Part shown: piece after piece, positions 1 through 64,000 of the stretch | Layout: every line of letters starts with the position of its first letter | Numbering within the stretch: the stretch's first letter is position 1 | Assembly: GCF_000024265.1 (NCBI RefSeq) | Contig: NC_013204.1 | Location: 3,461,001 to 3,525,000, forward strand | DNA: 64,000 bases | Reading direction: 5' to 3' | Source of the DNA: Eggerthella lenta DSM 2243 | GTDB taxonomy: Bacteria; Actinomycetota; Coriobacteriia; Coriobacteriales; Eggerthellaceae | Program-made: the position numbers and the translations under genes | The notes under the pieces: model-generated | What the model was told of the DNA's origin: nothing | Databases searched by the model: none | The model's input: the letters and a program-made list of their open reading frames with translations, nothing else

Positions 1-326
1 GATTCCTCGGAGGTTTTCGCATCGTTCCAGCGATCCATCGTTCCCACGAGATACCCCGTGATGCGACGGATGCGATCGAACGGCACCGGCGCCAGCTCGT
101 AGCGGATGTCCACGTCCTCGCCGTCCACCAGCAGCGCGAGGCCGGTAACGGCGCTGTTCGGATGCTTCAGCGCGCCGCGCTCGAGGTAGGCGCGGATCTC
201 CGTTTCGGTGACGTGCTGGTCGCCTTCGTTGGCATAGCCCACCAGCACGTCCACGCCGTCGACGGTCAGCCGCTCGTTGACCACCATGTCGCCCATCGCG
301 TTCGCCACGCCCATAACCGCTTCCAT
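1..326 (-). CDS. NrdD-like protein, 5' portion (runs off the left edge)
   Basis: This is the N-terminal part (about 108 codons) of a minus-strand gene whose 3' end lies outside the window. The ATG at 324-326 is preceded by AAGGAG at a 7-nt spacing. Residues around 85-105 contain RITGYLVGTMDRWNDAK. This resembles the C-terminal signature of anaerobic ribonucleoside-triphosphate reductase (NrdD: GYL, then RWN, then GK/AK and AE), a region that carries the glycyl-radical and zinc sites in full-size NrdD. Here the signature comes only about 85 residues after the start, so the protein is not a normal 700-aa NrdD. It is probably one of the short NrdD-like proteins found in anaerobes. The preceding segment (VVNERLTVDGVDVLVGY) is unrecognised. 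Family assignment is inference from one motif. Confidence 0.55.
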   Translation of the reverse strand, partial: MEAVMGVANAMGDMVVNERLTVDGVDVLVGYANEGDQHVTETEIRAYLERGALKHPNSAVTGLALLVDGEDVDIRYELAPVPFDRIRRITGYLVGTMDRWNDAKTSEE

Positions 327-466
327 GCCCCGCTCCTTACCGCGTTTGTTGCTCGGTCTTATATGTTATTGCAATAGTATCATTTATGGAAGGCGCGCGC
401 CAGAGGAGGGAGGGAGCGATCTTGCAACATGGTCGGCCGGTCGGGGAGCGGCTGCGCATGGCGTTC

Positions 467-572
467 GCTTCGGCGGGTGCATTATCGGCCCAAAGACACG
501 GTTTTCGCGGGAATTCCGTGTCTTTGGGCCGATAATGCGTTCCGCCGTCCGCAAGATGGGCAGATGCGCGAT
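467..572. repeat. 106-bp repeat with long perfect hairpin, copy 1
   Basis: Arms at 479-501 and 516-538 are perfectly complementary (23 bp) around a 14-nt loop. Conserved flanks extend the repeat to 467-572. A second copy, nearly identical over all 106 bp, lies at 2104-2209, and a diverged relative is at 49441-49498. There is no U-tract, so it is not a typical intrinsic terminator, although it lies downstream of the regulator gene ending at 582. It is best described as a REP-like palindromic element. Confidence 0.85.
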
Positions 573-581
573 TGGACTGCT

Positions 582-1520
582 CTATGCTTCCCCGTCGGAC
601 TGCGAGGGCTTGCGCTCGTGCGTTTCGTTGGAATGCGAAACGGACGGGGTGTCCGCGTCCGCGCCTGCCCCGGTTTCAGCCGCGCCCGCCGACTGCGCCA
701 AGCGGGCTTGCATCGCCGCGACGAGGTGGGATGCGGCTTCGGCCTTACGCTCGGAGTCGCGATTGTAGCGAGCTACGTTAATGAGACAGACGACCATGGC
801 GGCATGCACGAGCAGGGCGACGCTCGCCGCGAGTAATGCGAAAAGCAAGAGGGGGAGCGTCCCGTAGACGTTCCAGACGTTCGCCATCAGCCCCCATAGG
901 TTCAGGGTATCGGCCAAAGCAATAGCTCCGGGACTGGCGAAGAAGAGGGATGCGCACAGCAGGACGAGCCCGCCGACGGCGCTGCGCTTCCCTTCCTTCC
1001 GTGCGGCGACCCTTTGGTCGTCCGTGTAGAAGTCCTCGATGTACGGGTGCCGCCGCCGGAACGACCCATGCACGGCGAACGCGCGGATCAGCAAGGCGAA
1101 GCCCACCGTGGCGCACGCGAAGTACGCGATGTACGGGCGCGCGCCGGGATTGGCTCCGTTCATGTTCGAGAAGGCGATGGCCACGCCGAATCCCGCGACG
1201 AACATCGCGAGGCCCGCCGGCACCGTCCACGCTCGGCGGCGCATGTGCTCGTCGTAGCCGCAGGCGTCGACGGGCGGCGCGTCCTCGGGCAGCGATCGCG
1301 TCGGGTCGGGCGCGCGGCCGGTTAGGTCGCCCCGCACCAGATCGTCCAGCGTGCATTCGAACAGATCGCACAGCTTGAGCAGCTTATCCATTTCGGGATA
1401 GCTTTTCTCGGCCTCCCACTTCGCCACCGACTGCCGGCTGACGCCGACGAGCATCGCAAGCTCGGACTGGGTCATGTTGCGCGTGTCGCGCAGGTGCTGA
1501 AGATTGTCCCTGAAGCTCAT
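582..1520 (-). CDS. XRE-family transcriptional regulator with membrane domain
   Basis: The 312-aa protein begins with an HTH_3 DNA-binding domain (about residues 5-60; MTQSELAMLVGVSRQSVAKWE is the classic Cro/CI helix-turn-helix). This is followed by a linker and about four to five hydrophobic segments between residues 95 and 260 (for example VPAGLAMFVAGFGVAIAFS and IAYFACATVGFALLI). A charged Ala-rich tail ends the protein. Regulators of this layout are membrane-tethered one-component sensors in many Gram-positive bacteria, but the ligand cannot be told from sequence. The ATG at 1518-1520 is preceded by GAGAGGAG at about 8 nt. The gene is monocistronic, and the repeated hairpin lies downstream. 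The target is unknown, and neighbouring genes give no hint. Confidence 0.85.
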   Translation of the reverse strand: MSFRDNLQHLRDTRNMTQSELAMLVGVSRQSVAKWEAEKSYPEMDKLLKLCDLFECTLDDLVRGDLTGRAPDPTRSLPEDAPPVDACGYDEHMRRRAWTVPAGLAMFVAGFGVAIAFSNMNGANPGARPYIAYFACATVGFALLIRAFAVHGSFRRRHPYIEDFYTDDQRVAARKEGKRSAVGGLVLLCASLFFASPGAIALADTLNLWGLMANVWNVYGTLPLLLFALLAASVALLVHAAMVVCLINVARYNRDSERKAEAASHLVAAMQARLAQSAGAAETGAGADADTPSVSHSNETHERKPSQSDGEA

Positions 1521-1694
1521 GGTCGATCTCCTCTCGCAGGGTGCGTCCGGCTGTTCCTTCGACTTGCATCATGCACCGAAACGGCGGTTACCTCAACCTC
1601 GGGATGCTTTTTCGCGGCATCCGCTGCCAACCGGCGGTTGTCACCGCAGGTCAACGTCTGAAGAGCAGATCGTCTGATGACAAAAACGTACGGA

Positions 1695-1710
1695 TGTTTC
1701 ACGTGAAACA
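1695..1710. promoter_or_regulatory. parS site 1 (ParB-binding palindrome)
   Basis: The sequence TGTTTCACGTGAAACA is a perfect 16-bp palindrome and matches the widely conserved bacterial chromosomal parS consensus (TGTTNCACGTGAAACA). It is the first of three perfect copies within 1.9 kb. In other bacteria such sites load ParB near the replication origin for chromosome segregation. Confidence 0.93.
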
Positions 1711-2028
1711 CAGGAAGCCCCTCGAATGCACTCTGCGACATGGAAAGGACCCGATCCGGGTTGGCGCATGAAAACTGGGCGCTTTCGCACAAAAAGGCAC
1801 GGTATGCGACGTCTTGCTGGAAACGACTTTTCGAACGGTTTCGTTTGTTTTGGAAAACGCCTGATCGAGATTGTAGTGCTTGGAGGAACGAGGGAAGCTT
1901 CTTCGACAGCATGGTCTGAAAAGCGCTTTTTGATCCTTCGAACGTCGCACGTCGCGGATTTTAGTGCATTGGAGAGGACATCGCATGCAAGGAGCATGCT
2001 AGAAAGGGAAACACGAGTTCCGTACAAA

Positions 2029-2044
2029 TGTTTCACGTGAAACA
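2029..2044. promoter_or_regulatory. parS site 2
   Basis: This is an identical TGTTTCACGTGAAACA palindrome, here extended to a 22-bp perfect palindrome by flanking AAA/TTT. It lies between the aldolase gene and the XRE regulator, 319 bp from site 1. Confidence 0.93.
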
Positions 2045-2103
2045 TTTCGGCTGGGGGCCGGAGCGAAATTGGTCGTGAGGCGATGGACGCGGGGGGCGTT
2101 GCG

Positions 2104-2209
2104 GCTTCGGCGGGTGCATTATCGGCCCAAAGACACGGTTTTCGCGGGAATTCCGTGCCTTTGGGCCGATAATGTGCTCCTCCGTCCGCAAGACGAGCAG
2201 ATGCGCGAT
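2104..2209. repeat. 106-bp repeat with long hairpin, copy 2
   Basis: Second copy of the element at 467-572, in the same orientation. The left arm is identical, the right arm has a few substitutions (for example CCT for TCT), and both flanks are conserved, including the run ending GCAGATGCGCGAT. It lies about 190 bp downstream of the aldolase stop codon. Confidence 0.85.
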
Positions 2210-2400
2210 GTTGCGACGCGGGGCAACCGGCGCGGGACGCCACACGGGGCGGCGTTGCCGATTGCGCACAAGGCGGCTTCGTGCGAAGCAGGATCGACGT
2301 GGCTGGTTGAGCGCAAGGCGCCTTCATGCAAAGCGGGGCCGCCCTTTCGGACGGCCCCGCCGAGGTGCGCGATTGCGCGGCTACGCGGATCGCGTCAACC

Positions 2401-3339
2401 TTACAGCTTGAAGTCCTCGTCGCCGTTGAAGACGTCGAGGGCGTCCTCCACGGAGTAGTCGGCCAGCGTGATGGCGCTGATGGCCTTCGTCAGGCGGACG
2501 GCCTCGTCCAGCGAGCGCTGGTGGATGTTGCGGCCGGTGGCGTTGCCCACGGCGCCGCCCGTGTGGATCTGGTCGTACAGCTGCGTGAGGAACGTCTCGG
2601 CGTCCACCGTCGAGCCGCCGGCGCACACGAGGCCCGTGCGGCCGGACGCCATCGTGGCGACCTTGAGCGCCTCGGCCGGCGAAGAGCCGTCCTCGGGCTT
2701 CGGCGGGTTCACCTTCACGAAGTCGGCGCCGAGGCACAGGGCCACGCCCGCCGCGCCCGCGATGAGCGCCGGATCCTTCTCGGCCTTGACGGCCTTGCCG
2801 CGGGGGTAGATCCACAGCACGACCAGCAGGCCGTTGGCGTGGGCCTGGGCGATGAGCTCGCCGGCCTCGGCCATCATGGTGGACTCGTACTCGCTGCCCA
2901 GGTAGATGGTGTAGCCGATGCCCACGATGTTCACGCCCGCCTCGCGCATGGCCAGCACGGCGTCCAGATCGTAGAGCTGCGGCGAATAGGGGTCGTCCTG
3001 GCTGCCGCCCACGATGTTGGTCTTGGAGTTCATCTTCACGAGGTAGTTGATCTCGGGATAGTCGGCGGCGTATTGCGCGATGAGCCCGCGCTGGCCGGCC
3101 AACACGCCGCACACGCCCTGGCGCCCGATCTCGAAGAGGTGCTGCGGCTCGGCATCGGCGATGTCGATGCCCTCGCCGTAGAAGTCCTTGTTGAGGTGCT
3201 CGATCTTCTGATCGCACGCGAACAGCATGAGACGGCCCGTTCCGCGCGTCGCCTTCATGAAGTTCTCGATGTACTCGTCACGGGATTCCGGCATGACGTC
3301 GGCCGGCACCCTCACCTGGTCACGAGTGATTTTGGGCAT
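2401..3339 (-). CDS. Class I (DhnA-type) fructose-bisphosphate aldolase family protein
   Basis: The 312-aa TIM-barrel aldolase belongs to the DhnA/DeoC/LacD superfamily, which cleaves ketose phosphates through a lysine Schiff base. Visible motifs are DQKIEH near residue 43 (phosphate/substrate region), VVLWIYPRG near 172, DFVKVNPP near 206, which carries the likely Schiff-base lysine, and VCAGGS followed by ATGRNIHQR in the last quarter. The last two form the phosphate-binding GG...GRNI pattern of archaeal-type FBP aldolases. Length matches the family. ATG is preceded by a strong AAGGAGG at 7 nt. The gene is monocistronic. The physiological substrate (fructose 1,6-bisphosphate or another sugar phosphate) is not settled by sequence alone. 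Confidence 0.85.
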   Translation of the reverse strand: MPKITRDQVRVPADVMPESRDEYIENFMKATRGTGRLMLFACDQKIEHLNKDFYGEGIDIADAEPQHLFEIGRQGVCGVLAGQRGLIAQYAADYPEINYLVKMNSKTNIVGGSQDDPYSPQLYDLDAVLAMREAGVNIVGIGYTIYLGSEYESTMMAEAGELIAQAHANGLLVVLWIYPRGKAVKAEKDPALIAGAAGVALCLGADFVKVNPPKPEDGSSPAEALKVATMASGRTGLVCAGGSTVDAETFLTQLYDQIHTGGAVGNATGRNIHQRSLDEAVRLTKAISAITLADYSVEDALDVFNGDEDFKL

Positions 3340-3555
3340 GGTTTCCTCCTTATAGGATCCAACTCAACGGATGAGGCTCAGAGCCTTATCGATACGGTCA
3401 TTCTAGCGAAAAAGCGAGGCGGGACGCGCCGTTTCACCGAAAAACCCCGCGAACGAGCCACCGATTCGCGCGAAGCGCGGGCAGGCGGTAGGCGGAGGAG
3501 GCGCAACGGCGAACAAGCGGCACCCGACGGACAGTGCGCGAAGCGAGAACCCGGA

Positions 3556-3571
3556 TGTTTCACGTGAAACA
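3556..3571. promoter_or_regulatory. parS site 3
   Basis: TGTTTCACGTGAAACA again, here embedded in a longer perfect palindrome because CCGGA and TCCGG flank it (3551-3576). It lies between the aldolase promoter and the TM2 gene. Confidence 0.93.
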
Positions 3572-3788
3572 TCCGGTCGCGCGAAGCGCGAACAGGGCGG
3601 GAGCGAAGCGACCCGCCCATGCGCCCGAAGGGCGCATAAGAAGCTCGCAGGTGGCCGCGCAGGAGCGAAGCGACCTGCGCCTCGCGCGGAGCGCGAGCAC
3701 GCGCTCGCAGGTTGGCGCAGTGAGCCAGCGAGGGCGGCCGTGGCGGCCGCCCTCTACGGGGACTTGCTTCGCGACACAGCGTCGGCAA

Positions 3789-3816
3789 GTTCCGGCGGCC
3801 GGGAGGCCGCCGGAAC
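3789..3816 (-). terminator. Terminator-like hairpin after TM2 gene
   Basis: GTTCCGGCGGCC and GGCCGCCGGAAC pair around a 4-nt loop just downstream of the TM2 gene stop (minus strand). The uridine tract is weak. Confidence 0.6.
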
Positions 3817-3820
3817 CAAA

Positions 3821-4738
3821 CTAGAACCACTCGCGCTTGTTCAGCACGTAGATCTGCTCGAATTCAGTCTGGGACTTCGTGAGGTACAGGATGCCCTCGA
3901 TGATGGCGATGACCCAGATCACCCATGATGCCAGCGAGAACGTCAGCACGCCGCCGATGATGGTGACAGCCAGCATGATGAAACCGGCGGTGTTGTAGCC
4001 CAGGTAGAACTTGTGGATGCCGAACGCGCCCAGGAAGATGGCCAGCAAACCGGCGGCCACGTGATCCTTCGTCGTGACCATAGGCTGGCTGTACGGCTGC
4101 TGGTAGTACGGTTGCTGATAGCCGTAGTACGGCTGCTGCGGAGGCACGGCTCCGGGGCCGGCATGCGGCGGTGTCTGCGGCGCGCCGTATCCGGGAGGAG
4201 CGTAATAGCCTGACGCAGGCTGGCCGGGAGCAGGAGGCGCACCCGCAGGCTGCGTGTAAGAAGCGGTGGAAGCAGAGGCGGCAGCCGGAGCCTGGGGCTG
4301 GGGCTGAGCCGGGGTAGCCTGCGGTGCAGCCGTAGGCGGAATCGCCTGAGCCGTCGAGTACGGAACCCACTCGGGCTCGGGTTCGGCAGCCTTGGCGGGC
4401 TCGGCAGGAGCCGCAGAAGGAGCCGCCGCAGAAGCCTCGGAAGCATCCTCCGTCGACGCATCCGTCGATGCGTCGCTCGGCGCCTCTTCCTTATCCTCGG
4501 ACCCGGCATCGCACGAGACGACCGCCACATCCTCGACCACGACGGCTTCCACTTCGCCCGTCGCTTCGTCGACGACCACGGCTGCAACCGTCTCCTTTTC
4601 AACGTCGCATGCATCGTCGGACGTCGTCGCGGCAAGCTTCGCCTTCGCGGCTTCCAGTTTCTCCTGAGCGGCTTTGAGCTCCGCTTCAGCAGCGGCAACC
4701 TCGTCCGCTGCGCTATTCAAAGGTTCGTTGGTGGCCAT
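3821..4738 (-). CDS. TM2-domain membrane protein with long Ala/Pro/Tyr-rich N-terminal region
   Basis: The 305-aa protein starts at the ATG at 4736-4738, preceded by GAGGTGGG; a longer upstream frame exists but is not supported. Residues about 10-45 form a charged Ala/Glu/Lys coiled coil, followed by an acidic segment. A Pro/Ala/Gln/Tyr-rich low-complexity stretch comes next (repeated PYY, YQQPYY). The C-terminal 85 residues are a TM2 domain with two membrane helices (GLLAIFLGAFGIHKFYLGY is the diagnostic motif). TM2 proteins are widespread and mostly of unknown function. The disordered region probably lies on one face of the membrane as a protein-binding arm. The protein is unrelated to the downstream TVP38 gene except by proximity. 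Confidence 0.85.
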   Translation of the reverse strand: MATNEPLNSAADEVAAAEAELKAAQEKLEAAKAKLAATTSDDACDVEKETVAAVVVDEATGEVEAVVVEDVAVVSCDAGSEDKEEAPSDASTDASTEDASEASAAAPSAAPAEPAKAAEPEPEWVPYSTAQAIPPTAAPQATPAQPQPQAPAAASASTASYTQPAGAPPAPGQPASGYYAPPGYGAPQTPPHAGPGAVPPQQPYYGYQQPYYQQPYSQPMVTTKDHVAAGLLAIFLGAFGIHKFYLGYNTAGFIMLAVTIIGGVLTFSLASWVIWVIAIIEGILYLTKSQTEFEQIYVLNKREWF

Positions 4739-4893
4739 GATGGACCCACCTCTCATTCTACAAATTGCGTCGATGTCCTGTACCGCCATAGTAGTGCGCG
4801 CCGTCGCATCCAAGGAGGTTTCGTCACAATACCGTCAACGACGTTCAGTATTTCTTAAGATTTGCGCATGGGCCGAAGAAAAGCCTGATCGCG

Positions 4894-5658
4894 TTAGCTG
4901 TCTTTATGCGAATGCTTCTCGAGCATTTTCATGATGCGCTCGCGAAAAACGATGCCCAACACGGCGATGACGGCCGCCACCGCGAAGATGATCGCGCTTT
5001 CCATAAGGCGTCCGTCAGCCAGCCCGTCGGCGGCGTAGGTGGACACCACGATGCCCGGAATGCGCCCCACGTTGGAGAGCAGCAAAAATGTGCGCATTCG
5101 CATGTCCGTGAGCGGCACGAGGTACGTGAACACGTCTTTCGGCAGACCCGGGATCAAAAACAGGATGAACACGATGATGTTCAGCTTGCCGGTTTTCTCG
5201 AACTTGCGGAACTTTTCGAGGTACTGCACGGGCACCATGCTCTGCACGAACGGCGCCCCCAGCTTGCGCACCAGCGCGAAGATGAACGCGCTGGAAATGA
5301 CGCACCCTGCCAGAATGACCAGCGCGCCGATCCAGGGGCCGTACAGCAGGCCCGCCGCGATCTGCACCACCTCGCCGGGAATGAACGCCACGACGATCTG
5401 CAGAAACTGAAGTCCCAGCAGTATGAGGAACCCCACGGGACCCGCGCCGCGCACGTCGTTGATGATGCGGTCGAGGCCGCCCGGCTCGAACAACTCGTGG
5501 AAGTACGGCCATAGCATCACCACGATCAGCACCATGATGGCGAAGAACGCGATGAGCCCGACGAACTTGAAAATGTCGGCCTTCTCCATCTTATGGCCGC
5601 GCACCTCTACCTCTTGCTCGGCTTTTTCGTGCAGCTTGTCCTTCAGCTTGTCAGTCAT
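4894..5658 (-). CDS. TVP38/TMEM64 (VTT domain) membrane protein
   Basis: The 254-aa integral membrane protein has a cytoplasmic charged N-terminus and about five to six hydrophobic segments. The VTT/SNARE-associated signatures are present: FIPGEVVQIAAGLLYG near residue 92, FLIPGLPKDVFTYLVPL near 163, and NVGRIPGIVVSTYAA near 196. The family is related to DedA and includes lipid scramblases/flippases. Substrate here is unknown. Its ATG overlaps the stop of the upstream PRC-barrel gene by 8 bp, indicating translational coupling. A second, diverged paralog lies at 35439-36257. Confidence 0.88.
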   Translation of the reverse strand: MTDKLKDKLHEKAEQEVEVRGHKMEKADIFKFVGLIAFFAIMVLIVVMLWPYFHELFEPGGLDRIINDVRGAGPVGFLILLGLQFLQIVVAFIPGEVVQIAAGLLYGPWIGALVILAGCVISSAFIFALVRKLGAPFVQSMVPVQYLEKFRKFEKTGKLNIIVFILFLIPGLPKDVFTYLVPLTDMRMRTFLLLSNVGRIPGIVVSTYAADGLADGRLMESAIIFAVAAVIAVLGIVFRERIMKMLEKHSHKDS

Positions 5659-6634
5659 CGTGGCGAGCCTTGTCGTACTCCTCTTTGAAGGCCGCGAACA
5701 TGTTCTTCTTGGGCGCGGGCTTCTTGGCGGTCGTCTTCTTCTTGGGCGCGGTCGACGCGGGCTTCGCAGGCGCGGAAACGCCCTCGTCTTCCGCCTCGTC
5801 CGTCACGGCCAGAGCCTGGTCGTCGGAACCGGGCTTGACACCGCGCGCCTTGTCGTACTCCTCCTTGAACCCGGAGAACATCCCCTTCGTGGCGGCGATC
5901 TGCTTGCCCGTGGCGTACGCGCCCTTGTTCACCACTTCGCCGGTTTTCTTGGCGGCCTCGCTGACCACCGGCTTCGCCCTGTCCACCGTGGTGTGCACCT
6001 TGTCGACGGCGACGGCCGTGACCGCGCCGGCCTTCTCGGCCACGCCGCCCTCGGCAACCAGGTCCTTCGCGGCGTCGTCAACCAGCATCGCACCCAGCAC
6101 CACTTCGTCGGTTTCGCGCCCCTCGGAGCCCACCTGCGCCAGCGCGGCACCCATTCCGCGGCGGAACCCCTTGACGAGGTCGGCCGGAATAGTGCGCTTG
6201 CCCAACAGTGCGTTGGCGGTGGCGCCCGAATCGGTGTCGAACGTGTCCACCATACCGGTGATGCGGTTGAAGGTGACGTTGCCCACCATGCCCAGCGAAG
6301 TACCGTCTTCGGTCATGACCGGCAGCCCCACCCACAGCACGCAATCGTCCCAGTTGACGCCCAGCGCCTTGCATGCGGCGCGGTCCGTGGCCTCGGGCAC
6401 GTTGCGGATGGCGATGCGGCCGTCCACGATGTCGTAACCCTCGATGGATACGAACTTGTCCTTGCGGCGGAACATCCACAGCAGATCGGGGCGCTTCACG
6501 ATGAAGCCGACGCAGCGCTTCTCTTTCGGGTGGAACACGAAACGGCGCACCTTGCCGATGCGCTTCGTACCGTTCTTGCCGCCCACGACGCGGACGCCCG
6601 TGAGCTCATGCGTAGTGATGAGTTTGCTTGCCAT
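5651..6634 (-). CDS. PRC-barrel domain protein with duplicated MF-x-FKEEYDKAR tail motif
   Basis: The start is taken at the ATG at 6632-6634 (MASKLITTHELTG); a GTG five codons upstream is less likely. Residues 1-85 and about 95-170 form two PRC-barrel-like modules (TGVRVVGGKNGTKRIGKVRRF; GLPVMTEDGTSLGMVGNV). The remaining Ala/Lys-rich tail contains two copies of a short motif, MFSGFKEEYDKAR and MFAAFKEEYDKAR, the second at the very C-terminus after a Lys/Pro/Thr linker. PRC-barrel proteins act as small adaptors in RNA processing and photosystem assembly, but the role here is unknown. The repeated motif looks like a docking or amphipathic segment. The gene forms an operon with the TVP38 gene through an 8-bp overlap. 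Confidence 0.8.
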   Translation of the reverse strand: MASKLITTHELTGVRVVGGKNGTKRIGKVRRFVFHPKEKRCVGFIVKRPDLLWMFRRKDKFVSIEGYDIVDGRIAIRNVPEATDRAACKALGVNWDDCVLWVGLPVMTEDGTSLGMVGNVTFNRITGMVDTFDTDSGATANALLGKRTIPADLVKGFRRGMGAALAQVGSEGRETDEVVLGAMLVDDAAKDLVAEGGVAEKAGAVTAVAVDKVHTTVDRAKPVVSEAAKKTGEVVNKGAYATGKQIAATKGMFSGFKEEYDKARGVKPGSDDQALAVTDEAEDEGVSAPAKPASTAPKKKTTAKKPAPKKNMFAAFKEEYDKARHDD

Positions 6635-6787
6635 GGCCTTCTTCTCCACTCGACAACCTGCGCATTTGCCGCGGATGGAACCGCAACCCCCCAGCGCCGT
6701 TGCCCTGTCGGACAGTCAGGAAGCGGCGAGAGGGGCGGGGCTTGCGCCCACGTCGACCAACTCGCCGCTTCATGATAGATGCGTATG

Positions 6788-7324
6788 CTACTTGTCGTCG
6801 CCGGAGATCTTGTCGGCAGCGTCCTCGGCCTTGTCCTTCACGGCATCGGCCGCGCTCTGCGCCTTGTCCTCGGCCTTGTCGACGGCCTCGTGCGCCGTGT
6901 CGGCCGCGACAGGAATGGTGTCGCTCACCGCGTCGTGCGCCTGCTCGGCGTTCTTGGCCACCTGCGAGGCGATGCGCTGGCGCGCCGCTTCGATCTTGTC
7001 GCGAAGCTCGTCGTTCTTCTGCGAGAACGCCGGCTTGATGTTGTCGGCGGCTTCCTGCACGCGCTGCGTGGCCTGGCCGTACAGCTCTTGACCCTTGGCG
7101 GCCACGTCCTGCACGACTTCCTGACCCTTGGACGCGGCATCCTGATACGCGTGCTGCATGTTGGCGCCGGCCTGAGAGCCCAGCTCCTGCGCCTCGCCCC
7201 ATGCCGCGCTCATCTTATCGGTGACCATAGCGCGCGTTTCCTGACCAGACCGGGGGGCGTACAGCAGCGCGACAACCGCACCGGCCAACCCACCAGCCAA
7301 AAAAGCTCCAAATTTGTTGCCCAT
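6788..7324 (-). CDS. YtxH-domain general-stress-type protein
   Basis: The 178-aa protein starts at ATG 7322-7324, chosen because GAAGGAGG precedes it by 6 nt. The N-terminus is a single glycine-rich membrane helix followed by LLYAPRSGQETR, the YtxH signature (LL.AP.SG.ETR). The rest is a long Ala/Asp/Lys-rich amphipathic helix resembling late-embryogenesis/apolipoprotein-like repeats (AADAVKDKAEDAADK). In Bacillus YtxH is a general stress protein of unclear function. The gene sits upstream of the PRC-barrel/TVP38 pair in the same orientation but with a 153-bp gap, so it may be a separate transcript. Confidence 0.85.
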   Translation of the reverse strand: MGNKFGAFLAGGLAGAVVALLYAPRSGQETRAMVTDKMSAAWGEAQELGSQAGANMQHAYQDAASKGQEVVQDVAAKGQELYGQATQRVQEAADNIKPAFSQKNDELRDKIEAARQRIASQVAKNAEQAHDAVSDTIPVAADTAHEAVDKAEDKAQSAADAVKDKAEDAADKISGDDK

Positions 7325-7504
7325 GACGGCCTCCTTCGGGATGTTTGCCTGTTCGTTCATTATAGGGGCATCCGCGCAGCCCCATGCGCGAAAACATGAG
7401 CGCTCTATGATTCAGTTGCTGTTTCGTTGCCGACCGAACAGACGCGAAGACGGGCCGCCGGCCTACGACCCGTGAATCGCATACTGCGCTCTCGCCGCAA
7501 GCGG

Positions 7505-8491
7505 TTACCGCGCATATTGGCTGACCAGTTCGTTGAGGACGCCGGACAGCGACAAACCGGAGGCTTCGCAGGCGAGGGAGAACGGCGAAGATTCGGCCAG
7601 GGAGGGCGACACGTCCACCTCCAGGACGCGCGCCTGGGCTCCGTCCCAGACAAGATCAACGCGGGCGAGGTCGCGCACCTGATAGGCACGGCACACTTCC
7701 AAGGCGGCGCGCTCGATTTCGGCACGGATGGCCTGGGCATCGGCCTCGTCGTTCGACAACGAGGCGGGGCGCACAGGTGCGAACAGCTCGACCGCGCCCG
7801 GCGTGCGACAGGCGACCGTATCGCAGAAGCCCTCCTTCGCCACGATCTCCACCGGCGGCAGCGCGTAGGCATCCCAGCCGGAGCCCAGCACCGGCACGGT
7901 TACCTCAACGCCGTCGATCCACTGCTCGATGATGACGGCGTCGTCGAACGACAGCGCATCGGACACGGCTTCGCCCAGCTGGTCGACGGAATCAACGCGG
8001 CGCACGCCCGAAGCCGAAACGCCGTGCGCAGGCTTCACCGCCACGGGATACCCGCCGATCACGCGGTCTTCCACCAGGTCAAACGCCGTCGCAGCGCCCA
8101 TGCTCTCGAACGCCTCGCGCGCGATGCAGACGCCCTGCGGCCAGGAAGCCGTCGGCTCATCGCCGGTGATGGCGCGGTAGGCCGCCATCTCGGAGCCGAG
8201 GGAGGATTTGTCCCAAGCGCGCCGGCACACGCTGGACGGCGATCCGACGAAGGGCACGCCCACGAATTCGAGCAGGCTCTGGACGGTTCCGTCCTCGCCG
8301 AGCTTGCCGTGCAGGGCGTTGAAGCACACGTCGGGACGCTCGACGCGCAGGGCGGAAACGAGGTCGGACGAAGCATCCAACAGCACCGTCCTATGGCCCG
8401 CCTCTTCAAGAGCTGCGCACACGTTCTTGGCGCTGGCCAGGGATAACTCGCGCTCGGTCGAGCTGCCGCCCGTCAACACTGCTACCTTCAT
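7505..8491 (-). CDS. ddl: D-alanine--D-alanine ligase family ATP-grasp protein (divergent)
   Basis: The 328-aa protein starts at ATG 8489-8491 after AAGGAG. It would join two D-Ala residues for peptidoglycan using ATP. Seen motifs: VLTGGSSTERELSLASA (substrate loop, GG.S.E...S), NALHGKLGEDGTVQ (HG..GEDG), VAVKPAHGVSASGV (KP...GSS.G equivalent) and RVDLVWDGA. The final metal-binding stretch reads LEVDVSPSLAESSPF, where classical Ddl has an E-x-N-x-x-PG pattern; Asp replaces the usual Asn and the PG is lost. This makes it a divergent family member, and specificity for D-Ala (versus D-Lac/D-Ser or another amino acid) is inferred. The upstream gene, 34 bp away, encodes a small protein that resembles a cyanophycin-synthetase front domain. 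Confidence 0.75.
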   Translation of the reverse strand: MKVAVLTGGSSTERELSLASAKNVCAALEEAGHRTVLLDASSDLVSALRVERPDVCFNALHGKLGEDGTVQSLLEFVGVPFVGSPSSVCRRAWDKSSLGSEMAAYRAITGDEPTASWPQGVCIAREAFESMGAATAFDLVEDRVIGGYPVAVKPAHGVSASGVRRVDSVDQLGEAVSDALSFDDAVIIEQWIDGVEVTVPVLGSGWDAYALPPVEIVAKEGFCDTVACRTPGAVELFAPVRPASLSNDEADAQAIRAEIERAALEVCRAYQVRDLARVDLVWDGAQARVLEVDVSPSLAESSPFSLACEASGLSLSGVLNELVSQYAR

Positions 8492-8525
8492 GATGATGCT
8501 CCTTCTGCCGTCCACACAAGAGCGG

Positions 8526-8999
8526 CTAGCGTACCATCGCATCGCCGAGGAAGGCAATCGCATCGCGAAAAGCGCGCAAAGCGACCAGATCGTCGAGGAA
8601 GCTCACCTCGATGCGCGCGCGGCCCGCCGCCTCGTCCGTCCACTCGGTGGTGCCCACGAACACGGCATCGAGAGCGGCGCCGGCATCGGCGTAAGCGGCG
8701 GCCGAACCGGCTTCCGCGCCGTCGCCCCTGCGCACGGCCGCCCGCGTTTGAAAATCGATGACCAGGTGCTCCAACAGATGCGGCAGCGACGTGTGGTCCA
8801 TGACGGCGGCGAAAGTGTCGCCCTCGTCGTTCACGCAGGCATGGCGCGGCACGTGCGGATGGGCCGCGCGAACGCGCGCCGCAAGCTCTGGCGTCGTGCG
8901 GCGCGGGACGCCGGGCGCCAGAACCACGTCGCACACCACGCGGTCGGCGCGCACCGTGAGCCGCTCGATGACAAGCGGGGCTGTGCCCTGCGCGCTCAC
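8526..8999 (-). CDS. Small conserved protein with cyanophycin-synthetase N-terminal-like motifs
   Basis: The 157-aa soluble protein contains TSLPHLLEHLVIDFQ near residue 70 and GRARIEVSFLDDLVALRAF near 130. Both resemble the N-terminal domain of cyanophycin synthetase (H..EH...ELQ followed by a VV.EY-type strand and A...A..L), without the ATP-grasp or Mur-ligase parts. The ATG overlaps the stop of the upstream membrane gene by 4 bp (ATGA), so the two are translationally coupled. The ATP-grasp Ddl-like gene follows after 34 bp. The association of a stand-alone CphA-front-like domain with an ATP-grasp ligase hints that they act together, but this is inference. The family match is by eye and needs a profile search. 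Confidence 0.45.
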   Translation of the reverse strand: MSAQGTAPLVIERLTVRADRVVCDVVLAPGVPRRTTPELAARVRAAHPHVPRHACVNDEGDTFAAVMDHTSLPHLLEHLVIDFQTRAAVRRGDGAEAGSAAAYADAGAALDAVFVGTTEWTDEAAGRARIEVSFLDDLVALRAFRDAIAFLGDAMVR

Positions 9000-10063
9000 G
9001 CGGGCAGGTCGCTCACATCGAACACGCCGCGCGTGCCGGATGCGGCAGCATCGTCGTTCTTGTCGACGGCGTCGGAGGCGCTGCCGCCTTCGTCTGCGGC
9101 TTCACTTGCAGAGGCGTCTTCCGGCCCAGAAGCGGAATCGGATTCCGGCTTCTGCCGATCGCCCGGGTCGGGCTCGGGCGCAGCCTCCGGCTCGGGTTCC
9201 GCCGCAGGCTCGGGCTCAGGCTCAGGCGCCACCGGCTCGCCCCTCTGCGGCGTAGCCTCCGCATCGTGCGACAGGCGGTCGAGCACCGTGTATCCAGCTC
9301 CCGACGGAGGTTCCTCCTGCGGCTGGCCCTGAATCGCGCGCACGAGCTGGTCGAACTGCCAGGCGATGTCGTCCGCCAGCGTAGAGAGCCATGTGTACCC
9401 GCTTCCATCGGAAATCACCAGCTGAGAGCGGTCGAGCGAGAAACGATAGCGGCCGGAGCCCTCCATGTTCCCGAACGTGTACGAGATGGTCTTCGCGTCC
9501 GTGTCCAGCTTGTACGACCAGCTCACATCTTCGGTCAGCTTGATAGTTTCGCCGTCGATGACCACGACGGCCGTGGTGCCGTGAGTTTGCCATTCGCCCT
9601 GGAACTCGGCTGCATCGTCGTAGCGCAGCCAACGGTCCCACGAGAACCCGCCCACGATCAGCAGGACGACCAGCAGCACCGAGCCGGCCACAACAAGCGG
9701 CCAGCGCTTTTTGCGCGGCTTCGCTTCCGCACGCTCGCGCCGACGCTTCCCGCGCTCGGCCTCGGTCGACGCTTCGGCCCCATCGTCTTTCGCAGCGTCA
9801 TCGACGATTGCCGCCGCGTCCTCCTTCAACCTGGCGGCCGCCTTCGCCCTGACCTTTGCAGCGCGCGACGTCTGCTCGAGGGGCGTCTGCCCCTCATTCT
9901 CCTCAACGTGAGGCGTCCCGGCCGCTCGCGGCTTCGGTTTCGCAGGCGGCACGTCGGTGCGCTTCCGCGGCGCGACGCGGCCGGACGCCCCTGGCTTCGA
10001 GGCGTCCGTCGCGGGTGCGGCAGCGGTATTCGGTTTGCTGGTTCGTTTACGCTTCGTTGCCAC
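8996..10063 (-). CDS. Single-pass membrane protein with acidic C-terminal tail, unknown function
   Basis: The 355-aa protein has a basic Lys/Arg/Pro-rich cytoplasmic N-terminus of about 130 residues and one transmembrane helix (WPLVVAGSVLLVVLLIVGGF). An extracellular domain of about 120 residues follows (from WLRYDDAAEFQGEWQTHG to LVISDGSGYTWLSTLADDIAWQFD), which resembles lipocalin-like beta-rich domains of secreted proteins. It ends in a Glu/Pro-repeat and acidic disordered tail (PEPEPEPAAEPEPEA). No catalytic motif was recognised. It overlaps the next gene by 4 bp and lies 42 bp downstream of serS. Probably an envelope protein. Confidence 0.75.
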   Translation of the reverse strand: MATKRKRTSKPNTAAAPATDASKPGASGRVAPRKRTDVPPAKPKPRAAGTPHVEENEGQTPLEQTSRAAKVRAKAAARLKEDAAAIVDDAAKDDGAEASTEAERGKRRRERAEAKPRKKRWPLVVAGSVLLVVLLIVGGFSWDRWLRYDDAAEFQGEWQTHGTTAVVVIDGETIKLTEDVSWSYKLDTDAKTISYTFGNMEGSGRYRFSLDRSQLVISDGSGYTWLSTLADDIAWQFDQLVRAIQGQPQEEPPSGAGYTVLDRLSHDAEATPQRGEPVAPEPEPEPAAEPEPEAAPEPDPGDRQKPESDSASGPEDASASEAADEGGSASDAVDKNDDAAASGTRGVFDVSDLPA

Positions 10064-10105
10064 GCTTGAAGGTTCCCTGGTTCTTTTCGATAGCTTCGCC
10101 TGCCG

Positions 10106-11395
10106 TTATTCCGGCGCGATGACCTCGACGCCGCCCATGTAGGGCACCAGCACGTCGGGCACGCGCACGGTGCCGTCGGGCTGCTGGTAGTTCTCGATGA
10201 CGGCGGCCATGGTGCGACCCACCGCCAGGCCGGAGCCGTTCAGCGTGTGGACGTAGCGCGAGCCCTTGAAGTTCTCGGGGTCGCGGTACTTGATGTTCGC
10301 ACGACGCGCCTGGAAGTCCGTGCAGTTCGAGCACGAGGAGATCTCCTTGTAGCCGTTGTACGACGGCAGCCACACCTCGAGGTCATACGTCTTGGCGGCG
10401 GAGAACCCGATGTCGCCCGTGCACAGGCTGATCACGCGGTACGGCAGGCCCAGCAGCTGCAGGATGTTCTCGGCGTCGGCCACCATGGCCTCCAGGTCGT
10501 CGAAGCTCTCCTCGGGCTTGGCGTACTTCACCATCTCCACCTTGTCGAACTGGTGCACGCGGATGAGCCCGCGCGTGTCGCGGCCGGCGCTGCCCGCCTC
10601 CTCGCGGAAGCACGGCGTGAACGCGCAGTACTTCAGCGGCAGCTGGCCGGCGTCCAGAACCTCGCCGGCGTGGATGTTCGTCAGCTGCACCTCGGCCGTG
10701 GGGATGAGGTACAGGCCCTCGGTGGTGTGGAACAGGTCTTCCTCGAACTTCGGCAGCTGGCCGGTGCCGGTGAGCGTCTCGGCGTTGGCCATGGCCGGGC
10801 ACCACCATTCCTTGTAGCCGCGCGACGCGTGCGTGTCGGCCATGAAGTTGATGAGGGCGCGCTCCAGACGGGCGCCCAGGCCGCCCAGCAGGATGAAGCG
10901 GCTGGCGGCTAGCTTCACCGCCCGCTCGAAGTCGATGATGCCCAGCTCGGGGCCCAGATCCCAGTGCGGCTTCATCTCGAAGCCCTCGGCGGCGAAGTCG
11001 CGCGGCGCGCCCCAGCGGCGCACTTCGGGGTTGTCGTCCTCGTCGTCGCCCACCGGCGTGGAATCGGCCGGCATGTTCGGCGTGCGCAGCAGCACCTCGC
11101 GCAGGGCCTCGTCGGCCGCTTCGCGATCTTTGCCGATGACGGCCAGCTCGTCGTTGATGGCGCGCACGCGCTGCTTGGCGGCTTCGGCCTCGTCCTTCTG
11201 GCCGGCGGCCATCATCTGGCCGATCGACTTCGACGTGGCGTTGCGCTCGGCCTGCAGCGCCTCCTCCTTCGCGATGGCGGCGCGGCGAGTCTCGTCGAGC
11301 TCGGAGAAGCGCGCCGCGTCCCACGAAGCATGGCGGTTCTTCATCGCCTCGGCGACGGCTTCTTGGTTGTCGCGGACGAACTTGATGTCGAGCAT
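10106..11395 (-). CDS. serS: Seryl-tRNA synthetase
   Basis: The 429-aa class II aminoacyl-tRNA synthetase charges tRNA-Ser with serine. The N-terminal 110 residues form the expected coiled-coil tRNA-binding arm ([21 protein letters not shown] at the start). Class II motif 2 ([21 protein letters not shown], residues about 268-288) and motif 3 ([18 protein letters not shown], near 390) are intact, and the length is typical. GAAGGAG lies 8 nt before the ATG. The region upstream of the start (11396-11510) separates it from the convergently oriented end of the histidine kinase gene on the same strand. Confidence 0.98.
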
Positions 11396-11510
11396 AGTCG
11401 CGCTCCTTCACGATGGGAAACAATAGTGCCTTTAGTATACCTCACGGGCGGCGCACCTCGTCGTTCCTTCACGCACCCGGCATGTTCCGTCGGGCGGCCA
11501 GCCGACGCCC

Positions 11511-14237
11511 TTATCCTTCATAGCGCTTTCGCACGTACTTGATGAGGGTGGCCAGCACGCGGCGCATGTCGATGGGCTTCGACAGATGCGCGTTCATGCC
11601 GCTGGCCAACGAGGCGCTCACGTCTTCGGCGAAGGCGTTGGCCGACATCGCGATGATGGGCACGGCATCCGCATCTTCGCGATCGAGCTCGCGGATGCAC
11701 CGCGTGGCCTCGTAGCCGTTCATGTTGGGCATCTGCACATCCATGAGAACCGCGTCGAAGTAGCCTATCTTCGACGCCTCGAACATGACGCACGCCTCGG
11801 CTCCGTCCCCCGCTCGCTCCACTACCAGCCCCGCTTCCGCCAGCAGTTCGCAGGCTATCTCGGCGTTGAGGTCGTTGTCTTCGGCCAGCAGAACGCGCAG
11901 CCCCTCGAACTCGGTGCGGTCGAGCGCACGCGGCGCGCCCGGCATAGGGGCTTCGTAAGCCGAAACGGGACGGCTCGCCAGCCGATCGCGCGCGCCGAGG
12001 GATCGCAGCGCCGCCGCGCTCGCAGCATCGAGTTCGAGGGGCTGCGCATCGTCCGCCTCGGCGCCCTCGCCCTCCTCGAACACGATGCGCTCCGCCTCTA
12101 ATGCGATACGCAGGTTGAACGTCACCGTGAACGTAGTGCCCTGCCCTTTCGTCGACTCGACGGCGATATCGCCCGCCATCATGGTGACGATGTTCTTCAC
12201 GATGGGCATGCCGAGGCCCGTGCCCTGCTCGCGCGAGCGTCCCTCCATGCTGAACGGCTCGAAAATATGCTCCTTGAACTCCTCTGACATGCCTATGCCG
12301 TTGTCGGATACCGTGAACTTCACCTGGCGATACCCCATGGCGGCACCCTTCGCCACCGTGGTCTCGAACCGAACGCAGCCGCCGCAGGGCGTGTACTTCA
12401 CGGCATTCGTCAACAAGTTCAGCAACAGTTGCTTGATGCGCCGCGCATCGCCCACGAACACGGCATCGGCGCATGGCGGAGTTGTCACGACGAATTCCTG
12501 GGCGCGCTGTTCGCACTGCACGCGAACGGCGGATGCCACGTGCGACAGCACGGCGCTGAGACGGAAAGGCTCGCTGGCCAGGGTCATCTTGCCGTTCTCG
12601 ATTTTCGAGATGTCCAGCACGTCGTTGATCAGCCCGAGCAGATGGTCAGATGCGTCTCCTATCTTTTTCAGCGTCTCGGCAACTTTCTCGCGATCGTCCG
12701 GATTGCTCCGCGCAAGCTGCAGCGTTCCCAGAATCACGTTCATAGGCGTGCGGATCTCGTGGCTCATGCGCGAGAGGAACTCGGACTTTGCAGCATTCGC
12801 CGCCTCGGCAACGTCCATCGCATCCTTCATGGACAATTGGATCTCCTTGTCGGCCGTCACGTCGCGCATGACCACGAGCAGCTGCGGCTTATCTTCGAAC
12901 GTCAGCCGCTTGACCGAGTAAGAAGCCCAGCATTCTTTGCCGGTCTGCTTGCTGCGGAACGAGAACTCCCCTTGCTCGAAGCCCTTCGTCTCGTCCTTCC
13001 TAATGCGATCGAACAGAGCCACGCCCTCGGGAGAAAGCCCTATGGTGGCCGCCAACCGCTCGTTTTGCAGAAAGGCGTCAAGGCGATAGCCGATGATGCG
13101 TTCGGCCTTCGCCACAATGGGAGTGACCTTGCCGTCGGTGGGCGAATAGAGGTTCACCGCCATATCGATGCTGTCGGACAGCGCCTCGTACAACTGGCCG
13201 AGCATGGCGACGTTCTGTTCGCGCAGGCGGCGGCGGTACGCGCCGAACACCAACAGCGCCACCACCACAAGGCAGGCGAAGATGATGGCGAACACCGCTT
13301 CGAACGTGGTGGTGACCACGGCAGCTTCGGCACGCACGTTCTCGACGGGCACCACGTTGCACACGTACCAATACCCGTTGTCGACCGGCGCGACGCACAC
13401 ATAACTGGATTTGCCGTCTACCGTGGCCGTGAGCAGCCCCGTCTGCTTGTTCGCCACAACGTCGCGCAGCGTGGAAAGGTCGCTCCGCGAGCGCGACTGC
13501 ATGAACTGCAAGGCAGCTTCGGTTGAGACCGCGGCATCGGTGTTCGAGGCCGGCTCGCTGTACTGAGACGCCCGGTCAAGGAAGTCGTACAGCGACGTGC
13601 CGATGAACACCGGCGTCTTGGTTTCGCCCGTGGGAGGCACCAGCACCTCGCCGGTGGAACCCTCGAACAACATGAAGTAGCCGCGGCCGTCGAACATATC
13701 CAGCTGACGGGACATAGAGAACAAGCTTAACGGCACCTGCACGTACAGGGCTCCGACTTGCTGCCCATCGATATAAAGCGGCGTTTGGGCGAGACGCACG
13801 CGGGCGCCCGCCTCGTTGGCGAACGTGGCAGAGTACGAACTGCGACCCTCGGACAAAGCCGTTTCGGGCTGAGCCAGCTCGTCGACGGAAAATGCGGAGC
13901 CATCCGCGCGAACGCCTCGACCGTCCATCCCGGCAAACGTCGCATTCGCAAAGCCGTGGTGCTCCTGGAAGCTGCTGAGAGCCGGCGCAACCAACGCAGG
14001 ATCGGTAGTCTGCACGGTAAACGCGCCGATGGCGTTCTGCGACATGTACATGCGGTCGGTTACGTTGCTGGCGGATTGCTCGGTGAACGTGACCACCTGC
14101 TGCTCGGCGCTCTGATTGAGCTTCTTGTCGATAAAAGACGTTAATCCGAGCACAGCAGAAACAATCGCCGCCACAATGGCGACGATTGCGATTGATGCCG
14201 TTATGCGTCGTTTGCGTTTGCGCTTGTCTTTGCCCAT
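11511..14237 (-). CDS. Membrane hybrid sensor histidine kinase
   Basis: The 908-aa protein has a TM helix at about residues 12-34, an extracytoplasmic sensor domain of about 260 residues (dCache/Cache-like, containing RMYMSQNAIGAF and YWYVCNVVPVENV), and a second TM helix near 305-328. A PAS domain follows (about 345-460). The HisKA domain has MSHEIRTPMN (phospho-accepting His near 493), and the HATPase has NLLTNAVKYT, SDNGIGMSE and GTGLGMPIVK. A C-terminal receiver domain carries VLMDVQMPNMNG (Asp near 832) and the conserved Lys in HLSKPID. It thus senses an external signal and relays phosphate internally. No partner HPt or response regulator is adjacent. The start is the only plausible ATG, with a weak GAAGAAGGG at about 17 nt. 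Confidence 0.92.
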   Translation of the reverse strand: MGKDKRKRKRRITASIAIVAIVAAIVSAVLGLTSFIDKKLNQSAEQQVVTFTEQSASNVTDRMYMSQNAIGAFTVQTTDPALVAPALSSFQEHHGFANATFAGMDGRGVRADGSAFSVDELAQPETALSEGRSSYSATFANEAGARVRLAQTPLYIDGQQVGALYVQVPLSLFSMSRQLDMFDGRGYFMLFEGSTGEVLVPPTGETKTPVFIGTSLYDFLDRASQYSEPASNTDAAVSTEAALQFMQSRSRSDLSTLRDVVANKQTGLLTATVDGKSSYVCVAPVDNGYWYVCNVVPVENVRAEAAVVTTTFEAVFAIIFACLVVVALLVFGAYRRRLREQNVAMLGQLYEALSDSIDMAVNLYSPTDGKVTPIVAKAERIIGYRLDAFLQNERLAATIGLSPEGVALFDRIRKDETKGFEQGEFSFRSKQTGKECWASYSVKRLTFEDKPQLLVVMRDVTADKEIQLSMKDAMDVAEAANAAKSEFLSRMSHEIRTPMNVILGTLQLARSNPDDREKVAETLKKIGDASDHLLGLINDVLDISKIENGKMTLASEPFRLSAVLSHVASAVRVQCEQRAQEFVVTTPPCADAVFVGDARRIKQLLLNLLTNAVKYTPCGGCVRFETTVAKGAAMGYRQVKFTVSDNGIGMSEEFKEHIFEPFSMEGRSREQGTGLGMPIVKNIVTMMAGDIAVESTKGQGTTFTVTFNLRIALEAERIVFEEGEGAEADDAQPLELDAASAAALRSLGARDRLASRPVSAYEAPMPGAPRALDRTEFEGLRVLLAEDNDLNAEIACELLAEAGLVVERAGDGAEACVMFEASKIGYFDAVLMDVQMPNMNGYEATRCIRELDREDADAVPIIAMSANAFAEDVSASLASGMNAHLSKPIDMRRVLATLIKYVRKRYEG

Positions 14238-14393
14238 GGCGTGTTGGTGCTTGCCCTTCTTCAGCGCGCGTAAAGAATAAAGGAATATCCAAGCCTACCC
14301 GTACCGGATCGGCTCGACATAGTATACTCTAACGCTGAACTGCAAACACTCTGTGGCAATGGTGATGTCACGAGTTAGAGTAACGAGGTAACC

Positions 14394-14585
14394 ATGGATT
14401 TCGGTGCGTTGTACGATTTTCTCTTCAACACCTACGCCGGCATCGGATGCCTGGTGGGAATCGGTTTGGTCGTAAGTTTGATCGCGTGCGTCATCATGGA
14501 GCGCCGCACGCGCAAAACGTTCGTCAATCACGAGCCTGACGAGGACGATTGGTCCTTTTTCGATGACGACGAAGACGACAAGTAA
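14394..14585 (+). CDS. 63-aa single-pass membrane protein with acidic tail
   Basis: Unrecognised small protein. Residues 12-38 are hydrophobic (YAGIGCLVGIGLVVSLIACVI), then a short basic patch (MERRTRKTF) suggests the N-terminus faces out. The last 17 residues are strongly acidic and aromatic (DEDDWSFFDDDEDDK). The ATG follows GAGGTAAC at a good distance. It is divergent from the histidine kinase gene, with a 156-bp promoter region between them, and is followed by a terminator hairpin. A link with the kinase is possible but unsupported beyond position. Confidence 0.7.
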   Translation: MDFGALYDFLFNTYAGIGCLVGIGLVVSLIACVIMERRTRKTFVNHEPDEDDWSFFDDDEDDK

Positions 14586-14682
14586 CGTCTTCGCGTTCGT
14601 GCCGAACGGCGACCAGACGATGAGGATCGCCTTTTGAAAAGCTCCTTGCACGTACGCGCGATCACTGCTTTCGAGTCTCGCC

Positions 14683-14715
14683 GCGCGCAGCTTTTCAGCT
14701 GCGCGCTCCTGTTTT
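14683..14715 (+). terminator. Intrinsic terminator
   Basis: GCGCGCAGC (14683-14691) pairs with GCTGCGCGC (14698-14706) around a 6-nt loop. A T-rich stretch follows. It terminates the 63-aa membrane protein transcript. Confidence 0.7.
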
Positions 14716-14796
14716 CAAGCCGTCAATTCTCCCGCACACTCAAACCATATAATTGAACCTCATCGCCTCTTGACAACCCGGAAAGGAAGTACTTCC

Positions 14797-15678
14797 ATGA
14801 ACGAAGCCGAAACGCATCTCTACCAGCGCGAAGGAGCGTACATCCCCCGCGTCGCCGCCGTGCATGATCTGTGCGGCTACGGCAAGTGCTCGCTGGGAGT
14901 TGCCATTCCCGTGCTGTCCGCCGCCGGCTGCGACGTATGCCCCGTGCCGACGGGCTTGTTCTCGTCGCACACCGCCTTCCCCGGCTGGTACATGCACGAC
15001 ACCACCGAGATCCTAGCCGACTACCTGAACGCATGGAAGGGCATCGGCGTGGAGATAGATGCCGTGTACTCCGGTTTCTTGGGCGCACCCGAGCAGGTGG
15101 ATCGCATTCGCGATCTGTACGCTATGTATCCGAACGCTTTGCGCGTGGTAGATCCCGTGATGGCCGACCACGGCAAGGTCTACCCCACGTATACGCCCGA
15201 GCTGTGCTCCGCCATGGCCGAGCTGGCTTGCGGCGCCGACATCCTCACACCGAACCTCACCGAAGCCGCCATCATCCTGGGCGAGCCCATCGGCGAAGAT
15301 TGGGGCGGCACCGACATCTCCGACGAAGAAGCGCACCGCCTGGTAGATGCCCTCGTGGCGAAGGGAGCGAAGCACGTGGTGCTCAAGGGCATCCAGCGCG
15401 AGGGCGAGTCCTGCATCCGCAACTTCGTGGGCGGCAAGGACTGCGAGGCGTTCGAAGCGCATAACGAATACCTGCCCTACATGTTGCACGGCACGGGCGA
15501 CTTGTACGCGTCATGCCTGATGGCCGCCGTGATGGCCGGTCGCTCGCTGCAGGAGGCCGTCGCGTTCGCAGGCGACTTCGTGCACGACGCCATGCTGGTG
15601 AGCGCCGAACAGCCCGACTTCAAAGACCGCGGCGTCAGCTTCGAGCCGCTGCTGGGCAAGGTGTGCGAGCTGCTGTAG
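14797..15678 (+). CDS. Pyridoxamine kinase (PdxY/PfkB-like)
   Basis: The 293-aa ribokinase-like enzyme phosphorylates pyridoxal/pyridoxamine in B6 salvage. AAVHDLCGYGKCSLGVAIPV near residue 15 is the substrate-binding start typical of the PdxK/PdxY group. VVDPVMADHGKVY near 120, DILTPNLTEA near 147 and the anion-hole/catalytic HGTGDLYAS near 230 are all present. The start ATG at 14797 follows GGAAAGGAAG; an in-frame ATG nine codons upstream has no such site. The gene stands alone between terminators. Confidence 0.88.
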   Translation: MNEAETHLYQREGAYIPRVAAVHDLCGYGKCSLGVAIPVLSAAGCDVCPVPTGLFSSHTAFPGWYMHDTTEILADYLNAWKGIGVEIDAVYSGFLGAPEQVDRIRDLYAMYPNALRVVDPVMADHGKVYPTYTPELCSAMAELACGADILTPNLTEAAIILGEPIGEDWGGTDISDEEAHRLVDALVAKGAKHVVLKGIQREGESCIRNFVGGKDCEAFEAHNEYLPYMLHGTGDLYASCLMAAVMAGRSLQEAVAFAGDFVHDAMLVSAEQPDFKDRGVSFEPLLGKVCELL

Positions 15679-15778
15679 GAGACGCACGCAACCTGTCAAC
15701 GCGTTGCCGAAACGGCCGGCCTTTGCGGCGAAACCGCACGTTTCGGGCACGACGCATCCTCCAAGATGTCCTCCGATG

Positions 15779-15820
15779 GGGTCGGGCGAGAAGGCGACCG
15801 CCCGACCACCTTCTCTTCTT
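15779..15820. terminator. Bidirectional terminator
   Basis: GGTCGGGCG and CGCCCGACC form a stem between the convergent pyridoxamine kinase (+) and acetamidase-like (-) genes, followed on the plus strand by a T/C-rich run. Confidence 0.65.
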
Positions 15821-16717
15821 CTACAGCTTGAACCCCAGCGATTCCAGCACGTACTTGGGAACCATGAAGCGGACGGTCTTCTGGGGGTCCACCATCTGGC
15901 ACACTTGCACGTCGGCCACCAGCGACAGCAGCATGACCAGCTCGGCCTCGTCGACGCCGGTGCGGTCGTGCAGCAGATCCACCATCTCGTGCACGGCGCG
16001 ATCGGCCGCTGCGTCGAGAGACTCGGCGGACGCGATGATGCCGAGGTGCGTGCCGTTCTCGATAAGCGGATCAACCAGGTGCAGGTCGGGCAGCGCAGTG
16101 AGCGTGACCGTAGCGTAGCCGGCCACCTCGGCGCCCGACACGCTAATCTCGCCATCGCCCATCGCCGCGTGCATGTCGCCGCAGCCGAACAGCGCGCCCT
16201 CCACCGCCACGGGGAAGTACAGCGTCGCGCCCGTGGTGATGGCGGTGTTGTCCATGTTGCCGCCGTGGCTGCCGGGCGTTCCGCAGTTCACCGGATCGCC
16301 CGCCGGGGCCACGCCGATGACGCCGATCATGGGGTTAAGCGGGATGGACAGCTGGTCGTTCCACACTAGCTTGTCGCCGTCGATAGCGCACAGGTGCGTG
16401 CTCCACGCGTCGAAGCGGTCGCCGCACACGCCCTCGTCCTTGCCCGTGCACGACGCGGTTTGCGGGTCGAGCTCGATGTTCTCGATGGTCACCTTCAGCG
16501 CGCCGCCGGGCACCGCGCCCTCCACGAACACGGGGCCGGTTGCCGGGTTGATGCGATCCCAGTCGATCTCGTCCAGCTCGTCCTCGGGCGTCTGCACCTG
16601 GTTGCCGAAGCAGTCCTGCGTGCGGATGCGCACCGTCTCGCCCGATGCCACCGTCAGCGCCGGCTCCAAATCGCGCGCGAACGCGAACAGCACGCGCTCG
16701 TCGTTAAGTTCCTGCAT
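15821..16717 (-). CDS. Acetamidase/formamidase family hydrolase
   Basis: The 298-aa protein of the FmdA/AmdA family hydrolyses short amides to ammonia and the carboxylate. The start is ATG 16715-16717 behind AAAGGGTGG. Signature stretches are ETVRIRTQDCFGNQ near residue 24, INPATGPVFVEGAVPGGALK near 55, and LFGCGDMHAAMGDGEI in the C-terminal half, where the conserved CGD-x-HA-x-(M/Q)GDGE motif sits. Length matches the shorter bacterial members (about 300 aa). The gene is downstream of a Ser/Thr kinase on the same strand, with a 141-bp gap containing a G12 tract, so expression could be separate. Confidence 0.88.
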   Translation of the reverse strand: MQELNDERVLFAFARDLEPALTVASGETVRIRTQDCFGNQVQTPEDELDEIDWDRINPATGPVFVEGAVPGGALKVTIENIELDPQTASCTGKDEGVCGDRFDAWSTHLCAIDGDKLVWNDQLSIPLNPMIGVIGVAPAGDPVNCGTPGSHGGNMDNTAITTGATLYFPVAVEGALFGCGDMHAAMGDGEISVSGAEVAGYATVTLTALPDLHLVDPLIENGTHLGIIASAESLDAAADRAVHEMVDLLHDRTGVDEAELVMLLSLVADVQVCQMVDPQKTVRFMVPKYVLESLGFKL

Positions 16718-16831
16718 GAGGCCACCCTTTCTACAAGATTGTGCTGAGGTTAATAGTACTACGGAGGGGGCCGGCTCGGCAGCATCTCTTGTGTCGGATT
16801 CTTGCTCGAAAAATACGACGAGCAATCAAGC

Positions 16832-16843
16832 GGGGGGGGGGGG
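16832..16843. repeat. G12 homopolymer tract
   Basis: Twelve consecutive G residues (poly-C on the coding strand) lie 115 bp upstream of the acetamidase-like start and 15 bp beyond the kinase stop. Tracts of this length mutate by slippage in other bacteria and can alter promoter spacing. Confidence 0.9.
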
Positions 16844-16858
16844 ACCGCTTTCGCGAGT

Positions 16859-18778
16859 TTACGCTTCGCCCTCGTAATCTTCCTCGTAGTAATCCGGCTC
16901 GGGGACGAGGACGCACATGAGCAGCATCGCCACGATGGGAACGAGCGTGAACACGAGGTTGTTGAAGGACGGCATCCAGGTTGCTTGCCCCGACGCGACC
17001 CAAGCGGCCAGGACGATGCCCGCCAGCAGCAGAGCGCTCGCCACGAGCGTGCCCAGCACGGCGAACGCACGCGTCGGGCGCAGGCGGAAGGCCGACAGCG
17101 CACCCGTAGCCGCAATCCAGCTGATCACGATGCACCACAGCGCCGGCTGCATCAACAGACTGCCGATGCTGGCCTGCACGTCGAGCCCCGCAGAGAACTG
17201 CCAGTTCGTCAGCGCGTCCCAACCAAGCAGGCTGTGCGACCCGCATGCGGCCAACATCACGCTGACCACCAGCGAGAACGCCAGCGCTCCGAACGCGCGC
17301 GCAGGCGGCAGGCAGAACCCGGCCACGAGCGGCGTCAGCTGGTTGCAGCCGAACGCCCCGGCAAGCGGCGGCACGAGCGTCGCGTTCGCATCGGCGTCGC
17401 CCAAACGCCCGGTGAAGTACCACCAGGCCGCCGTCGCCGCCAGCAGAACGCATCCTGCGGCGGGAGCGTTTCCGGCGATGAGCGCCGCCGATAACGCGAA
17501 GTATGCCAACAGCGCGCCGAGATGCGGCTTCAACGCTCCCGCCAACGTCACGAGCGCGAACAGCCCCCAGAACAGCGGGTTGGCGAATCCGCTGGTCTGC
17601 GGCAGATTCGCGAACGCCACGAACGCGACCGCCCCGCTGCCCAGCGCGCCCGCCGCATGCGCCGCCACCGTGCGCTGCAGCGGCGTGATGCGCTCGCGGA
17701 GCGGCACATACGGAACAGGTGGCGCGGTCTCGGTTTCCTCTTCCTCCTCATCGTCGGCGTGACCGACGATGACGGAGAGCTCGCGCACGCCGCGCTTCGG
17801 ATCGCCCAGGAACGGCTCCAGCTCCTCCGCGAAATCGGCGACCGTCGCGTAGCGCTCTTCCCGGTCGGGGTCGAGCGCGAAGAAGATCACGTCGTCGACG
17901 GCGGGGTCCAGCTCGTCCCAGCACAGCGACGGCAGCACCAGCTCCGCATCTTCGATAACAGCTTCAGCGCGCTCGAGATCGGGTGCCAGAAACGGGTTCT
18001 CGCCCGCCAGCATCTCGTACGTCAGCGACGCCAACGCCCATTCGTCGCAGCGCACGTCGAGGTTCTCCTGGCGCATCTGCTCCAGGGGCATGTACCCGAT
18101 GGTTCCTCCGCCGGCCGCGCCGTAGCCGGACGCGTCGGCCAGCGTGGCCAGGCCGAAATCGGTGACTTTCACCTGGCCTTGATGGTTGATCAGCACGTTG
18201 TCGGGCTTGATGTCGAGGTGCAGCACCTGGTTGGCGTGCGCCACCTCCAACGCGTGAGACACCGACGCGAACACGGCAGCCACCACATCCAATGTGAGAC
18301 GGTCGGCGTGACGATGCAGCAGCTCGGTGAGCGTGACGCCTTCGACGTACTCCATGATGAGGTAGGCGGTGGACTCCTGCACCTCGAAATCGTACACCGC
18401 GACGATGCTCGCATCCGACAGCATTGCCGCGGTGCGCGCCTCGTCCAAGCCGGGAACGTGCGCGAGAGAATGTACCAGCGGCCCGTCGCCTACCAGGTCA
18501 AACACCGAAGTCGCATCCCCTTCGGCTTCGTCGGCATCGTTGAAAACGGGATCGTCTTCCCAGGGAAGCGGCTCGTGCTGCGGCGCGCGCTGCGCGACGG
18601 CGTTCGCCCCTGGAAGCGCCGCGCGCGCGGCGTCCACCTCATCCAGCTCGATGCATTTGATGGCCACCTTGCGTTGGATGCGCGTGTCCCACGCCACCCG
18701 CACGGTGCCGAAGCCGCCGGCTTTCGCTTCGCCGATGGGTCGATACCGGTTCAATATGAGCTGTCGATCGCGTGCCAT
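16859..18778 (-). CDS. Membrane-anchored Hanks-type Ser/Thr protein kinase
   Basis: The 639-aa protein starts at ATG 18776-18778. Residues 1-300 form a eukaryotic-like kinase domain: glycine loop GEAKAGGFGTVRVAWD, catalytic lysine in KVAIKCIE, and HLDIKPDNVLIN, where the usual HRD is HLD (an RD-to-LD change). VTDFGLA (DFG) and GTIGYMPLEQ, in place of the usual GYMSPEQ/GYMAPEQ, follow. An insertion of about 60 acidic residues occurs after the VAIK lysine. After an acidic linker, residues about 380-625 contain some eight to nine membrane helices and the tail is acidic. There are no PASTA repeats. The kinase likely reads a membrane-domain signal. Substrate unknown. Confidence 0.9.
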   Translation of the reverse strand: MARDRQLILNRYRPIGEAKAGGFGTVRVAWDTRIQRKVAIKCIELDEVDAARAALPGANAVAQRAPQHEPLPWEDDPVFNDADEAEGDATSVFDLVGDGPLVHSLAHVPGLDEARTAAMLSDASIVAVYDFEVQESTAYLIMEYVEGVTLTELLHRHADRLTLDVVAAVFASVSHALEVAHANQVLHLDIKPDNVLINHQGQVKVTDFGLATLADASGYGAAGGGTIGYMPLEQMRQENLDVRCDEWALASLTYEMLAGENPFLAPDLERAEAVIEDAELVLPSLCWDELDPAVDDVIFFALDPDREERYATVADFAEELEPFLGDPKRGVRELSVIVGHADDEEEEETETAPPVPYVPLRERITPLQRTVAAHAAGALGSGAVAFVAFANLPQTSGFANPLFWGLFALVTLAGALKPHLGALLAYFALSAALIAGNAPAAGCVLLAATAAWWYFTGRLGDADANATLVPPLAGAFGCNQLTPLVAGFCLPPARAFGALAFSLVVSVMLAACGSHSLLGWDALTNWQFSAGLDVQASIGSLLMQPALWCIVISWIAATGALSAFRLRPTRAFAVLGTLVASALLLAGIVLAAWVASGQATWMPSFNNLVFTLVPIVAMLLMCVLVPEPDYYEEDYEGEA

Positions 18779-18856
18779 GCGCCTATTATAGGGCAGGCGG
18801 CCGCAGATGCCCACGCGAGCTGCCGCAACGCATGCCTTGCGCAAAAACCTTAACCC

Positions 18857-19027
18857 CTATGTGCAGCAAAATCGAGTTTTTGGCAGTGATCGCTCGCATT
18901 CGCCGGCTCCAAAAGCACGCGGAAGAGCCCTGGCAAGCCGTCAGCGAAAGAAACCGCAGGTCGCGTTTTGCCCATGTCGCTTGAGAATCAAGCAAGACTG
19001 CCAAAAGCTCGATTTTGCTGCACATAG
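18857..19027. repeat. 171-bp inverted-repeat element (31-bp arms)
   Basis: Arms 18857-18887 and 18997-19027 are complementary at 30 of 31 positions and flank 109 nt. The element fills most of the 356-bp gap between the YigZ and kinase genes. No ORF with a ribosome site is inside. A second element with the same plan but different arms lies at 52745-52921. Confidence 0.85.
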
Positions 19028-19134
19028 CGCTGAAGAATTATGCGACAGCGAGGGCGACAAGCAGCGAGCAGCGAGCAGCGAGCACATCATAGCGCAAGCA
19101 ACTGCGCCTCGCTCCGCCCCAACAGCCGCGAGAC

Positions 19135-19770
19135 TCAGAACGCAGCCTCGAGAGGCTCGCTCACGCGCACGCGCTCCTGGCCGCGTTCAAGCTCGGTGAT
19201 CTTGAGCAGCAGGGGCTCCTGCGTGCCGTCGAGCATGCGCAGGCGCAGGGTGACCGCATCGTCGTACACGGTATCGAGCACTTTCGCACCGCAGTCCGAC
19301 GCAATGCGCACGAGCTGGTCGTACTTGCCGTACGCCGCTCGCACTTCGATGTCCACGCACCGCGACACCACCACCAGCTCCGCCGCCTCGATGCCCGCCT
19401 GCGTGGCCTGCGTGTACGCGCGCACGAGGCCGCCCGTGCCCAGCAGCACCCCACCGAAATAGCGCGTGACCACCGTGATCACGTCGGTCAGCCCCGCGTG
19501 CTGGATCACCTCGAGCGTGGGAAGCCCCGCCGTCTTCTGAGGCTCGCCGTCGTCGGAATAGCGCACGCGCCCTTGCACGCCCGCGCCGCCCTCGCGCAGC
19601 ACGTAGGCGTACACGTTGTGGCGCGCCATGCGGTTGGCCGCGCGGATCTCCTCGAGGAACGCCAGCGCTTCATCCTCGGTTTCGACATGCGCCAAACTAG
19701 CGATGAAGCGGCTCTTCTTCTCCTCGATCTCGGCGGTCGCCCGCCCCGCTATGGTGGTGTAGGAAGTCAT
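19135..19770 (-). CDS. yigZ: YigZ/IMPACT family protein (UPF0029)
   Basis: The 211-aa protein has the UPF0029 N-terminal domain with diagnostic EKKSRFIASL, RMARHNVYAYVLR, YSDDGEPQKTAGLP and VTRYFGGVLLGTGGLVRAYTQA, followed by the ferredoxin-fold C-terminal domain of bacterial YigZ. The family is related to yeast Yih1/IMPACT, which controls the Gcn2 kinase. The bacterial role is uncertain, and a proline-dipeptidase annotation in old entries is not supported. Length is typical. No strong Shine-Dalgarno is visible before the ATG. It is separated from the downstream kinase by the inverted-repeat element and from the upstream tRNA-Leu by a terminator. Confidence 0.92.
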   Translation of the reverse strand: MTSYTTIAGRATAEIEEKKSRFIASLAHVETEDEALAFLEEIRAANRMARHNVYAYVLREGGAGVQGRVRYSDDGEPQKTAGLPTLEVIQHAGLTDVITVVTRYFGGVLLGTGGLVRAYTQATQAGIEAAELVVVSRCVDIEVRAAYGKYDQLVRIASDCGAKVLDTVYDDAVTLRLRMLDGTQEPLLLKITELERGQERVRVSEPLEAAF

Positions 19771-19803
19771 GGGGAAAGTGTAGCAGACGCATAGCAGGGC
19801 AGC

Positions 19804-19826
19804 AAAAAACCCGCCGAAGCGGGTTT
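19804..19826 (-). terminator. Intrinsic terminator of tRNA-Leu
   Basis: On the minus strand AAACCCGC-TTCG-GCGGGTTT is followed by T residues, immediately downstream of the tRNA 3' end. Confidence 0.85.
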
Positions 19827-19837
19827 CTCAATTCAGA

Positions 19838-19924
19838 TGGTGCGGGCGAGAGGACTTGAACCTCCATGGGGTTGCCCCCATACGGACCTGAACCGTACGC
19901 GTCTGCCAATTCCGCCACGCCCGC
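19838..19924 (-). tRNA. tRNA-Leu (anticodon CAG)
   Basis: An 87-nt class II tRNA with encoded CCA. The acceptor stem GCGGGCG pairs with CGCCCGC, the anticodon loop is TTCAGGT with CAG between TACGG and CCGTA, and a long variable arm (TGGGGGCAACCCCA) is typical of leucine tRNAs. GTTCAAGTC forms the T loop. Confidence 0.97.
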
Positions 19925-19992
19925 ACAACAAAGGCTTCTTATCGAAGCGATTGAACATGATACCTGAGTTCATGGATCGTGACAAGGAGAAA

Positions 19993-20823
19993 TTACACGT
20001 TCTTTGAATTTTTCTGAAAGCGTCGCAGCGCCGACCAAGCCGCGGGAACCAGAAGCGCCGTCGAGACAGCAAGCAGAACGAAGTCGATCGGGTCGCCGGT
20101 AACGTAGGTTTGCTGCAGGTTTCCCGCCAGCAGCTGCGGGCCCGCGTACAGGAAGTTGAACGCGGCGTGCACGGCGACGAGCGTCCACAAGTTGCGCGTT
20201 CCGAAGTACATCGCTGCCATGAACAGGCCGAACAAAGCGGCTTGCACGGGTTTGCACGCCGTTTGCGCAACCGCGACGAAATCGGCGGCCTGAACGGCCG
20301 AGGCAGCCTCGCCCAGCGACACGTGCAGCGCGCCGAACAGCACGGCCGACACGAGGGCCGCTCGCAGCATGCCGCGTCGGCCTCCTCCCAACGCCGGAGC
20401 GAACGCATCGAGCGCCAGCACCCGGAAGACGCCCTCCTCGAACACAGCGGTCAGGAGGCAAAGCGCGACCACTTGCATCACGTGCAACGGGGAGGCGTCC
20501 AAAGCGGCCCCTTGCGGTTGCACGACCAGCGACGCGAGGCCCACAGCCAAACCCACGGCCAGCACGTACAAGGCCCACGCGAGCAAACCGCGCCCGTCGC
20601 AAAGGCGCGGCGCGCGCAAAGCCCGCGGCCGCGATGCCGCCACAGCCGCAAGCGCGACCGCAGCTAGCGCCGCGCCCTGCGCGAGCGACCCGGCGAGGGT
20701 GTCGCCGGGGACCAGCGAGAAGCAGCACGCCGTTGCCACCAACGCCGCCACGAACACGGCGGCGCGATGGTTGCGCGCGCAACCGCCGTCCTCAAGCCCC
20801 ATCGTGGAATTCGCGCGCGTCAC
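19993..20823 (-). CDS. CPBP-family intramembrane metalloprotease
   Basis: The 276-aa protein has about seven to eight hydrophobic segments. The CPBP (CAAX protease and bacteriocin-processing) motifs are present: FEEGVFRVLA (EExxxR) near residue 144, FGALHVSLGE (FxxxH) near 178, and HAAFNFLYAG (HxxxN/D) near 232. These glutamate and histidine residues form the metal site in Rce1-type proteases. Bacterial members process or confer immunity to peptides, or have unknown targets. A second CPBP gene lies at 30441. The start may be this ATG or an internal one (MGLEDGG); neither has a clear ribosome site. Divergent from the TraX gene. Confidence 0.88.
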   Translation of the reverse strand: MTRANSTMGLEDGGCARNHRAAVFVAALVATACCFSLVPGDTLAGSLAQGAALAAVALAAVAASRPRALRAPRLCDGRGLLAWALYVLAVGLAVGLASLVVQPQGAALDASPLHVMQVVALCLLTAVFEEGVFRVLALDAFAPALGGGRRGMLRAALVSAVLFGALHVSLGEAASAVQAADFVAVAQTACKPVQAALFGLFMAAMYFGTRNLWTLVAVHAAFNFLYAGPQLLAGNLQQTYVTGDPIDFVLLAVSTALLVPAAWSALRRFQKNSKNV

Positions 20824-20882
20824 GCAGCCTCATCGCCCTTTGCCATCGAATACATCGTATGCAGGCAGTATACTGGAACGCC

Positions 20883-21632
20883 ATGAGCGTCACATCGAGC
20901 ATATCAGCAGCTTCCCCGATGCGGGGCGTTTCCTCGTTCACGCTCAAAGTCGTGGCCATCGTCGGCATGACGTTCAACCACGCCTGCTACATTTTCTATC
21001 CCTACCTGCCCGCCGAGGCGTTGCTCCTGCTGTTCGGATTCGGCGGGCTCACCTTCCCCATCATGGCGTTTCTGCTGGTGGAAGGCTACCATCATACCTC
21101 GAACATCAAGCGGTACGCCGGTCGGTTGCTGGCGTTCGCGCTCGTCTCGCAGGTGCCGTACGGCCTGTTTCTGGCGCACAACCTCAACGTGCTGTTCACC
21201 CTGCTCATCGGCCTGGGAATTCTGTACTTGTACGACACTATGGAAAGCCGCGGCGGATTCTGGCTTGCTGCCGCAGCGCTGGTGACGGCCAGCGCGCTGT
21301 GCGACTGGGGGATCATCGGGCCGCTCATGATCCTCATGATGCGCGCGATCCCCGACCGGCGCCAACGCATCGTGTTGCCCCTGCTCGTGCCCATCCTGGG
21401 CAACGGCCTGCCGGCGCTCTCCGACTACATGGCAGCGTTCGATCCAGCGCTGCTGCCGTTCGCGCTGTATCCGCTGCTGGGTTGCACGGCCACCATCCCG
21501 CTGCTGCTCGCCTACAACGGCTCGCGCGGCCGCCCGATGAAGTGGCTGTTCTACGCATACTACCCCGCGCATATTCTGGTGCTGGGGTTGGCGAAGGGGT
21601 TGCTGCTGGGCGATTGGGGGCTGGGGCTGTAG
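20883..21632 (+). CDS. TraX family membrane protein
   Basis: The 249-aa integral membrane protein has about eight hydrophobic segments. TLKVVAIVGMTFNHACYIF at the N-terminus, FGFGGLTFPIMAFLLVEGY, the following RYAGRLLAFALVSQVPY, and the C-terminal FYAYYPAHILVLGL match the TraX pattern (K-x-IA...MxxDH, FxxRIAFPIFAFLLVEG, YPxHL). TraX in F-plasmids acetylates pilin, while chromosomal homologs are acyltransferase-like proteins of unknown target. The histidine in NH and that in YYPAH are conserved. The start is uncertain: MSVTSS at 20883 or MQAVYW 23 bp earlier. A REP-like sequence follows the stop. Confidence 0.85.
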   Translation: MSVTSSISAASPMRGVSSFTLKVVAIVGMTFNHACYIFYPYLPAEALLLLFGFGGLTFPIMAFLLVEGYHHTSNIKRYAGRLLAFALVSQVPYGLFLAHNLNVLFTLLIGLGILYLYDTMESRGGFWLAAAALVTASALCDWGIIGPLMILMMRAIPDRRQRIVLPLLVPILGNGLPALSDYMAAFDPALLPFALYPLLGCTATIPLLLAYNGSRGRPMKWLFYAYYPAHILVLGLAKGLLLGDWGLGL

Positions 21633-21648
21633 AGGCTGACGCCGCACG

Positions 21649-21691
21649 GGATCCTTCGACTCCGGCGCTGCGCGTCTCCGCTCAGGATGAC
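21649..21691. repeat. REP-like palindrome
   Basis: GGATCCTTCGACT and a trailing CTCAGGATGAC bracket a GC-rich core. Related sequences occur at 54939-54973 (inside a coding region) and, as partial TGTCATCCCGAGCGAGC ends, at 23276-23293 and 32967-32983. Confidence 0.65.
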
Positions 21692-21700
21692 AGAGGACGG

Positions 21701-23188
21701 CTACTTCCAGTCGCTTCCCAACACCACGAGGAAATCGCTCTCGAACAGATACGATCCGTCGTTTTTCATGGCTTTTCCAACGCCAAGAGCATCCGCGATC
21801 TCCTGCGCGCGCGATGCCTTCGCCTCATCGTCGTAAATCACCAGCGTCTTAGGGTAGTCGAAGCTGTCGGCATTGCCCGACTCCACCGAATAGCCCAGTT
21901 CCTCGATGCGCTCGGACGCCTCGGTGCCTGCGCCGGTGATGCCGTTGCCGTTGCGCACCGCCACGCTGCCCGTGCGCTTCGCTTTTTTCTGCGTGCCGTC
22001 CTCGTTCGTGCTGGAATGCGTCTGGCCGCTGCCGGTGGTTGCCAGCACGGTGTTCGACATCTCGTCGACGATGTCCTCGTCGGTGGGCGGAAGGCCCTGG
22101 TTAACGCGAGTCATCATTTTCTTCCATTCGTCGACGTTGTTGATTTCGTACCAGACGTCGTTGATGTACTTGGACGTAGTCGGCTCCATGGCCGAATAGA
22201 TGTCGGTGGCCGGGTCGAGGCCCTGCATCGTCTGCGCGAGGCCGATGATGTCGGAAATCTCGAGATCCGTAGTCACGTATTGGGAAAGCGCCTGGACGGT
22301 GGATGCCATCGTGGCCACGTCGGCCGACAGGATTTTCTTCGCGATGGCGGACAGGACGAGACGCTGGTTCGCTGCACGGTAGGAGTCGCCGTCGCCGTAC
22401 TCGTCGTAGGCATGGCGCGAACGACACAGGATGAGCGCCTGATCGCCGCTCAGCGTCTGCAGCCCGGCATCCAGATGGCCGCCGGCATCCTCGTCGTCGA
22501 TCTCCATCGGAACATCCACTTCGACGCCGCCCAGCGCATCGACAATGTCTTTGAAGCCGTCGAAGTTGATCTCGGCATAATGGGAAATGGGCACACCCGC
22601 CAACTTCGATACGGTTTTCACCGTGAGAGCGGCTCCGCCGATGGCATGTGCAGCGTTCAGCTTGTTCTGCCCGTATTCCCCCATGTCTACCAGGGTATCG
22701 CGGTGGATGGAGACGAGCGTCGCCTTCTTGTCCACCGGGTCGATGCGCGCGAGGATGATGCTGTCGCTGCGGAACTGATCGCCGGCGAATTCCGCCGACG
22801 CTTCGCGGTCGTTCGACCCGTCGGTTCCCATGAGCAGGATATAGAACGGCTCGTTCGCCAAATCGGTTTCCACGAGCGCATTGCGCAGCTCGGCGCTGAC
22901 GCCGTCGTGAAGGTTTCCCGAGAGTACGTTGTAGTACGCGAACGCAGCCCCCGCCCCGCCCAGCACCAGCACGCCCACAACGGCAAGCGCGATAACCAGC
23001 GTGCGGCGACGAGAGCGTGCGCGCGTGCGCTCGTAATCGGCTCGCGACACGCGGCGCGGCGTGGGAGCGGATTCGCCTTGAACGCTGGGGCGACGACCCG
23101 GTTCAGTCTGACGGGAGCGGCCGTACGAGGAGCGGGAAAAACGCTCGGTGCTCGCAGGGCGCCGTTGAGGGCTGCGTTTGTTGTCCAT
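21701..23188 (-). CDS. LytR-CpsA-Psr (LCP) cell-wall polymer ligase
   Basis: About 495 aa, with a basic, Ser/Arg-rich cytoplasmic N-terminus and one TM helix (LVIALAVVGVLVLGGAGAAFA). An LCP domain follows, with ILLMGTDGSN, DSIILARIDP and LVSIHRDTLVDM, plus KLNAAHAIGG and GVEVDVPMEID; the arginine/aspartate set binding the polyprenyl pyrophosphate is visible. A C-terminal LytR_C domain starts at VAVRNGNGITGAGTEASERI. LCP enzymes transfer glycopolymers from undecaprenyl carriers to peptidoglycan outside the cell. The start is uncertain: MDNKRS at 23188 or an ATG 15 codons upstream at 23233. The MurT-GatD gene lies immediately upstream on the same strand. Confidence 0.92.
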   Translation of the reverse strand: MDNKRSPQRRPASTERFSRSSYGRSRQTEPGRRPSVQGESAPTPRRVSRADYERTRARSRRRTLVIALAVVGVLVLGGAGAAFAYYNVLSGNLHDGVSAELRNALVETDLANEPFYILLMGTDGSNDREASAEFAGDQFRSDSIILARIDPVDKKATLVSIHRDTLVDMGEYGQNKLNAAHAIGGAALTVKTVSKLAGVPISHYAEINFDGFKDIVDALGGVEVDVPMEIDDEDAGGHLDAGLQTLSGDQALILCRSRHAYDEYGDGDSYRAANQRLVLSAIAKKILSADVATMASTVQALSQYVTTDLEISDIIGLAQTMQGLDPATDIYSAMEPTTSKYINDVWYEINNVDEWKKMMTRVNQGLPPTDEDIVDEMSNTVLATTGSGQTHSSTNEDGTQKKAKRTGSVAVRNGNGITGAGTEASERIEELGYSVESGNADSFDYPKTLVIYDDEAKASRAQEIADALGVGKAMKNDGSYLFESDFLVVLGSDWK

Positions 23189-23325
23189 TGCGCCATTTTC
23201 GCGGCAGCGCTCTACCCGCGCAACCGCCTCCATCGGTTTACTAGGAAAAGCCCACAGGGCAGCGCAGCGGAAGCGGTGTCATCCCGAGCGAGCACCAGGT
23301 TGACGCCGCACCGGCGAGCTTCCCG

Positions 23326-25560
23326 CTACCTGTGCACTCCCAGCTTCTTGACCATGGCGTCGTTCGCATCTTGCTCGACGGCGTCGTCGAGCGGCGCCAA
23401 CTCGATGGCCGGCTGGCCCGTTCGCGATGCGAAACGTTGGAGAGCGCGTGCGAGCAAATCGTCCGCAACCTCGGGGTTCTTCGCCAGCAGCGGGCCATGC
23501 AGATACGTGCCCACCACGTTCTTGTAGCGCACGCCGTCCTGCTTGTCGGCATCGTTGTTGCCGTGCCCCGTGGAAGACGCCACGGCGCCGAAGGGCTCGA
23601 CGCCCGCGCCGAGGTGCGTGCGTCCCGCATGGTTCTCGTAACCCACGACAGGGCGCTTCGCCAGCGGCGAGGTCAGCACGATGTTGTCGATGAGCCGGTC
23701 GCCGGAGCCGCCCGCCGCACGCTCGGTGGTCATGTCGACGATGCCCAGGCCCTGCACCACCTCGTCGCCCAGCAGCCACTCGTGGCCGAGAATCTGGTAG
23801 CCGCCGCAGATGGCCAGCAAGACGCCGCCGTCCTCCACGTAGGCATGCAGCTGCTCGCGCATGTTCATGAGCTCGGCCGACGCCAGGCGCTGCTCGCGGT
23901 CGGGGCCGCCTCCCAGCATGACGAGGTCGACGCCGGAGAGGTCGATGGCCTGGCCGTGGTTGACGCGCTTGACCTCCACGGGGATGCCGCGCCAGCGCAG
24001 GCGCTGTTCGAGGATGCGCACGTTGCCACCGTCCCCGTACAGGTTGAGCAGGTCGGGGAAGAGGTGCGCGATGGTGAGGGAGGCGGCGGGCGCAGGAGTC
24101 TCCCCCTCTCCTGGCGCGGAGACGGAACGGTCGCCCCCACAGCCATCGCCCGCGCCATGGGGGCGGGGGAAGCCCTCATCCGTGCCATGCGGGTTGGCGG
24201 AATCCTCGGCCGCGGCGCCCGCCGCGCCGTGGCTGGTCAGCACCGCATGCACCGGGGGCAATGCGGTGTAGTTCGCGATCAGGTACGCGTTTTCTTCGGC
24301 CGACAGGCTGGCTATGCGCGCCAGCAGGTCCTCGGCATCCGCAACCACCTGCGATTCGATGCCGGCATACTTCAAGCGCACCTGCATGTCGTTCGCGCGC
24401 AAGCCGCCCGCGAACACGGTGAGCTTGGCCGGATCGTCCGCCAGCTCCTCGAAGTCGATATCCCACAGCCACGACACGTCGCGGCCATCGCCCTCCTTGT
24501 CGTTCACGAAGAAGGCTACCACCTTGTCACCCGCGTCCTGCGCCACGATCTTGAGGTTCTGATTGAAGCCGGTGGGGTTCTTCGCGAGGTTCAGCAGCAC
24601 GCGCCGACCGGCGATGTCAAACGTTTGCAGGCGCCCGTTCTGCGGGTCGAAGGCGTCGATGGCCTTCTGCAACGCGGGAAGCGGGCAACCGGCGAGGCCG
24701 GCCGCGGCAGCGGTTGCCAGCAAGTTGTACACCATGTACGCGCCGGTGTACGGCGCGGCGATCGAACCCGCGGCTGCCCCCTCGCCGTCCCGACGCACGT
24801 CGAACGACAACCCGTTCAGGCCCAGCTTCACGCCCGTTGCCGCGAAGTCCAGGGCGGAACGCGCGAACCCGCAGGTGGGACACGAGAACGATCCCAGTTG
24901 CCCGTACTGGCGATAGTCGTATTCCAACATGGACGAGCAGCGCTGGCACATCTGCGCGTCGGCCACCGAATTCTGCGGCAGCCCCAGGTCCTCGTCCACG
25001 CCGAACGCGATGGAGGGGTTCGCCGCGCGCTCGGCGATGCGGACGCACAGCGGGTCGTCGGCGTTGTACACCAGCACCGTGTCCGGCGACTTCTCCAGCG
25101 CGCCCACGATGCTGTCCTGGATGCGGTCGATCTCGCCCACGCGGTCCAGCTGGTCGCGGAACAGGTTGAGCAGCACCACGTAGGTGGCCTGCAGCTGCGG
25201 CAGGATCTTCGCCAGCCACAGCTCGTCGCACTCGAACACGCCCCAATCCGACGGGCCGGCGTGCAGCAGCGACGTCGCCACGCCCGAGTCCAGGTTCGCG
25301 CCGGTCCGGTTGCACACCACGCGCTGGCCCGCCAGCTCAAGCGCGTCGGCCAGCAGGTTCGTCACCGTGGTCTTTCCGTTCGTTCCAACCACGCACACCG
25401 AGCCCTGCTCCAGCTTCGGCGCGAGGTCGGCAATGAGACGCGGATCCACGTACAGCGCGATTTTGCCCGGGAAGTTCGCGGCGGGACGGCGGAACACGTT
25501 TTTGAGACCCCACGTTGAAACGGCGCTGACGGCGCGCGCGCCGGCGAACTGCAAACCCAT
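23326..25560 (-). CDS. murT-gatD: MurT-GatD fusion: lipid II isoglutaminyl synthase
   Basis: The 744-aa single polypeptide combines both subunits of the enzyme that amidates D-Glu in lipid II. MurT half (about 1-465): GTNGKTTVTNLLADAL P-loop near residue 60, the Mur-ligase centre, a zinc ribbon CQRC...CPTC near 203-230, and a C-terminal DUF1727-like domain (KIVAQDAGDKVVAFFVNDK, DVSWLWDIDFE). A Gly/Ala/Pro-rich linker of about 50 residues follows. GatD half (about 505-744) is a class I glutamine amidotransferase: HLFPDLLNLYGDGGN, VMLGGGPDREQ, nucleophile Cys in LLAICGGYQILG near 585, and catalytic His in GTYLHGPLL near 690. In staphylococci and streptococci these are two separate genes. AAAGGAATG precedes the ATG. 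Confidence 0.93.
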   Translation of the reverse strand: MGLQFAGARAVSAVSTWGLKNVFRRPAANFPGKIALYVDPRLIADLAPKLEQGSVCVVGTNGKTTVTNLLADALELAGQRVVCNRTGANLDSGVATSLLHAGPSDWGVFECDELWLAKILPQLQATYVVLLNLFRDQLDRVGEIDRIQDSIVGALEKSPDTVLVYNADDPLCVRIAERAANPSIAFGVDEDLGLPQNSVADAQMCQRCSSMLEYDYRQYGQLGSFSCPTCGFARSALDFAATGVKLGLNGLSFDVRRDGEGAAAGSIAAPYTGAYMVYNLLATAAAAGLAGCPLPALQKAIDAFDPQNGRLQTFDIAGRRVLLNLAKNPTGFNQNLKIVAQDAGDKVVAFFVNDKEGDGRDVSWLWDIDFEELADDPAKLTVFAGGLRANDMQVRLKYAGIESQVVADAEDLLARIASLSAEENAYLIANYTALPPVHAVLTSHGAAGAAAEDSANPHGTDEGFPRPHGAGDGCGGDRSVSAPGEGETPAPAASLTIAHLFPDLLNLYGDGGNVRILEQRLRWRGIPVEVKRVNHGQAIDLSGVDLVMLGGGPDREQRLASAELMNMREQLHAYVEDGGVLLAICGGYQILGHEWLLGDEVVQGLGIVDMTTERAAGGSGDRLIDNIVLTSPLAKRPVVGYENHAGRTHLGAGVEPFGAVASSTGHGNNDADKQDGVRYKNVVGTYLHGPLLAKNPEVADDLLARALQRFASRTGQPAIELAPLDDAVEQDANDAMVKKLGVHR

Positions 25561-25851
25561 AGGTCATTCCTTTCGATCACGTTGCGTTCAGTATAGTGGT
25601 TCCACCGCACCCCGCACGCCGCCCCCGCCCGCACTGACACCCGCCCTCCATACAAATTTCAGGACGAGCAGCGCCAGCGCAAAGCTCACTCGTCACCCCT
25701 CGTCAACCTAACAGCCGCTTCAACCAAAAGAAGAACCGCGCCCCGATTTATCCTCAACTAAGCTTGATGCCGCTATACTGATGAGATAAGGTGATTGTGC
25801 AGCCGTCGGCCGAAGCACGCGGCCGCATGCACCCGGCGACCCAGGAAGGTT

Positions 25852-27225
25852 ATGCCCGAACGCAATTACGACGACGCTTTTTTCCAGCATTCGAATGACG
25901 AGCGAGCTTCCCGTCGTTCCGATGAGTCGACTTCTCCAGGTTCACGACCACACCAGTACAACACCAGGCAAACCGCACGTTCCACTGCCGCCCGCTCCCG
26001 CCTGAACGCAACACAGCAGCAACCGCGCAATGCGGCATCCTACCAGAAACCAGGACGTTACCATCGACCGCCGGGCCCCGAACAACCGAGGCGGCGCGCT
26101 GTTGGAATCATTGCCAGCCTGCTCGTAGTGGCCGCTTTCGCCGTTGGAGGGTACTTCGTCGTGCAGAGCCTGCCTGCCTCCATAACCCTCAATGGAGCCA
26201 ACCTGGAAGTAGGCGGTCACAAGACGTTGGAAGACGCGCTGCGCGCCAGCGGCATCAAGCCGAAACCCGGCGATTTCGTTGCCGTGGACGGCTCGGTGAT
26301 CGAAGCAGGAAAGGGCGAGCCGTTTCACGCCACCGTCAACGGCGAAGTCGCTACCGACATGGATACGAAGCTGAACAACGGCGACGTGGTCGAACTGGGC
26401 GACGGCAGCGCCATCGAAGAGCCGAGCGAAACCGCCGAGGAAAGCATCCCCTACTCGATCGAAGAGGAAGGGCGCGGACCTATCCACGTGCTCGAGGGGC
26501 AAGGCGCCGACGGATTGAAGCGCACGAAAACCGGCTCGGTCTCCGGCCTGACGACGGAAGAAGTCGTGCAGGAGCCTTCCAACGTGGTGCGCCGAAACGT
26601 TTCGCCGCAGGTAGGCGAGGACAAAGTGGTGGCACTCACGTTCGACGACGGCCCCTGGCCCGAATCCACCGCCGCAGTGCTCGACGTGCTGGCCGACCAA
26701 GGGGCGAAGGCCACATTCTTCACCGTGGGCAATCGCATCGACGGAGAAGGCGTCGACCTCGTAAAGCGCGCAGCAGCCGAAGGCCATCAGATATGCTCGC
26801 ACTCGTTCGACCACGCGGCGGGCGACGGTCAAAGCGTGAACCTCGGCTACATGACGCCTGAGGATCAGGTCGCCGAAGTGCAGAAGGGCTACGAAGCCAT
26901 CGAAGCCGCCACCGGCGCCGAAGCCAGCCATGTATTCCGCACGCCGGGAGGCAACTACGGCGAAGGCGTCATGCGCAATGTCGGGCCGCTGATCAGCGCG
27001 GAAATCGGCTGGAACATCGACTCGCAAGACTGGCGCAAGCCCGGAGCCGCCGCCATCGCCAACCAGGTGAAAAACGCCTGGCCGGGCGCCATCGTGCTCA
27101 TGCACGACGGAGGCGGCGACCGATCGCAAACGGTCGAGGCGCTCAAAGACGCGCTCCCCTATCTCAAGTCGCAGGGCTACCGCTTCGTCACCATGGACGA
27201 GCTGCTCGGCTATCCGCTCTCCTAA
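25852..27225 (+). CDS. Polysaccharide deacetylase (NodB domain), membrane-anchored
   Basis: The 457-aa protein starts at ATG 25852 behind AGGAAGG. It has a disordered Arg/Gln/Asn-rich N-terminus, a TM helix (VGIIASLLVVAAFAVGGYFV), and then a small beta-grasp-like domain (ITLNGANLEVGGHKTLEDAL to NNGDVVELGDG) resembling the DUF348/G5-neighbour modules of resuscitation-factor-like proteins. The carbohydrate esterase 4 domain has motif 1 ALTFDDGPWPES, motif 2 HSFDHAAG (H-S-x-x-H), motif 3 FRTPGGNYGE, and C-terminal GAIVLMHDGGGDRSQT (motif 5, LMHD). It therefore keeps the metal triad and catalytic base, and likely N-deacetylates cell-surface glycan outside the membrane. Confidence 0.92.
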   Translation: MPERNYDDAFFQHSNDERASRRSDESTSPGSRPHQYNTRQTARSTAARSRLNATQQQPRNAASYQKPGRYHRPPGPEQPRRRAVGIIASLLVVAAFAVGGYFVVQSLPASITLNGANLEVGGHKTLEDALRASGIKPKPGDFVAVDGSVIEAGKGEPFHATVNGEVATDMDTKLNNGDVVELGDGSAIEEPSETAEESIPYSIEEEGRGPIHVLEGQGADGLKRTKTGSVSGLTTEEVVQEPSNVVRRNVSPQVGEDKVVALTFDDGPWPESTAAVLDVLADQGAKATFFTVGNRIDGEGVDLVKRAAAEGHQICSHSFDHAAGDGQSVNLGYMTPEDQVAEVQKGYEAIEAATGAEASHVFRTPGGNYGEGVMRNVGPLISAEIGWNIDSQDWRKPGAAAIANQVKNAWPGAIVLMHDGGGDRSQTVEALKDALPYLKSQGYRFVTMDELLGYPLS

Positions 27226-27417
27226 ACCTCGCTTCTGCCGCTCGCCGGACGAAGGCCTCCTTTGATCTTCTTCGGGATCGTTCGCCGCGAGACGTCGTGC
27301 CTTTGGCGACAAACATCATCGAAACCACCTGTTTCCTCAACATAGACATTGCTATAGTAAAGTACGTGGGCCGCGCATGGGTGCGACCGTTTCAGAAAGA
27401 GGGGTCGGCGGTGCTTC

Positions 27418-28692
27418 ATGGACGTTAGCCAAATCGTTGCCGTTGCTGTGTTCGTCGTGGTCATGATCACCATCATGACCGAGAAGCTGCACCGGTCGCT
27501 CGCGGCCATCACGGGCGCGATGATCGTGTTGGCCCTGCATGTCATGCCGTTCGACGCGGCCATGGAGCACATCGACTTCAATACCCTGGGCGTGCTGCTG
27601 GGCATGATGCTGTTCGTGTCGGTAGTGAAGCTGTCGGGTGTGTTCGAGTTCCTTGCCATCAAGTGCGCACGACTTGCAAAAGGCGACCCTTGGAAGATCA
27701 TGCTACTGTTCGTGCTGCTCACGGCCGTACTTTCAGCATTCCTGGACAACGTGACCACCGTGCTGCTCATCGGGCCCATGACGCTGACCGTATGCAAACT
27801 GCTCGACGTCAACCCCATCCCGTTCTTCATGACCGAGATACTCGCGTCGAACATCGGAGGCACCGCAACGCTCATCGGCGATCCGCCCAACATCATGATC
27901 GGCTCGGCAGCCGGATACTCGTTCTTCGACTTCATCCTGTACGATGCGCCCGCCGTGGCGATTATCCTCGTCGCGATCCTCGGCGTGTTCTACGCGCTAT
28001 ACGGCCGCAAGATGAACGTGGACGACGAGCACAAGGCCCGCATCATGGAGCTGGACGAGCACGCGCAGATCAAGAACCGGCGGCTGCTGAAGCAAAGCGT
28101 GGTGATGACCGCCCTGGTGGTGGTCGGGTTCATGGCGCATGGCGCGTTGGGGCTGGAATCGTGCATTATCGCGCTAGGCGCCGCGGGCATCATCATGCTG
28201 ATCTCGGGCGAAAGCATCGAGGAAGCGCTGTCGAACGTGGAGTGGACCACGCTGTCGTTCTTCGCCGGCCTGTTCGTCATCGTGGGCGCGCTGGCCGAGA
28301 CCGGCGTCATCGGCATGCTGGCGAACGGGTTGATCGACGCAACCGGCGGCAACGTGTTCATCACCATGCTGGTGCTGCTCATCGGCTCGGCCGTGATCTC
28401 CAGCTTCCTGGACAACATCCCGTTCGTGGCCACGATGATCCCCATCCTGCTGGCCATGGAATCCACCGGCATGGACGTCACGCCGCTGTGGTGGGCCGTG
28501 TCGCTGGGCGCCTGCCTGGGCGGCAACGGCACGCTCATCGGCGCCAGCGCCAACGTGGTGCTGTCCGACATCAGCAAGAAGCACGGGTACGAGATCACGT
28601 TCGCGAAGTTCTTCAAGACCGGCTTCCCCATCATGCTGCTCACCATTTTGATAGCCGGCGTATACCTGGTGGTGCGCTTCCCTCCAGCGTAA
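27418..28692 (+). CDS. ArsB/NhaD-type SLC13-like ion transporter
   Basis: The 424-aa protein has about 11 to 12 membrane helices. It matches the ion-transporter (IT) superfamily branch containing ArsB, NhaD and the P protein. Two inverted repeats are visible, each with an N-x-T/S-rich hairpin: FLDNVTTVLLIGPMT near residue 103 with GGTATLIGDPPNIMIG near 145, and FLDNIPFVATMIP near 335 with GGNGTLIGASANVVLS near 365. The paired DN-(V/I) and G-TLIG motifs are characteristic. The substrate (arsenite, Na+/H+ or a carboxylate) is not determined. No ars genes are nearby. ATG 27418 lies in a good context after a GGCGG-type site. Confidence 0.88.
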   Translation: MDVSQIVAVAVFVVVMITIMTEKLHRSLAAITGAMIVLALHVMPFDAAMEHIDFNTLGVLLGMMLFVSVVKLSGVFEFLAIKCARLAKGDPWKIMLLFVLLTAVLSAFLDNVTTVLLIGPMTLTVCKLLDVNPIPFFMTEILASNIGGTATLIGDPPNIMIGSAAGYSFFDFILYDAPAVAIILVAILGVFYALYGRKMNVDDEHKARIMELDEHAQIKNRRLLKQSVVMTALVVVGFMAHGALGLESCIIALGAAGIIMLISGESIEEALSNVEWTTLSFFAGLFVIVGALAETGVIGMLANGLIDATGGNVFITMLVLLIGSAVISSFLDNIPFVATMIPILLAMESTGMDVTPLWWAVSLGACLGGNGTLIGASANVVLSDISKKHGYEITFAKFFKTGFPIMLLTILIAGVYLVVRFPPA

Positions 28693-28744
28693 GCGCACGG
28701 GCGCGAGGCGCAACCGACACGAGCGAAAAACTCGCCTCAACCCC

Positions 28745-28773
28745 TTGCAGGAGCGCGGGGGTTCGGATATACT
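28745..28773 (+). promoter_or_regulatory. Promoter of tRNA-Thr
   Basis: TTGCAG at 28745-28750 and TATACT at 28768-28773 are 17 bp apart and 31 bp upstream of the tRNA. Confidence 0.65.
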
Positions 28774-28803
28774 GCTTACTCGCGCTTCGCTTAGAAGCCG
28801 TAT

Positions 28804-28879
28804 GCCAACGTGGCTCAGCTGGTAGAGCAACGCACTCGTAATGCGTAGGTCAGCGGTTCGAATCCGCTCGTTGGCTCCA
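28804..28879 (+). tRNA. tRNA-Thr (anticodon CGT)
   Basis: A 76-nt cloverleaf with encoded CCA. The acceptor GCCAACG pairs with CGTTGGC, the D arm is GCTCAGCTGGTAGAGC, the anticodon loop is CTCGTAA, and the T arm is AGCGGTTCGAATCCGCT. CGT reads ACG codons. Confidence 0.97.
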
Positions 28880-28889
28880 GAAAAAGAAT

Positions 28890-28926
28890 GCAGGTCAGGC
28901 GATGAGAGTTGCCTGACCTGCTTTTG
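28890..28926 (+). terminator. Intrinsic terminator of tRNA-Thr
   Basis: GCAGGTCAGGC (28890-28900) and GCCTGACCTGC (28911-28921) form an 11-bp stem followed by TTTTG. Confidence 0.88.
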
Positions 28927-28969
28927 TTTCCGGAGTTTTTCTTTCAGCGCCCTGGAAGGAGATGAGCTC

Positions 28970-29800
28970 ATGTCCAAAGCGAACGGCAGCGAGGCGCTCG
29001 TCGCTGAACAGCTCTCCAAAGATCGCGCCGTCATCGAGCTATGCAGACGATCGCTCGTCAACCATTTCGTAGTGCGGGACATGGATGCCGCCTTAGCTTA
29101 TATGGCCGACGATGTTGAATGGCTGGGTCCGTTCAGCTGTCAAACCGCCTCGGACAAGAAGACCATGGAAGACATCCTACGACCCGAGTACAGCATACGG
29201 CTCGCATTGGCAGACGAGCGTTGGCGCGCCCGTAAACGCGCCAACACCTGGATCGTCTCGGCACGCTATACGCTGCTCGTCGTGTCGGCCGGCGGAGAGC
29301 GCAGCATGCCGTTCAAGCAACATGCTACCTACGTATGGGCCCCTACGCCGGACGGACCTCGCATCGTGCATCTGCACGTGTCGAACGCCACCGATGCGAA
29401 CCCGCTCTTGCCTTCGCTCGATCCTGGCCAGAACGCCATCGAATTCCTGTACGAGCACTTCGATGCCCAGGGATCCGGCGCCGGCAAGCTCAGCTTCCGA
29501 GACACGGACGGAGACGTTCACGTTCTGCATCCCAACGAACTGTACGCTATAGAATCCGACGGTCCACGCTGCGTCATCAGGCATGCGCACGGAAAGTTCG
29601 CGGTGCGAGGCGCCTTGGCAAGCCTGGAAAAGGAACTGCCTGCAAAGGACTTCCTTCGCTTGCACCGCAGTTGTCTGGTGCATCGCGGGCGCATCGCCAG
29701 CATCGAGGATCATCAGGCGCTGCTCGACGACGGCTCCTCCTACCCCATCGCGGAGCGACGCAGCCGGGAGATCAAGCAATCGTTCGAACTGACCTTGTAG
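28970..29800 (+). CDS. LytTR-type transcriptional regulator with SnoaL/NTF2-like N-terminal domain
   Basis: The 276-aa protein starts at ATG 28970 behind GAAGGAG. Residues about 10-150 form a SnoaL/NTF2-like fold (VIELCRRSLVNHFVVRDMDA, MADDVEWLGPF) that may bind a small ligand in place of a receiver domain. Residues about 180-276 are a LytTR DNA-binding domain (VHVLHPNELYAIESDG, LPAKDFLRLHRSCLVHRGRI, SYPIAERRSREIKQSF). LytTR proteins bind paired direct repeats about 21 bp apart upstream of peptide, bacteriocin and virulence promoters. Exactly such repeats lie in front of the next two genes. No histidine kinase is nearby, so this is a one-component regulator. Its own promoter lacks an obvious copy of the repeat. 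Confidence 0.88.
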   Translation: MSKANGSEALVAEQLSKDRAVIELCRRSLVNHFVVRDMDAALAYMADDVEWLGPFSCQTASDKKTMEDILRPEYSIRLALADERWRARKRANTWIVSARYTLLVVSAGGERSMPFKQHATYVWAPTPDGPRIVHLHVSNATDANPLLPSLDPGQNAIEFLYEHFDAQGSGAGKLSFRDTDGDVHVLHPNELYAIESDGPRCVIRHAHGKFAVRGALASLEKELPAKDFLRLHRSCLVHRGRIASIEDHQALLDDGSSYPIAERRSREIKQSFELTL

Positions 29801-29862
29801 CACACCTCGTCGCGCGACGCCGACCTCTCCCGCGCAACATGCCAGAGCAATCTGCCGACCGC

Positions 29863-29896
29863 TGCGTTCGTTGCGTTTGAACGGGCATTCGTTCTC
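29863..29896 (+). promoter_or_regulatory. Tandem LytTR-type repeat upstream of the peptide gene, with -10 box at 29927-29932
   Basis: GTTCGTT at 29866 and ATTCGTT at 29887 are direct repeats 21 bp apart (two helical turns). The sequence between them (CGTTTGAACGGGC) is shared with the second site at 30326-30359. TATAAT lies at 29927-29932, about 40 bp after the second repeat, and no good -35 is present, as expected for an activator-dependent promoter. Confidence 0.7.
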
Positions 29897-30000
29897 AGGG
29901 GATCGCTCTTTGCCGGCGGTTCGATCTATAATCCAGTGGTATATGGGGATTTCGGAATAGGAATGTTCCGCAATGCGATCGGAAGGGCGGCGATTCGATC

Positions 30001-30231
30001 ATGATAGACGACGAAAAGCTCGCCGCCTGTTTTTCCGACAAAGGTATGGAGCTTGACGATGACGACCTCGACCAGGCATCGGGCGGTATTAGCTGCCCCG
30101 ACCAGATCGTCTTCTTCTGCACCAGATGCCATGAAGCGAAAACGGTCACGAAAACCAGCAGCGCGCTGATATGCCCCGATTGCGGTACGCCGTTCGGAGC
30201 CTCAACTTCTCCGAATCCCGATCCAACGTAG
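30001..30231 (+). CDS. 76-aa Cys-rich peptide with double-glycine-type leader
   Basis: The acidic first 30 residues end in ELDDDDLDQASGG, which has the hallmark of double-glycine leaders of class II bacteriocins and Nif11-type precursors (L-x-D/E-E/D-L-x-x-V/A-x-G-G). The remaining 46 residues are a Cys-rich core with two CxxC pairs (FFCTRCHE and LICPDCGTP) plus one Cys right after the GG, ending in a Ser/Pro tail. The core could equally be a zinc ribbon. GGAAGGGCGG precedes the ATG. The gene lies between a LytTR regulator and a CPBP protease and has a LytTR-type site upstream. No C39-peptidase ABC exporter or modification enzyme is in the window. Precursor-peptide status is inference from the leader, size and context. 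Confidence 0.7.
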   Translation: MIDDEKLAACFSDKGMELDDDDLDQASGGISCPDQIVFFCTRCHEAKTVTKTSSALICPDCGTPFGASTSPNPDPT

Positions 30232-30325
30232 GGAGAACCAAGGGACGGTACCGGCAATGGCAAGAGCGACGGGCGTTGAGAAGCCGTATGACAAGCTCTT
30301 CCACCGATGGGACTCTTCGAAAGAG

Positions 30326-30359
30326 GTCGTTCGTTTCGTTTGAAGGGGCGTTCGTTCCG
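30326..30359 (+). promoter_or_regulatory. Tandem LytTR-type repeat upstream of the CPBP gene, with -10 box at 30389-30394
   Basis: GTTCGTT at 30329 and again at 30350 are 21 bp apart, with CGTTTGAAGGGGC between them, closely matching the site at 29863-29896. TACAAT at 30389-30394 is 39 bp after the second repeat, the same layout as at the peptide promoter. Confidence 0.7.
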
Positions 30360-30440
30360 CGCATCTGAAAATCGTCCTGCTACCCGGTTACAATCTCGCA
30401 TGCTTCATTATTTCGACCCTGCCAATGAAAGAGGAACCGC

Positions 30441-31293
30441 ATGTCGACGATACGCACGTTTGCACGATCCCATCCGCTGCTCGTAACCGCCGTCGGGCTC
30501 GCCATCGGACTGGCCGTGATCTGGTTCGTGCCATCCGACGGGTCTTTGGCGAACATGATGTTCATTCGCCTGGGATTGACCATCGTCATGTTCGCCATCA
30601 TGGCCGTCGCGGCAGGATGCAACATCATCGTGCCCAACGCCAAAAGCATCGGCCTCTCGTTCAAGAAGTCTATCTACCCGTTGGTCGTAGCGCTGGTCAT
30701 GGGCGTGTTCGTTCTGCTCGGCACCGCAATGAAAAACGAGGGGATGGTGTCCGACTGGCCCTTGCAGCTGGCGCTGGTCATCATGCTCTGCCTGCTTGTG
30801 GGCACGTTCGAAGAGGGCTTGTTCCGCGGCATCGTTTTCAGCGGGCTGCTGGCTCGTTTCGGCGAGACGCGTCGAGGTCTGATCGGAGCCGTGATAGTCT
30901 CATCGCTGATCTTCGGCTTCGTCCATGTGACGCCGTCCATCATGAACGGCCAAGTGGTCACCGGTTTGGACATGGCCCAAGCGGCGCTCAAAACCCTGCA
31001 AGCCGGCATCCTGGGCGCGTTTCTGGCCGCCCTGTTCCTGAAAACGCGTAACATCTGGGGCATCGCGCTGGTTCATGGCCTCAACGACCTTTTCGTGATG
31101 CTGGGCGACGCGCTTTTTTTCCGGCACCACGTCCACCACGTACGTCAACAACGACGCGATGATGGCCAGCGCATCAGTCGTCATGTACGGGGTGTTCTTC
31201 CTGCTGTACATCCCCATCATCGTCTCGACGGTGCGCATGCTCAAGCAAGTCGAAGTCCCCTGCAAAGGCCCCTTTGCCGATAGGTGGTCTTGA
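30441..31293 (+). CDS. CPBP intramembrane protease with frameshift in a T7 run
   Basis: ATG 30441 follows AGAGGAA. About eight membrane helices are seen, with CPBP motifs FEEGLFRGIV (EExxxR) near residue 125, FGFVHVTPS near 155, and HGLNDLFVM (HxxxN/D) near 212. At a run of seven T (31114-31120) the open frame changes to an implausible His/Arg-rich tail ending at 31283. Removing one T gives a normal continuation (MYGVFFLLYIPIIVSTVRML, then VPCKGPFADRWS) ending at 31293, which is plainly the original membrane C-terminus. All catalytic motifs precede the break. The protein may process the adjacent peptide leader or give immunity. The frameshift may be true variation, slippage or a sequencing error. 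Confidence 0.85.
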
Positions 31294-31307
31294 GCGACTT
31301 TGAATCC

Positions 31308-31332
31308 GCGCGAAGCCCCAACGGCTTCGCGC
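31308..31332 (+). terminator. Terminator-like hairpin after CPBP gene
   Basis: GCGCGAAGCC (31308-31317) and GGCTTCGCGC (31323-31332) pair around a 5-nt loop. Followed by a T-rich stretch (TATCTTTACT). Confidence 0.65.
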
Positions 31333-31520
31333 GCTATCTTTACTCGCGAAAACGACCGCCTTTCCACCTAAGGTTCACGCTCTTTCTCGCGTTGCTGCGC
31401 TAACTCGGATCACCGTCCTTCTTCGTCCTCCTTACGCTTCCGCTAACGGAATAAGCGCCGAGCGTTACCGGTGGTACTATCGCCGGACGACCCGACCGAA
31501 GGCAACCGGAGGAGCGCGCC

Positions 31521-32363
31521 ATGAAACCTTACTACGAAGGCTGGTACATGAAACAGCAGCAAGGCGAAGACGTGCTGGCCGTGATACCGGGGCGCGCGCA
31601 GGACTCCGCATTCATCCAGGTGGTCTCCAACCGCGGCTCGCGCTTCTTGCCGTACCCCCTGGAGGCGTTCGACCGCACCGACGGCAGCATGCGAATCGGC
31701 GACAGCTTGTTCACGCCGTACGGAATGCAGCTGCGCATCGACGAACCGGATTTCGAGTTGGTAGGAAGCGTTCGCTACGATCATCTGCTGCCGCTGCGCT
31801 CGGACATCATGGGGCCGTTCGCCTACGTGCCCATGGAAACGAAGCATACCGTGTTCAGCATGCGGCACCAGGTGACCGGATCGATCCGCCTCAACGGTGA
31901 CGCGCTAGATATTCGCAACGGCATCGGCTATATGGAAGGCGACCGCGGCCACACGTTTCCCCGCAGCTATTTCTGGATGCAGTGCCTCGACGTTCGACAA
32001 GACGCCTCCGTCATGCTGGCCATCGCCGAAATACCGCTGGGTCCGATCCGCTTCACCGGCTGTATCGGCATAGTCGCGCTCGGCGAGACGGAATACCGCT
32101 TCGCCACGTACCGGGGCGTGCGCATCGTGGAGCATACGCCCACGATGGCGGAAGTGCGGCAGGGCGATATGAGCCTGCGGGTGGAGGTGCTTGACGATCG
32201 CGGGCACAAGCTGCAAGCACCCGCCCAGGGTCTGATGGATCGCACGATTCACGAAAGCCCTTCCGTACCCGCGCGTATCCGCTTCGTCAAGGGCGGCGAA
32301 CCTCTTTTGGACGAGATGGAGTCCCAAACAAGCTACGAATTCGTTTCCCCCGCTTCGGCGTAG
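31521..32363 (+). CDS. Tocopherol-cyclase-like protein
   Basis: The 280-aa protein shows the tocopherol cyclase family pattern: YYEGWYMKQQ at the N-terminus (YFEGWYFK), FSMRHQVTGSIRLNG, and GIGYMEGDRGHTFPRSYFWMQ near residue 133 (GYMEKDWG..FP..Y.W.Q). Plant members cyclise prenylated quinols. Bacterial homologs in anaerobes are short and of unknown substrate, so enzymatic function here is not claimed. It is a soluble beta-rich fold without signal peptide. ATG 31521 is preceded by GGAGGAGCGCGCC. No quinone-biosynthesis genes are adjacent. Confidence 0.85.
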   Translation: MKPYYEGWYMKQQQGEDVLAVIPGRAQDSAFIQVVSNRGSRFLPYPLEAFDRTDGSMRIGDSLFTPYGMQLRIDEPDFELVGSVRYDHLLPLRSDIMGPFAYVPMETKHTVFSMRHQVTGSIRLNGDALDIRNGIGYMEGDRGHTFPRSYFWMQCLDVRQDASVMLAIAEIPLGPIRFTGCIGIVALGETEYRFATYRGVRIVEHTPTMAEVRQGDMSLRVEVLDDRGHKLQAPAQGLMDRTIHESPSVPARIRFVKGGEPLLDEMESQTSYEFVSPASA

Positions 32364-32473
32364 GGACCGGACGCCCCCTTTGCGTGCCTCGCGGAGCCGA
32401 TCCCCGCCGCGTTCGCCCGCACGACGCTGGTATACTGGGCGTATCGAGCAACCTTCGCGAGAGAGGATGCACC

Positions 32474-32959
32474 ATGCTGTACGACAATATTATGATCCCC
32501 TACGACGGATCGGCTTCGTCCAAAGCAGCCCTTGCGGAAGCGGTGCGGTTCGCGAAGGACGACCCCGGACTGACCCTTCGCATCGTCCAGATCATTGACA
32601 CCGATCAGCTTGCCATCGACAAGCTGGAAGCCGAAGGGCGCGACGAACAGACCGTCGCCTCGTCGGCGATGCTCCAGAAAACCTACGAGGAGGTCACCGA
32701 GGAAGCCAGCAAGGCGCTGCATCGCGAAATAGACCCGCTGCTGAGCGGCCTCATGAACAAAGTGTACATCGAGCTTTTGCAGGAAACGCAGCCGGGCGGG
32801 CAAATCGTGACGTACGCCATCGACAACTTGTGCGACCTCATCGTCATGGGCTCGCGGGGTCTGGGCGCGTTGCGCGGCATTTTGGGCAGCGTCAGCAGCT
32901 ACGTGCTGCGCAACGCCGACGTTCCGGTGCTCATCGTCAAGGAAGGCACGAACGAGTAG
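32474..32959 (+). CDS. Universal stress protein (UspA family)
   Basis: The 161-aa cytoplasmic protein starts at ATG 32474 behind GAGAGGAT. Residues 1-12 (MLYDNIMIPYDG) give the nucleotide-binding first strand with the conserved Asp. The C-terminal stretch LIVMGSRGLGALRGILGSVS is the ATP-binding G2xG9xG(S/T) motif, so this is likely an ATP-binding Usp. Single-domain, normal length. A TATACT sequence 35 bp upstream of the start suggests its own promoter. A partial REP sequence follows the stop at 32967. Confidence 0.95.
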   Translation: MLYDNIMIPYDGSASSKAALAEAVRFAKDDPGLTLRIVQIIDTDQLAIDKLEAEGRDEQTVASSAMLQKTYEEVTEEASKALHREIDPLLSGLMNKVYIELLQETQPGGQIVTYAIDNLCDLIVMGSRGLGALRGILGSVSSYVLRNADVPVLIVKEGTNE

Positions 32960-33076
32960 GACGAGCTGTCATCCCGAGCGAGCGGCGCCCAGGGGCTGTT
33001 GATGGTTTCTTGACATTCTCGTGCTATGCTCCTCCGTATATGCGCGGCAAGACGAATGCGGAGGAGCGAGAAGAAC

Positions 33077-33787
33077 GTGAGCGAACAGAAAGCGGCCATC
33101 GAGCGGAACGGCGAGGCCACGCTGCTGGTGGTCGACGACGAGCCGGAAATCGTCGCGCTTTTGGACGAGTACTTCACGGGTTTAGGCTACCGCGTGCTCA
33201 CCGCCGAAGACGGGGCAACCGCGCTCAAACGCGCCGAACAGAGCCCCGACCTCATCGTGCTGGACGTGGGCATGCCGCTTATGGACGGCTACGCCGTGTG
33301 CCGCCGCCTACGCGAGCATCTCACCTGCCCTATCCTGTTTCTCACCGCACGCGTCGAGGACGTCGACGCGCTGGAGGGCTTTGAAGCCGGTGCCGACGAC
33401 TACGTGCTGAAACCGTTCTCGTTAGCCGTGCTGGGAGCGCGCGTGAAGGCGCATCTTGCCCGCGACAACCGCCAGCACGTGCGCGCCGAAGTACGCTTCG
33501 ACGGCGACATCGCCATCGACTACCGCTCGCGCACCGTGACAGCGGCCGGACGGCCGGTGGAGCTGACGCGGCGCGAGTTCGACATCGTCGCATTCCTGTC
33601 GAAGCATCCCGGCCAAGTGTTCGATCGCGACCGCATCCACGAGCGCGTAGGCGGTTGGGAAAACGAGAGCGATTCGCAGGTGGTGACCGAGCACATCCGG
33701 CGCATCCGCAAGAAGCTGGCCGCAGCGGGCGCCGAACCCGACCCGGTGGAAACGGTATGGGGCATGGGGTACCGATGGCGCGCGTAA
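33077..33787 (+). CDS. OmpR/PhoB-family response regulator
   Basis: About 236 aa from a GTG at 33077, with GGAGGAGCG upstream; an ATG at 33056 is an alternative. The receiver domain has LLVVDDEPE (acidic pair), LIVLDVGMPLMDG (phospho-accepting Asp), FLTARVED and YVLKPFS (Lys). The winged-helix output domain has LTRREFDIVAFLSKHPGQVF and SQVVTEHIRRIRKKL with ETVWGMGYRW. The gene overlaps the sensor kinase gene by 13 bp, forming a cognate two-component pair. The TVP38 membrane protein that follows may be a target of the pair. Confidence 0.95.
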   Translation: MSEQKAAIERNGEATLLVVDDEPEIVALLDEYFTGLGYRVLTAEDGATALKRAEQSPDLIVLDVGMPLMDGYAVCRRLREHLTCPILFLTARVEDVDALEGFEAGADDYVLKPFSLAVLGARVKAHLARDNRQHVRAEVRFDGDIAIDYRSRTVTAAGRPVELTRREFDIVAFLSKHPGQVFDRDRIHERVGGWENESDSQVVTEHIRRIRKKLAAAGAEPDPVETVWGMGYRWRA

Positions 33788-35370
33788 GGGGCGCCGAACG
33801 CCTCGACGCCTTGCGGGCGCGTTGGCACCACGCGTCGCTCAAAACGTCGTTCATGGTGTACATGCTGGGGTTCTTGCTGCTGGCGCTGGTGATGTCCACG
33901 GTGACGGCCGGGATGTTCAGCGGGTTGCAGCACCGGGTGATCGCAGACGCGTACGAAATCTCGGGGCTCTACCTCTACGATGCGCACAACCGGACGCTCG
34001 TTCCCGCGCGCGCCGTGGATATCGACGAGAACGGCAGCAGCGTGTTCGTTCAAACCGTGCGCGGCGAGATGACCGAGATGCCGCTGACAGACTTGTCGTC
34101 GCTCGTGGAGATCACTGACGCGAGCGATTACCAGTACTCGCCGGGGACGGCGTATCTGTATGGTTCCGCCAACGACGACGCACTCAGCGTCGAAACGCCC
34201 GAAGCGCCCGACCAAACCGAGCTCACGCCCGCCGAGCTGCCCGCCTATGACGCGAAAGCGCGCGATCGGTTCGATGCCTGGCTGGCTGCCAACCCTGATA
34301 GCCCCTACACGTCGTTCTTCGACGGAGACAGCCAGGACGGCAACACCGTCGGACTGCTCACTTCCGCAGTGGGTTACTACGTGAACACGCCCCCATCGGA
34401 GGAGGCGCAGGCGCTGTCCTCGGCACTCGAGCTGCTAACGTTCCTCATGTTCCCACTGTGGTTCGGCCTATGCATCTTCGCAGCGGCGCGGCGCTTCTTC
34501 GGCAAGCGCCTCCAACCTGGATTCGATGTGCTCGACCGAGCAGCGTCCAACATCGCCGAGCAGAACCTCGAGTTCTCCGTGTCGTACGATCGAGATGACG
34601 AGCTGGGCCATCTAGCTTCGTCGTTCGAAGCCATGCGCGCCTCGTTGGCCGAATCGCAGCGCGCGCTGTGGCGCACGGCCGAGGAGCGCAAGCGCCTGAA
34701 CGCCGCGTTCGCGCACGACCTGCGCACGCCGCTCACCATCCTCAAGGGCAAGATCGAGCTGCTGGACGCGCACGTGCAGTCCGGCAACGTGCCCGCCGAT
34801 CGCCTGACGGCCTCCGTCGCCTCGCTGGCCGCGCAGGTGGAACGCCTTGAGCGCTACGTCGCCGCTATGAGCGGGCTGCAAAAGCTGGAAGACCGCGCCG
34901 TCGTTGCGCGCCCGACCAGGTTCGACAGCGTGGCGGGCATGGTGGAGGACGCCGGAACGGGGCTTGCTGCGCACGCCGACCGGACCTTCGCGCTGTCGGT
35001 GAGCGCACGTTGCGACCGCGAGCGGCCAGAGCTATGCGTGGATCAGGCCATCGTGGGCGAGGTGGCCGAGAACCTGCTGAACAACGCCATGCGCTATGCG
35101 TCGTCCCAAGTGGACGCTCGCCTCGACGTGCGTGACGGCGCGCTGGTTCTCATGGTGGAAGACGACGGGCCGGGCTTTTCGAACGCCGCGCTCGAACGCG
35201 GTTGCGCGCCCTTCTTCAGCGAGGTGCCCTCGGCAGAGCATTTCGGCCTGGGGCTGAACATCGCGTCGCTCATGTGCGAGAAGCACGGCGGCGGCGTAAC
35301 GCTGGAGAACCGCGAGGGGGGAGGCGCGCGCGTGGTCGCGCGATTCTCCCTGGATTTCTGCGCCGAGTAG
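33775..35370 (+). CDS. Sensor histidine kinase
   Basis: The 531-aa protein starts at ATG 33775 inside the regulator gene. TM1 is SFMVYMLGFLLLALVMSTVTAGMF, and a 190-residue extracytoplasmic sensor of unrecognised fold follows. TM2 lies near residue 225 (LTFLMFPLWFGLCIFAAA), then a HAMP-like linker. HisKA has FAHDLRTPLTILKGKI (phospho-His near 320). The HATPase domain has NLLNNAMRYA, VEDDGPGFSNAA and FGLGLNIASLM. The closing motif GGGVTLENREGGGARV is intact. It is the cognate partner of the OmpR-type regulator upstream. The signal is unknown. Confidence 0.94.
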   Translation: MARVRGAERLDALRARWHHASLKTSFMVYMLGFLLLALVMSTVTAGMFSGLQHRVIADAYEISGLYLYDAHNRTLVPARAVDIDENGSSVFVQTVRGEMTEMPLTDLSSLVEITDASDYQYSPGTAYLYGSANDDALSVETPEAPDQTELTPAELPAYDAKARDRFDAWLAANPDSPYTSFFDGDSQDGNTVGLLTSAVGYYVNTPPSEEAQALSSALELLTFLMFPLWFGLCIFAAARRFFGKRLQPGFDVLDRAASNIAEQNLEFSVSYDRDDELGHLASSFEAMRASLAESQRALWRTAEERKRLNAAFAHDLRTPLTILKGKIELLDAHVQSGNVPADRLTASVASLAAQVERLERYVAAMSGLQKLEDRAVVARPTRFDSVAGMVEDAGTGLAAHADRTFALSVSARCDRERPELCVDQAIVGEVAENLLNNAMRYASSQVDARLDVRDGALVLMVEDDGPGFSNAALERGCAPFFSEVPSAEHFGLGLNIASLMCEKHGGGVTLENREGGGARVVARFSLDFCAE

Positions 35371-35438
35371 ACAGTCGGTAGATATTTGCTCCGTACCATC
35401 GGAAGCGTACCGAACGCACCCGAGAAACGGAGCATCCC

Positions 35439-36257
35439 ATGGAAGACACCGCCCCGCTGCGAACTTCGACCGTCACCCTGCCCCCGCTTCCTCGTACGCA
35501 TGGCAACGCTCCCGATAACGCGACGATCGCGACGGACCGGCGTTCCCTGCTGAAGAAGCGCGCTGCCGTGATCGTCGGGCTGCTGGCCCTGACGGCGGGG
35601 CTCGCAGGGTTCTGCGTCCTCTACGGGCCGGAGCTGCTTGCCTTCGTTGCCGACGCTCCGCGCTTCCGCGCCTGGGTGGACGAAACCGGCTGGATCAGCC
35701 GCATCGTGTTCGTGCTGGCCAACATGGCGCAGGTCGTGTTCGCGTTCCTGCCCGGCGAACCGCTTGAGCTGGGAGCGGGCTACGCGTTCGGCTTCTGGGA
35801 AGGCACGCTGTGGTGCCTCGTGGCCAGCGCCTTGGGAACCGCGGCGGTCATGGCGCTCGTCCGCGCATTCGGAATCCGCATCGTCGGCTTGTTCTTCTCG
35901 CCCGACAAGATCACGTCGATGCGCTGGCTGCGCGACTCCCGACGTTTCGAAATGCTGCTGTTCCTGTGCTTTCTCATTCCCGGGACGCCGAAAGACCTGC
36001 TCACCTATGTGGCCGGACTGGGATCTAGCTCCATCGGACGCATCGTGGCCATCACCACGGTAGGTCGCATCCCCTCCATCGTCTCGTCCACGCTGGCGGC
36101 GGGCGCGTTCGGCGACGGCAATTACCTGGGGGCGGCGCTCGTGATCGCACTGACGGCGGTGCTGGCCACGGCGGGCGTGATAGCGTACCGGCAGCTGGCG
36201 AAGCACAGCGACGCGGCCGAGGATGCGGCCTCTAGCGCTGACGCAATGGGAGCCTAG
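35439..36257 (+). CDS. TVP38/TMEM64 (VTT domain) membrane protein, paralog 2
   Basis: The 272-aa protein has a disordered Thr/Pro-rich N-terminus and about five to six membrane segments. VTT signatures are FAFLPGEPLELGAGYAFGF near residue 104, LCFLIPGTPKDLLTYVAGLG near 176 and TVGRIPSIVSSTLAA near 205. These match the paralog at 4894-5658 in position but are well diverged. It follows the two-component system by 68 bp on the same strand, so co-expression with it is likely. GAAACGGAG precedes the ATG. Confidence 0.88.
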   Translation: MEDTAPLRTSTVTLPPLPRTHGNAPDNATIATDRRSLLKKRAAVIVGLLALTAGLAGFCVLYGPELLAFVADAPRFRAWVDETGWISRIVFVLANMAQVVFAFLPGEPLELGAGYAFGFWEGTLWCLVASALGTAAVMALVRAFGIRIVGLFFSPDKITSMRWLRDSRRFEMLLFLCFLIPGTPKDLLTYVAGLGSSSIGRIVAITTVGRIPSIVSSTLAAGAFGDGNYLGAALVIALTAVLATAGVIAYRQLAKHSDAAEDAASSADAMGA

Positions 36258-36383
36258 GCGCGCGCCGAGCGCCACTCCGTCACGGGATCGTGCTCCGGCG
36301 GTGACCTGGGCGCATCCCGCTTCCCTCCGCACGCGCGTAAGATGAGCCATCGTAGCGCGGAAACCGGATCGAAGGGAGGCGTC

Positions 36384-37646
36384 GTGAGCATCGGGTACGC
36401 ATCGAAGACGCTGGCAGCGCCCGGCGCGCGCATGCAATCGGTGGTGCAGCGGCTGGCGACGCCCGACCGCCTGGCGCAGGCGATCGACGGCAACCTGCGC
36501 GCGCTGGACGCCGCCCTCGACTACCAGGCGAAAAACGGCATCCACCTGTTCCGCATCAGCTCGGACGTGATCCCCTTCGGGTCGAGCCCCGTGAACGCGC
36601 TCGATTGGATGCGCGACTTCGAGCCGCATCTGGCCGCGCTCGGGCGCAAGGCGCGGCGCCATGGCATCCGGCTGAGCATGCACCCCGGCCAGTACACCGT
36701 GTTGAACTCGCCCGATGCCGACGTGGTGGAGCGGGCGAAGCTCGACCTGGCATACCACGCGGCGTTCCTCGACGCGCTCGGGATGGATGCGAGCGGAAAG
36801 ATCGTGCTGCACGTGGGCGGCGCGTACGGCGACAAGCCTCGCGCGCTCGAGCGGTTCGCCAACGCGTACGCGACGCTGCCCCTCGCGGTGCGCCGACGGC
36901 TCGTCATCGAGAACGACGACCGGCTGTTCACCGCCCAGGACGTGTTGGCGCTCAGCCGTGCAACCGGAGCGCCCATGGTGTTCGACACGCTGCATCACGA
37001 GCTGAACCGCGAGCCCGACGCGCCGGACTGGCGAGCGCTGTTGGACGAGGCGGCCGCCACCTGGAAGCCCGAGGACGGCGCGCAGAAGATGCACTACGCG
37101 CAGCAAGCCCCTGGTCGCAGGCCGGGCAGCCACACCGACACCATCGAGCTTGCGCCCTTTCTCGCGTTCTACCGATCGCTCGCAGAGCATCGGACCGACA
37201 GCTCCTTCGGCATGCCCGACATCATGCTGGAAGTGAAGGACAAGAACCTCTCCGCCATCAAATGCATCCTCTGCACCAGCGAGCACGGCCGCTTCAGCCG
37301 GCTCGAACGCGAATGGGCGCGCTACAAGTACGCCGTGCTCGAACACGACCAGGCAGCCTACCTCGCCCTGCGGGCGCTGCTCAAGGACAAGCGCACGTGG
37401 CCGACCGTTCCGTTCTACGAGATAGTCGAACGCGCGCTGGCCGCACCTGTGGAACCGGGATCGTTCCGCAACGCCGCGCAGCACGTATGGGGCTACGTGG
37501 CGCCGCACGCCACCGCGCGCGAGCACGCGGCGTTCGAGCGCCTTCTGGAGCACGACGATCGCCCCGCCGCGAAGCGCAAGCTGCACGCCCTCGCCGAGAA
37601 GTACGACCAGCCTTACCTGTTGGAGTCCTACTACTTCGTGCTGTAG
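36384..37646 (+). CDS. uvsE: UV damage endonuclease UvsE/UVDE
   Basis: The 420-aa protein starts at a GTG (36384) immediately after GAAGGGAGG. An ATG 14 codons upstream has no ribosome site, and SIGYASKTL is the normal UVDE beginning. The TIM-barrel nuclease nicks 5' to UV photoproducts. Visible metal/substrate motifs are FRISSDVIPFGS near 55, RLSMHPGQYTVLNS near 96, VLHVGGAYGDK near 142, LVIENDDRLFT near 174, VFDTLHHELN near 202 and MLEVKDKN near 283. A C-terminal domain of about 110 residues follows the nuclease core. It confers light-independent repair of pyrimidine dimers in other bacteria. Confidence 0.95.
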   Translation: MSIGYASKTLAAPGARMQSVVQRLATPDRLAQAIDGNLRALDAALDYQAKNGIHLFRISSDVIPFGSSPVNALDWMRDFEPHLAALGRKARRHGIRLSMHPGQYTVLNSPDADVVERAKLDLAYHAAFLDALGMDASGKIVLHVGGAYGDKPRALERFANAYATLPLAVRRRLVIENDDRLFTAQDVLALSRATGAPMVFDTLHHELNREPDAPDWRALLDEAAATWKPEDGAQKMHYAQQAPGRRPGSHTDTIELAPFLAFYRSLAEHRTDSSFGMPDIMLEVKDKNLSAIKCILCTSEHGRFSRLEREWARYKYAVLEHDQAAYLALRALLKDKRTWPTVPFYEIVERALAAPVEPGSFRNAAQHVWGYVAPHATAREHAAFERLLEHDDRPAAKRKLHALAEKYDQPYLLESYYFVL

Positions 37647-37964
37647 CCTTCTTTCGACTTGCGCTTGCGAGGATGTTTTACGCGAAGCATCGGACGACGC
37701 CCCTTCGTCGTGCCCTGACGGCGATGCGAGGCCCCGCCCTTTCCTCAGCCGCAGCGAACAAGGGCGCTTGAGCGCTTCGCTCGCTTGGGCAAACACCGCC
37801 GAGTAGGTTCGTTTATAACGTGTAGTTAAAATAAATTTTATATCTAATTTTTGATTATCCGTATAAACACTATACTTTCAAATATTTTGAAGTATAGAAA
37901 AGCACTCATTTTACCACGAATTTACCATAATTAAACGAGCCTTGATATGACTATAAATAACACT

Positions 37965-37997
37965 AAAAAGACCTCACACCTAAACGGTGTCTTTTTT
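37965..37997. terminator. Bidirectional terminator at end of pan island
   Basis: AAAAAGAC...CACC pairs with GGTG-TCTTTTT, giving A and T tracts on both sides. Confidence 0.75.
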
Positions 37998-38062
37998 AAA
38001 AGCAGTCAATCATAAGACCAACTGCTTTGTAAATATAGATATTAAATTGTTAAGCTGAGATT

Positions 38063-38224
38063 TTACTTAGATTTATCTTTCACTGGTTTGCTATTTTCAT
38101 CATTTTCTCCTTCAAGCCATGCCATTATGCCAAAGTTACAAAATGGATAAATTATTACTTCTTTATAAACTTCTTGCTCACAACGAGGGCAGATGACATA
38201 TTCTTCACCTTTTACATTTTTTAA
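38063..38224 (-). pseudogene. Remnant of a zinc-ribbon-like small protein gene
   Basis: On the minus strand a 54-codon open stretch reads GEEYVICPRCEQEVYKEV, then PFCNFGIMAWLEGEN and a Lys-rich end with a stop at 38063-38065. It has a CPRC pair but no start codon before the upstream in-frame stop. The adjacent upstream sequence in another frame (CNLQIKKG...KKCKR) looks like more of the same protein, so a frameshifted gene is likely. It lies just downstream of panD. Confidence 0.4.
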
Positions 38225-38262
38225 TTACCGAAATGCCCTTTTTTATTTGCAAATTACATGTC

Positions 38263-38643
38263 TTATAGCTTACCATGTTTTTCGTATCTTGCGACTCTTG
38301 ATATTTTGTTATCCTCATCTACAAATACTACTTTAGGTGGATTTTTCTTTACCTCTTCTGGAGTCATCTGTGCATAGCACATTATGATTATCTTATCACC
38401 TGTCTGAACACATCTTGCAGCAGCTCCATTGAGACATATCATTCCGCTGCCTCTTTCTCCTGCAATTGTGTATGTCTCAAATCTGTTCCCATTATTTATA
38501 TCTACGATACTTACCTTTTCATACTCCAAAATTCCGGCACTGTCAAGTAAGTCTTCGTCTACAGTGATGCTTCCTACATAATCAAGTTCTGCTTGAACTA
38601 CTGTAGCTCTGTGTATCTTCCCCTTTAACATTTCAAATGTCAT
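38263..38643 (-). CDS. panD: Aspartate 1-decarboxylase proenzyme
   Basis: The 126-aa pyruvoyl enzyme makes beta-alanine from L-aspartate for pantothenate. The self-cleavage site is YVGSIT, with Gly24-Ser25 generating the pyruvoyl group on the new N-terminus. [34 protein letters not shown] and [19 protein letters not shown] are family hallmarks. ATG 38641-38643 lies 6 to 7 nt after a GGGGG site; upstream in-frame Met codons fall in panC. It is the last gene of the panGBCD operon. Codon use is AT-rich. Confidence 0.96.
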
Positions 38644-38656
38644 ATTTAACCCCCGT

Positions 38657-39502
38657 TTAACCTTCGTAAATAAAGTTGTCAATCAATCTGGTTTTGCCGA
38701 TATAAACTGCCATGGCAACTAGTACTGGTGCTGTCATCTCCTTGACCGGTTTAACTGAAACAGCGTCTACAGCCTGAACATAATCTATTTTCGCCATAGG
38801 CTCAGTTTCAATAAGCTTAATCATTTCTGATACAATTTTATCTGTATCTTTTTCTCCTGCTTTTGCCATATCTTCTCCGAGCTTAACTGCTTTGCTTAAA
38901 ATTAGTGCCGCCTTTCTCTCATCTTTGCTTAGATATGTATTTCTTGAACTCTTTGCAAGACCATCCTCTTCTCTAACTATAGGGCAGCCCACAATTTCGA
39001 TATCAAAGTTCAAATCTCTAACCATTCTTTTTATAATCGCAAGCTGCTGTGCATCCTTTTGACCAAAGTAAGCTCTGTCGGGATTTACAATATTAAAAAG
39101 TTTAGATACTACTGTGCCTACACCCCTGAAATGTATTGGTCGTGATTTTCCACAAAGTTCCTCTGAAAGACTTTCTATGTTTACATATGTTGAAAAATCG
39201 TCAAAATACATATTTTCCGGCTCAGGATTAAATATTAAATTAGCACCTGCCTCCTCACATAGCATAGTATCCCTTTCCAAATCCCTCGGATAGCTTTCCA
39301 AATCTTCCCCTACTCCAAATTGAGTCGGATTTACAAAATCACTGACAACAACTCTATCGTTTTCTGAAACAGCCCTTGTAATTAAACTCTTATGTCCTTC
39401 GTGCAAAAATCCCATAGTAGGAACAAGACCTACTGTAAGACCTTCTTTCTTCCATTCTTTGACTATAACTCTCACTTCATCTACGGTTTTTACTATTTTC
39501 AT
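38657..39502 (-). CDS. panC: Pantothenate synthetase
   Basis: The 281-aa enzyme ligates pantoate and beta-alanine with ATP. Active-site motifs are [18 protein letters not shown] near residue 24 (HIGH-like), [12 protein letters not shown] near 52, [10 protein letters not shown] near 145 and KSSRNTYLS near 180 (KMSKS-equivalent serine loop). Length is typical. It lies 11 bp downstream of panB and 13 bp upstream of panD on the minus strand. Protein and codon use look like low-GC Firmicutes. Confidence 0.97.
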
Positions 39503-39513
39503 CGTTCTATCTC

Positions 39514-40341
39514 CTAATATAACTTGTTAATTACATCTTCTGAAATTTTAAATGTGTGTTCAGGTGCTGGAAAGCTTCCCTGTTTAGTTTCTTCTATATA
39601 TGCAGCAAAGGCTTCTTTCATTACATCTCCTACCTTTGCGAATTGTTTTACGAATTTAGGTGTAAAGTCAGAGACCATTCCAAGCATGTCCTGATAAACG
39701 AGAATCTGTCCATCGCAGCCAGATCCTGCACCTATTCCTATTGTAGGAATATTAATGCTTTCAGAAATAATTTCCGCTAATTTTGCAGGTACGCATTCCA
39801 AAACAATCGCAAATGCTCCTGCTTCTTCAACAGCTTTTGCCTCTTCAATGAGTTTCTTTGCTCCCTCTTCACTTTTTCCCTGAACTTTAAAGCCTCCAAA
39901 AACGTTCACTGACTGAGGTGTAAGTCCAATATGTGCCATAACAGGAATTGAAGCAGCTGTAATAGCTTTAATCTGTGGACAAACAGAGGCTCCACCTTCT
40001 AGCTTTACTGCTTGACATCTTCCTTCTTTCATAAGTCTTCCTGCGTTATACATGGCCTCTTCAACTGAAACTTGATATGACATAAACGGCATATCTCCAA
40101 CTACTAAGGCATCTTTGGCACCTCTTGTAACTGCTCTTGTATGGTGAATCATATCTTCCATTGTTACCGGCAAAGTATTTTCGTATCCGAGCATAACCAT
40201 GCCAAGAGAATCTCCAACGAGAATACCGTTAATACCTGACTGATCCATCAATTTAGCTGTCGAATAGTCATAGGCTGTCAGCATTGTAATCTTATCGCCC
40301 TTAACCTTCTGTTCTTTAAAAGTGGATACTGTGTTTTTCAT
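39514..40341 (-). CDS. panB: 3-methyl-2-oxobutanoate hydroxymethyltransferase
   Basis: The 275-aa TIM-barrel enzyme transfers a hydroxymethyl group from 5,10-methylene-THF to alpha-ketoisovalerate, giving ketopantoate. The motifs [30 protein letters not shown] (metal-binding Asp), [28 protein letters not shown] and [10 protein letters not shown], with [17 protein letters not shown], are all present. The 5' end overlaps the 3' end of the upstream panG gene by 26 bp, so the operon is tightly coupled. Confidence 0.97.
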
Positions 40342-41209
40342 TTTTAATTACCTCCGTCATCTTCAAATAGTCACTGTCTAAATGTTTTTCCTGTGCAATA
40401 CTGAGAAGCTTTTCTGAAAGCAAAAGATATATCATCTCATATCCCACCTTTTCCTCAGACTCGTTTATCCATGCTGCCTTAATAGCTTCAATGTGTTTTG
40501 TGATAGTCGACAAATCATTTCGCTCAACAGGACCTGTGAGGGCAGCCGCAACCCCTTTTTCTGCCAATGTGTCGGCATTTCCAGTAAACAAAGGCACTAA
40601 GGCTTTCTTTGCATCTTTTTTATCAAAGCCGCATTTTACAAGCATTTCAGCCCCCACTTGAAAAAGTCCGTTTACGAGATTGCTTACAACTACTGCACCG
40701 CAGTGGTAAAGAGATTTATTTTCCGCTCCCATTGCGATTACCTTATTTCCTGCTCGCTCAAAGATACTCTTAATCTCATCTAGATTCTCTGCCGAACCCT
40801 CCACAGTAAAATAAGCCTTATTCAAGTGTTTCCATGATTCGCACTTATCACTTATTGCATATAGGGGATGTACCGAATAGATATTTGCACCGAGGTTTTC
40901 ACCATCAAAAAAAACGGTTGATGAAATCGAACCGCTGCAATGACAAATATTTTTATTTTTAATATCCAGATTCTTCATATAATCCCATACTTTGCTTATC
41001 TGTCCATCAGGCACAGTAATAAACAGGGTATCACTGTCACTTAAGATATTCTCTATACTCTTATATAGTTTTGTGTTAGTAAAATCTGCTGCTGATTTAG
41101 CTGATTCCGGTGATTTGCTGAAGTAACCCGTAATCTCTACGCCGTTTTCCTTCAGGTATTTTCCAAGGGAAAATCCTACTTTCCCCGCTCCGATAAATCC
41201 TGCTCTCAT
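40316..41209 (-). CDS. panG: Rossmann/DUF2520 protein, probable ketopantoate reductase (PanG type)
   Basis: The 297-aa protein starts at ATG 41207-41209, after AAAGGAGTG. The N-terminus [19 protein letters not shown] is an NAD(P)-binding GxGxxG. The middle has [13 protein letters not shown] and [14 protein letters not shown], and the C-terminal DUF2520 helical domain includes [20 protein letters not shown]-like sequence and [16 protein letters not shown]2520 proteins linked to panBCD in Francisella, Clostridium and Enterococcus were shown to be ketopantoate reductases named PanG. The operon lacks panE/ilvC-type genes, which supports that role. Assignment rests on family knowledge and context. 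Confidence 0.8.
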
Positions 41210-41427
41210 ATCGATCACTCCTTTCTGGGAAGTGACAATCATGAAAATCTGCATGGATGAGGTCTCGTTCAAACTGATATAATCCTCATGGTTTATTTTA
41301 ATAATTATCAATAATAATGGTATCGTTACATTTCAATCCTGATTATCGGAGTATCATATCGGGCAGAGAGAAGACCTGAACCACCGCCGATCACGGCGGC
41401 GCGACGAACATGAAAGAGAGGGATCGT

Positions 41428-41799
41428 ATGCCCAGTTTCCCCAATCCGTTTGCAGGCAACGTCGACCGCAAGATGACGAACACCGAGCTCATGCAGGCGC
41501 TCCGTATCGACATCGCGGGCGAGCTTGAAGCCATCTTCCTGTACGACGCCCACTATCAGGCAACCGACGACCCGGCCGCCAAGGCCGTGCTGGCCGACAT
41601 CCGCGACGAGGAGAAGGCCCACATGGGCGAGCTCATCACGCTGATGCGCCACCTCGACCCCACGGAGACGGAGTTCTTCCTGGAAGGCGAAGGCGAAGTG
41701 CAGGAGAAGCTGGCCGAGCTGGGCATCAAGACCGACGGCGAAATCGCCCCGGCGCCCGCGGAGCCCGCTCCCGCCCCCACCGTCGGCGACCTTTCCTAA
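41428..41799 (+). CDS. Encapsulated ferritin-like protein (encapsulin cargo)
   Basis: The 123-aa protein starts at ATG 41428 behind GAGAGGGAT. Residues about 15-95 form the two-helix EncFtn hairpin, with ALRIDIAGELEAIFLYDAHY and DIRDEEKAHMGELITLM supplying the E...E and EExxH iron ligands. These proteins assemble into ferroxidase rings that work only inside an encapsulin shell. A flexible Ala/Pro linker ends in TVGDLS, which resembles the C-terminal encapsulation peptides (VGSLR type). The shell gene follows 89 bp downstream. Iron storage or oxidative-stress protection is the known role of such pairs. Confidence 0.93.
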   Translation: MPSFPNPFAGNVDRKMTNTELMQALRIDIAGELEAIFLYDAHYQATDDPAAKAVLADIRDEEKAHMGELITLMRHLDPTETEFFLEGEGEVQEKLAELGIKTDGEIAPAPAEPAPAPTVGDLS

Positions 41800-41833
41800 C
41801 GCAACCGACTTCCGGCGCGCAGCCGCCGACGAA

Positions 41834-41849
41834 TGTTTCACGTGCAACA
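41834..41849. promoter_or_regulatory. parS-like site, one mismatch
   Basis: TGTTTCACGTGCAACA differs from parS at one position and is extended by CGAA/TTCG flanks. It sits between the encapsulin cargo and shell genes. Confidence 0.55.
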
Positions 41850-41888
41850 TTCGTACGTGCTGCCGCCTTCTCAAGAAAGGAGTCCCTC

Positions 41889-42701
41889 ATGGACTATCTC
41901 GCTCGCGAATCGGCCGACCTTTCGGACGGCCTGTGGAACCGCATCGACGAAACCGTTATCGGCACCGCCCGCGCCCAGCTGACCTGCCGTCGATTCCTCA
42001 AGGTGTTCGGCCCGCTGGGCGCCGGCGTGACCACCGTAGCCGTCGACGGCGTGAACAAGGAAGAGGTGCTTGAGGACGGCATCGGCCGCATCGTCGGCCG
42101 CACGCAGCTCGAGCTGCCGCTGTTCTACGAGGACTTCACCCTGCTCAGCCGCGACATGGAGTATGCCGCGCAGACCGGCTACCCGCTGGATCTGTCCGTG
42201 GCCATCGCCGCCGCCAAGAAGGCGTCGCGCCGCGAGGACGACCTCATCCTCAACGGCAGCAAGGCGCTGGGCACCGACGGCTTGCTCACGGTGAAAGGGT
42301 CGTCGAAAATCAAGAAGAGCGACTGGTCGCAGGGCGAAAACAGCTTCGCCGATATCACCGCCGGCGTCGCCCAGCTAGCCAAGACCGGCTACTTGGGCCG
42401 CTACGCGCTCGTGGTGTCGCCCGACCTGTTCCTCGACTTGCAGCGCCTGCAGCCGAACACCGGTCTGCTGGAGATCGACCGCATCAAGAAGCTCATCGGC
42501 GACAACGTGTACATGACCAGCGTCATGGGTCCCGGCAAGGCCGTGCTCGTGTGCGCCGAGCCCGAGTACCTGGATCTTGCCATCGGCCTGGATCTGTCGG
42601 TTGGCTACCTGGAGCTCGCGGACTTCAACCACACGTTCCGTATCATGGAAACAGCCGCCCTCCGCGTGAAGGACCCCGCCGCCATCGTGGTATTCGCGTA
42701 A
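41889..42701 (+). CDS. Family 1 encapsulin shell protein
   Basis: The 270-aa HK97-fold protein assembles icosahedral nanocompartments. It begins MDYLARESADLSDGLWNRID and contains ARAQLTCRRFLKVFGPLG (cargo-binding N-terminal region), AAKKASRREDDLILNG in the P-domain helix, YALVVSPDLFLDL, and the C-terminal FRIMETAALRVKDPAAIVV, all typical of the linocin M18/encapsulin family. Some databases call members bacteriocins, a historical misnomer. AAAGGAG precedes the ATG. Together with the ferritin-like cargo it forms an iron-storing encapsulin operon, ending at a terminator. Confidence 0.97.
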   Translation: MDYLARESADLSDGLWNRIDETVIGTARAQLTCRRFLKVFGPLGAGVTTVAVDGVNKEEVLEDGIGRIVGRTQLELPLFYEDFTLLSRDMEYAAQTGYPLDLSVAIAAAKKASRREDDLILNGSKALGTDGLLTVKGSSKIKKSDWSQGENSFADITAGVAQLAKTGYLGRYALVVSPDLFLDLQRLQPNTGLLEIDRIKKLIGDNVYMTSVMGPGKAVLVCAEPEYLDLAIGLDLSVGYLELADFNHTFRIMETAALRVKDPAAIVVFA

Positions 42702-42728
42702 CGCCGAGCGCGTCCATAAAGCATTTGA

Positions 42729-42764
42729 GAGCGGCCTGCATTTGATGCGGGTCGCTCGTTTTTG
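42729..42764 (+). terminator. Intrinsic terminator of encapsulin operon
   Basis: GAGCGGCCTGCAT and ATGCGGGTCGCTC form a stem with a 3-nt loop followed by a T5 tract. Confidence 0.85.
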
Positions 42765-42772
42765 TTGTCACG

Positions 42773-42861
42773 TTAACTCATTCCGCTGTTTTACCTATAA
42801 TAGAGTTAAATTTGTAGTATAATTTTAACTCTATTAGAGTAAATCGATCGAATCGAGTTAA
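42773..42861 (+). promoter_or_regulatory. Fic promoter with four TTAACTC/GAGTTAA half-sites
   Basis: Half-sites lie at 42773-42779, 42803-42809, 42825-42831 and 42855-42861. The middle two belong to a perfect inverted repeat, 42798-42810 against 42824-42836 (13-bp arms, 13-nt spacer). Two TATAAT boxes (42796-42801 and 42818-42823) are overlapped or enclosed, so a bound repressor would block transcription of the fic gene. Confidence 0.75.
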
Positions 42862-42873
42862 AGAAGGCTACAC

Positions 42874-44085
42874 ATGGCGTATCGTGATCTAAGAAAAATC
42901 TTCCACGGTTATCCCAAGACGTACGCTACCGAATACGAGTCCAGGTTCAATTCCGACCAGTCGCATAAAGTCGGTTTCGACGTATCCGGGAGCCCTGCGT
43001 TTTTCGTCATGACTCCAGAGATCTACCAGGCGGCAATCGATGCTGCAAAAATCGACAAAGAGATCTACCAGCTCATTCTCTCTTTGCCTGGGAAAGCGAT
43101 ACAAAGCTATCGGGAGTCGAACCTTATCGATGAAATCGTTATCACCAACGAAATCGAAGGCGTACGATCTACAAGGCGCGAAATCGGAGACGTCCTCGAA
43201 CGACTGGAAGAAAACGACAAACGTGGACGCTTCCACGGTCTTGTTCAAAAATACCAAATGCTGAGCCGCGAGGAAGACATCGCAATCTGCACCTGCGCAG
43301 ATGTCAGAAGCATATACGACGACTTGGTCTTGGACGAGGTTGCACGCGACAATCCGGATCACGTTCCCGACGGAACCCTCTTCAGAAAAGGCCCTGTATC
43401 AGTATGCGACGCCACCGGTATCCCCATTCACAAGGGAATGGAGCCAGAATCGAAGATCACTCTTTGCCTTGAGAAAGCGCTCGATATTCTGAATGATACG
43501 GATATCGAACCTATCGCTCGCGTATCGCTGTTCCACTTTCTTTTCGGCTACATCCACCCCTTTTACGACGGAAACGGCAGAACAAACAGATTTATCAGCA
43601 GTTATGTTTTGTCGAAAGAGTACGAGCCATTGATTGGATTCCGGCTTTCTTATGCCGTAAAGCAGGACATTGAGAAATACTATAGAGGGTACACCGTCTG
43701 CGAACACCCCTTGAACAAGGGCGATCTGACCCCGTTCGTGATAGCATTTTCGGAAGTAATCGTTTCCGCCATGGAAAGCATGCGCAATTCCCTGAGGGAG
43801 CTCCGAAACATGCTCGAAGAGGGCGAGAGGATGGCGGAGATCGTGTTCGCAAAAGACGAGAAGGCCATCGAAATCGCCAGCGTTCTTGTGACAGCTGCGC
43901 TGTTCGCCTTCAACGGGATCACCATGGCGGAACTCACCTACACGTTCGACGCATCAAGGCAGACTATGTACAAGAAGCTCGCTCCCTTCAAAGAACGCGG
44001 TGTGCTCGTCGCGCAAAAAGAAGGACGTAAAACGTACTATCGGATGGACTTGGATGCCCTCAGGCGCCTCGCCGATCAGCAGTAG
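42874..44085 (+). CDS. Fic-domain protein with N-terminal inhibitory motif and C-terminal winged helix
   Basis: The 403-aa Fic enzyme AMPylates or otherwise modifies target proteins. The catalytic motif is HPFYDGNGRTNR near residue 228 (HxFxDGNGRxxR, intact). The inhibitory helix ITNEIEGVRSTRR near 88 matches (S/T)xxxE(G/N), so it is a class II, self-inhibited Fic. Residues about 335-403 form a winged-helix domain (GITMAELTYTFDASRQTMYKKL, GVLVAQKEGRKTYYRMDLD), a likely autorepressor that could bind the four-half-site operator just upstream. No separate antitoxin gene is present. GC content is lower than in neighbouring genes and suggests accessory origin. AAAGAAGG precedes the ATG. Confidence 0.93.
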   Translation: MAYRDLRKIFHGYPKTYATEYESRFNSDQSHKVGFDVSGSPAFFVMTPEIYQAAIDAAKIDKEIYQLILSLPGKAIQSYRESNLIDEIVITNEIEGVRSTRREIGDVLERLEENDKRGRFHGLVQKYQMLSREEDIAICTCADVRSIYDDLVLDEVARDNPDHVPDGTLFRKGPVSVCDATGIPIHKGMEPESKITLCLEKALDILNDTDIEPIARVSLFHFLFGYIHPFYDGNGRTNRFISSYVLSKEYEPLIGFRLSYAVKQDIEKYYRGYTVCEHPLNKGDLTPFVIAFSEVIVSAMESMRNSLRELRNMLEEGERMAEIVFAKDEKAIEIASVLVTAALFAFNGITMAELTYTFDASRQTMYKKLAPFKERGVLVAQKEGRKTYYRMDLDALRRLADQQ

Positions 44086-44105
44086 CAGAGTAGAGTTGCA
44101 GCTCG

Positions 44106-45830
44106 CTACAGCTTCTCCTCGTTCTTTTGCCTGTGGCGGATGACGAGGTTGCGCCACACCACGTAGGCACCGAGGACGAACGCGCCCACGTAGCCCAACA
44201 CGCCCAGCAGGGGCACGCCCAGAAACTGCGGGTGCATGTTCGTGGTAGCAAGCAGGCTCGATCCGATGAACAGCCCGGCGGAGATGAGCGCCATAGCCAC
44301 CGTCCCGCTGACGGAGTAGAGCGCGGCGATGGCGTCGATCGGGATGCCGAGGTCGGCGCCGACGCGAACCTGGCCGCGATCGATCATGTCGAGCGTGTGC
44401 GATGCCTGGGTGGGCAAGCGCACCGCGGCCTGCGCGGACGTCGCCGCGGTCGAGACGAACTCGCGCGCCTTGGTTTCGAACGCCTCCCAGGTGCGCTCGC
44501 GGCGCTTCACGTGGGCGGCGATGATGTCGATGACGCTGGTGTCGGGCGCGATGTCCACCAGCACGCCCTCGATGGTGACCATGCCGCGCGCCAGCAGGGT
44601 GAACGAAGGCGGCAGCGCCAGGTTCTGCGTCTGCAGCACGCCGAACACGTCCATCAGCGCCGAGCCCACGTTGATGTCGGCCAGGTTCACCGTGGTGTAC
44701 GAGACCAGCAGGTTGCCCAGCTGGCTGAGCAGCCGCCCGTGGTTGACCGGCCCCTCCGAGCGCACGGCGCCCAGCAGCGCTTCCATCAGCGCATACGGAT
44801 CGTTCTCGGCCACAGCGCGGAACATGCGCCCGATCAGCGCGCGCTCGAGCGCCGACAGCTGGCCCACCATCCCCAAATCGATCCACACGATGTCGTCGCC
44901 GCGCACGAGGATGTTGCCCGGATGCGGGTCGGCATGGAAGAACCCGTTGTCCACGATCTGCGTCACGAAGCTCTCGGCCAGGCGCTGGCCCAGCTTCGCC
45001 GGATCAAGGCCCATAGCGCGCAGGGCGGGAACGTCGTTGATCATGGGGCCCTCGACGAAGTCCATGACCAGCACGTCGTCGGAACTGAGGTGCGGATACG
45101 GGCGCGGGCTTTCCACTCCCGGCTGATCGTCGAGAAACTGGCGGAACCGCACGAGATTGTGCTGCTCGACGCAGAAGTCAAGCTCCTGGCGCGTCGTGCG
45201 CTCCAGCTCGGTGACCAGGTCGTCCAGCGACAGCTTGATGCCGTCGGTTGCACGGGTGAGCCCTACGAGCGCAACCGCCTGGCGGATGAGCGCGAGATCC
45301 TGCGTCATCTGCTCCACCACGTGCGGTCGACGCACCTTGATGGCCACGTACGACCCCGCCTTCGGAGCGTCGGCAGGCAACGGGACCGCCGCGGCGCCGG
45401 TGCCCGCTCCCGCATCGCCAACCGCATGCGGCGCGATGCGCGCCCGGTGCGCTTGGGCGATGGACGCCGATCCGAGCGGCTTCTCCTCGATGCACGAGAA
45501 CGTTTCCCGCCACGGATGCCCCAGCGATTCCTCGATGGTGGCGAGCACCGTGGAGAACGGCATGGGCGGCACGTCGGCGCGCAGCCGCTTGAACGCGTCG
45601 GCGTACGCGGGCGGGATGACGTCGCTGCGGTTCGCCGCGATCTGTCCCATCTTCACGAACGTCGGCCCCAAGTCCTCAAGCAAGCTGGTCGCCTTTTCCG
45701 GCGTGAGGCCCGACAGCACGCGATGCTGCCGCAGGATGCGCTCGATCTCGCGCAGGCGCCTCCCCGACCCCGACCCTTTGTCGCGTCGCGCCTCCACGGC
45801 CACCTGCGCCACTTCCTTGAGCGTGGCCAC
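44106..45830 (-). CDS. ABC1/UbiB-type atypical kinase
   Basis: The 574-aa protein starts at a GTG (45828-45830) behind GGAGGTG. The kinase-like domain carries the family KxGQ motif (GPTFVKMGQIAANRSDVIPP near residue 52), an A-rich loop (PLGSASIAQAHRARI near 118), KVRRPHV (lysine), and FFHADPHPGNILVRGDDIVWIDLG near 297, with a catalytic Asp/Asn and DLG. About 50 residues (AGTGAAAVPLPADAPKAG) are inserted between the A-rich loop and the lysine. Two C-terminal TM helices anchor it. UbiB/Coq8 relatives support quinone biosynthesis through ATPase activity. A menaquinone link is plausible but unproven. Confidence 0.92.
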   Translation of the reverse strand: MATLKEVAQVAVEARRDKGSGSGRRLREIERILRQHRVLSGLTPEKATSLLEDLGPTFVKMGQIAANRSDVIPPAYADAFKRLRADVPPMPFSTVLATIEESLGHPWRETFSCIEEKPLGSASIAQAHRARIAPHAVGDAGAGTGAAAVPLPADAPKAGSYVAIKVRRPHVVEQMTQDLALIRQAVALVGLTRATDGIKLSLDDLVTELERTTRQELDFCVEQHNLVRFRQFLDDQPGVESPRPYPHLSSDDVLVMDFVEGPMINDVPALRAMGLDPAKLGQRLAESFVTQIVDNGFFHADPHPGNILVRGDDIVWIDLGMVGQLSALERALIGRMFRAVAENDPYALMEALLGAVRSEGPVNHGRLLSQLGNLLVSYTTVNLADINVGSALMDVFGVLQTQNLALPPSFTLLARGMVTIEGVLVDIAPDTSVIDIIAAHVKRRERTWEAFETKAREFVSTAATSAQAAVRLPTQASHTLDMIDRGQVRVGADLGIPIDAIAALYSVSGTVAMALISAGLFIGSSLLATTNMHPQFLGVPLLGVLGYVGAFVLGAYVVWRNLVIRHRQKNEEKL

Positions 45831-45966
45831 GCCGCACCTCCTCGTCTCGCCTGTTCAACCTACATTCGACAGCCCAGCGTACCATGGCACCATGCGGCGA
45901 GTGCACCGGTTGCCCAGCGGTTATCGGACGGATGCCGAGCCGGAGGAAGACGGGCGGAAACGCACG

Positions 45967-45994
45967 CCGCCCCGGCCTGCGCAGACCGGGGCGG
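45967..45994. terminator. GC-rich hairpin
   Basis: CCGCCCCGG (45967-45975) pairs with CCGGGGCGG (45986-45994), about 120 bp downstream of the FAD reductase stop. Not followed by a clear U-tract. Confidence 0.5.
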
Positions 45995-46065
45995 TTGAAG
46001 GGGGCGCGACGCGGAGGGAGGGGAGAGAACGCGTGCGCCCCGTCGGATTGGATGATCGGTCGAGC

Positions 46066-46098
46066 GGCCGGCATGCGGGCGATCCCGCATGCCGGGCC
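46066..46098 (-). terminator. Strong hairpin downstream of FAD reductase
   Basis: GGCCGGCATGCGGG pairs with CCCGCATGCCGGGCC, 15 bp beyond the minus-strand stop. The long GC stem suggests a terminator or 3'-end stabiliser. Confidence 0.65.
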
Positions 46099-46112
46099 GA
46101 CGCCATTGCCGC

Positions 46113-47771
46113 TTACGCGTCGATCGTCTCGACGGCGTACTGCCCGGCCAGACGGCCGCCGCAGTAGGCGCACATAAGCGAGTAGCCTTCGTAGTCGCAG
46201 TACGGGGCGCTCATCAGCGTGCCGTTGTCGGCGCCGGCCACGTACAGGCCGGGGATGGCCACGCCCTCGCCGTCGATTGCTTGCAGACGGTCGTTCGTGC
46301 GGATGCCGCCGATGGTCACCCATGCGCTGGGCTCATACTGGAATGCGTAGAACGGGCCGGTGGTCACGGGCTGCAGGAAGCAAGCCGGCTTGTAGAACTG
46401 CTCGTCGTTGCCGTCGGCGCAGTAGCCGTTGTACTCGTCCAGCGTCTCGACCAGCTCGGGCGCGTCGATGGCCTGGGCCAGCGCCTCGATGGTGTCGGCC
46501 TTGAAAGCCCAGCCGGCGCTCACGGCATCATCGATGCTGCCCTGCACGTTCTCCAGCGGCTTGTCCTTGAGCGTCATCATGCCGGTGCGCCAGTTCACCT
46601 CGTCGGCGCCGCACAGCGTCCACGCGTCCTTGCCGGAATTCAAACCGTCCACGTACGCCTGGTCGACCACCGCGTAGTACTTGCCGCCGACCAGCGAGAT
46701 GGCCCCGCCCAGCGCCAGCGGCAGATTCGCGAACTTGCCCTCGTTCGAGAAGCGGCGGCCCTGGTTGTTCACCAGCAGCGTGCCGTAGATGCCGATGGTG
46801 AACGCGGCGCTCTTGCGGTCGTACAGGCCGTCGGCTTTCTGGTTGGAGCCGGTGAACTCGTTGCCCGCGATGCCCCACTGCGTGGACAGCTGACCGCCCG
46901 CAGCCTGCACCATGTCGATGCCCTCGCCCACGGACAGCACGTTGCCCAGCGGGTTCACGAAGGTGCCGAACTTCTCGCGCATCATGTCGACGTTGCCCAG
47001 GAAACCGCCCGTGGCCACGATGACGGCCTTCGCCTTCACGTCGGTCACGCCGTCGCCCTCGCACTGCACACCCGTGCATGCGCCGTCTTCCATGATGAGG
47101 CGCTTGCCCGCCGTGTTGAACAGGAACTCGCCCCCCTTGCTTTCCACGAACTCTTGGAGGGGCTTCATGCGATCCTCGCCCTTGGCCTGCGTCTTCGAGT
47201 CCTTCGGGTCGCTCTGGAAGTTGGCGCGCACGGACGCATGCCCTGCGCCGTAGTTGTCGGGACGCAGGCCGGTAGGCACGCCGAAGTCGTCGGTGAACTG
47301 GTCGACCGTCTCGCCGGAGATGGCGACGGCTGCCTTGACGGCCGCAGCGTTCGTGGACCAGTGCGCGTACTCCATAATATGGTTGAAGGCTTCCTCCACC
47401 GTGAACTCGACGCCGGCTTCCTGCTGCAGCTTCGAGCCCACCATGAACGGGCCGCCCGCCAGCGAGCCGTTGGCCACGCCCACGTTACCGCCCTTCTCGA
47501 TGACGACGACGCTCTTGCCGGCGCGCACGGCTTCGACCGCGGCCCACATGCCCGCGCCGCCCGCGCCCACGATGGCGATGTCGCATTCCTTCGTCTGATC
47601 GGCGGTCTGCATCGCGGAAGCTGCGTCGTCGGTCGCGCCCTTCGCGTCGGCGTTCGCGCTGCTTGACGCTTGCGGGGCGCATCCGGCAAGCGCGGCCGCG
47701 CCGCCCAGCGCCGCAACGCCGCCCAGCGTGAGGAAGCTGCGACGAGAAAGCCCGTTCTTTAAAGTAGCCAT
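46113..47771 (-). CDS. Tat-exported FAD-dependent reductase (fumarate-reductase flavoprotein family)
   Basis: The 552-aa protein starts with a Tat signal: SRRSFLTLGGVAALGGAAAL followed by AGCAPQ, so it may be lipid-anchored at the Cys. The FAD-binding domain has IAIVGAGGAGMWAAVEAVRAG and IEKGGNVGVANGSLAGG. The capping domain and the C-terminal FAD loop (WVTIGGIRTNDRLQAIDGEG, then IPGLYVAGADNG) follow. The C-terminal half ends in GYSLMCAYCGGRLAGQYA. It is a single-domain flavoprotein with no haem motifs, so electrons must come from a partner. Eggerthellaceae encode dozens of such enzymes acting on different extracellular acceptors; the substrate here is unknown. Divergent from a LuxR-type regulator. 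Confidence 0.92.
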   Translation of the reverse strand: MATLKNGLSRRSFLTLGGVAALGGAAALAGCAPQASSSANADAKGATDDAASAMQTADQTKECDIAIVGAGGAGMWAAVEAVRAGKSVVVIEKGGNVGVANGSLAGGPFMVGSKLQQEAGVEFTVEEAFNHIMEYAHWSTNAAAVKAAVAISGETVDQFTDDFGVPTGLRPDNYGAGHASVRANFQSDPKDSKTQAKGEDRMKPLQEFVESKGGEFLFNTAGKRLIMEDGACTGVQCEGDGVTDVKAKAVIVATGGFLGNVDMMREKFGTFVNPLGNVLSVGEGIDMVQAAGGQLSTQWGIAGNEFTGSNQKADGLYDRKSAAFTIGIYGTLLVNNQGRRFSNEGKFANLPLALGGAISLVGGKYYAVVDQAYVDGLNSGKDAWTLCGADEVNWRTGMMTLKDKPLENVQGSIDDAVSAGWAFKADTIEALAQAIDAPELVETLDEYNGYCADGNDEQFYKPACFLQPVTTGPFYAFQYEPSAWVTIGGIRTNDRLQAIDGEGVAIPGLYVAGADNGTLMSAPYCDYEGYSLMCAYCGGRLAGQYAVETIDA

Positions 47772-47963
47772 GTGAGGTCCCTCCTAAAGGATTCCCTGTG
47801 CGCTCGACCGTTCCGATCGAGCGGCGCGCCCTCCCGAGGCGCTGAGGAAAGCATGCCTCGCATCAGGCGGTTTGTCGCGGGTGAAGTCGCGCGCCGAGGG
47901 GTGAATCCGCGTTCACCCCTGCGCTCACCCCTGGTACAATGACACGACGAACAGGAGGTTCCC

Positions 47964-49421
47964 ATGAAATCAAGCGACGTGGTGCGCGCGCTGGCGCCCG
48001 CAGATCAGGCCGGCGAGGACGAGCCTCTGTCGGCGCTCATGTACCCGCTGCGCTTCTTGGGGATGGGCCTGCTCATCGCCTGGCTGTGCTGCACGCACGT
48101 CGCCTCCATCTTCCCGGGCGACGTGTTCGACCCCGCGCTGCGCTCGGCATTCGACACGGGCATGCGCATCGGCGACATCGGCACATTCCTCGCGTTCGTT
48201 CTATTCGCGCCGCGCATCGGGCGGCTGAGCAGGCACAAGGCGTTCTCGTGGGCAGCGGTCGCCCTTACGACGGCTGGCACGGCGGCGGTGGGCCTCGCGC
48301 TCATTCCCGGCGGGGTCGGCGAGGCGGTCATCATACCTGCCAGCATCGTCACCGCCATAGGCGGCGCTGTGCTGTTCTGCCTGTGGGCCGAAGCGTACAG
48401 CCAGATGGGAGCCACGCGCACGCTCATGTACGGCGCGCTGTCCTGCATCGCGGCAGCCGCGGCGTCGTTCCTCATCTCCACGATGGAGGCGCCGTTCGGC
48501 GTTATCGCCACCGCACTGCTGCCCCTCGCATCGCTGGCATGCGCGCACCTGAGCTTTCGCCTGTTGCCAACCGAGCGCGCCGTGGCGAAAGGGGTGCACT
48601 ACCCCATTCCGTGGAAGCTCATCGTGATCATGGCCATTGCAGGCTTGCTGTCCAGCTTCTCAGGCGCGTTCCTCTCGGCCACGGAATACGTCGGCGCCAT
48701 CCATCGCGTCGCGGCCACCGGCATCGTGGGCGTCGTGATTCTCGTGATGGCCGTTTCGAAGCGCGACCGCTTCGACGCGCGTTTCCTGGCGAAGGTGGGA
48801 CTGCCGGTCGCCGTCGTCGCATTCGCCGTCATCCCCTTCGTCGCCCCCATGCAGGGCTACATCGTGTCGGTGCTCATGCGGTTCGCTTACGTATGGTTCA
48901 CGTTCTTCGTGCTGCTCATGCTGGCGAACATCTGCTACCGCTTCGAGATTCCCAGCCTGCGGCTGTTCGCCATCGCGCGCGCGTCAAGCGAGGCTGCGCT
49001 GCTGGCAGGCATCCTGGTGCGACGCGCCCTGTGGCAGACCGACCTGCTGGCGGATCCGACGACGCTCGCGGGGTTCGCCTTGGCCGGCATCGTCTTGGTG
49101 CTGGTGTGCGTGGTCATCTGGATGAGCGAGAAGTCCGTGAACGGCGACTGGGGCGCGTCGGGCCTGTCGCTGGCCGACCGGCTGCACGTGCCGGGACCGC
49201 GCGAGCGCTTCATGAGCCGCTGCGACGACCTGGCCGCGCAGTACGACCTGACCGCCCGCGAAACCGAGATCATGGGGCTGATAGCCCAGCGGAAGAGCCG
49301 CGCCGAGATCGAGCAGGAGCTGTTCCTGTCGCAGAACACGGTGAAGACGCACGTGCGGCACCTGTACGCCAAGCTGGGCGTGCACTCGAAAACCGACGTC
49401 ATCGCGCTGTTCGAAGAGTGA
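47964..49421 (+). CDS. LuxR-type regulator with multi-helix membrane domain
   Basis: The 485-aa protein has about 12 hydrophobic segments in residues 25-400 arranged like a major-facilitator half-and-half (LRFLGMGLLIAWLCCTHVASI at the start). A C-terminal LuxR/GerE helix-turn-helix follows (LTARETEIMGLIAQRKSRAE, LFLSQNTVKTHVRHLYAKLG). This architecture is expanded in Eggerthellaceae, typically beside reductase genes. AGGAGG precedes the ATG. The 192-bp gap to the divergent FAD reductase gene probably holds both promoters. The inducer is likely the reductase's substrate, sensed at the membrane (inference). Confidence 0.93.
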   Translation: MKSSDVVRALAPADQAGEDEPLSALMYPLRFLGMGLLIAWLCCTHVASIFPGDVFDPALRSAFDTGMRIGDIGTFLAFVLFAPRIGRLSRHKAFSWAAVALTTAGTAAVGLALIPGGVGEAVIIPASIVTAIGGAVLFCLWAEAYSQMGATRTLMYGALSCIAAAAASFLISTMEAPFGVIATALLPLASLACAHLSFRLLPTERAVAKGVHYPIPWKLIVIMAIAGLLSSFSGAFLSATEYVGAIHRVAATGIVGVVILVMAVSKRDRFDARFLAKVGLPVAVVAFAVIPFVAPMQGYIVSVLMRFAYVWFTFFVLLMLANICYRFEIPSLRLFAIARASSEAALLAGILVRRALWQTDLLADPTTLAGFALAGIVLVLVCVVIWMSEKSVNGDWGASGLSLADRLHVPGPRERFMSRCDDLAAQYDLTARETEIMGLIAQRKSRAEIEQELFLSQNTVKTHVRHLYAKLGVHSKTDVIALFEE

Positions 49422-49440
49422 GGGCGCCGCTCTGCGAGCC

Positions 49441-49498
49441 CATCTTCGCCCGAAAAACACGCCACAGAGGGCTAATGCGTGTTTTTCGGGCGAAGATG
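49441..49498. repeat. Hairpin element, diverged copy 3
   Basis: Arms 49441-49462 and 49477-49498 are perfectly complementary (22 bp) with a 14-nt loop, the same loop length as copies 1 and 2. The arm aligns to them through CAT, TCG, CCC, AAA and ACACG. It lies 20 bp after the LuxR gene. Confidence 0.75.
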
Positions 49499-49550
49499 TT
49501 TCCCGGCGAGGTCGCAGTTGCAAGCCGCGCCCATGCTATGATGCTGCACT

Positions 49551-50528
49551 ATGGCACGCATCGTGAAACATAGCGAGCATCCTCTTTGGATGTACAAGGC
49601 CTTCCTCCTGGTGGCGGCTGCCATCTGGGGATTGGGCACCGTGGTCATCAAGTCGACCGTCGACGAGTTCCCGCCCGCATGGCTCGTCGGCGTGCGCTTC
49701 ACCGTGGCGGGCATCATTTTGGGCATCGTCATGTTGCCGCGGTTCAGAAAAGCGCTGGACCTCGACCACCTGAAAAAGGGCGCCATCCTGGGCGCGTTCC
49801 TGTTCCTCTCGTACTGGGCGAACTCCACGGGACTCACCGACACCACCGCCTCGAACAGCGCGTTCCTCACATCGCTGTACTGCGTGATCATCCCGTTTCT
49901 CGGATGGGCGCTGCGCGGGCCGCGCCCGACTCGCTTCAACATCGCCGCCGCCCTCGTGTGCGTGGCCGGCGTGGGCTGCGTCTCGTTCGCGGGGCTCTCG
50001 GGGTTCTCGCTGCGCTTCGGCGACCTGATCACGCTGCTGTCGGCGTTCTTTCTCAGCCTGCATGTGCTGTACACGGCGAAGTACGCGCGCGGTCGCGACA
50101 TGACGCTGCTCACGGTCGTGCAGTTCCTGGTGGCCGGCGTTCTGGGCTTCGGCGCCGGGCTTGCGTTCGAGCCCATGCCCGCGTTCGCCAGCTTGGGGCT
50201 GGACACGTGGGTGAGCCTGGGGTACTTGGCCGTGTTCGCCTCGTGCATCGCGCTGCTGCTGCAGAACTTCGCCGTCGCGCACGTCGACCCCGCGCCCGCA
50301 TCGCTGTTCCTGGCAACCGAGTCGGTGTTCGGCGTGACGTTCTCGGTGCTGTTCTTGGGCGAGATCCTCACCGGCCCGCTGTTCGCCGGGTTCGCCCTCA
50401 TCTTCGCCGGCATCGTGATCAGCGAATACCTCCCCTTGCGCGCAGAGAAGAAACGCCGAGCGCGCGCGATGAAACCGCAGGAAGCGGAAACCTTCCCGTT
50501 CGAAGACGACCCCGAGCGGGAAGCATAG
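49551..50528 (+). CDS. DMT superfamily (EamA) transporter
   Basis: The 325-aa protein has ten membrane helices in two EamA repeats. The repeat signatures are FLLVAAAIWGLGTVVIKS, with SNSAFLTSLYCVIIPFLGW in the first, and LGYLAVFASCIALLLQN, then FLATESVFGVTFSVLFLGE and FAGFALIFAGIVISE in the second. The last two are typical EamA helices 8 to 10. The tail is charged. Family members export or import metabolites and amino acids; the substrate is not predictable. The start could be ATG 49551 or MYKAF 13 codons later; the ribosome site is weak for both. Not in an operon. Confidence 0.9.
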   Translation: MARIVKHSEHPLWMYKAFLLVAAAIWGLGTVVIKSTVDEFPPAWLVGVRFTVAGIILGIVMLPRFRKALDLDHLKKGAILGAFLFLSYWANSTGLTDTTASNSAFLTSLYCVIIPFLGWALRGPRPTRFNIAAALVCVAGVGCVSFAGLSGFSLRFGDLITLLSAFFLSLHVLYTAKYARGRDMTLLTVVQFLVAGVLGFGAGLAFEPMPAFASLGLDTWVSLGYLAVFASCIALLLQNFAVAHVDPAPASLFLATESVFGVTFSVLFLGEILTGPLFAGFALIFAGIVISEYLPLRAEKKRRARAMKPQEAETFPFEDDPEREA

Positions 50529-50810
50529 CCTTTCCACCTCTCCGCCGCCGATCACCTTGCCAAGCCCCATCCCGATGTTTCACGTGAAGCATCGGGCGCT
50601 TCGAGATGCCGCTATCTGGCGGCGCAGGAAACGCGCTAGATTGAGCAGCAAAGCACGCAAGAACCGCGCTGGATCCAAGGGCAACCCGCATGGAATTCGC
50701 GTGAGAACTGGGTCAGATTAGCGCTAGATTGAGAAAGATTCGCGCTAGACGTGCGCCATCTGCGCGTAAGACGAGGTCGTTATACTAGGGACACGGCCTT
50801 GTTGGGCGGA
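50529..50810. other. Intergenic region with parS-like site and short repeats
   Basis: No gene is seen. It includes the parS-like palindrome at 50576-50591 and recurring GCGCTAGATTGAG/TTCGCGCTAGA words between 50630 and 50750. Confidence 0.5.
50576..50591. promoter_or_regulatory. parS-like site, one mismatch
   Basis: TGTTTCACGTGAAGCA differs from parS at one base and is flanked by CCCGA and TCGGG, extending the palindrome. Confidence 0.55.
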
Positions 50811-50869
50811 GAGGATAGCACCCTCTTTACATCCATTTCCGATTCTAGATAACGGAAGGGGGTGTCCTC
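50781..50869 (+). promoter_or_regulatory. -10 box and leader hairpin that sequesters the ribosome site of the 53-aa ORF
   Basis: TATACT at 50781-50786 is a candidate -10. In the leader GAGGATAGCACCCTCTT (50811-50827) can pair with AAGGGGGTGTCCTC (50856-50869), which contains the AAGGGGG ribosome-binding site, with one wobble and a small bulge. Such occlusion of the start is typical of type I toxin mRNAs. Confidence 0.5.
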
Positions 50870-50870
50870 T

Positions 50871-51032
50871 ATGGATGGATTGGTGTTCGACCTTACCGGA
50901 GTTATCTTGCAGGTTCTCTGCTTGCTCGCTGCTCTCTGCAACTTGGGAGTGGAGGCGGCTGCGCTTGTTCTGCAAGTTCAGTCGAAAGATAAACCCCGGT
51001 CGCCCCAAGGGGACGAACCGGGACCCAAATAA
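50871..51032 (+). CDS. 53-aa hydrophobic peptide, type I toxin-like
   Basis: A short ORF below usual calling limits: MDGLVFDLTGVILQVLCLL begins a single hydrophobic helix (residues about 8-36), followed by a polar, basic/Pro-rich end (QSKDKPRSPQGDEPGPK). AAGGGGG lies about 8 nt upstream of the ATG but is paired in a leader hairpin. A compact hairpin at 50995-51022 overlaps its 3' end. Size, helix position and hidden ribosome site resemble small membrane toxins of type I systems, but no homolog was recognised and an antisense RNA has not been shown. Another overlapping frame (50875 onward, 87 aa) looks non-coding. Confidence 0.45.
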   Translation: MDGLVFDLTGVILQVLCLLAALCNLGVEAAALVLQVQSKDKPRSPQGDEPGPK

Positions 51033-51238
51033 ATCCGAACCGCCGAAGCAAGTCCGAGGGCCGTGGGGAGTAACCAGCTCCCTGCGGCTCGCCTGCATTA
51101 TACGCGACACGCCCCGTAGCTTCAACCGATTACCGTGATGAGATAACTCACCCTATCGTGGCGAGATGGTTTCCTTTAGAATGGGGCGACGCGCTCGACA
51201 AGGACGACGCACATTCGCCTCATCACCCAGGACGCCTT

Positions 51239-52717
51239 ATGAAACACGCCGCACCCGCCGACCAGACGCCCGCTCCTGCAAGCTCGCCTGAAACCACCGC
51301 CCGACGGCGTTTCTCGGCGCCCAAGATCATCGGTATCGTCGCGGGCTCCATTGTGGGCCTGCTGCTGATCGCCTACGTGGCCGGCAGCCTTTACTTCACC
51401 GACCGCTTCATGCCGAACACCGTGCTGGGGGACCACGACGTGTCGCTGAAAACGTCGTCCGAAGTGCAAGCCATCCTCGACGACGCCTTGAGCGATTACA
51501 CCGTGGCAGTTTCGGGGCAGGGCTTCTCGATGAAGCTCTCCGCGAAAGATGCGGGCGTCTCATTCGACGGGCAAGCCATCGTCGCCGACGCGCTGGGCAA
51601 CACGAACCCCTGGCTGTGGCCGCTCGAAATCACGCGCGAGCACGACGAAACCGACAGCTTGGCTGCCTCCAGCGGGAGCAGCCTCGCGAACGCGGTGCGC
51701 ACCGCCGTCGACGAGTTCAACGCCACGGCCACCCCGCCGACGGACGCGGTCGTCGCATTCGACGAGCAGAAGAACGCGTTCGCCGTGCAGCCCGAGGCGA
51801 CCGGCACCGCCCTCGACGCCGATGCAGTGGCCAAAGCCATCGGCTCCGCCATCGCCTCGATGCAGCCCACGGCCAAGCTGACCGCCGACGCGCTGCAGCA
51901 GCCCGCCGTGCCCGCCACCGACCCGAAACTCCAAGCCGCTGCCGAAGCTGCGAACCAGCTAGTCAAAGCCGATATGCAGCTGATGATGGGCGGCGACGTG
52001 GCCGCGGAGGTCAACCCGGCCCTCGTCTCCACCTGGATCAGCTTCGACGAGAGTCTTACGCCCTCCCTCGACGAGGAGGCGCTCGTCGCCTGGGCGAAAC
52101 AGCTCGAAGTCGCATGCGACACCGTGGGAACCGAGCGCACCTACACGCGCCCCGACGGCAAGGTGATCACCGTGGCGGGCGGCCCGTACGGCTGGCTGAC
52201 CGACGGCGAAGCGCTGCTCGAACTCGTGAAGGAAGGCGTGGCGAACGGAACCGTCGGCGCAGTGGACATCCCCTGCAAAACCACCGGCACCGCGTACAAC
52301 GGCGCAGGCGCGCAGGACTGGTCGGCGCGCTACTGCGACATCGACCTCTCCGAGCAGCACGTGCGCTTCTACGATGAAACCGGCACGCTGATCTGGGAAG
52401 CCCCCTGCGTCAGCGGCACGCCGAACGGCGCGCACAACACCCCCACGGGCGTGTTCTGGCTCAACCAGAAAGCAAGCCCGTCGGTGCTGAAAGGCACGAA
52501 CCTCGACGGCTCGAAGTACGAATCCGCTGTGCGCTACTGGATGCCGTTCGTCGGCAACGTCATCGGCCTGCACGACGCCGACTGGCAAGCCGCGTTCGGC
52601 GGCACATTGTACCAGCAGGGCCGCGGCAGCCACGGCTGCGTGAACCTCCCCGTCGGATCGGCCGCCGACCTCTTCGGCATCATCCAGTCCGGCGACGTCG
52701 TGGTCTGCCACTGGTAA
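51239..52717 (+). CDS. L,D-transpeptidase (YkuD) with PG-binding domain
   Basis: The 492-aa protein starts at ATG 51239 behind CCAGGACG. The N-terminal TM helix is IIGIVAGSIVGLLLIAYVAG. Residues about 60-350 contain two four-helix PG_4-type peptidoglycan-binding modules (repeat with LKTSSEVQAILDDAL and later YTRPDGKVITVAGGPYGW). The YkuD catalytic domain is at the C-terminus, with VRFYDETGTLIWEAPCVSG, NTPTGVFWLNQK, and the active site IGLHDADWQAAFGG and RGSHGCVNLPVGSAADLF, with catalytic Cys in SHGCVNL. It forms 3-3 cross-links in peptidoglycan outside the membrane. Several related wall enzymes lie elsewhere in the window. Confidence 0.95.
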   Translation: MKHAAPADQTPAPASSPETTARRRFSAPKIIGIVAGSIVGLLLIAYVAGSLYFTDRFMPNTVLGDHDVSLKTSSEVQAILDDALSDYTVAVSGQGFSMKLSAKDAGVSFDGQAIVADALGNTNPWLWPLEITREHDETDSLAASSGSSLANAVRTAVDEFNATATPPTDAVVAFDEQKNAFAVQPEATGTALDADAVAKAIGSAIASMQPTAKLTADALQQPAVPATDPKLQAAAEAANQLVKADMQLMMGGDVAAEVNPALVSTWISFDESLTPSLDEEALVAWAKQLEVACDTVGTERTYTRPDGKVITVAGGPYGWLTDGEALLELVKEGVANGTVGAVDIPCKTTGTAYNGAGAQDWSARYCDIDLSEQHVRFYDETGTLIWEAPCVSGTPNGAHNTPTGVFWLNQKASPSVLKGTNLDGSKYESAVRYWMPFVGNVIGLHDADWQAAFGGTLYQQGRGSHGCVNLPVGSAADLFGIIQSGDVVVCHW

Positions 52718-52744
52718 GGGCGAACGCGGAATGTCGAAAACGAA

Positions 52745-52921
52745 GCCGGTTCTGCAAGTTTTTCGACTCTGTGGCACGCGTGACAATGAGCGACCAGGGG
52801 TTTCTCATCAGCGCTTCGGCGCGCTTCGTCATCCCGTTTTGCCGCAAAAGCAAAATGCCTGGTGAGGGCTTCGGTCTTTCGTGGGAACTTGCCACAAAGT
52901 CGAAAAACTTGCAGAACCGGC
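52745..52921. repeat. 177-bp inverted-repeat element (32-bp arms)
   Basis: Arms 52745-52776 and 52890-52921 match at 31 of 32 positions and enclose 113 nt, which itself has short stems. Same architecture as the 171-bp element at 18857-19027. It lies between the YkuD gene and the Fe-S operon end, in a 436-bp gap with no gene. Confidence 0.85.
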
Positions 52922-53071
52922 TCGGAAACCGACTGGCCGGCTTCGACACAGATGCTTGATGGCGGATCGCCGCCCGCCGCTCGACGCGCGTTCACCGTCG
53001 CTCGATGGGCGGATCGCCGCCACTAGCTATTCCGCAGCTCGCCCATCAGCCCGATCGCTCCGCAACGAAAC

Positions 53072-53114
53072 AGCCCCGCCTACCGGAGAAGGGGGGGTTC
53101 CGGTAGGCGGGGCT
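53072..53114 (-). terminator. Terminator hairpin of the molybdoenzyme operon
   Basis: AGCCCCGCCTACCGG and CCGGTAGGCGGGGCT form a 15-bp stem just past the last gene of the operon (minus strand). Confidence 0.75.
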
Positions 53115-53153
53115 TGGGCACAGCGCTCCCGAGCGAAGAGGGAGAGGGAGCGC

Positions 53154-54335
53154 TTACCTCTCGAAAATGTCTGATCCTTGCATGCGAAGGCGCATGGTGT
53201 CCACCATCTGTTGGGCGGTGCCCAACTCGACCGGTCGCGGCGTCATGGCATAGCGATGCACCGCGCCTTCAAGCAAGTACGCAGGGCGAACCTCGTCGAG
53301 CAGCTCGATGGCGTTCTCGGGACATACGTCGCGACAGCTGCCGCACTTCACGCATTCGCCGGGATAGTGGTAGACGCCCAGCGTTCCATCGTCGTTGTCG
53401 AATTTGCGGATGGCGCCCGTCGGGCAGAACGTCGCGCACATGCGGCACGACGAGCACGCACGACCGTCGATCACCACGCAACCCCACAGGCGCGTCGCAA
53501 CGCTGGGCAGTACGGGCTGGCCCAGCTGCGCCAGATTGTCCAACAGCGCCTCGCGCCGATCGGGAACGAAATGGGGCAACGTGCCGTCCTTCGTAACGCG
53601 CGGAAGCGCAGCGGGAGCCGCAGCCGCAGGAACAGCCGACGAAACCGCCATGTGCTCGTTGCCGCGGCGCTCAGCGAAGTACGCCGCCACGGCAGCCGCT
53701 GCCCCATCAGGGCCAACGCCCTCGACACAGGCGCCGGCAGGCACGCCTTCGACCACCTGCACCCGAGCATCGCTTCCCCAGGCTTCGAACAGGGCGTTGG
53801 ACGTTGCGGCCACCAGGCGCGCCGTGGCAACGCCGTGCTCCTGCTCGCAACGCGAGCAGTCGCCGCATGCAAGCCGGATCCGGCGTACGCCTTCAACCGC
53901 AAGCCCGCTGGTCAGCGACTCGTCCACACGTCCCAAGCACACCACGTTCGCCACATGGCCTTCGTCGAGCAACCCGCCCGCCGCACGCCGCAGCTGCTCG
54001 CACGCCACCACCACTTCGTCGCCAACCCGCGCGCCCAGGCACGCTTGCGCAAGCTGCGCATCGCTGGGGTTGCGCGCTTCCAGCGCGCTCGTGGGGCACA
54101 CAGTCGCGCACGTGCCGCATCCGATGCACTTCGCCGCGTCCACCCGCAGCTCGCCGTCCACCAGCGCGATACAGCCCGACGTGCATGCGTCGGCGCACTT
54201 CAAGCACGCGACGTTGCGGTTGCGCACTTTCGCGCACCGCTCCCGGTGCACCACGATGGCCTCGCTGGACACCCCGTCCAGCACGCCTACGATACTTCGG
54301 TTCGACCGCGATCGCTCGCTCGCGCGCCCGTCCAT
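53154..54335 (-). CDS. Soluble multi-cluster ferredoxin-type protein
   Basis: The 393-aa protein starts at an ATG overlapping the previous stop (TGATG at 54333-54337); the longer upstream frame is a shadow of the NapH-like gene. Two [4Fe-4S] ferredoxin pairs are visible. Near residue 42 are CLKCADACTSGC and CIGCGTCATVCP; near 285 are CSSCRMCATFCP and CVKCGSCRDVCP. A central region has CGDCSRCEQEHG, another possible cluster site, and a Cys near VVCLGR. It has no signal peptide or TM segment, so it acts in the cytoplasm, likely passing electrons to or from the quinol-oxidising NapH-like partner. Last gene of the operon. Confidence 0.88.
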   Translation of the reverse strand: MDGRASERSRSNRSIVGVLDGVSSEAIVVHRERCAKVRNRNVACLKCADACTSGCIALVDGELRVDAAKCIGCGTCATVCPTSALEARNPSDAQLAQACLGARVGDEVVVACEQLRRAAGGLLDEGHVANVVCLGRVDESLTSGLAVEGVRRIRLACGDCSRCEQEHGVATARLVAATSNALFEAWGSDARVQVVEGVPAGACVEGVGPDGAAAAVAAYFAERRGNEHMAVSSAVPAAAAPAALPRVTKDGTLPHFVPDRREALLDNLAQLGQPVLPSVATRLWGCVVIDGRACSSCRMCATFCPTGAIRKFDNDDGTLGVYHYPGECVKCGSCRDVCPENAIELLDEVRPAYLLEGAVHRYAMTPRPVELGTAQQMVDTMRLRMQGSDIFER

Positions 54336-55351
54336 CACTCGGCCGTCTTCTCGTCGATGTCGGCCAGCACGACCGTGCTTGCCTGAGGCCCCGCACCCTT
54401 CTTCACCAAAAACGGCATGCTGACCGCCTTCGCCGGACACGCGTCCACACAGGCTCGGCATCGCGTGCAGTCGGCCAGAGTGCGCTCGCCGAAATCGGGA
54501 TGCCGCAGGTTGATATCGGCCTCGCACGCGATGGCGCACTTGCTGCACGCTGCGCCGTTCACCGTCTCCAGGCACTTCGACTCGTCGATGACCGGCCGCC
54601 ACGTCTTGCTGAAGCGCGACACGAGGTTCATCAGCCCCGCCATCGGGCAGAACCGCGTGCACCACTTGCGCAAGAACACCAGCTCCACCACTAGCAACAG
54701 CGGGATGAGCACCACCGACCACGTCATATCGCCCGCCGCGAACAGGCGCCACACCACCAGCACGGTGGCGAACGTCAGCCCGATGGGGCACACCAGGCAG
54801 AACACGGGAAAGCCGAAGACGGCCGTGGACAGCAGCGCGCCGCCCAACACGTAGTGGCGCGAATCCAGCTTCGCACGCACCCCCTTGCACGACGAGCAGC
54901 TCCCGCAATCGTGAGAGTACGCGCCGTCGGCCGCTGTCGGAGATCCTTCGACTCGCTTCGCTCGCTCAGGGGATGCCGCCGCCTCGCCCAGCTCGCTCTT
55001 CGCGATGCCCAGCATCTCCGAGCGCTTCGCCTGCTCAAGCGCCGTGCGCTTCTTGGGCGAGCGGAAGAACCCGCGCACGCGGTCGAGCAGCGGCACGGGG
55101 CAGACCCACCCGCAGAACGCGCGGCCCACCGCCAGCACGAGCACCGCCATGATGACGATGGACACCACCGCGCGCGGCACCACGGTCTTGGTGGCGATCA
55201 TGGTGGCCAGCGCCCCCAGCGGGCACAACGCCGAGAACGTCTCCCAGCCGAAGCCCGAAAGCGTACCCATGCTCACGCCCGCGATCAGCCCGACGGACAG
55301 CACGACGAAGATCGCGGCCGCCACGATGGTGCGCAGCTTGTTCGAGTTCAT
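54335..55351 (-). CDS. NapH-like membrane ferredoxin
   Basis: The 338-aa protein has about four to five TM helices (for example IVAAAIFVVLSVGLIAGVSMG; VVSIVIMAVLVLAVGRAF; VLLIPLLLVVELVFL) and NapH-family CxxxCP motifs, FCGWVCPVPLLD and CTRFCPMAGLM. C-terminal ferredoxin clusters are CSKCAIACEADINLRHP and CTRCRACVDACPAKAV. It oxidises quinol and feeds an NapG-like partner. A 12-residue stretch ASPERAKRVEGSP (residues about 126-138) is encoded by a REP-like sequence inserted in frame in the loop before CGSCSSCKG. Overlaps the downstream gene by the TGATG junction and lies 9 bp after the NapG-like gene. Confidence 0.9.
   Translation of the reverse strand: MNSNKLRTIVAAAIFVVLSVGLIAGVSMGTLSGFGWETFSALCPLGALATMIATKTVVPRAVVSIVIMAVLVLAVGRAFCGWVCPVPLLDRVRGFFRSPKKRTALEQAKRSEMLGIAKSELGEAAASPERAKRVEGSPTAADGAYSHDCGSCSSCKGVRAKLDSRHYVLGGALLSTAVFGFPVFCLVCPIGLTFATVLVVWRLFAAGDMTWSVVLIPLLLVVELVFLRKWCTRFCPMAGLMNLVSRFSKTWRPVIDESKCLETVNGAACSKCAIACEADINLRHPDFGERTLADCTRCRACVDACPAKAVSMPFLVKKGAGPQASTVVLADIDEKTAE
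54939..54973. repeat. REP-like sequence inside coding region
   Basis: GGAGATCCTTCGACTCGCTT followed by CGCTCGCTCAGGGG is the palindromic core related to the intergenic copy at 21649-21691. It is in frame in the NapH-like gene, and its other frame gives the SERSESKDL-type peptide typical of translated REP sequences. Confidence 0.75.
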
Positions 55352-55360
55352 TGCCGCCTC

Positions 55361-56026
55361 CTATTCCGCCGACTCGATCGGCTTGACGACGATGGCGCGC
55401 TCCTGCGCGCCCGACACGATGGACCCCGCCTTCAGCGATACGCACACACTCTCGCATGCGCCGCACCCGTTGCACTTGTCAGCCAGCACGGACACGTGCG
55501 GGTTGGCGCCCTCGCCCGTCAGCTCTATGGCCTCGTAGGGGCACGCGTCGTAGCAGTAACGGCACCCCGTGTCGCGGAATGCAAGGCACTGCGCCTCGTC
55601 GATCACGGCCAAACCCAAAAGCGTGTTCTCCGCCGTAGCGTCTGCGGGCAGCGCCAGCGCCTCGGTGGGGCACACCTTCACGCACAACGGCTCCCCGCCG
55701 TTCTCGTCGGCGCAGTAGTCGCAGAAATCGGCGTCGAACTTCAGCGCGGGCGAGCGCATGCCCAGCAGCCCGTCCTCGATATGCGCAGGCACGATGACGC
55801 CGCGCGGGCACGCCTCGTAGCACTTCTCGCATCGGATGCACGCCGACACGAGGCGCGCCTCGTCCTGCCCTCCCGGCGGGCGCACCAACGGGTTATGCCC
55901 CGCATAGCGCAGCGCCCCCAATCCCAGCAGCGCCGCCGTGCTTCCCGCGCCGATGAGCAGCGCGCGCCGCGACACGTCCAACGGCCCCTTCGCCCTCTTC
56001 GACGAAATCTCGTCCTCTTCGCTCAT
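55361..56026 (-). CDS. NapG/MauM-like Tat-exported 4Fe-4S ferredoxin
   Basis: The 221-aa protein starts at ATG 56024-56026 behind AAAGGAGGAG; six further codons upstream are unlikely. The Tat signal is SRRALLIGAGSTAALLGLGA. Four cluster-binding groups follow: CIRCEKCYEACP, CDYCADENGGEPLCVKVCP, CRYCYDACPYEA and CNGCGACESVCV, the spacing typical of NapG. It would carry electrons on the outer side of the membrane between the NapH-like quinol dehydrogenase and the molybdoenzyme. First gene of the second half of the operon, separated by 347 bp from the DmsC-like gene. Confidence 0.9.
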   Translation of the reverse strand: MSEEDEISSKRAKGPLDVSRRALLIGAGSTAALLGLGALRYAGHNPLVRPPGGQDEARLVSACIRCEKCYEACPRGVIVPAHIEDGLLGMRSPALKFDADFCDYCADENGGEPLCVKVCPTEALALPADATAENTLLGLAVIDEAQCLAFRDTGCRYCYDACPYEAIELTGEGANPHVSVLADKCNGCGACESVCVSLKAGSIVSGAQERAIVVKPIESAE

Positions 56027-56372
56027 GTCTCCTCCTTTGCCCACTGGTCCTTATCAGTCAGCGAGGTTTGCTGTGGTGCCGCATATCGGCGCGTCGCACG
56101 GCCGAGCGTGCTTCGCACGAGAGGGGCACGTGCGAAAGCGTCGAGATGGGGTGCCACAGCAGACCGCAGCGTCGGCCCTTTCGTCGTTCGACAGAACGAC
56201 GAAAGGCAGATGACGGGGCTTCCCTGCCTTGCGAGAAGCGGAGCTGTGCCATTCGAGAAGCCCCGTCCATCACATCTGTTTAAGAGCACCGGCCGCGCTG
56301 AGCGGCGCAACCGGTTCGGACGCTCGGACCAAGATCGACCAGAATCTCGGCCCGAGCGCGCCCTTCCGTCTC
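56027..56372. other. 346-bp gap within the molybdoenzyme cluster, with hairpin
   Basis: No gene is seen. A 13-bp-arm hairpin (56177-56206, 4-nt loop, CCTTTCGTCGTTC with its complement) lies in the middle and may end or attenuate the dmsABC-like transcript before the napGH-like genes. Confidence 0.6.
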
Positions 56373-57272
56373 CTAGTACAAAGCGAAGATGCTGATAGCC
56401 ACCACGTACAGGATCACGCGCCAGCACAATCCGCCCACGGCGACGCACGCCAGGGCGACGCCCGCGTACGCGGCCAGCTTCTTGCCGGTTTCCACCTTCT
56501 TCGCAAGCCACGTCAGCACCAGCGGAGCAACCAGGCCGACGGCCACCGTGCCCAGCCAGAACATCACGGCATTGGCACCGGCGAAGATGCTGCCCACGAT
56601 GGACGCGCGGTCCACCATGGCCACGTCGGGCAGCGTCGGATCGAAGTAGTACTGGATGTCGGCCGAGTACAGCCCGGCCGAGCCGTTGATGATGAACGCG
56701 TAGGTGAACACGGCGATCAGCTGCAGCGCGCCGCCGGCCAAGGCCACCTTCACGCCCAGGTCCTTCGCGCTGTCATCGTTCGTCAAACCGGCGATGACCA
56801 GCGCCGTCAAGCCGCCCATGAACACGGTGTTCGCCAAGTAGTACACCGGCAGCAGCGGGGTGTTCCACGACGGCAGTGATGCCATGAGGTAGCTCATGCC
56901 CGTGATCACCGGCAGCGCCAGGCCCACGACGATGGCCAGCACACCGCACCATTTCGGCGCCATGCCGTCTTCGGCGCGGCGCATCATCAGGAAGTACAGC
57001 ACCAGCACCACCGCGAACACGATGCAGCCGATGAACTCCAGCGTGATACCCGAGGTGATGTGGCCGAAGCCGTTGAAGATGCGCTCCCAATGCTGCAGGT
57101 GCATGAACACCGACAGCCCGCCGACCACCAACGCCGCCAGCGCGGTGACCAGCGATGCAAGCTGCATCTTCTTGCCCTTGCCCATGACGTTCAGCAGGCC
57201 TTGCGCGCCCAGCGCGCCGCCTGCGACGCATAGGAAGAAGGTGAAGAGAATAAGGGGCCATTCAGGATGCAT
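56373..57272 (-). CDS. DmsC-like membrane anchor subunit
   Basis: The 299-aa protein has eight membrane helices and is of the DmsC family, which anchors the catalytic and Fe-S subunits and exchanges electrons with menaquinol. MHPEWPLILFTFFLCVAGGA at the N-terminus (HEWPL of DmsC), GHITSGITLEFIGC and VFMGGLTALVIAG are typical. The ATG follows a GGAGGGAG that lies within the end of the DmsB-like gene, and 3 bp separate the two. Length matches E. coli DmsC (287 aa). Confidence 0.92.
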   Translation of the reverse strand: MHPEWPLILFTFFLCVAGGALGAQGLLNVMGKGKKMQLASLVTALAALVVGGLSVFMHLQHWERIFNGFGHITSGITLEFIGCIVFAVVLVLYFLMMRRAEDGMAPKWCGVLAIVVGLALPVITGMSYLMASLPSWNTPLLPVYYLANTVFMGGLTALVIAGLTNDDSAKDLGVKVALAGGALQLIAVFTYAFIINGSAGLYSADIQYYFDPTLPDVAMVDRASIVGSIFAGANAVMFWLGTVAVGLVAPLVLTWLAKKVETGKKLAAYAGVALACVAVGGLCWRVILYVVAISIFALY

Positions 57273-57275
57273 AGT

Positions 57276-57935
57276 CTACTCCCTCCACTTTCGGCCCTCG
57301 CGCATGAGGTACATGAGCTTCGGCTCGTTGCCCACATCCGCAAGATGGTGGATATCGTTTTCGGTGTACGGCTCGACGTAGTCCTTCAGCTTCACGCGCG
57401 TCTGGGTCATCTCCTCGTACTGGCAGCCGGGGCTGTCGGGATGCGCCGGCCCCTCGAAGTTGTCGACGCCCTGATCGAGGTCGCCGAAGAAGCGGGCGCG
57501 GGCGCCGCACTGGGCCACGCACTGGGGAAGCTCGCCCTGCGAGATACGCTGCTCGCACAGCGTGCATTTCTCCACGACGCGCTCTTCCTGATTGAGGTAG
57601 CGCACGCCGTACGGGCACGCCATCGCGCAGAACTGGCAGCCGATGCACTTCGACTTGTCGATTTGCACCGTGCCGTCGTCGCGGATGTGGGACGCTTCCG
57701 TGGGGCACACCTTCACGCATTCGGGGTTCTCGCAGTGCTGGCACTGGACGGGAAGGAAGTACATCTCGACGTCCGGGAACGTGCCCGAGCCGCCCTCGAT
57801 GGGATGTGGTCCGACGCGCAGCGTCTTGATCCAGAACGACCCCACGTCGACGCCGTTGATGGCCTTGCACGCAACCGTGCACGCAAGGCAGCCGGTGCAA
57901 CGGTTCAAGTCGGTAACGATCGCGTAGTTTGCCAT
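57276..57935 (-). CDS. DmsB-like 4Fe-4S electron-transfer subunit
   Basis: The 219-aa protein binds four [4Fe-4S] clusters through CTGCLACTVACK, CQHCENPECVKVCP, CIGCQFCAMACPYGVRYL and CTLCEQRISQGELPQCVAQCG, as in DmsB/PhsB/TtrB. It bridges the catalytic subunit and the DmsC-like anchor. Strong AAGGAGGTTCACC precedes the ATG, which is 18 bp after the molybdoenzyme stop. It has no signal peptide and is presumably exported with the Tat-tagged catalytic subunit. Confidence 0.95.
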   Translation of the reverse strand: MANYAIVTDLNRCTGCLACTVACKAINGVDVGSFWIKTLRVGPHPIEGGSGTFPDVEMYFLPVQCQHCENPECVKVCPTEASHIRDDGTVQIDKSKCIGCQFCAMACPYGVRYLNQEERVVEKCTLCEQRISQGELPQCVAQCGARARFFGDLDQGVDNFEGPAHPDSPGCQYEEMTQTRVKLKDYVEPYTENDIHHLADVGNEPKLMYLMREGRKWRE

Positions 57936-57953
57936 GTGGTGAACCTCCTTCCT

Positions 57954-60900
57954 TTACATCGATTTCGAATAGGCGCCCAGCGCATCGCCGCCCACGCTGC
58001 CGACGGCCAGCTTGCCGCCGGAGAGCAGGTCGGGGCTTTGGACGCTCGGCTGGCAGCCGACCGCCGCCATGTTCGCGAACGTGAGCTCCACCTTGGAATC
58101 CTCCAGGCGCGGATCGTTCGCCAACCATTCCTTGAGGCGCGGATCGTTTGCGTTCGTGATGACCGGATTGCCTTGCGGGTCGCACGGAACCGGGTTGCCA
58201 TGCGGCGAGTTCTCGGGCGTCGCGGGGTACACGAGCACCGGCACGCCGCGCAGCTGGGACGCGCCGCAAATCCAACACTGCGCGTACTTGTCCATCGTGC
58301 AGTTGATGTTCACCAGCTCGAAGCCGTGCGAAGCGGTGTCGATCTCGGGATACCACCAGGCGTGGTTCGCGTTGACCGTGCCCTCCTTGATGCCGTAGTA
58401 CAAGTCCACGACCTCGCGGATGGCGCCCCACGGGCTGCGGATCCAAATCCACTGCCCCTGCTCCAACCCCAGGCGCGCCGCGTCGTTGGGGTTCATCTCC
58501 AAACGAGGGCTGGGCCACAGCTCGCGGCACCACGGCAGCTGGCGATGCTCGGAGTGGAAGTACACCGGCTGGCGGGAGCCCGTCGTCATGATGAACGCGC
58601 TGTCCGGATGCGCCGTCAGCGCCTCCTTGTACTCCTCCACCAGATGATCGCCCTGGTAGTTGTCGTTGATGTAGGCGTCCGACGTCTTGATCTGGTCGAC
58701 CAGCGAGGCGTCGAAGTACTCGGGATTCGATACGCGCGAGTTCTTCGGCTCCACCCAGTGCGGGAACTTGTCGATGTCGGGGATGTTCGGATCGACCGTG
58801 TTCGTGCTGGCGAAGGTGGCCGCGCCGTCGGGGATGTACGTTTCGGCGATGGTGGACCACACCTCCACCTTGGCGGTGGGGGTCATGAAGCCGCACTTCT
58901 CGTCGATGGCCGCGTACAGGTTGTAGCCACCCTGCTGGCGACGGTAGCCCATCTCCCAACGGCGGTACGTGCCCCAACGCTCGGGGTGCCACTTGCGGCA
59001 GTCGAACCAGCCTTCTTCCTGGAACTTCGCCGCGTACTGCGGGAAGTCGGGGCCGTCGGGGAACTCCTCGGTCTTCCACCAGTCGGTGGCGTCCTTGAGC
59101 ACGCGGTACTCCTGCTCCTCGTAACCGACGCTACCGCCCATCTGCACGAAGTCGCGGTAGTCCAGGTTGTTCCATTCGTCGTATTCGGGGTCGCGGTTGT
59201 TCCACACCACGCCCATGGCCTTGTACAGGCAGATGACGGCAACCGGGTCGTAGATGCAATCGCCCATCGGCTCCACGCAGCGCTGCCCGGCGCCGAAGAT
59301 GCCGCCCGCGCCCTGCGACACGCGGCCCGTGTTCACTTCAAGCCAGTGCAGCACGGGGATCACGATGTCGGCGCAGCCGTTGTTCGGGCAGGACCACAGG
59401 TTGAAGTCCAGCCAGAAGTCCAGACGGGTGAGCGCCTCCCAAGCCTCCAGCAGGTTGGACTCGTTCATGAAGTCGCCCGACATGCACACGCCGCCGTGGA
59501 TCTGGTACGGCGTGTCGATGCCGTTGATGGAGTCCCAGATGGCAGCGGAGTCGGCCCATCGGTTCCAGTAGCGCAGCAGCGGGAAGCGCTCGGCGGAAAT
59601 CTGCTTCTCGTTGCTGTCGAACGACGTCTTGAGCGCCGGCCACGAGCGGCTGGGCTTGTAGGCGCCGCCCTTACGCTCGGCGATCCAGCGCGCCTCTTCG
59701 GCGGTGGGAACCTTGTTGCCGTAGCGCTCGGCCAAGGGCGATTTCTCGTCGATGAGGTACTGCACGAAGTTCTGGATCAGCGGGATCTGGTCTTCCACGG
59801 ACAGGTCGCGCGGGGTGTTGCCCAGCTCCATGGTGCCCACGTCCAAGCCCCAGTCCTTCGGCTCATGGTCGGTCACCAGCATGTTGGCGCGGCCGCAGCA
59901 GCCGTCCACCTGGGCCTTCGACGAACCGCGGTTGCCGGCGGGCTCGTCGGAGTTGCCGGTGATGCAGGCGATCAGCTGCAGCGCGCGGGTGTTCTGCACC
60001 GCGTGGCCCGTCTGGTCGGGAGCAAGCTGGTAGTGGATGCCGCCGTTGCCGTGCAGCGGGTTCAGGCGCGTCGTGTAGATGCGCACGCCCTCCTCGATCT
60101 TGTCGACCGGCACCTCGGTGACCTCGGACACGTACTCCAGCGTGTACTGCTCCAGGCTGTCGGAGAACGCCTCCCACACCGTGTCGGCGCTGATGGTGGA
60201 GCCGTCCTTCAGCTTCACCTCCACGCCGCCGGGGAACAGCGCCGGGTTCTTGGGCAGCCCGGCCGGGTTCGAGCGCTTGCCGCCCTCGTTGCCCTCGTCC
60301 CAGTAGGCGTCGTACTGCACGTCGGCCGGATTGGCGAACTTGGAGGGGTCGGGCAGCCAGGCGTCCGCGATGATGGGCTTGTACGGATGCTCGATCCAGG
60401 TGCCCGTCGTCGGGATCTTGTGCTTCTCGCCCTCCCACTGGCAGGCCTCGGCATCCCAGTACGTAGGCTTGTTGTTGTTCTCGTCCCAGCAGATGAAGCG
60501 CTGGTAGCGGCCCTCGTAGTCCCAGTACTGGCCGATCCACTCGGGGTCGCAGTCGGCCTCGGTCAGGATGCGGCTCTCCATGTCGATGCCGCCGTTCATT
60601 TCCATGAACCAACCCTTCGCCGTGCGGCCGTCCTTCTCGGGGTTCCACAAGAACGGGGCGTTCGTCCAACGGCGCACGAACGCGTCGTCGTACGCCTCGT
60701 TGTCGAGGATCCACTTGAGCCAACCCAGCGACAGGCACAGGTCGGTGCCCACGCGCAGCGGCAGCCACACGTCGGCTTCCTTGCCCAGCGGCGTCATGCG
60801 GGGATCCACCAGGATGTGCTTGTAGGCGCGCTGCGAGCAGTCCACCACCGTACGGTTCGTGGAGTCGTAGTTCGAGTACTCCGACGCGGTGCCCCACTGC

Positions 60901-61535
60901 ACGTACACCAGAGGGCCCTGCTCCACCTCCATCCACGGCGAGCCGATCTCGTCGGTGAGGATGCCGCCGAAGTGGCGCGGGCCCTTGCAGATCTCGTAGG
61001 CCAGGTGCGCGTTCGGCGTGGGGAAGATGGACTTCAGCGTGCCGTACGGCGGCTGCGCCCACACACGCGAGGTGCCGCCCATGGCGAAGTTGGCTTCCCC
61101 GCCGTACTTCTCCACGATCTCGTTGAACTTGGCACCCGCCTCGTCGAACGCCTCGGCAAGCGTGATGCGCACCCAACCGGGGTCGTCCTCGCCTTTGGGG
61201 TTCGTGCGCTTCATGCAGTAGCGCAGACGATCGGGATGGTACAGAGCCAGCATGGACGACTGCGACTTCGCGCAGCAGTGACCGCGGCTGTGAGCGTTGG
61301 ACTCGTCGCCCTCGACTTTGATGACCTTGTTGTCCTGAACGGTCACCCACACGCCGCACTCCACCTTGCCGCACGCGCGGCAGCAGGAGCGGATGCGCTT
61401 GATCTCGCCCGCTGAGGCGTCTTCACCTTCGGCCAACGCCGTCGAAGGCGTTGCTGCGAAGCCCACCGTGGTTGCCGCGGCAGCCATGGCAGAGGCCTTC
61501 AAGAAGCTTCGACGACTCAGTGATAGGTTCGCCAT
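57954..61535 (-). CDS. Tat-exported molybdopterin oxidoreductase, catalytic subunit (large)
   Basis: The 1193-aa protein starts at ATG 61533-61535 behind GAGGAGGGG. The Tat signal is LSRRSFLKASAMAAAATTVG. The N-terminal [4Fe-4S] site is CCRACGKVECGVWVTVQ...CC (Cys-x2-Cys-x3-Cys-x about 27-Cys). The molybdopterin-binding body contains VDPRMTPLGKEADVWLPL and GTDLCLSLGWLKWILDN, and a long C-terminal cofactor-binding domain with ARLGLEQGQWIWIRSPWG. It is much longer than DmsA (about 800 aa) and closer in length and motif style to the large Eggerthellaceae enzymes that include catechol dehydroxylases. The substrate is unknown, and the Mo ligand could not be fixed. Forms an operon with DmsB-like and DmsC-like genes. 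Confidence 0.93.
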   Translation of the reverse strand: MANLSLSRRSFLKASAMAAAATTVGFAATPSTALAEGEDASAGEIKRIRSCCRACGKVECGVWVTVQDNKVIKVEGDESNAHSRGHCCAKSQSSMLALYHPDRLRYCMKRTNPKGEDDPGWVRITLAEAFDEAGAKFNEIVEKYGGEANFAMGGTSRVWAQPPYGTLKSIFPTPNAHLAYEICKGPRHFGGILTDEIGSPWMEVEQGPLVYVQWGTASEYSNYDSTNRTVVDCSQRAYKHILVDPRMTPLGKEADVWLPLRVGTDLCLSLGWLKWILDNEAYDDAFVRRWTNAPFLWNPEKDGRTAKGWFMEMNGGIDMESRILTEADCDPEWIGQYWDYEGRYQRFICWDENNNKPTYWDAEACQWEGEKHKIPTTGTWIEHPYKPIIADAWLPDPSKFANPADVQYDAYWDEGNEGGKRSNPAGLPKNPALFPGGVEVKLKDGSTISADTVWEAFSDSLEQYTLEYVSEVTEVPVDKIEEGVRIYTTRLNPLHGNGGIHYQLAPDQTGHAVQNTRALQLIACITGNSDEPAGNRGSSKAQVDGCCGRANMLVTDHEPKDWGLDVGTMELGNTPRDLSVEDQIPLIQNFVQYLIDEKSPLAERYGNKVPTAEEARWIAERKGGAYKPSRSWPALKTSFDSNEKQISAERFPLLRYWNRWADSAAIWDSINGIDTPYQIHGGVCMSGDFMNESNLLEAWEALTRLDFWLDFNLWSCPNNGCADIVIPVLHWLEVNTGRVSQGAGGIFGAGQRCVEPMGDCIYDPVAVICLYKAMGVVWNNRDPEYDEWNNLDYRDFVQMGGSVGYEEQEYRVLKDATDWWKTEEFPDGPDFPQYAAKFQEEGWFDCRKWHPERWGTYRRWEMGYRRQQGGYNLYAAIDEKCGFMTPTAKVEVWSTIAETYIPDGAATFASTNTVDPNIPDIDKFPHWVEPKNSRVSNPEYFDASLVDQIKTSDAYINDNYQGDHLVEEYKEALTAHPDSAFIMTTGSRQPVYFHSEHRQLPWCRELWPSPRLEMNPNDAARLGLEQGQWIWIRSPWGAIREVVDLYYGIKEGTVNANHAWWYPEIDTASHGFELVNINCTMDKYAQCWICGASQLRGVPVLVYPATPENSPHGNPVPCDPQGNPVITNANDPRLKEWLANDPRLEDSKVELTFANMAAVGCQPSVQSPDLLSGGKLAVGSVGGDALGAYSKSM

Positions 61536-61804
61536 GTGCCCCTCCTCTCTTCCTTTTCTCGCTTCGTTCATCTCTGCCGGAACCCGGCGCGACCATACGC
61601 CGGAACCGGTTTCCCCATTCTAGGAACGGAGCAAAAGCCCAAATCATAAGGGGTGGATGGATGAAACGCGCCGATATCATCCCCAAAGGATTATTTTGCT
61701 TTTTGCGCCCAACCTATACTTGATGGCAGCGAAGAGGTTGCCGTTCGCGCCCGTCATCCGAGCGTGCGGCAACGGGAAGAAACCTGTGAACGAAGGAGAC
61801 TGCC

Positions 61805-62623
61805 ATGGCACAACCGCGTCCGTCATTGACGCTGATCCTCGACCTCGACGAGCGCCTCGACAGCGAGGACGTGCGCCTGGAAATCGACCGCTGCTACTCG
61901 TACGTAGGGTCGACACTGGTGCGCACCCATCCCGCCTGCGACGGCGAGCCGCAGAACATCATGCGCTTCCTCGTGAAGCTGGGCACGCGCCGCTACCTGC
62001 GCGCCGAGGACGAGGGCGCCGACGAGCTGTGGAACGACGTTATGGAGCGCTGGTTCTACAACGAGCTGTACAAGGTGAGTAACAACATGCTGATCTACAA
62101 CCGCCGCCAGCGCGAAGTGGGCAACCCCCAGCTGGTGTTCGACTGGATCGACGTGGAGCTGCAGAACGGCCAGCTGCATGCGCTGCTGCATTGCGACAAC
62201 GTCAGCGGCATCCGACCCGAGACCAGCGAGCTTCTGACGCAGCTGCGCGCAGCGTACAACGAAGGCGCTCTGGGCGAAGACGTCGTGCGCGCCTACCTGC
62301 CCGCGCCCGCTTCATACGAGGAAAAGAAGGCCGCCGGGCTGGCGGCGAAGGCCGAGCGCGACGCGCAGAAGGCGGCGGAGCTGGCTGCGGCAGAAGAGGA
62401 GGCCCGGGCTGCGGCCGCGGCGGCCGAAGCCGCGGCAGAGGAGGCGTTTCTGGAGCTGCCGCGTTTGGCCGACGACGCCGCCTCCGAAGAAGAGGCCGAG
62501 CCAGCTCTTGAGCCGTTCGCCCTGGACGAGCCCGACTTCGAGGTCGACTACCGCTTGTGGCTGATCGAATACGCCGACGGCAGCACGCGCACGTTCGACT
62601 CGCACGCCAGAACCCTCGCGTAA
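61805..62623 (+). CDS. Hypothetical protein with long Ala/Glu-rich helix
   Basis: The 272-aa soluble protein was not recognised. Residues 1-165 are a compact globular region (LEIDRCYSYVGSTLVRTHPA, RYLRAEDEGADELWNDVMER, LVFDWIDVELQNGQLHALLH). Residues about 165-215 form an Ala/Lys/Glu-rich coiled coil, then an acidic linker and a short C-terminal strand (DYRLWLIEYADGSTRTFDSH). It is divergent from the molybdoenzyme gene (269-bp gap) and 18 bp upstream of the helicase gene in the same orientation, so co-expression with the helicase is likely. GAAGGAG precedes the ATG. Confidence 0.6.
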   Translation: MAQPRPSLTLILDLDERLDSEDVRLEIDRCYSYVGSTLVRTHPACDGEPQNIMRFLVKLGTRRYLRAEDEGADELWNDVMERWFYNELYKVSNNMLIYNRRQREVGNPQLVFDWIDVELQNGQLHALLHCDNVSGIRPETSELLTQLRAAYNEGALGEDVVRAYLPAPASYEEKKAAGLAAKAERDAQKAAELAAAEEEARAAAAAAEAAAEEAFLELPRLADDAASEEEAEPALEPFALDEPDFEVDYRLWLIEYADGSTRTFDSHARTLA

Positions 62624-62641
62624 CCGAAAAGGAGCCTTACC

Positions 62642-64000
62642 ATGATCGAAACCATCGCCTCCTTCGACGGGCGCATCGCCAAGGTGCAAGGACCTGCGCG
62701 AAGCGGCAAGACCGAAGCGCTCGTTCGGCGTTGCGCCTGCCTCGTGCGCGGCGGCGCCGCCCCGGAAACCATCCTCGTGGAAACGTCGAGCGCCGCAGCG
62801 GCTCAGGCGTTCCGCCGTCGGCTTCGCCGCGCGATCGGCCCCGACCTCCAACACGCCGCCGACGACGTGCATGTGCGCACCGCGCTCGAAACGTGCGTCG
62901 CCGTGCTGGACGCGCCCGCCGCGCGCGCCGCCACCGGCCCGCGTGCCGCGCCTGTTGAACGATGCGGAGTACAACTTCTTCCTGGAGGATATGAAGACGC
63001 TCGGCCAGCCCATCCGCCGTTTGCGCAAAATGCTCGATTTCTTCTATCGCCAGATGAGCGACCTCGAGCCGCGCGACTCCTGGCTCGCAGGCGGCGAAGA
63101 GGAAGCCGTGCTGTCCCACCTCGAGCGCGTGCTGGCCTCACGCGGCGCCATGCTGGCGCAGGAAGCGCCCAGCCTGTGCGCCGCGTACCTGCGCAGCGAC
63201 GCGGGCGAGGGCGTGCGCGGCAGCTACGCCTACGTGCTGTGCGACGACTTCCAGAACATGAGCCGCGCCGAGCAGACGTGCCTGTGCCTGCTGGCCGACC
63301 GCCAGCTCATCGCGTGCGGCAACCCCAACCAGCAGCAGGCCGCGCGCGCGTCGTTCCCCTGCGCCGAGGGCTTCGTGCAGTTCGACGCTCGCCGCCGCGA
63401 CGTAGCCGTGTTCACGCTGTCCGGAGCGCACGGCAACCCCGCCATCGCCGCGTTCGCCGACGGGCTTTGCGACCAGGGCGACATGGATCCCGCCTTCAAA
63501 GCGGGCATCGCGAGCGACGCGCAGACGTCGGACGGCATCATGGCCGTCAAGTGGTCGACGCCGGAAGACGAGCTGGACGGCATCACGAAGTACCTGCGCA
63601 TTCTGCTCGACGGCGAAGAGGACCTGCACGAGAACCGCACGTGCGTGCTCGTGCCCAACAAGCGCTGGGCGCTCATGGCGCAGCAGGTGCTCAAGCAGCG
63701 CGGTTTCGCCGTGGCGCTGGCCGGAGCGTTCTCCCGTTTGGGCGGCGACCCGCGCGACAGCGCCCGCGCCCGCGCGCTCGTGGCGTACACGAAGCTCAAC
63801 CTGCTGGCCGATCCGCGCGACATGACGGCTTGGCGCAGCTGGTGCGGCTTCGACAACTACCTCACGAACAGCGATGCATGGGGCGGCTTGCAGGCTTTCG
63901 CTGAAAAGCGCGAGCTCACGCTCTACGACGCGCTCGCCCTGGCCGACCAGCTGGAAGACGAACCGTTCCTGCGCGCGCACGCCCTGGTCGAGCGCTGGCG
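62642..64000 (+). CDS. UvrD-like superfamily 1 helicase, 5' part, with apparent frameshift
   Basis: ATG 62642 follows AAAAGGAG, and the gene runs off the right edge. KVQGPARSGKTEALVRR near residue 14 is the Walker A (P-loop). At GGCCC (62936-62940) the frame breaks: deleting one C continues as TGRVPRLLNDAEYNFF, then LEDMKTLGQPIRRLRKMLDF and on to the window end. In that frame YAYVLCDDFQNMSRAEQTCL is the DExx (Walker B) box, here DDFQN, and LIACGNPNQQQAARAS is motif III. Reading the original frame past 62940 gives Arg/Ala-rich nonsense. It may be a true frameshift mutation or a single-base sequence error; downstream coding is clearly under selection. Confidence 0.8.

Follow-up and report, generated by a model that had tools for sequence, protein, structure and literature searches.

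The plantaricin PlnC/D system is a LytTR-regulated bacteriocin system in which LytTR-type direct repeats precede the peptide gene, and in the LytTR Regulatory Systems (LRS) one operon encodes both the regulator and its membrane-protein partner. The accessible text of Zou et al. (2018; PMC6193735) describes the LytTR regulators of the LRS with repeats that are mostly 12 bp apart and lie roughly 10 bp upstream of the −35 element. In the available portion of another source, SilX is held to process a signal peptide and not to confer immunity (PMC9298176). The accessible part of Haft, Basu and Mitchell (2010; PMC2887384) names Nif11-derived precursors, the N11Ps, beside an NHLM transport cluster in Eggerthella lenta DSM 2243, and such precursors have thus been known in this species since 2010. 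In the open-licence PMC literature we found no paper combining LytTR with SnoaL, LytTR with NHLP, or Nif11 with a zinc ribbon.

The DNA analysed here, hereafter the window, is a stretch of 64,000 nucleotides of the E. lenta DSM 2243 genome (G000:C1:3461001–3525000; all genome-wide counts refer to G000, the single contig C1 of 3,632,260 bp). A sequence-only reading had noticed a regulator, a double-glycine peptide, a CPBP gene and two direct repeats, and this observation is confirmed; the three genes are open reading frames on the plus strand (28970–29800, 30001–30231, and from 30441). That reading had also taken the genes for a self-contained system, a view that finds no support here: the six genes scanned around the locus (27418–32959) include no peptide exporter or modification enzyme, the only PF03412 match of the genome lies about 67 kb off, and the repeat is common to the NHLM cluster there. 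Comparison of the sequences gives good support to the peptide and CPBP genes being members of a LytTR regulon that includes this distant cluster. What is new, within a known kind of system, is an outlying short-leader peptide of the NHLM regulon, apparently under NTF2-LytTR control.

Results

Three Genes of the Locus

The first gene (28970–29800, plus strand) encodes reg1, a 276-aa one-component regulator with an NTF2/SnoaL-like front and a C-terminal LytTR DNA-binding domain, an architecture proposed earlier and borne out by profile matches and a family alignment. At sequence level the LytTR domain is certain (PF04397, E 2e-14, 54 bits, cut-off 22.6); the front matches DUF4440/SnoaL_3 at E 2e-4/8e-4, slightly under the Pfam cut-offs. 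Across the aligned family (26 members including reg1), LytTR is present in all 26 and SnoaL_3 (E ≤ 0.01) in 16, with a best value of 4e-9, and the NTF2/SnoaL-like front is by this alignment a family feature although it falls below cut-off in reg1. LytTR two-component control of bacteriocins relies on a regulator with a receiver domain and a cognate histidine kinase. No receiver domain was matched in the profile scan of reg1 or in the 26-member alignment. A receiver-type two-component reading and a single-operon LRS reading of the locus were both considered and dropped. NTF2-LytTR proteins occur in several families of Coriobacteriia. The AlphaFold2 prediction of the regulator (three sequences) was too weak for use (mean pLDDT 36.7), as was that of the peptide alone (65.4).

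The second gene (30001–30231, plus strand), assigned from the open reading frame, profiles and orthologue comparison, encodes a peptide of 76 aa with a 29-aa acidic leader ending in GG (ELDDDDLDQASGG) and a core carrying the pairs CTRC and CPDC. The double-glycine leader and zinc-ribbon-like core seen in the sequence-only reading both stand, with zinc-ribbon matches that are weak and below cut-off (best A2L_zn_ribbon, E 3.5e-4, 20.6 bits versus 22.9). The leader has an acidic E-L-x4-L-x4-GG-like motif, as in published NHLM leader forms, and the N-terminus shares its acidic Leu-GG form with precursors of the distant cluster; none of the NHLM/Nif11 leader models, TIGR03798 included, matches the window peptide at E ≤ 1. 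An ad hoc leader motif, devised after the peptide had been seen, selects one ORF in the 64-kb window versus none in 10 block-shuffled windows.

A search of 396 Coriobacteriia genomes returned six peptide matches at E ≤ 0.001, two of them strong (E about 1e-48; G000 itself and G103) and four weak (E about 2–3e-4). The weak matches, which align chiefly over the leader or over the CxxC pairs, were left out of the orthologue count, and G103 holds the one clear orthologue among the 396 class genomes. Its peptide is identical to the window peptide at 41 of 75 positions in an ungapped alignment (dN 0.31, dS 1.25), and the low dN relative to dS suggests constraint; the GG and both CxxC pairs are retained, and invariant columns fall in leader and core alike. 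Peptide and repeat lie in G103 at the same tRNA-Thr as in the window, on the opposite strand. The reg1 orthologue of G103 is unlinked, about 300 kb from the peptide orthologue, no close CPBP orthologue was found in that genome, and PF03412 has no match there. Of the expectation that peptide homologues would keep the leader and the setting, the part on the leader, and with it the repeat, held in G103; the neighbours did not, since neither regulator nor CPBP gene adjoins. Outside these genomes, plasmids gave three weak matches, all in helicases, and the genome contigs set and viral contigs none. A set collected with a CxxC query, and hence biased, holds eight GG-leader peptides that carry two CxxC pairs; they come from seven genomes, and five of the six genomes tested have NHLM ABC1 above cut-off. 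A Nif11-type leader with two CxxC pairs was also noticed at L199:1474–1719 (minus strand), in a genome of another family with several regulator-profile matches.

CPBP (Rce1-like) proteases have EExxxR, FxxxH and HxxxN/D motifs and an intact membrane domain as their hallmark. The third gene, a table-11 ORF at 30441–31283 (plus strand) backed by profile and orthologues, matches the Rce1-like profile at E 5e-18, and its EEGLFRG, FGFVH and HGLND motifs all lie upstream of a frame break at a T7 run (31114–31120). Profile and motifs agree with the protease assignment of the sequence-only reading, in a frame that is broken after them; the extent given there does not hold, as the ORF ends at 31283 and position 31293 is reached in the other frame. 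Orthologues in Paraeggerthella (G010; 58% identical) and G002 continue in that other frame to a common C-terminus, and the break may reflect a sequencing error (homopolymer miscall), phase variation or decay. No regulator, peptide or repeat adjoins the G002 orthologue. The window contains a second CPBP gene (20158–20778, minus strand), 33% identical to the gene at 30441, near which there is no repeat above the scan threshold.

Direct Repeats Common to the Locus and a Distant NHLM Cluster

Pattern and matrix scans place direct repeats of period 21 upstream of the peptide (29866–29893, plus strand; GTTCGTT-N14-ATTCGTT) and the CPBP gene (30329–30356, plus strand; GTTCGTT-N14-GTTCGTT), 107 and 84 bp before the respective start codons, in agreement with the earlier claim of LytTR-type repeats before both genes. 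A 27-bp pattern (≤3 mismatches) has three matches in the whole of G000 (control 0), of which two, the window repeats, are matches by construction because the pattern was built from these and the G103 site; the third, at 3426228, lies upstream of reg2. The G103 repeat before the peptide orthologue has one mismatch to this pattern, and a second G103 match, at 11997, has three. The relaxed form GTTCGTT-N14-GTTCGTT (≤1 mismatch), set after some cluster sites had been seen, gives 11 matches in G000 versus 0 in the control: two in the locus, six (five distinct sites) at 3412950–3430675, and three elsewhere (615724, 2831799 and 3486357, the last within a window gene). Eight of the 11 (seven distinct sites) are thus in the locus or the cluster 60–78 kb off. 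When GG was added to the relaxed form, after the sites had been seen and all known sites had GG, all seven matches at ≤1 mismatch fell in the locus or cluster; at ≤3 mismatches this form was discarded as noise (59 versus 38 in the control). Elsewhere the relaxed repeat is closer to control, for example 8 versus 4 in G103 and 4 versus 4 in G030, and in the other three Eggerthella genomes it is at or near control (2, 2 and 4 versus 2, 1 and 2). Scored with a matrix from seven cluster sites, the two window sites outrank every other position of the window, both strands taken together (33.8 and 29.3; next 20.0), and with the near-identical reg2 site removed they are still the first two of the 5000 best (25.6 and 25.2; next 19.6); because window-derived patterns had served to find the cluster sites, this ranking is a consistency check and no independent discovery.

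The cluster (L035, L151) lies at about 3.41–3.43 Mb of the contig. Its exporters match TIGR03796 (940.7 bits, cut-off 853.3) and TIGR03797 (720 bits, cut-off 709.4) some 67 kb from the locus and it holds the sole C39 peptidase (PF03412) match of the genome, so a C39 exporter, which the sequence-only reading had thought worth seeking, is found in the NHLM/Nif11 cluster and not in the locus. Also present are several precursors with Nif11-like leaders (TIGR03798 matches two of the four scanned), a radical SAM protein that numerous radical SAM/SPASM maturase models match below cut-off, a SpoIIE-phosphatase/HATPase module (the SpoIIE/RsbU-type operon), and reg2, a second NTF2-LytTR regulator and paralogue of reg1 (26–27% identical).

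In E. lenta the repeat was recorded at nine sites, with two mismatches at 3426161 and 3427286. These sites precede the window peptide, the CPBP gene, reg2, the precursors L035:10557 and 6069, the short peptides L035:4993, L035:7409 and L151:8691, and the SpoIIE operon. Strict GG peptides stand behind four of the nine and AG variants behind two, and one weaker repeat (L035:7287, two mismatches) revealed the overlooked short-leader GG peptide ORF L035:7409. No convincing GG peptide was found downstream of the repeats at 615724, 1446910, 1839676 and 2831799, and no repeat above the scan threshold precedes the GG peptides L151:13465 and 15009. Four short GG/AG-leader peptides of the cluster (L035:7409–7684; L151:13465–13683, 15009–15269 and 8691–8882), three with a CxxC pair, are possibly overlooked precursors. 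A 92-aa protein with no Pfam or NCBIfam match recurs by the SpoIIE/HATPase module, by the peptide of G103 and close to the CPBP gene of Paraeggerthella (L151:5467–5745, L025:9600–9878 and L090:3434–3802).

Promoter Spacing and Two Repeat Subtypes

Published LytTR sites have repeats of 9–11 nt, 11–13 nt apart and often 10 bp before the −35 element, from which about 33 bp is expected between repeat and −10 element. A spacing scan places TATAAT (29927–29932, plus strand) 33 bp after the peptide repeat and TACAAT (30389–30394, plus strand) 32 bp after the CPBP repeat, and the window repeats thus have the LytTR-type promoter form in both their period of 21 and their −10-like spacing, with binding as a prediction. 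Among 14 sites, a −10-like hexamer (at least 4/6, last T) follows the repeat at 31–33 bp in nine and at 42–43 bp in three and is absent in two; the 31–33 bp interval was picked after the sites had been seen, and a random position has such a hexamer there with a frequency of 2.3%.

Seventeen sites from five genomes split into subtypes A and B, which were defined after the sites had been seen; the 14-site spacing set lacks three of them, and several sites of L088, L089 and L090 with 3–4 mismatches are in neither set. Subtype A comprises the window peptide and CPBP repeats, the reg2 promoter, the G103 peptide and five of six sites adjoining reg1 orthologues, the sixth of which, from Enteroscipio, groups with subtype B. 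Subtype B comprises Nif11-type precursors, short peptides, the SpoIIE operon and one Paraeggerthella precursor. Among 330 splits of 11 core sites, one does as well as A/B. Paraeggerthella, which holds a reg2 remnant (54–58% identical), is the sole other examined genome with a B site at a precursor, and the A/B grouping together with this co-occurrence suggests the idea of a cascade.

Neighbourhoods in Other Genomes

Twenty regulator neighbourhoods were fetched, mostly of top-ranked matches and some ended by contig edges. Papain-like or subtilase proteins are present in five, with a weak subtilase match in a sixth (L102), and the closest reg1 orthologues adjoin large, apparently secreted proteins of these kinds. 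Clusters with radical SAM and PqqD were found in two of the 20 with tblastn probes; a further neighbourhood has a lone radical SAM match (L093) and another a GG peptide (L105). An NTF2-LytTR gene adjoins an NHLM ABC exporter pair in two genomes of one other genus (G023 and G076), loci chosen for showing both regulator and NHLM matches, and in a third genome of that genus (G077) a match to the LytTR part alone, in a 126-aa frame, lies at the NHLM pair. Of 138 family genomes, 26 have NHLM ABC1 above cut-off, and at least four of these 26 (G000, G023, G076 and G077) are among the regulator matches listed. In Paraeggerthella the reg1 (63%) and CPBP orthologues are about 6.5 kb apart, and a span of about 8 kb holds both together with the reg2 remnant and a precursor similar to L035:6069 that is frameshifted and has a repeat. 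Neither peptide nor repeat adjoins the G003 regulator homologue, and the co-occurrence envisaged for the three families was not found, as regulator, peptide and CPBP stand together in no other genome examined.

Two side observations concern these neighbourhoods. NTF2-LytTR genes lie within radical SAM/PqqD/ABC clusters of other Coriobacteriia (L097 and L104), where short candidate precursors are present. Adjoining the closest reg1 orthologue (76%) is a gene for a papain/lectin-like/5′-nucleotidase fusion protein (L086:5910–9428, minus strand), with a repeat of its own (9542–9569, minus strand) and a −10 element at 43 bp; the protein is possibly a second kind of target.

Discussion

On balance we favour, with some reserve, a reading in which the NHLM/Nif11-leader RiPP cluster forms the bulk of a LytTR regulon and the locus is its detached outpost, with a regulatory cascade and export in trans. 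This reading starts from the genes, the repeats and their restriction within the genome, the promoter spacing, the exporter and precursor families, and the conservation of the peptide with its repeat in a second genus. We infer that reg1 probably binds subtype A repeats and activates the peptide, CPBP and reg2 promoters; reg2 would bind the subtype B repeats before the Nif11-type precursors, the short-leader peptides and the SpoIIE/RsbU-type operon. The C39 peptidase-ABC exporter of the cluster would remove the acidic leader of the peptide by cleavage behind the GG, and a short Cys4, possibly metal-binding product would be secreted in trans, with the CPBP protein as a co-regulated membrane protease serving in processing or self-protection. 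Several observations speak against the outpost model: G103 keeps peptide and repeat in a genome with no PF03412 match, linked regulator or close CPBP orthologue; NHLM/Nif11 leader models fail to match the peptide; RiPP genes are clear in two of the 20 regulator neighbourhoods (tblastn probes); the subtypes are post hoc, and the Enteroscipio site groups with B despite its reg1 orthologue; three of the 11 repeat matches lie elsewhere; a repeat above the scan threshold is missing before the GG peptides L151:13465 and 15009; and the CPBP frame is broken in the assembly.

The retention of the peptide in G103 (dN 0.31, dS 1.25) without a PF03412 match in that genome would also fit a zinc-ribbon mini-protein that stays inside the cell with its acidic N-terminus uncleaved and that the LytTR regulon merely includes, and the sub-cut-off A2L_zn_ribbon match (E 3.5e-4) points the same way. 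We regard this as fairly unlikely, as the leader is conserved together with the core, the N-terminus and the cluster precursors are alike in their acidic Leu-GG form, and NHLM ABC1 accompanies the GG-leader two-CxxC peptides in five of six genomes tested (eight peptides in seven genomes, from the CxxC-query set). The T7 break, the high-scoring presence of the peptide in just two of 396 class genomes, and the degraded reg2 and frameshifted precursor of Paraeggerthella could instead mean that peptide and CPBP are remnants of a decaying, non-functional outpost. Near-consensus repeats and −10 elements, a peptide coding sequence that is intact and apparently constrained, and CPBP motifs that all precede a break where a homopolymer miscall is possible make such decay distinctly unlikely.

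We judge it very unlikely that the locus is a bacteriocin or signal-peptide system complete in itself and under LytTR control, with the CPBP protein for immunity or processing. The genes are indeed adjacent, with matching repeats before peptide and CPBP, the Paraeggerthella regulator and CPBP orthologues lie about 6.5 kb apart, and, according to the available portion of the source, the CAAX/CPBP protein SilX adjoins a bacteriocin locus (PMC9298176). Against this, the locus genes scanned include no exporter, the three genes are never together in the other genomes examined, and the repeat is common to the NHLM cluster.

The outpost reading could be carried further, to a proposal that is rather doubtful as it stands: a two-step NTF2-LytTR cascade (reg1 on A, reg2 on B) would wire a dispersed RiPP regulon in which a remote NHLM exporter matures and secretes a zinc-ribbon peptide that has few modifications or none, and GG-leader zinc-ribbon peptides would make up a class of NHLM cargo that recurs in Coriobacteriia and has so far gone undescribed. 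The sequence-defined regulon offers a cheap handle on how an NHLM cluster is switched on in a common gut bacterium, and it points to peptides that lie too far from the exporter for cluster mining to pick up. The NTF2-LytTR proteins of Coriobacteriia gain a candidate promoter element and target genes.

Like plantaricin, the locus has LytTR-type repeats before the peptide gene. With Sil/SilX, as presented in the accessible part of that work (PMC9298176), it has in common a CPBP/CAAX protease gene. It differs from these LytTR-regulated bacteriocin systems in that its regulator has an NTF2-like front with no receiver match, and no exporter is found among the adjoining genes scanned. The LRS, in the available text (PMC6193735), likewise have a LytTR regulator and spaced repeats; in the window, the regulator front is NTF2-like and the next gene encodes a peptide. 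The closest likeness to the NHLM/N11P systems, as set out in the accessible part of Haft, Basu and Mitchell (2010; PMC2887384), is the acidic double-glycine leader in a genome that also holds TIGR03796/TIGR03797 exporters and Nif11-leader precursors. Compared with that description, the leader of the window peptide is far shorter and lacks a TIGR03798 match, its core is of CxxC-CxxC form, and the peptide lies about 67 kb from the exporter, to which a common promoter element ties it.
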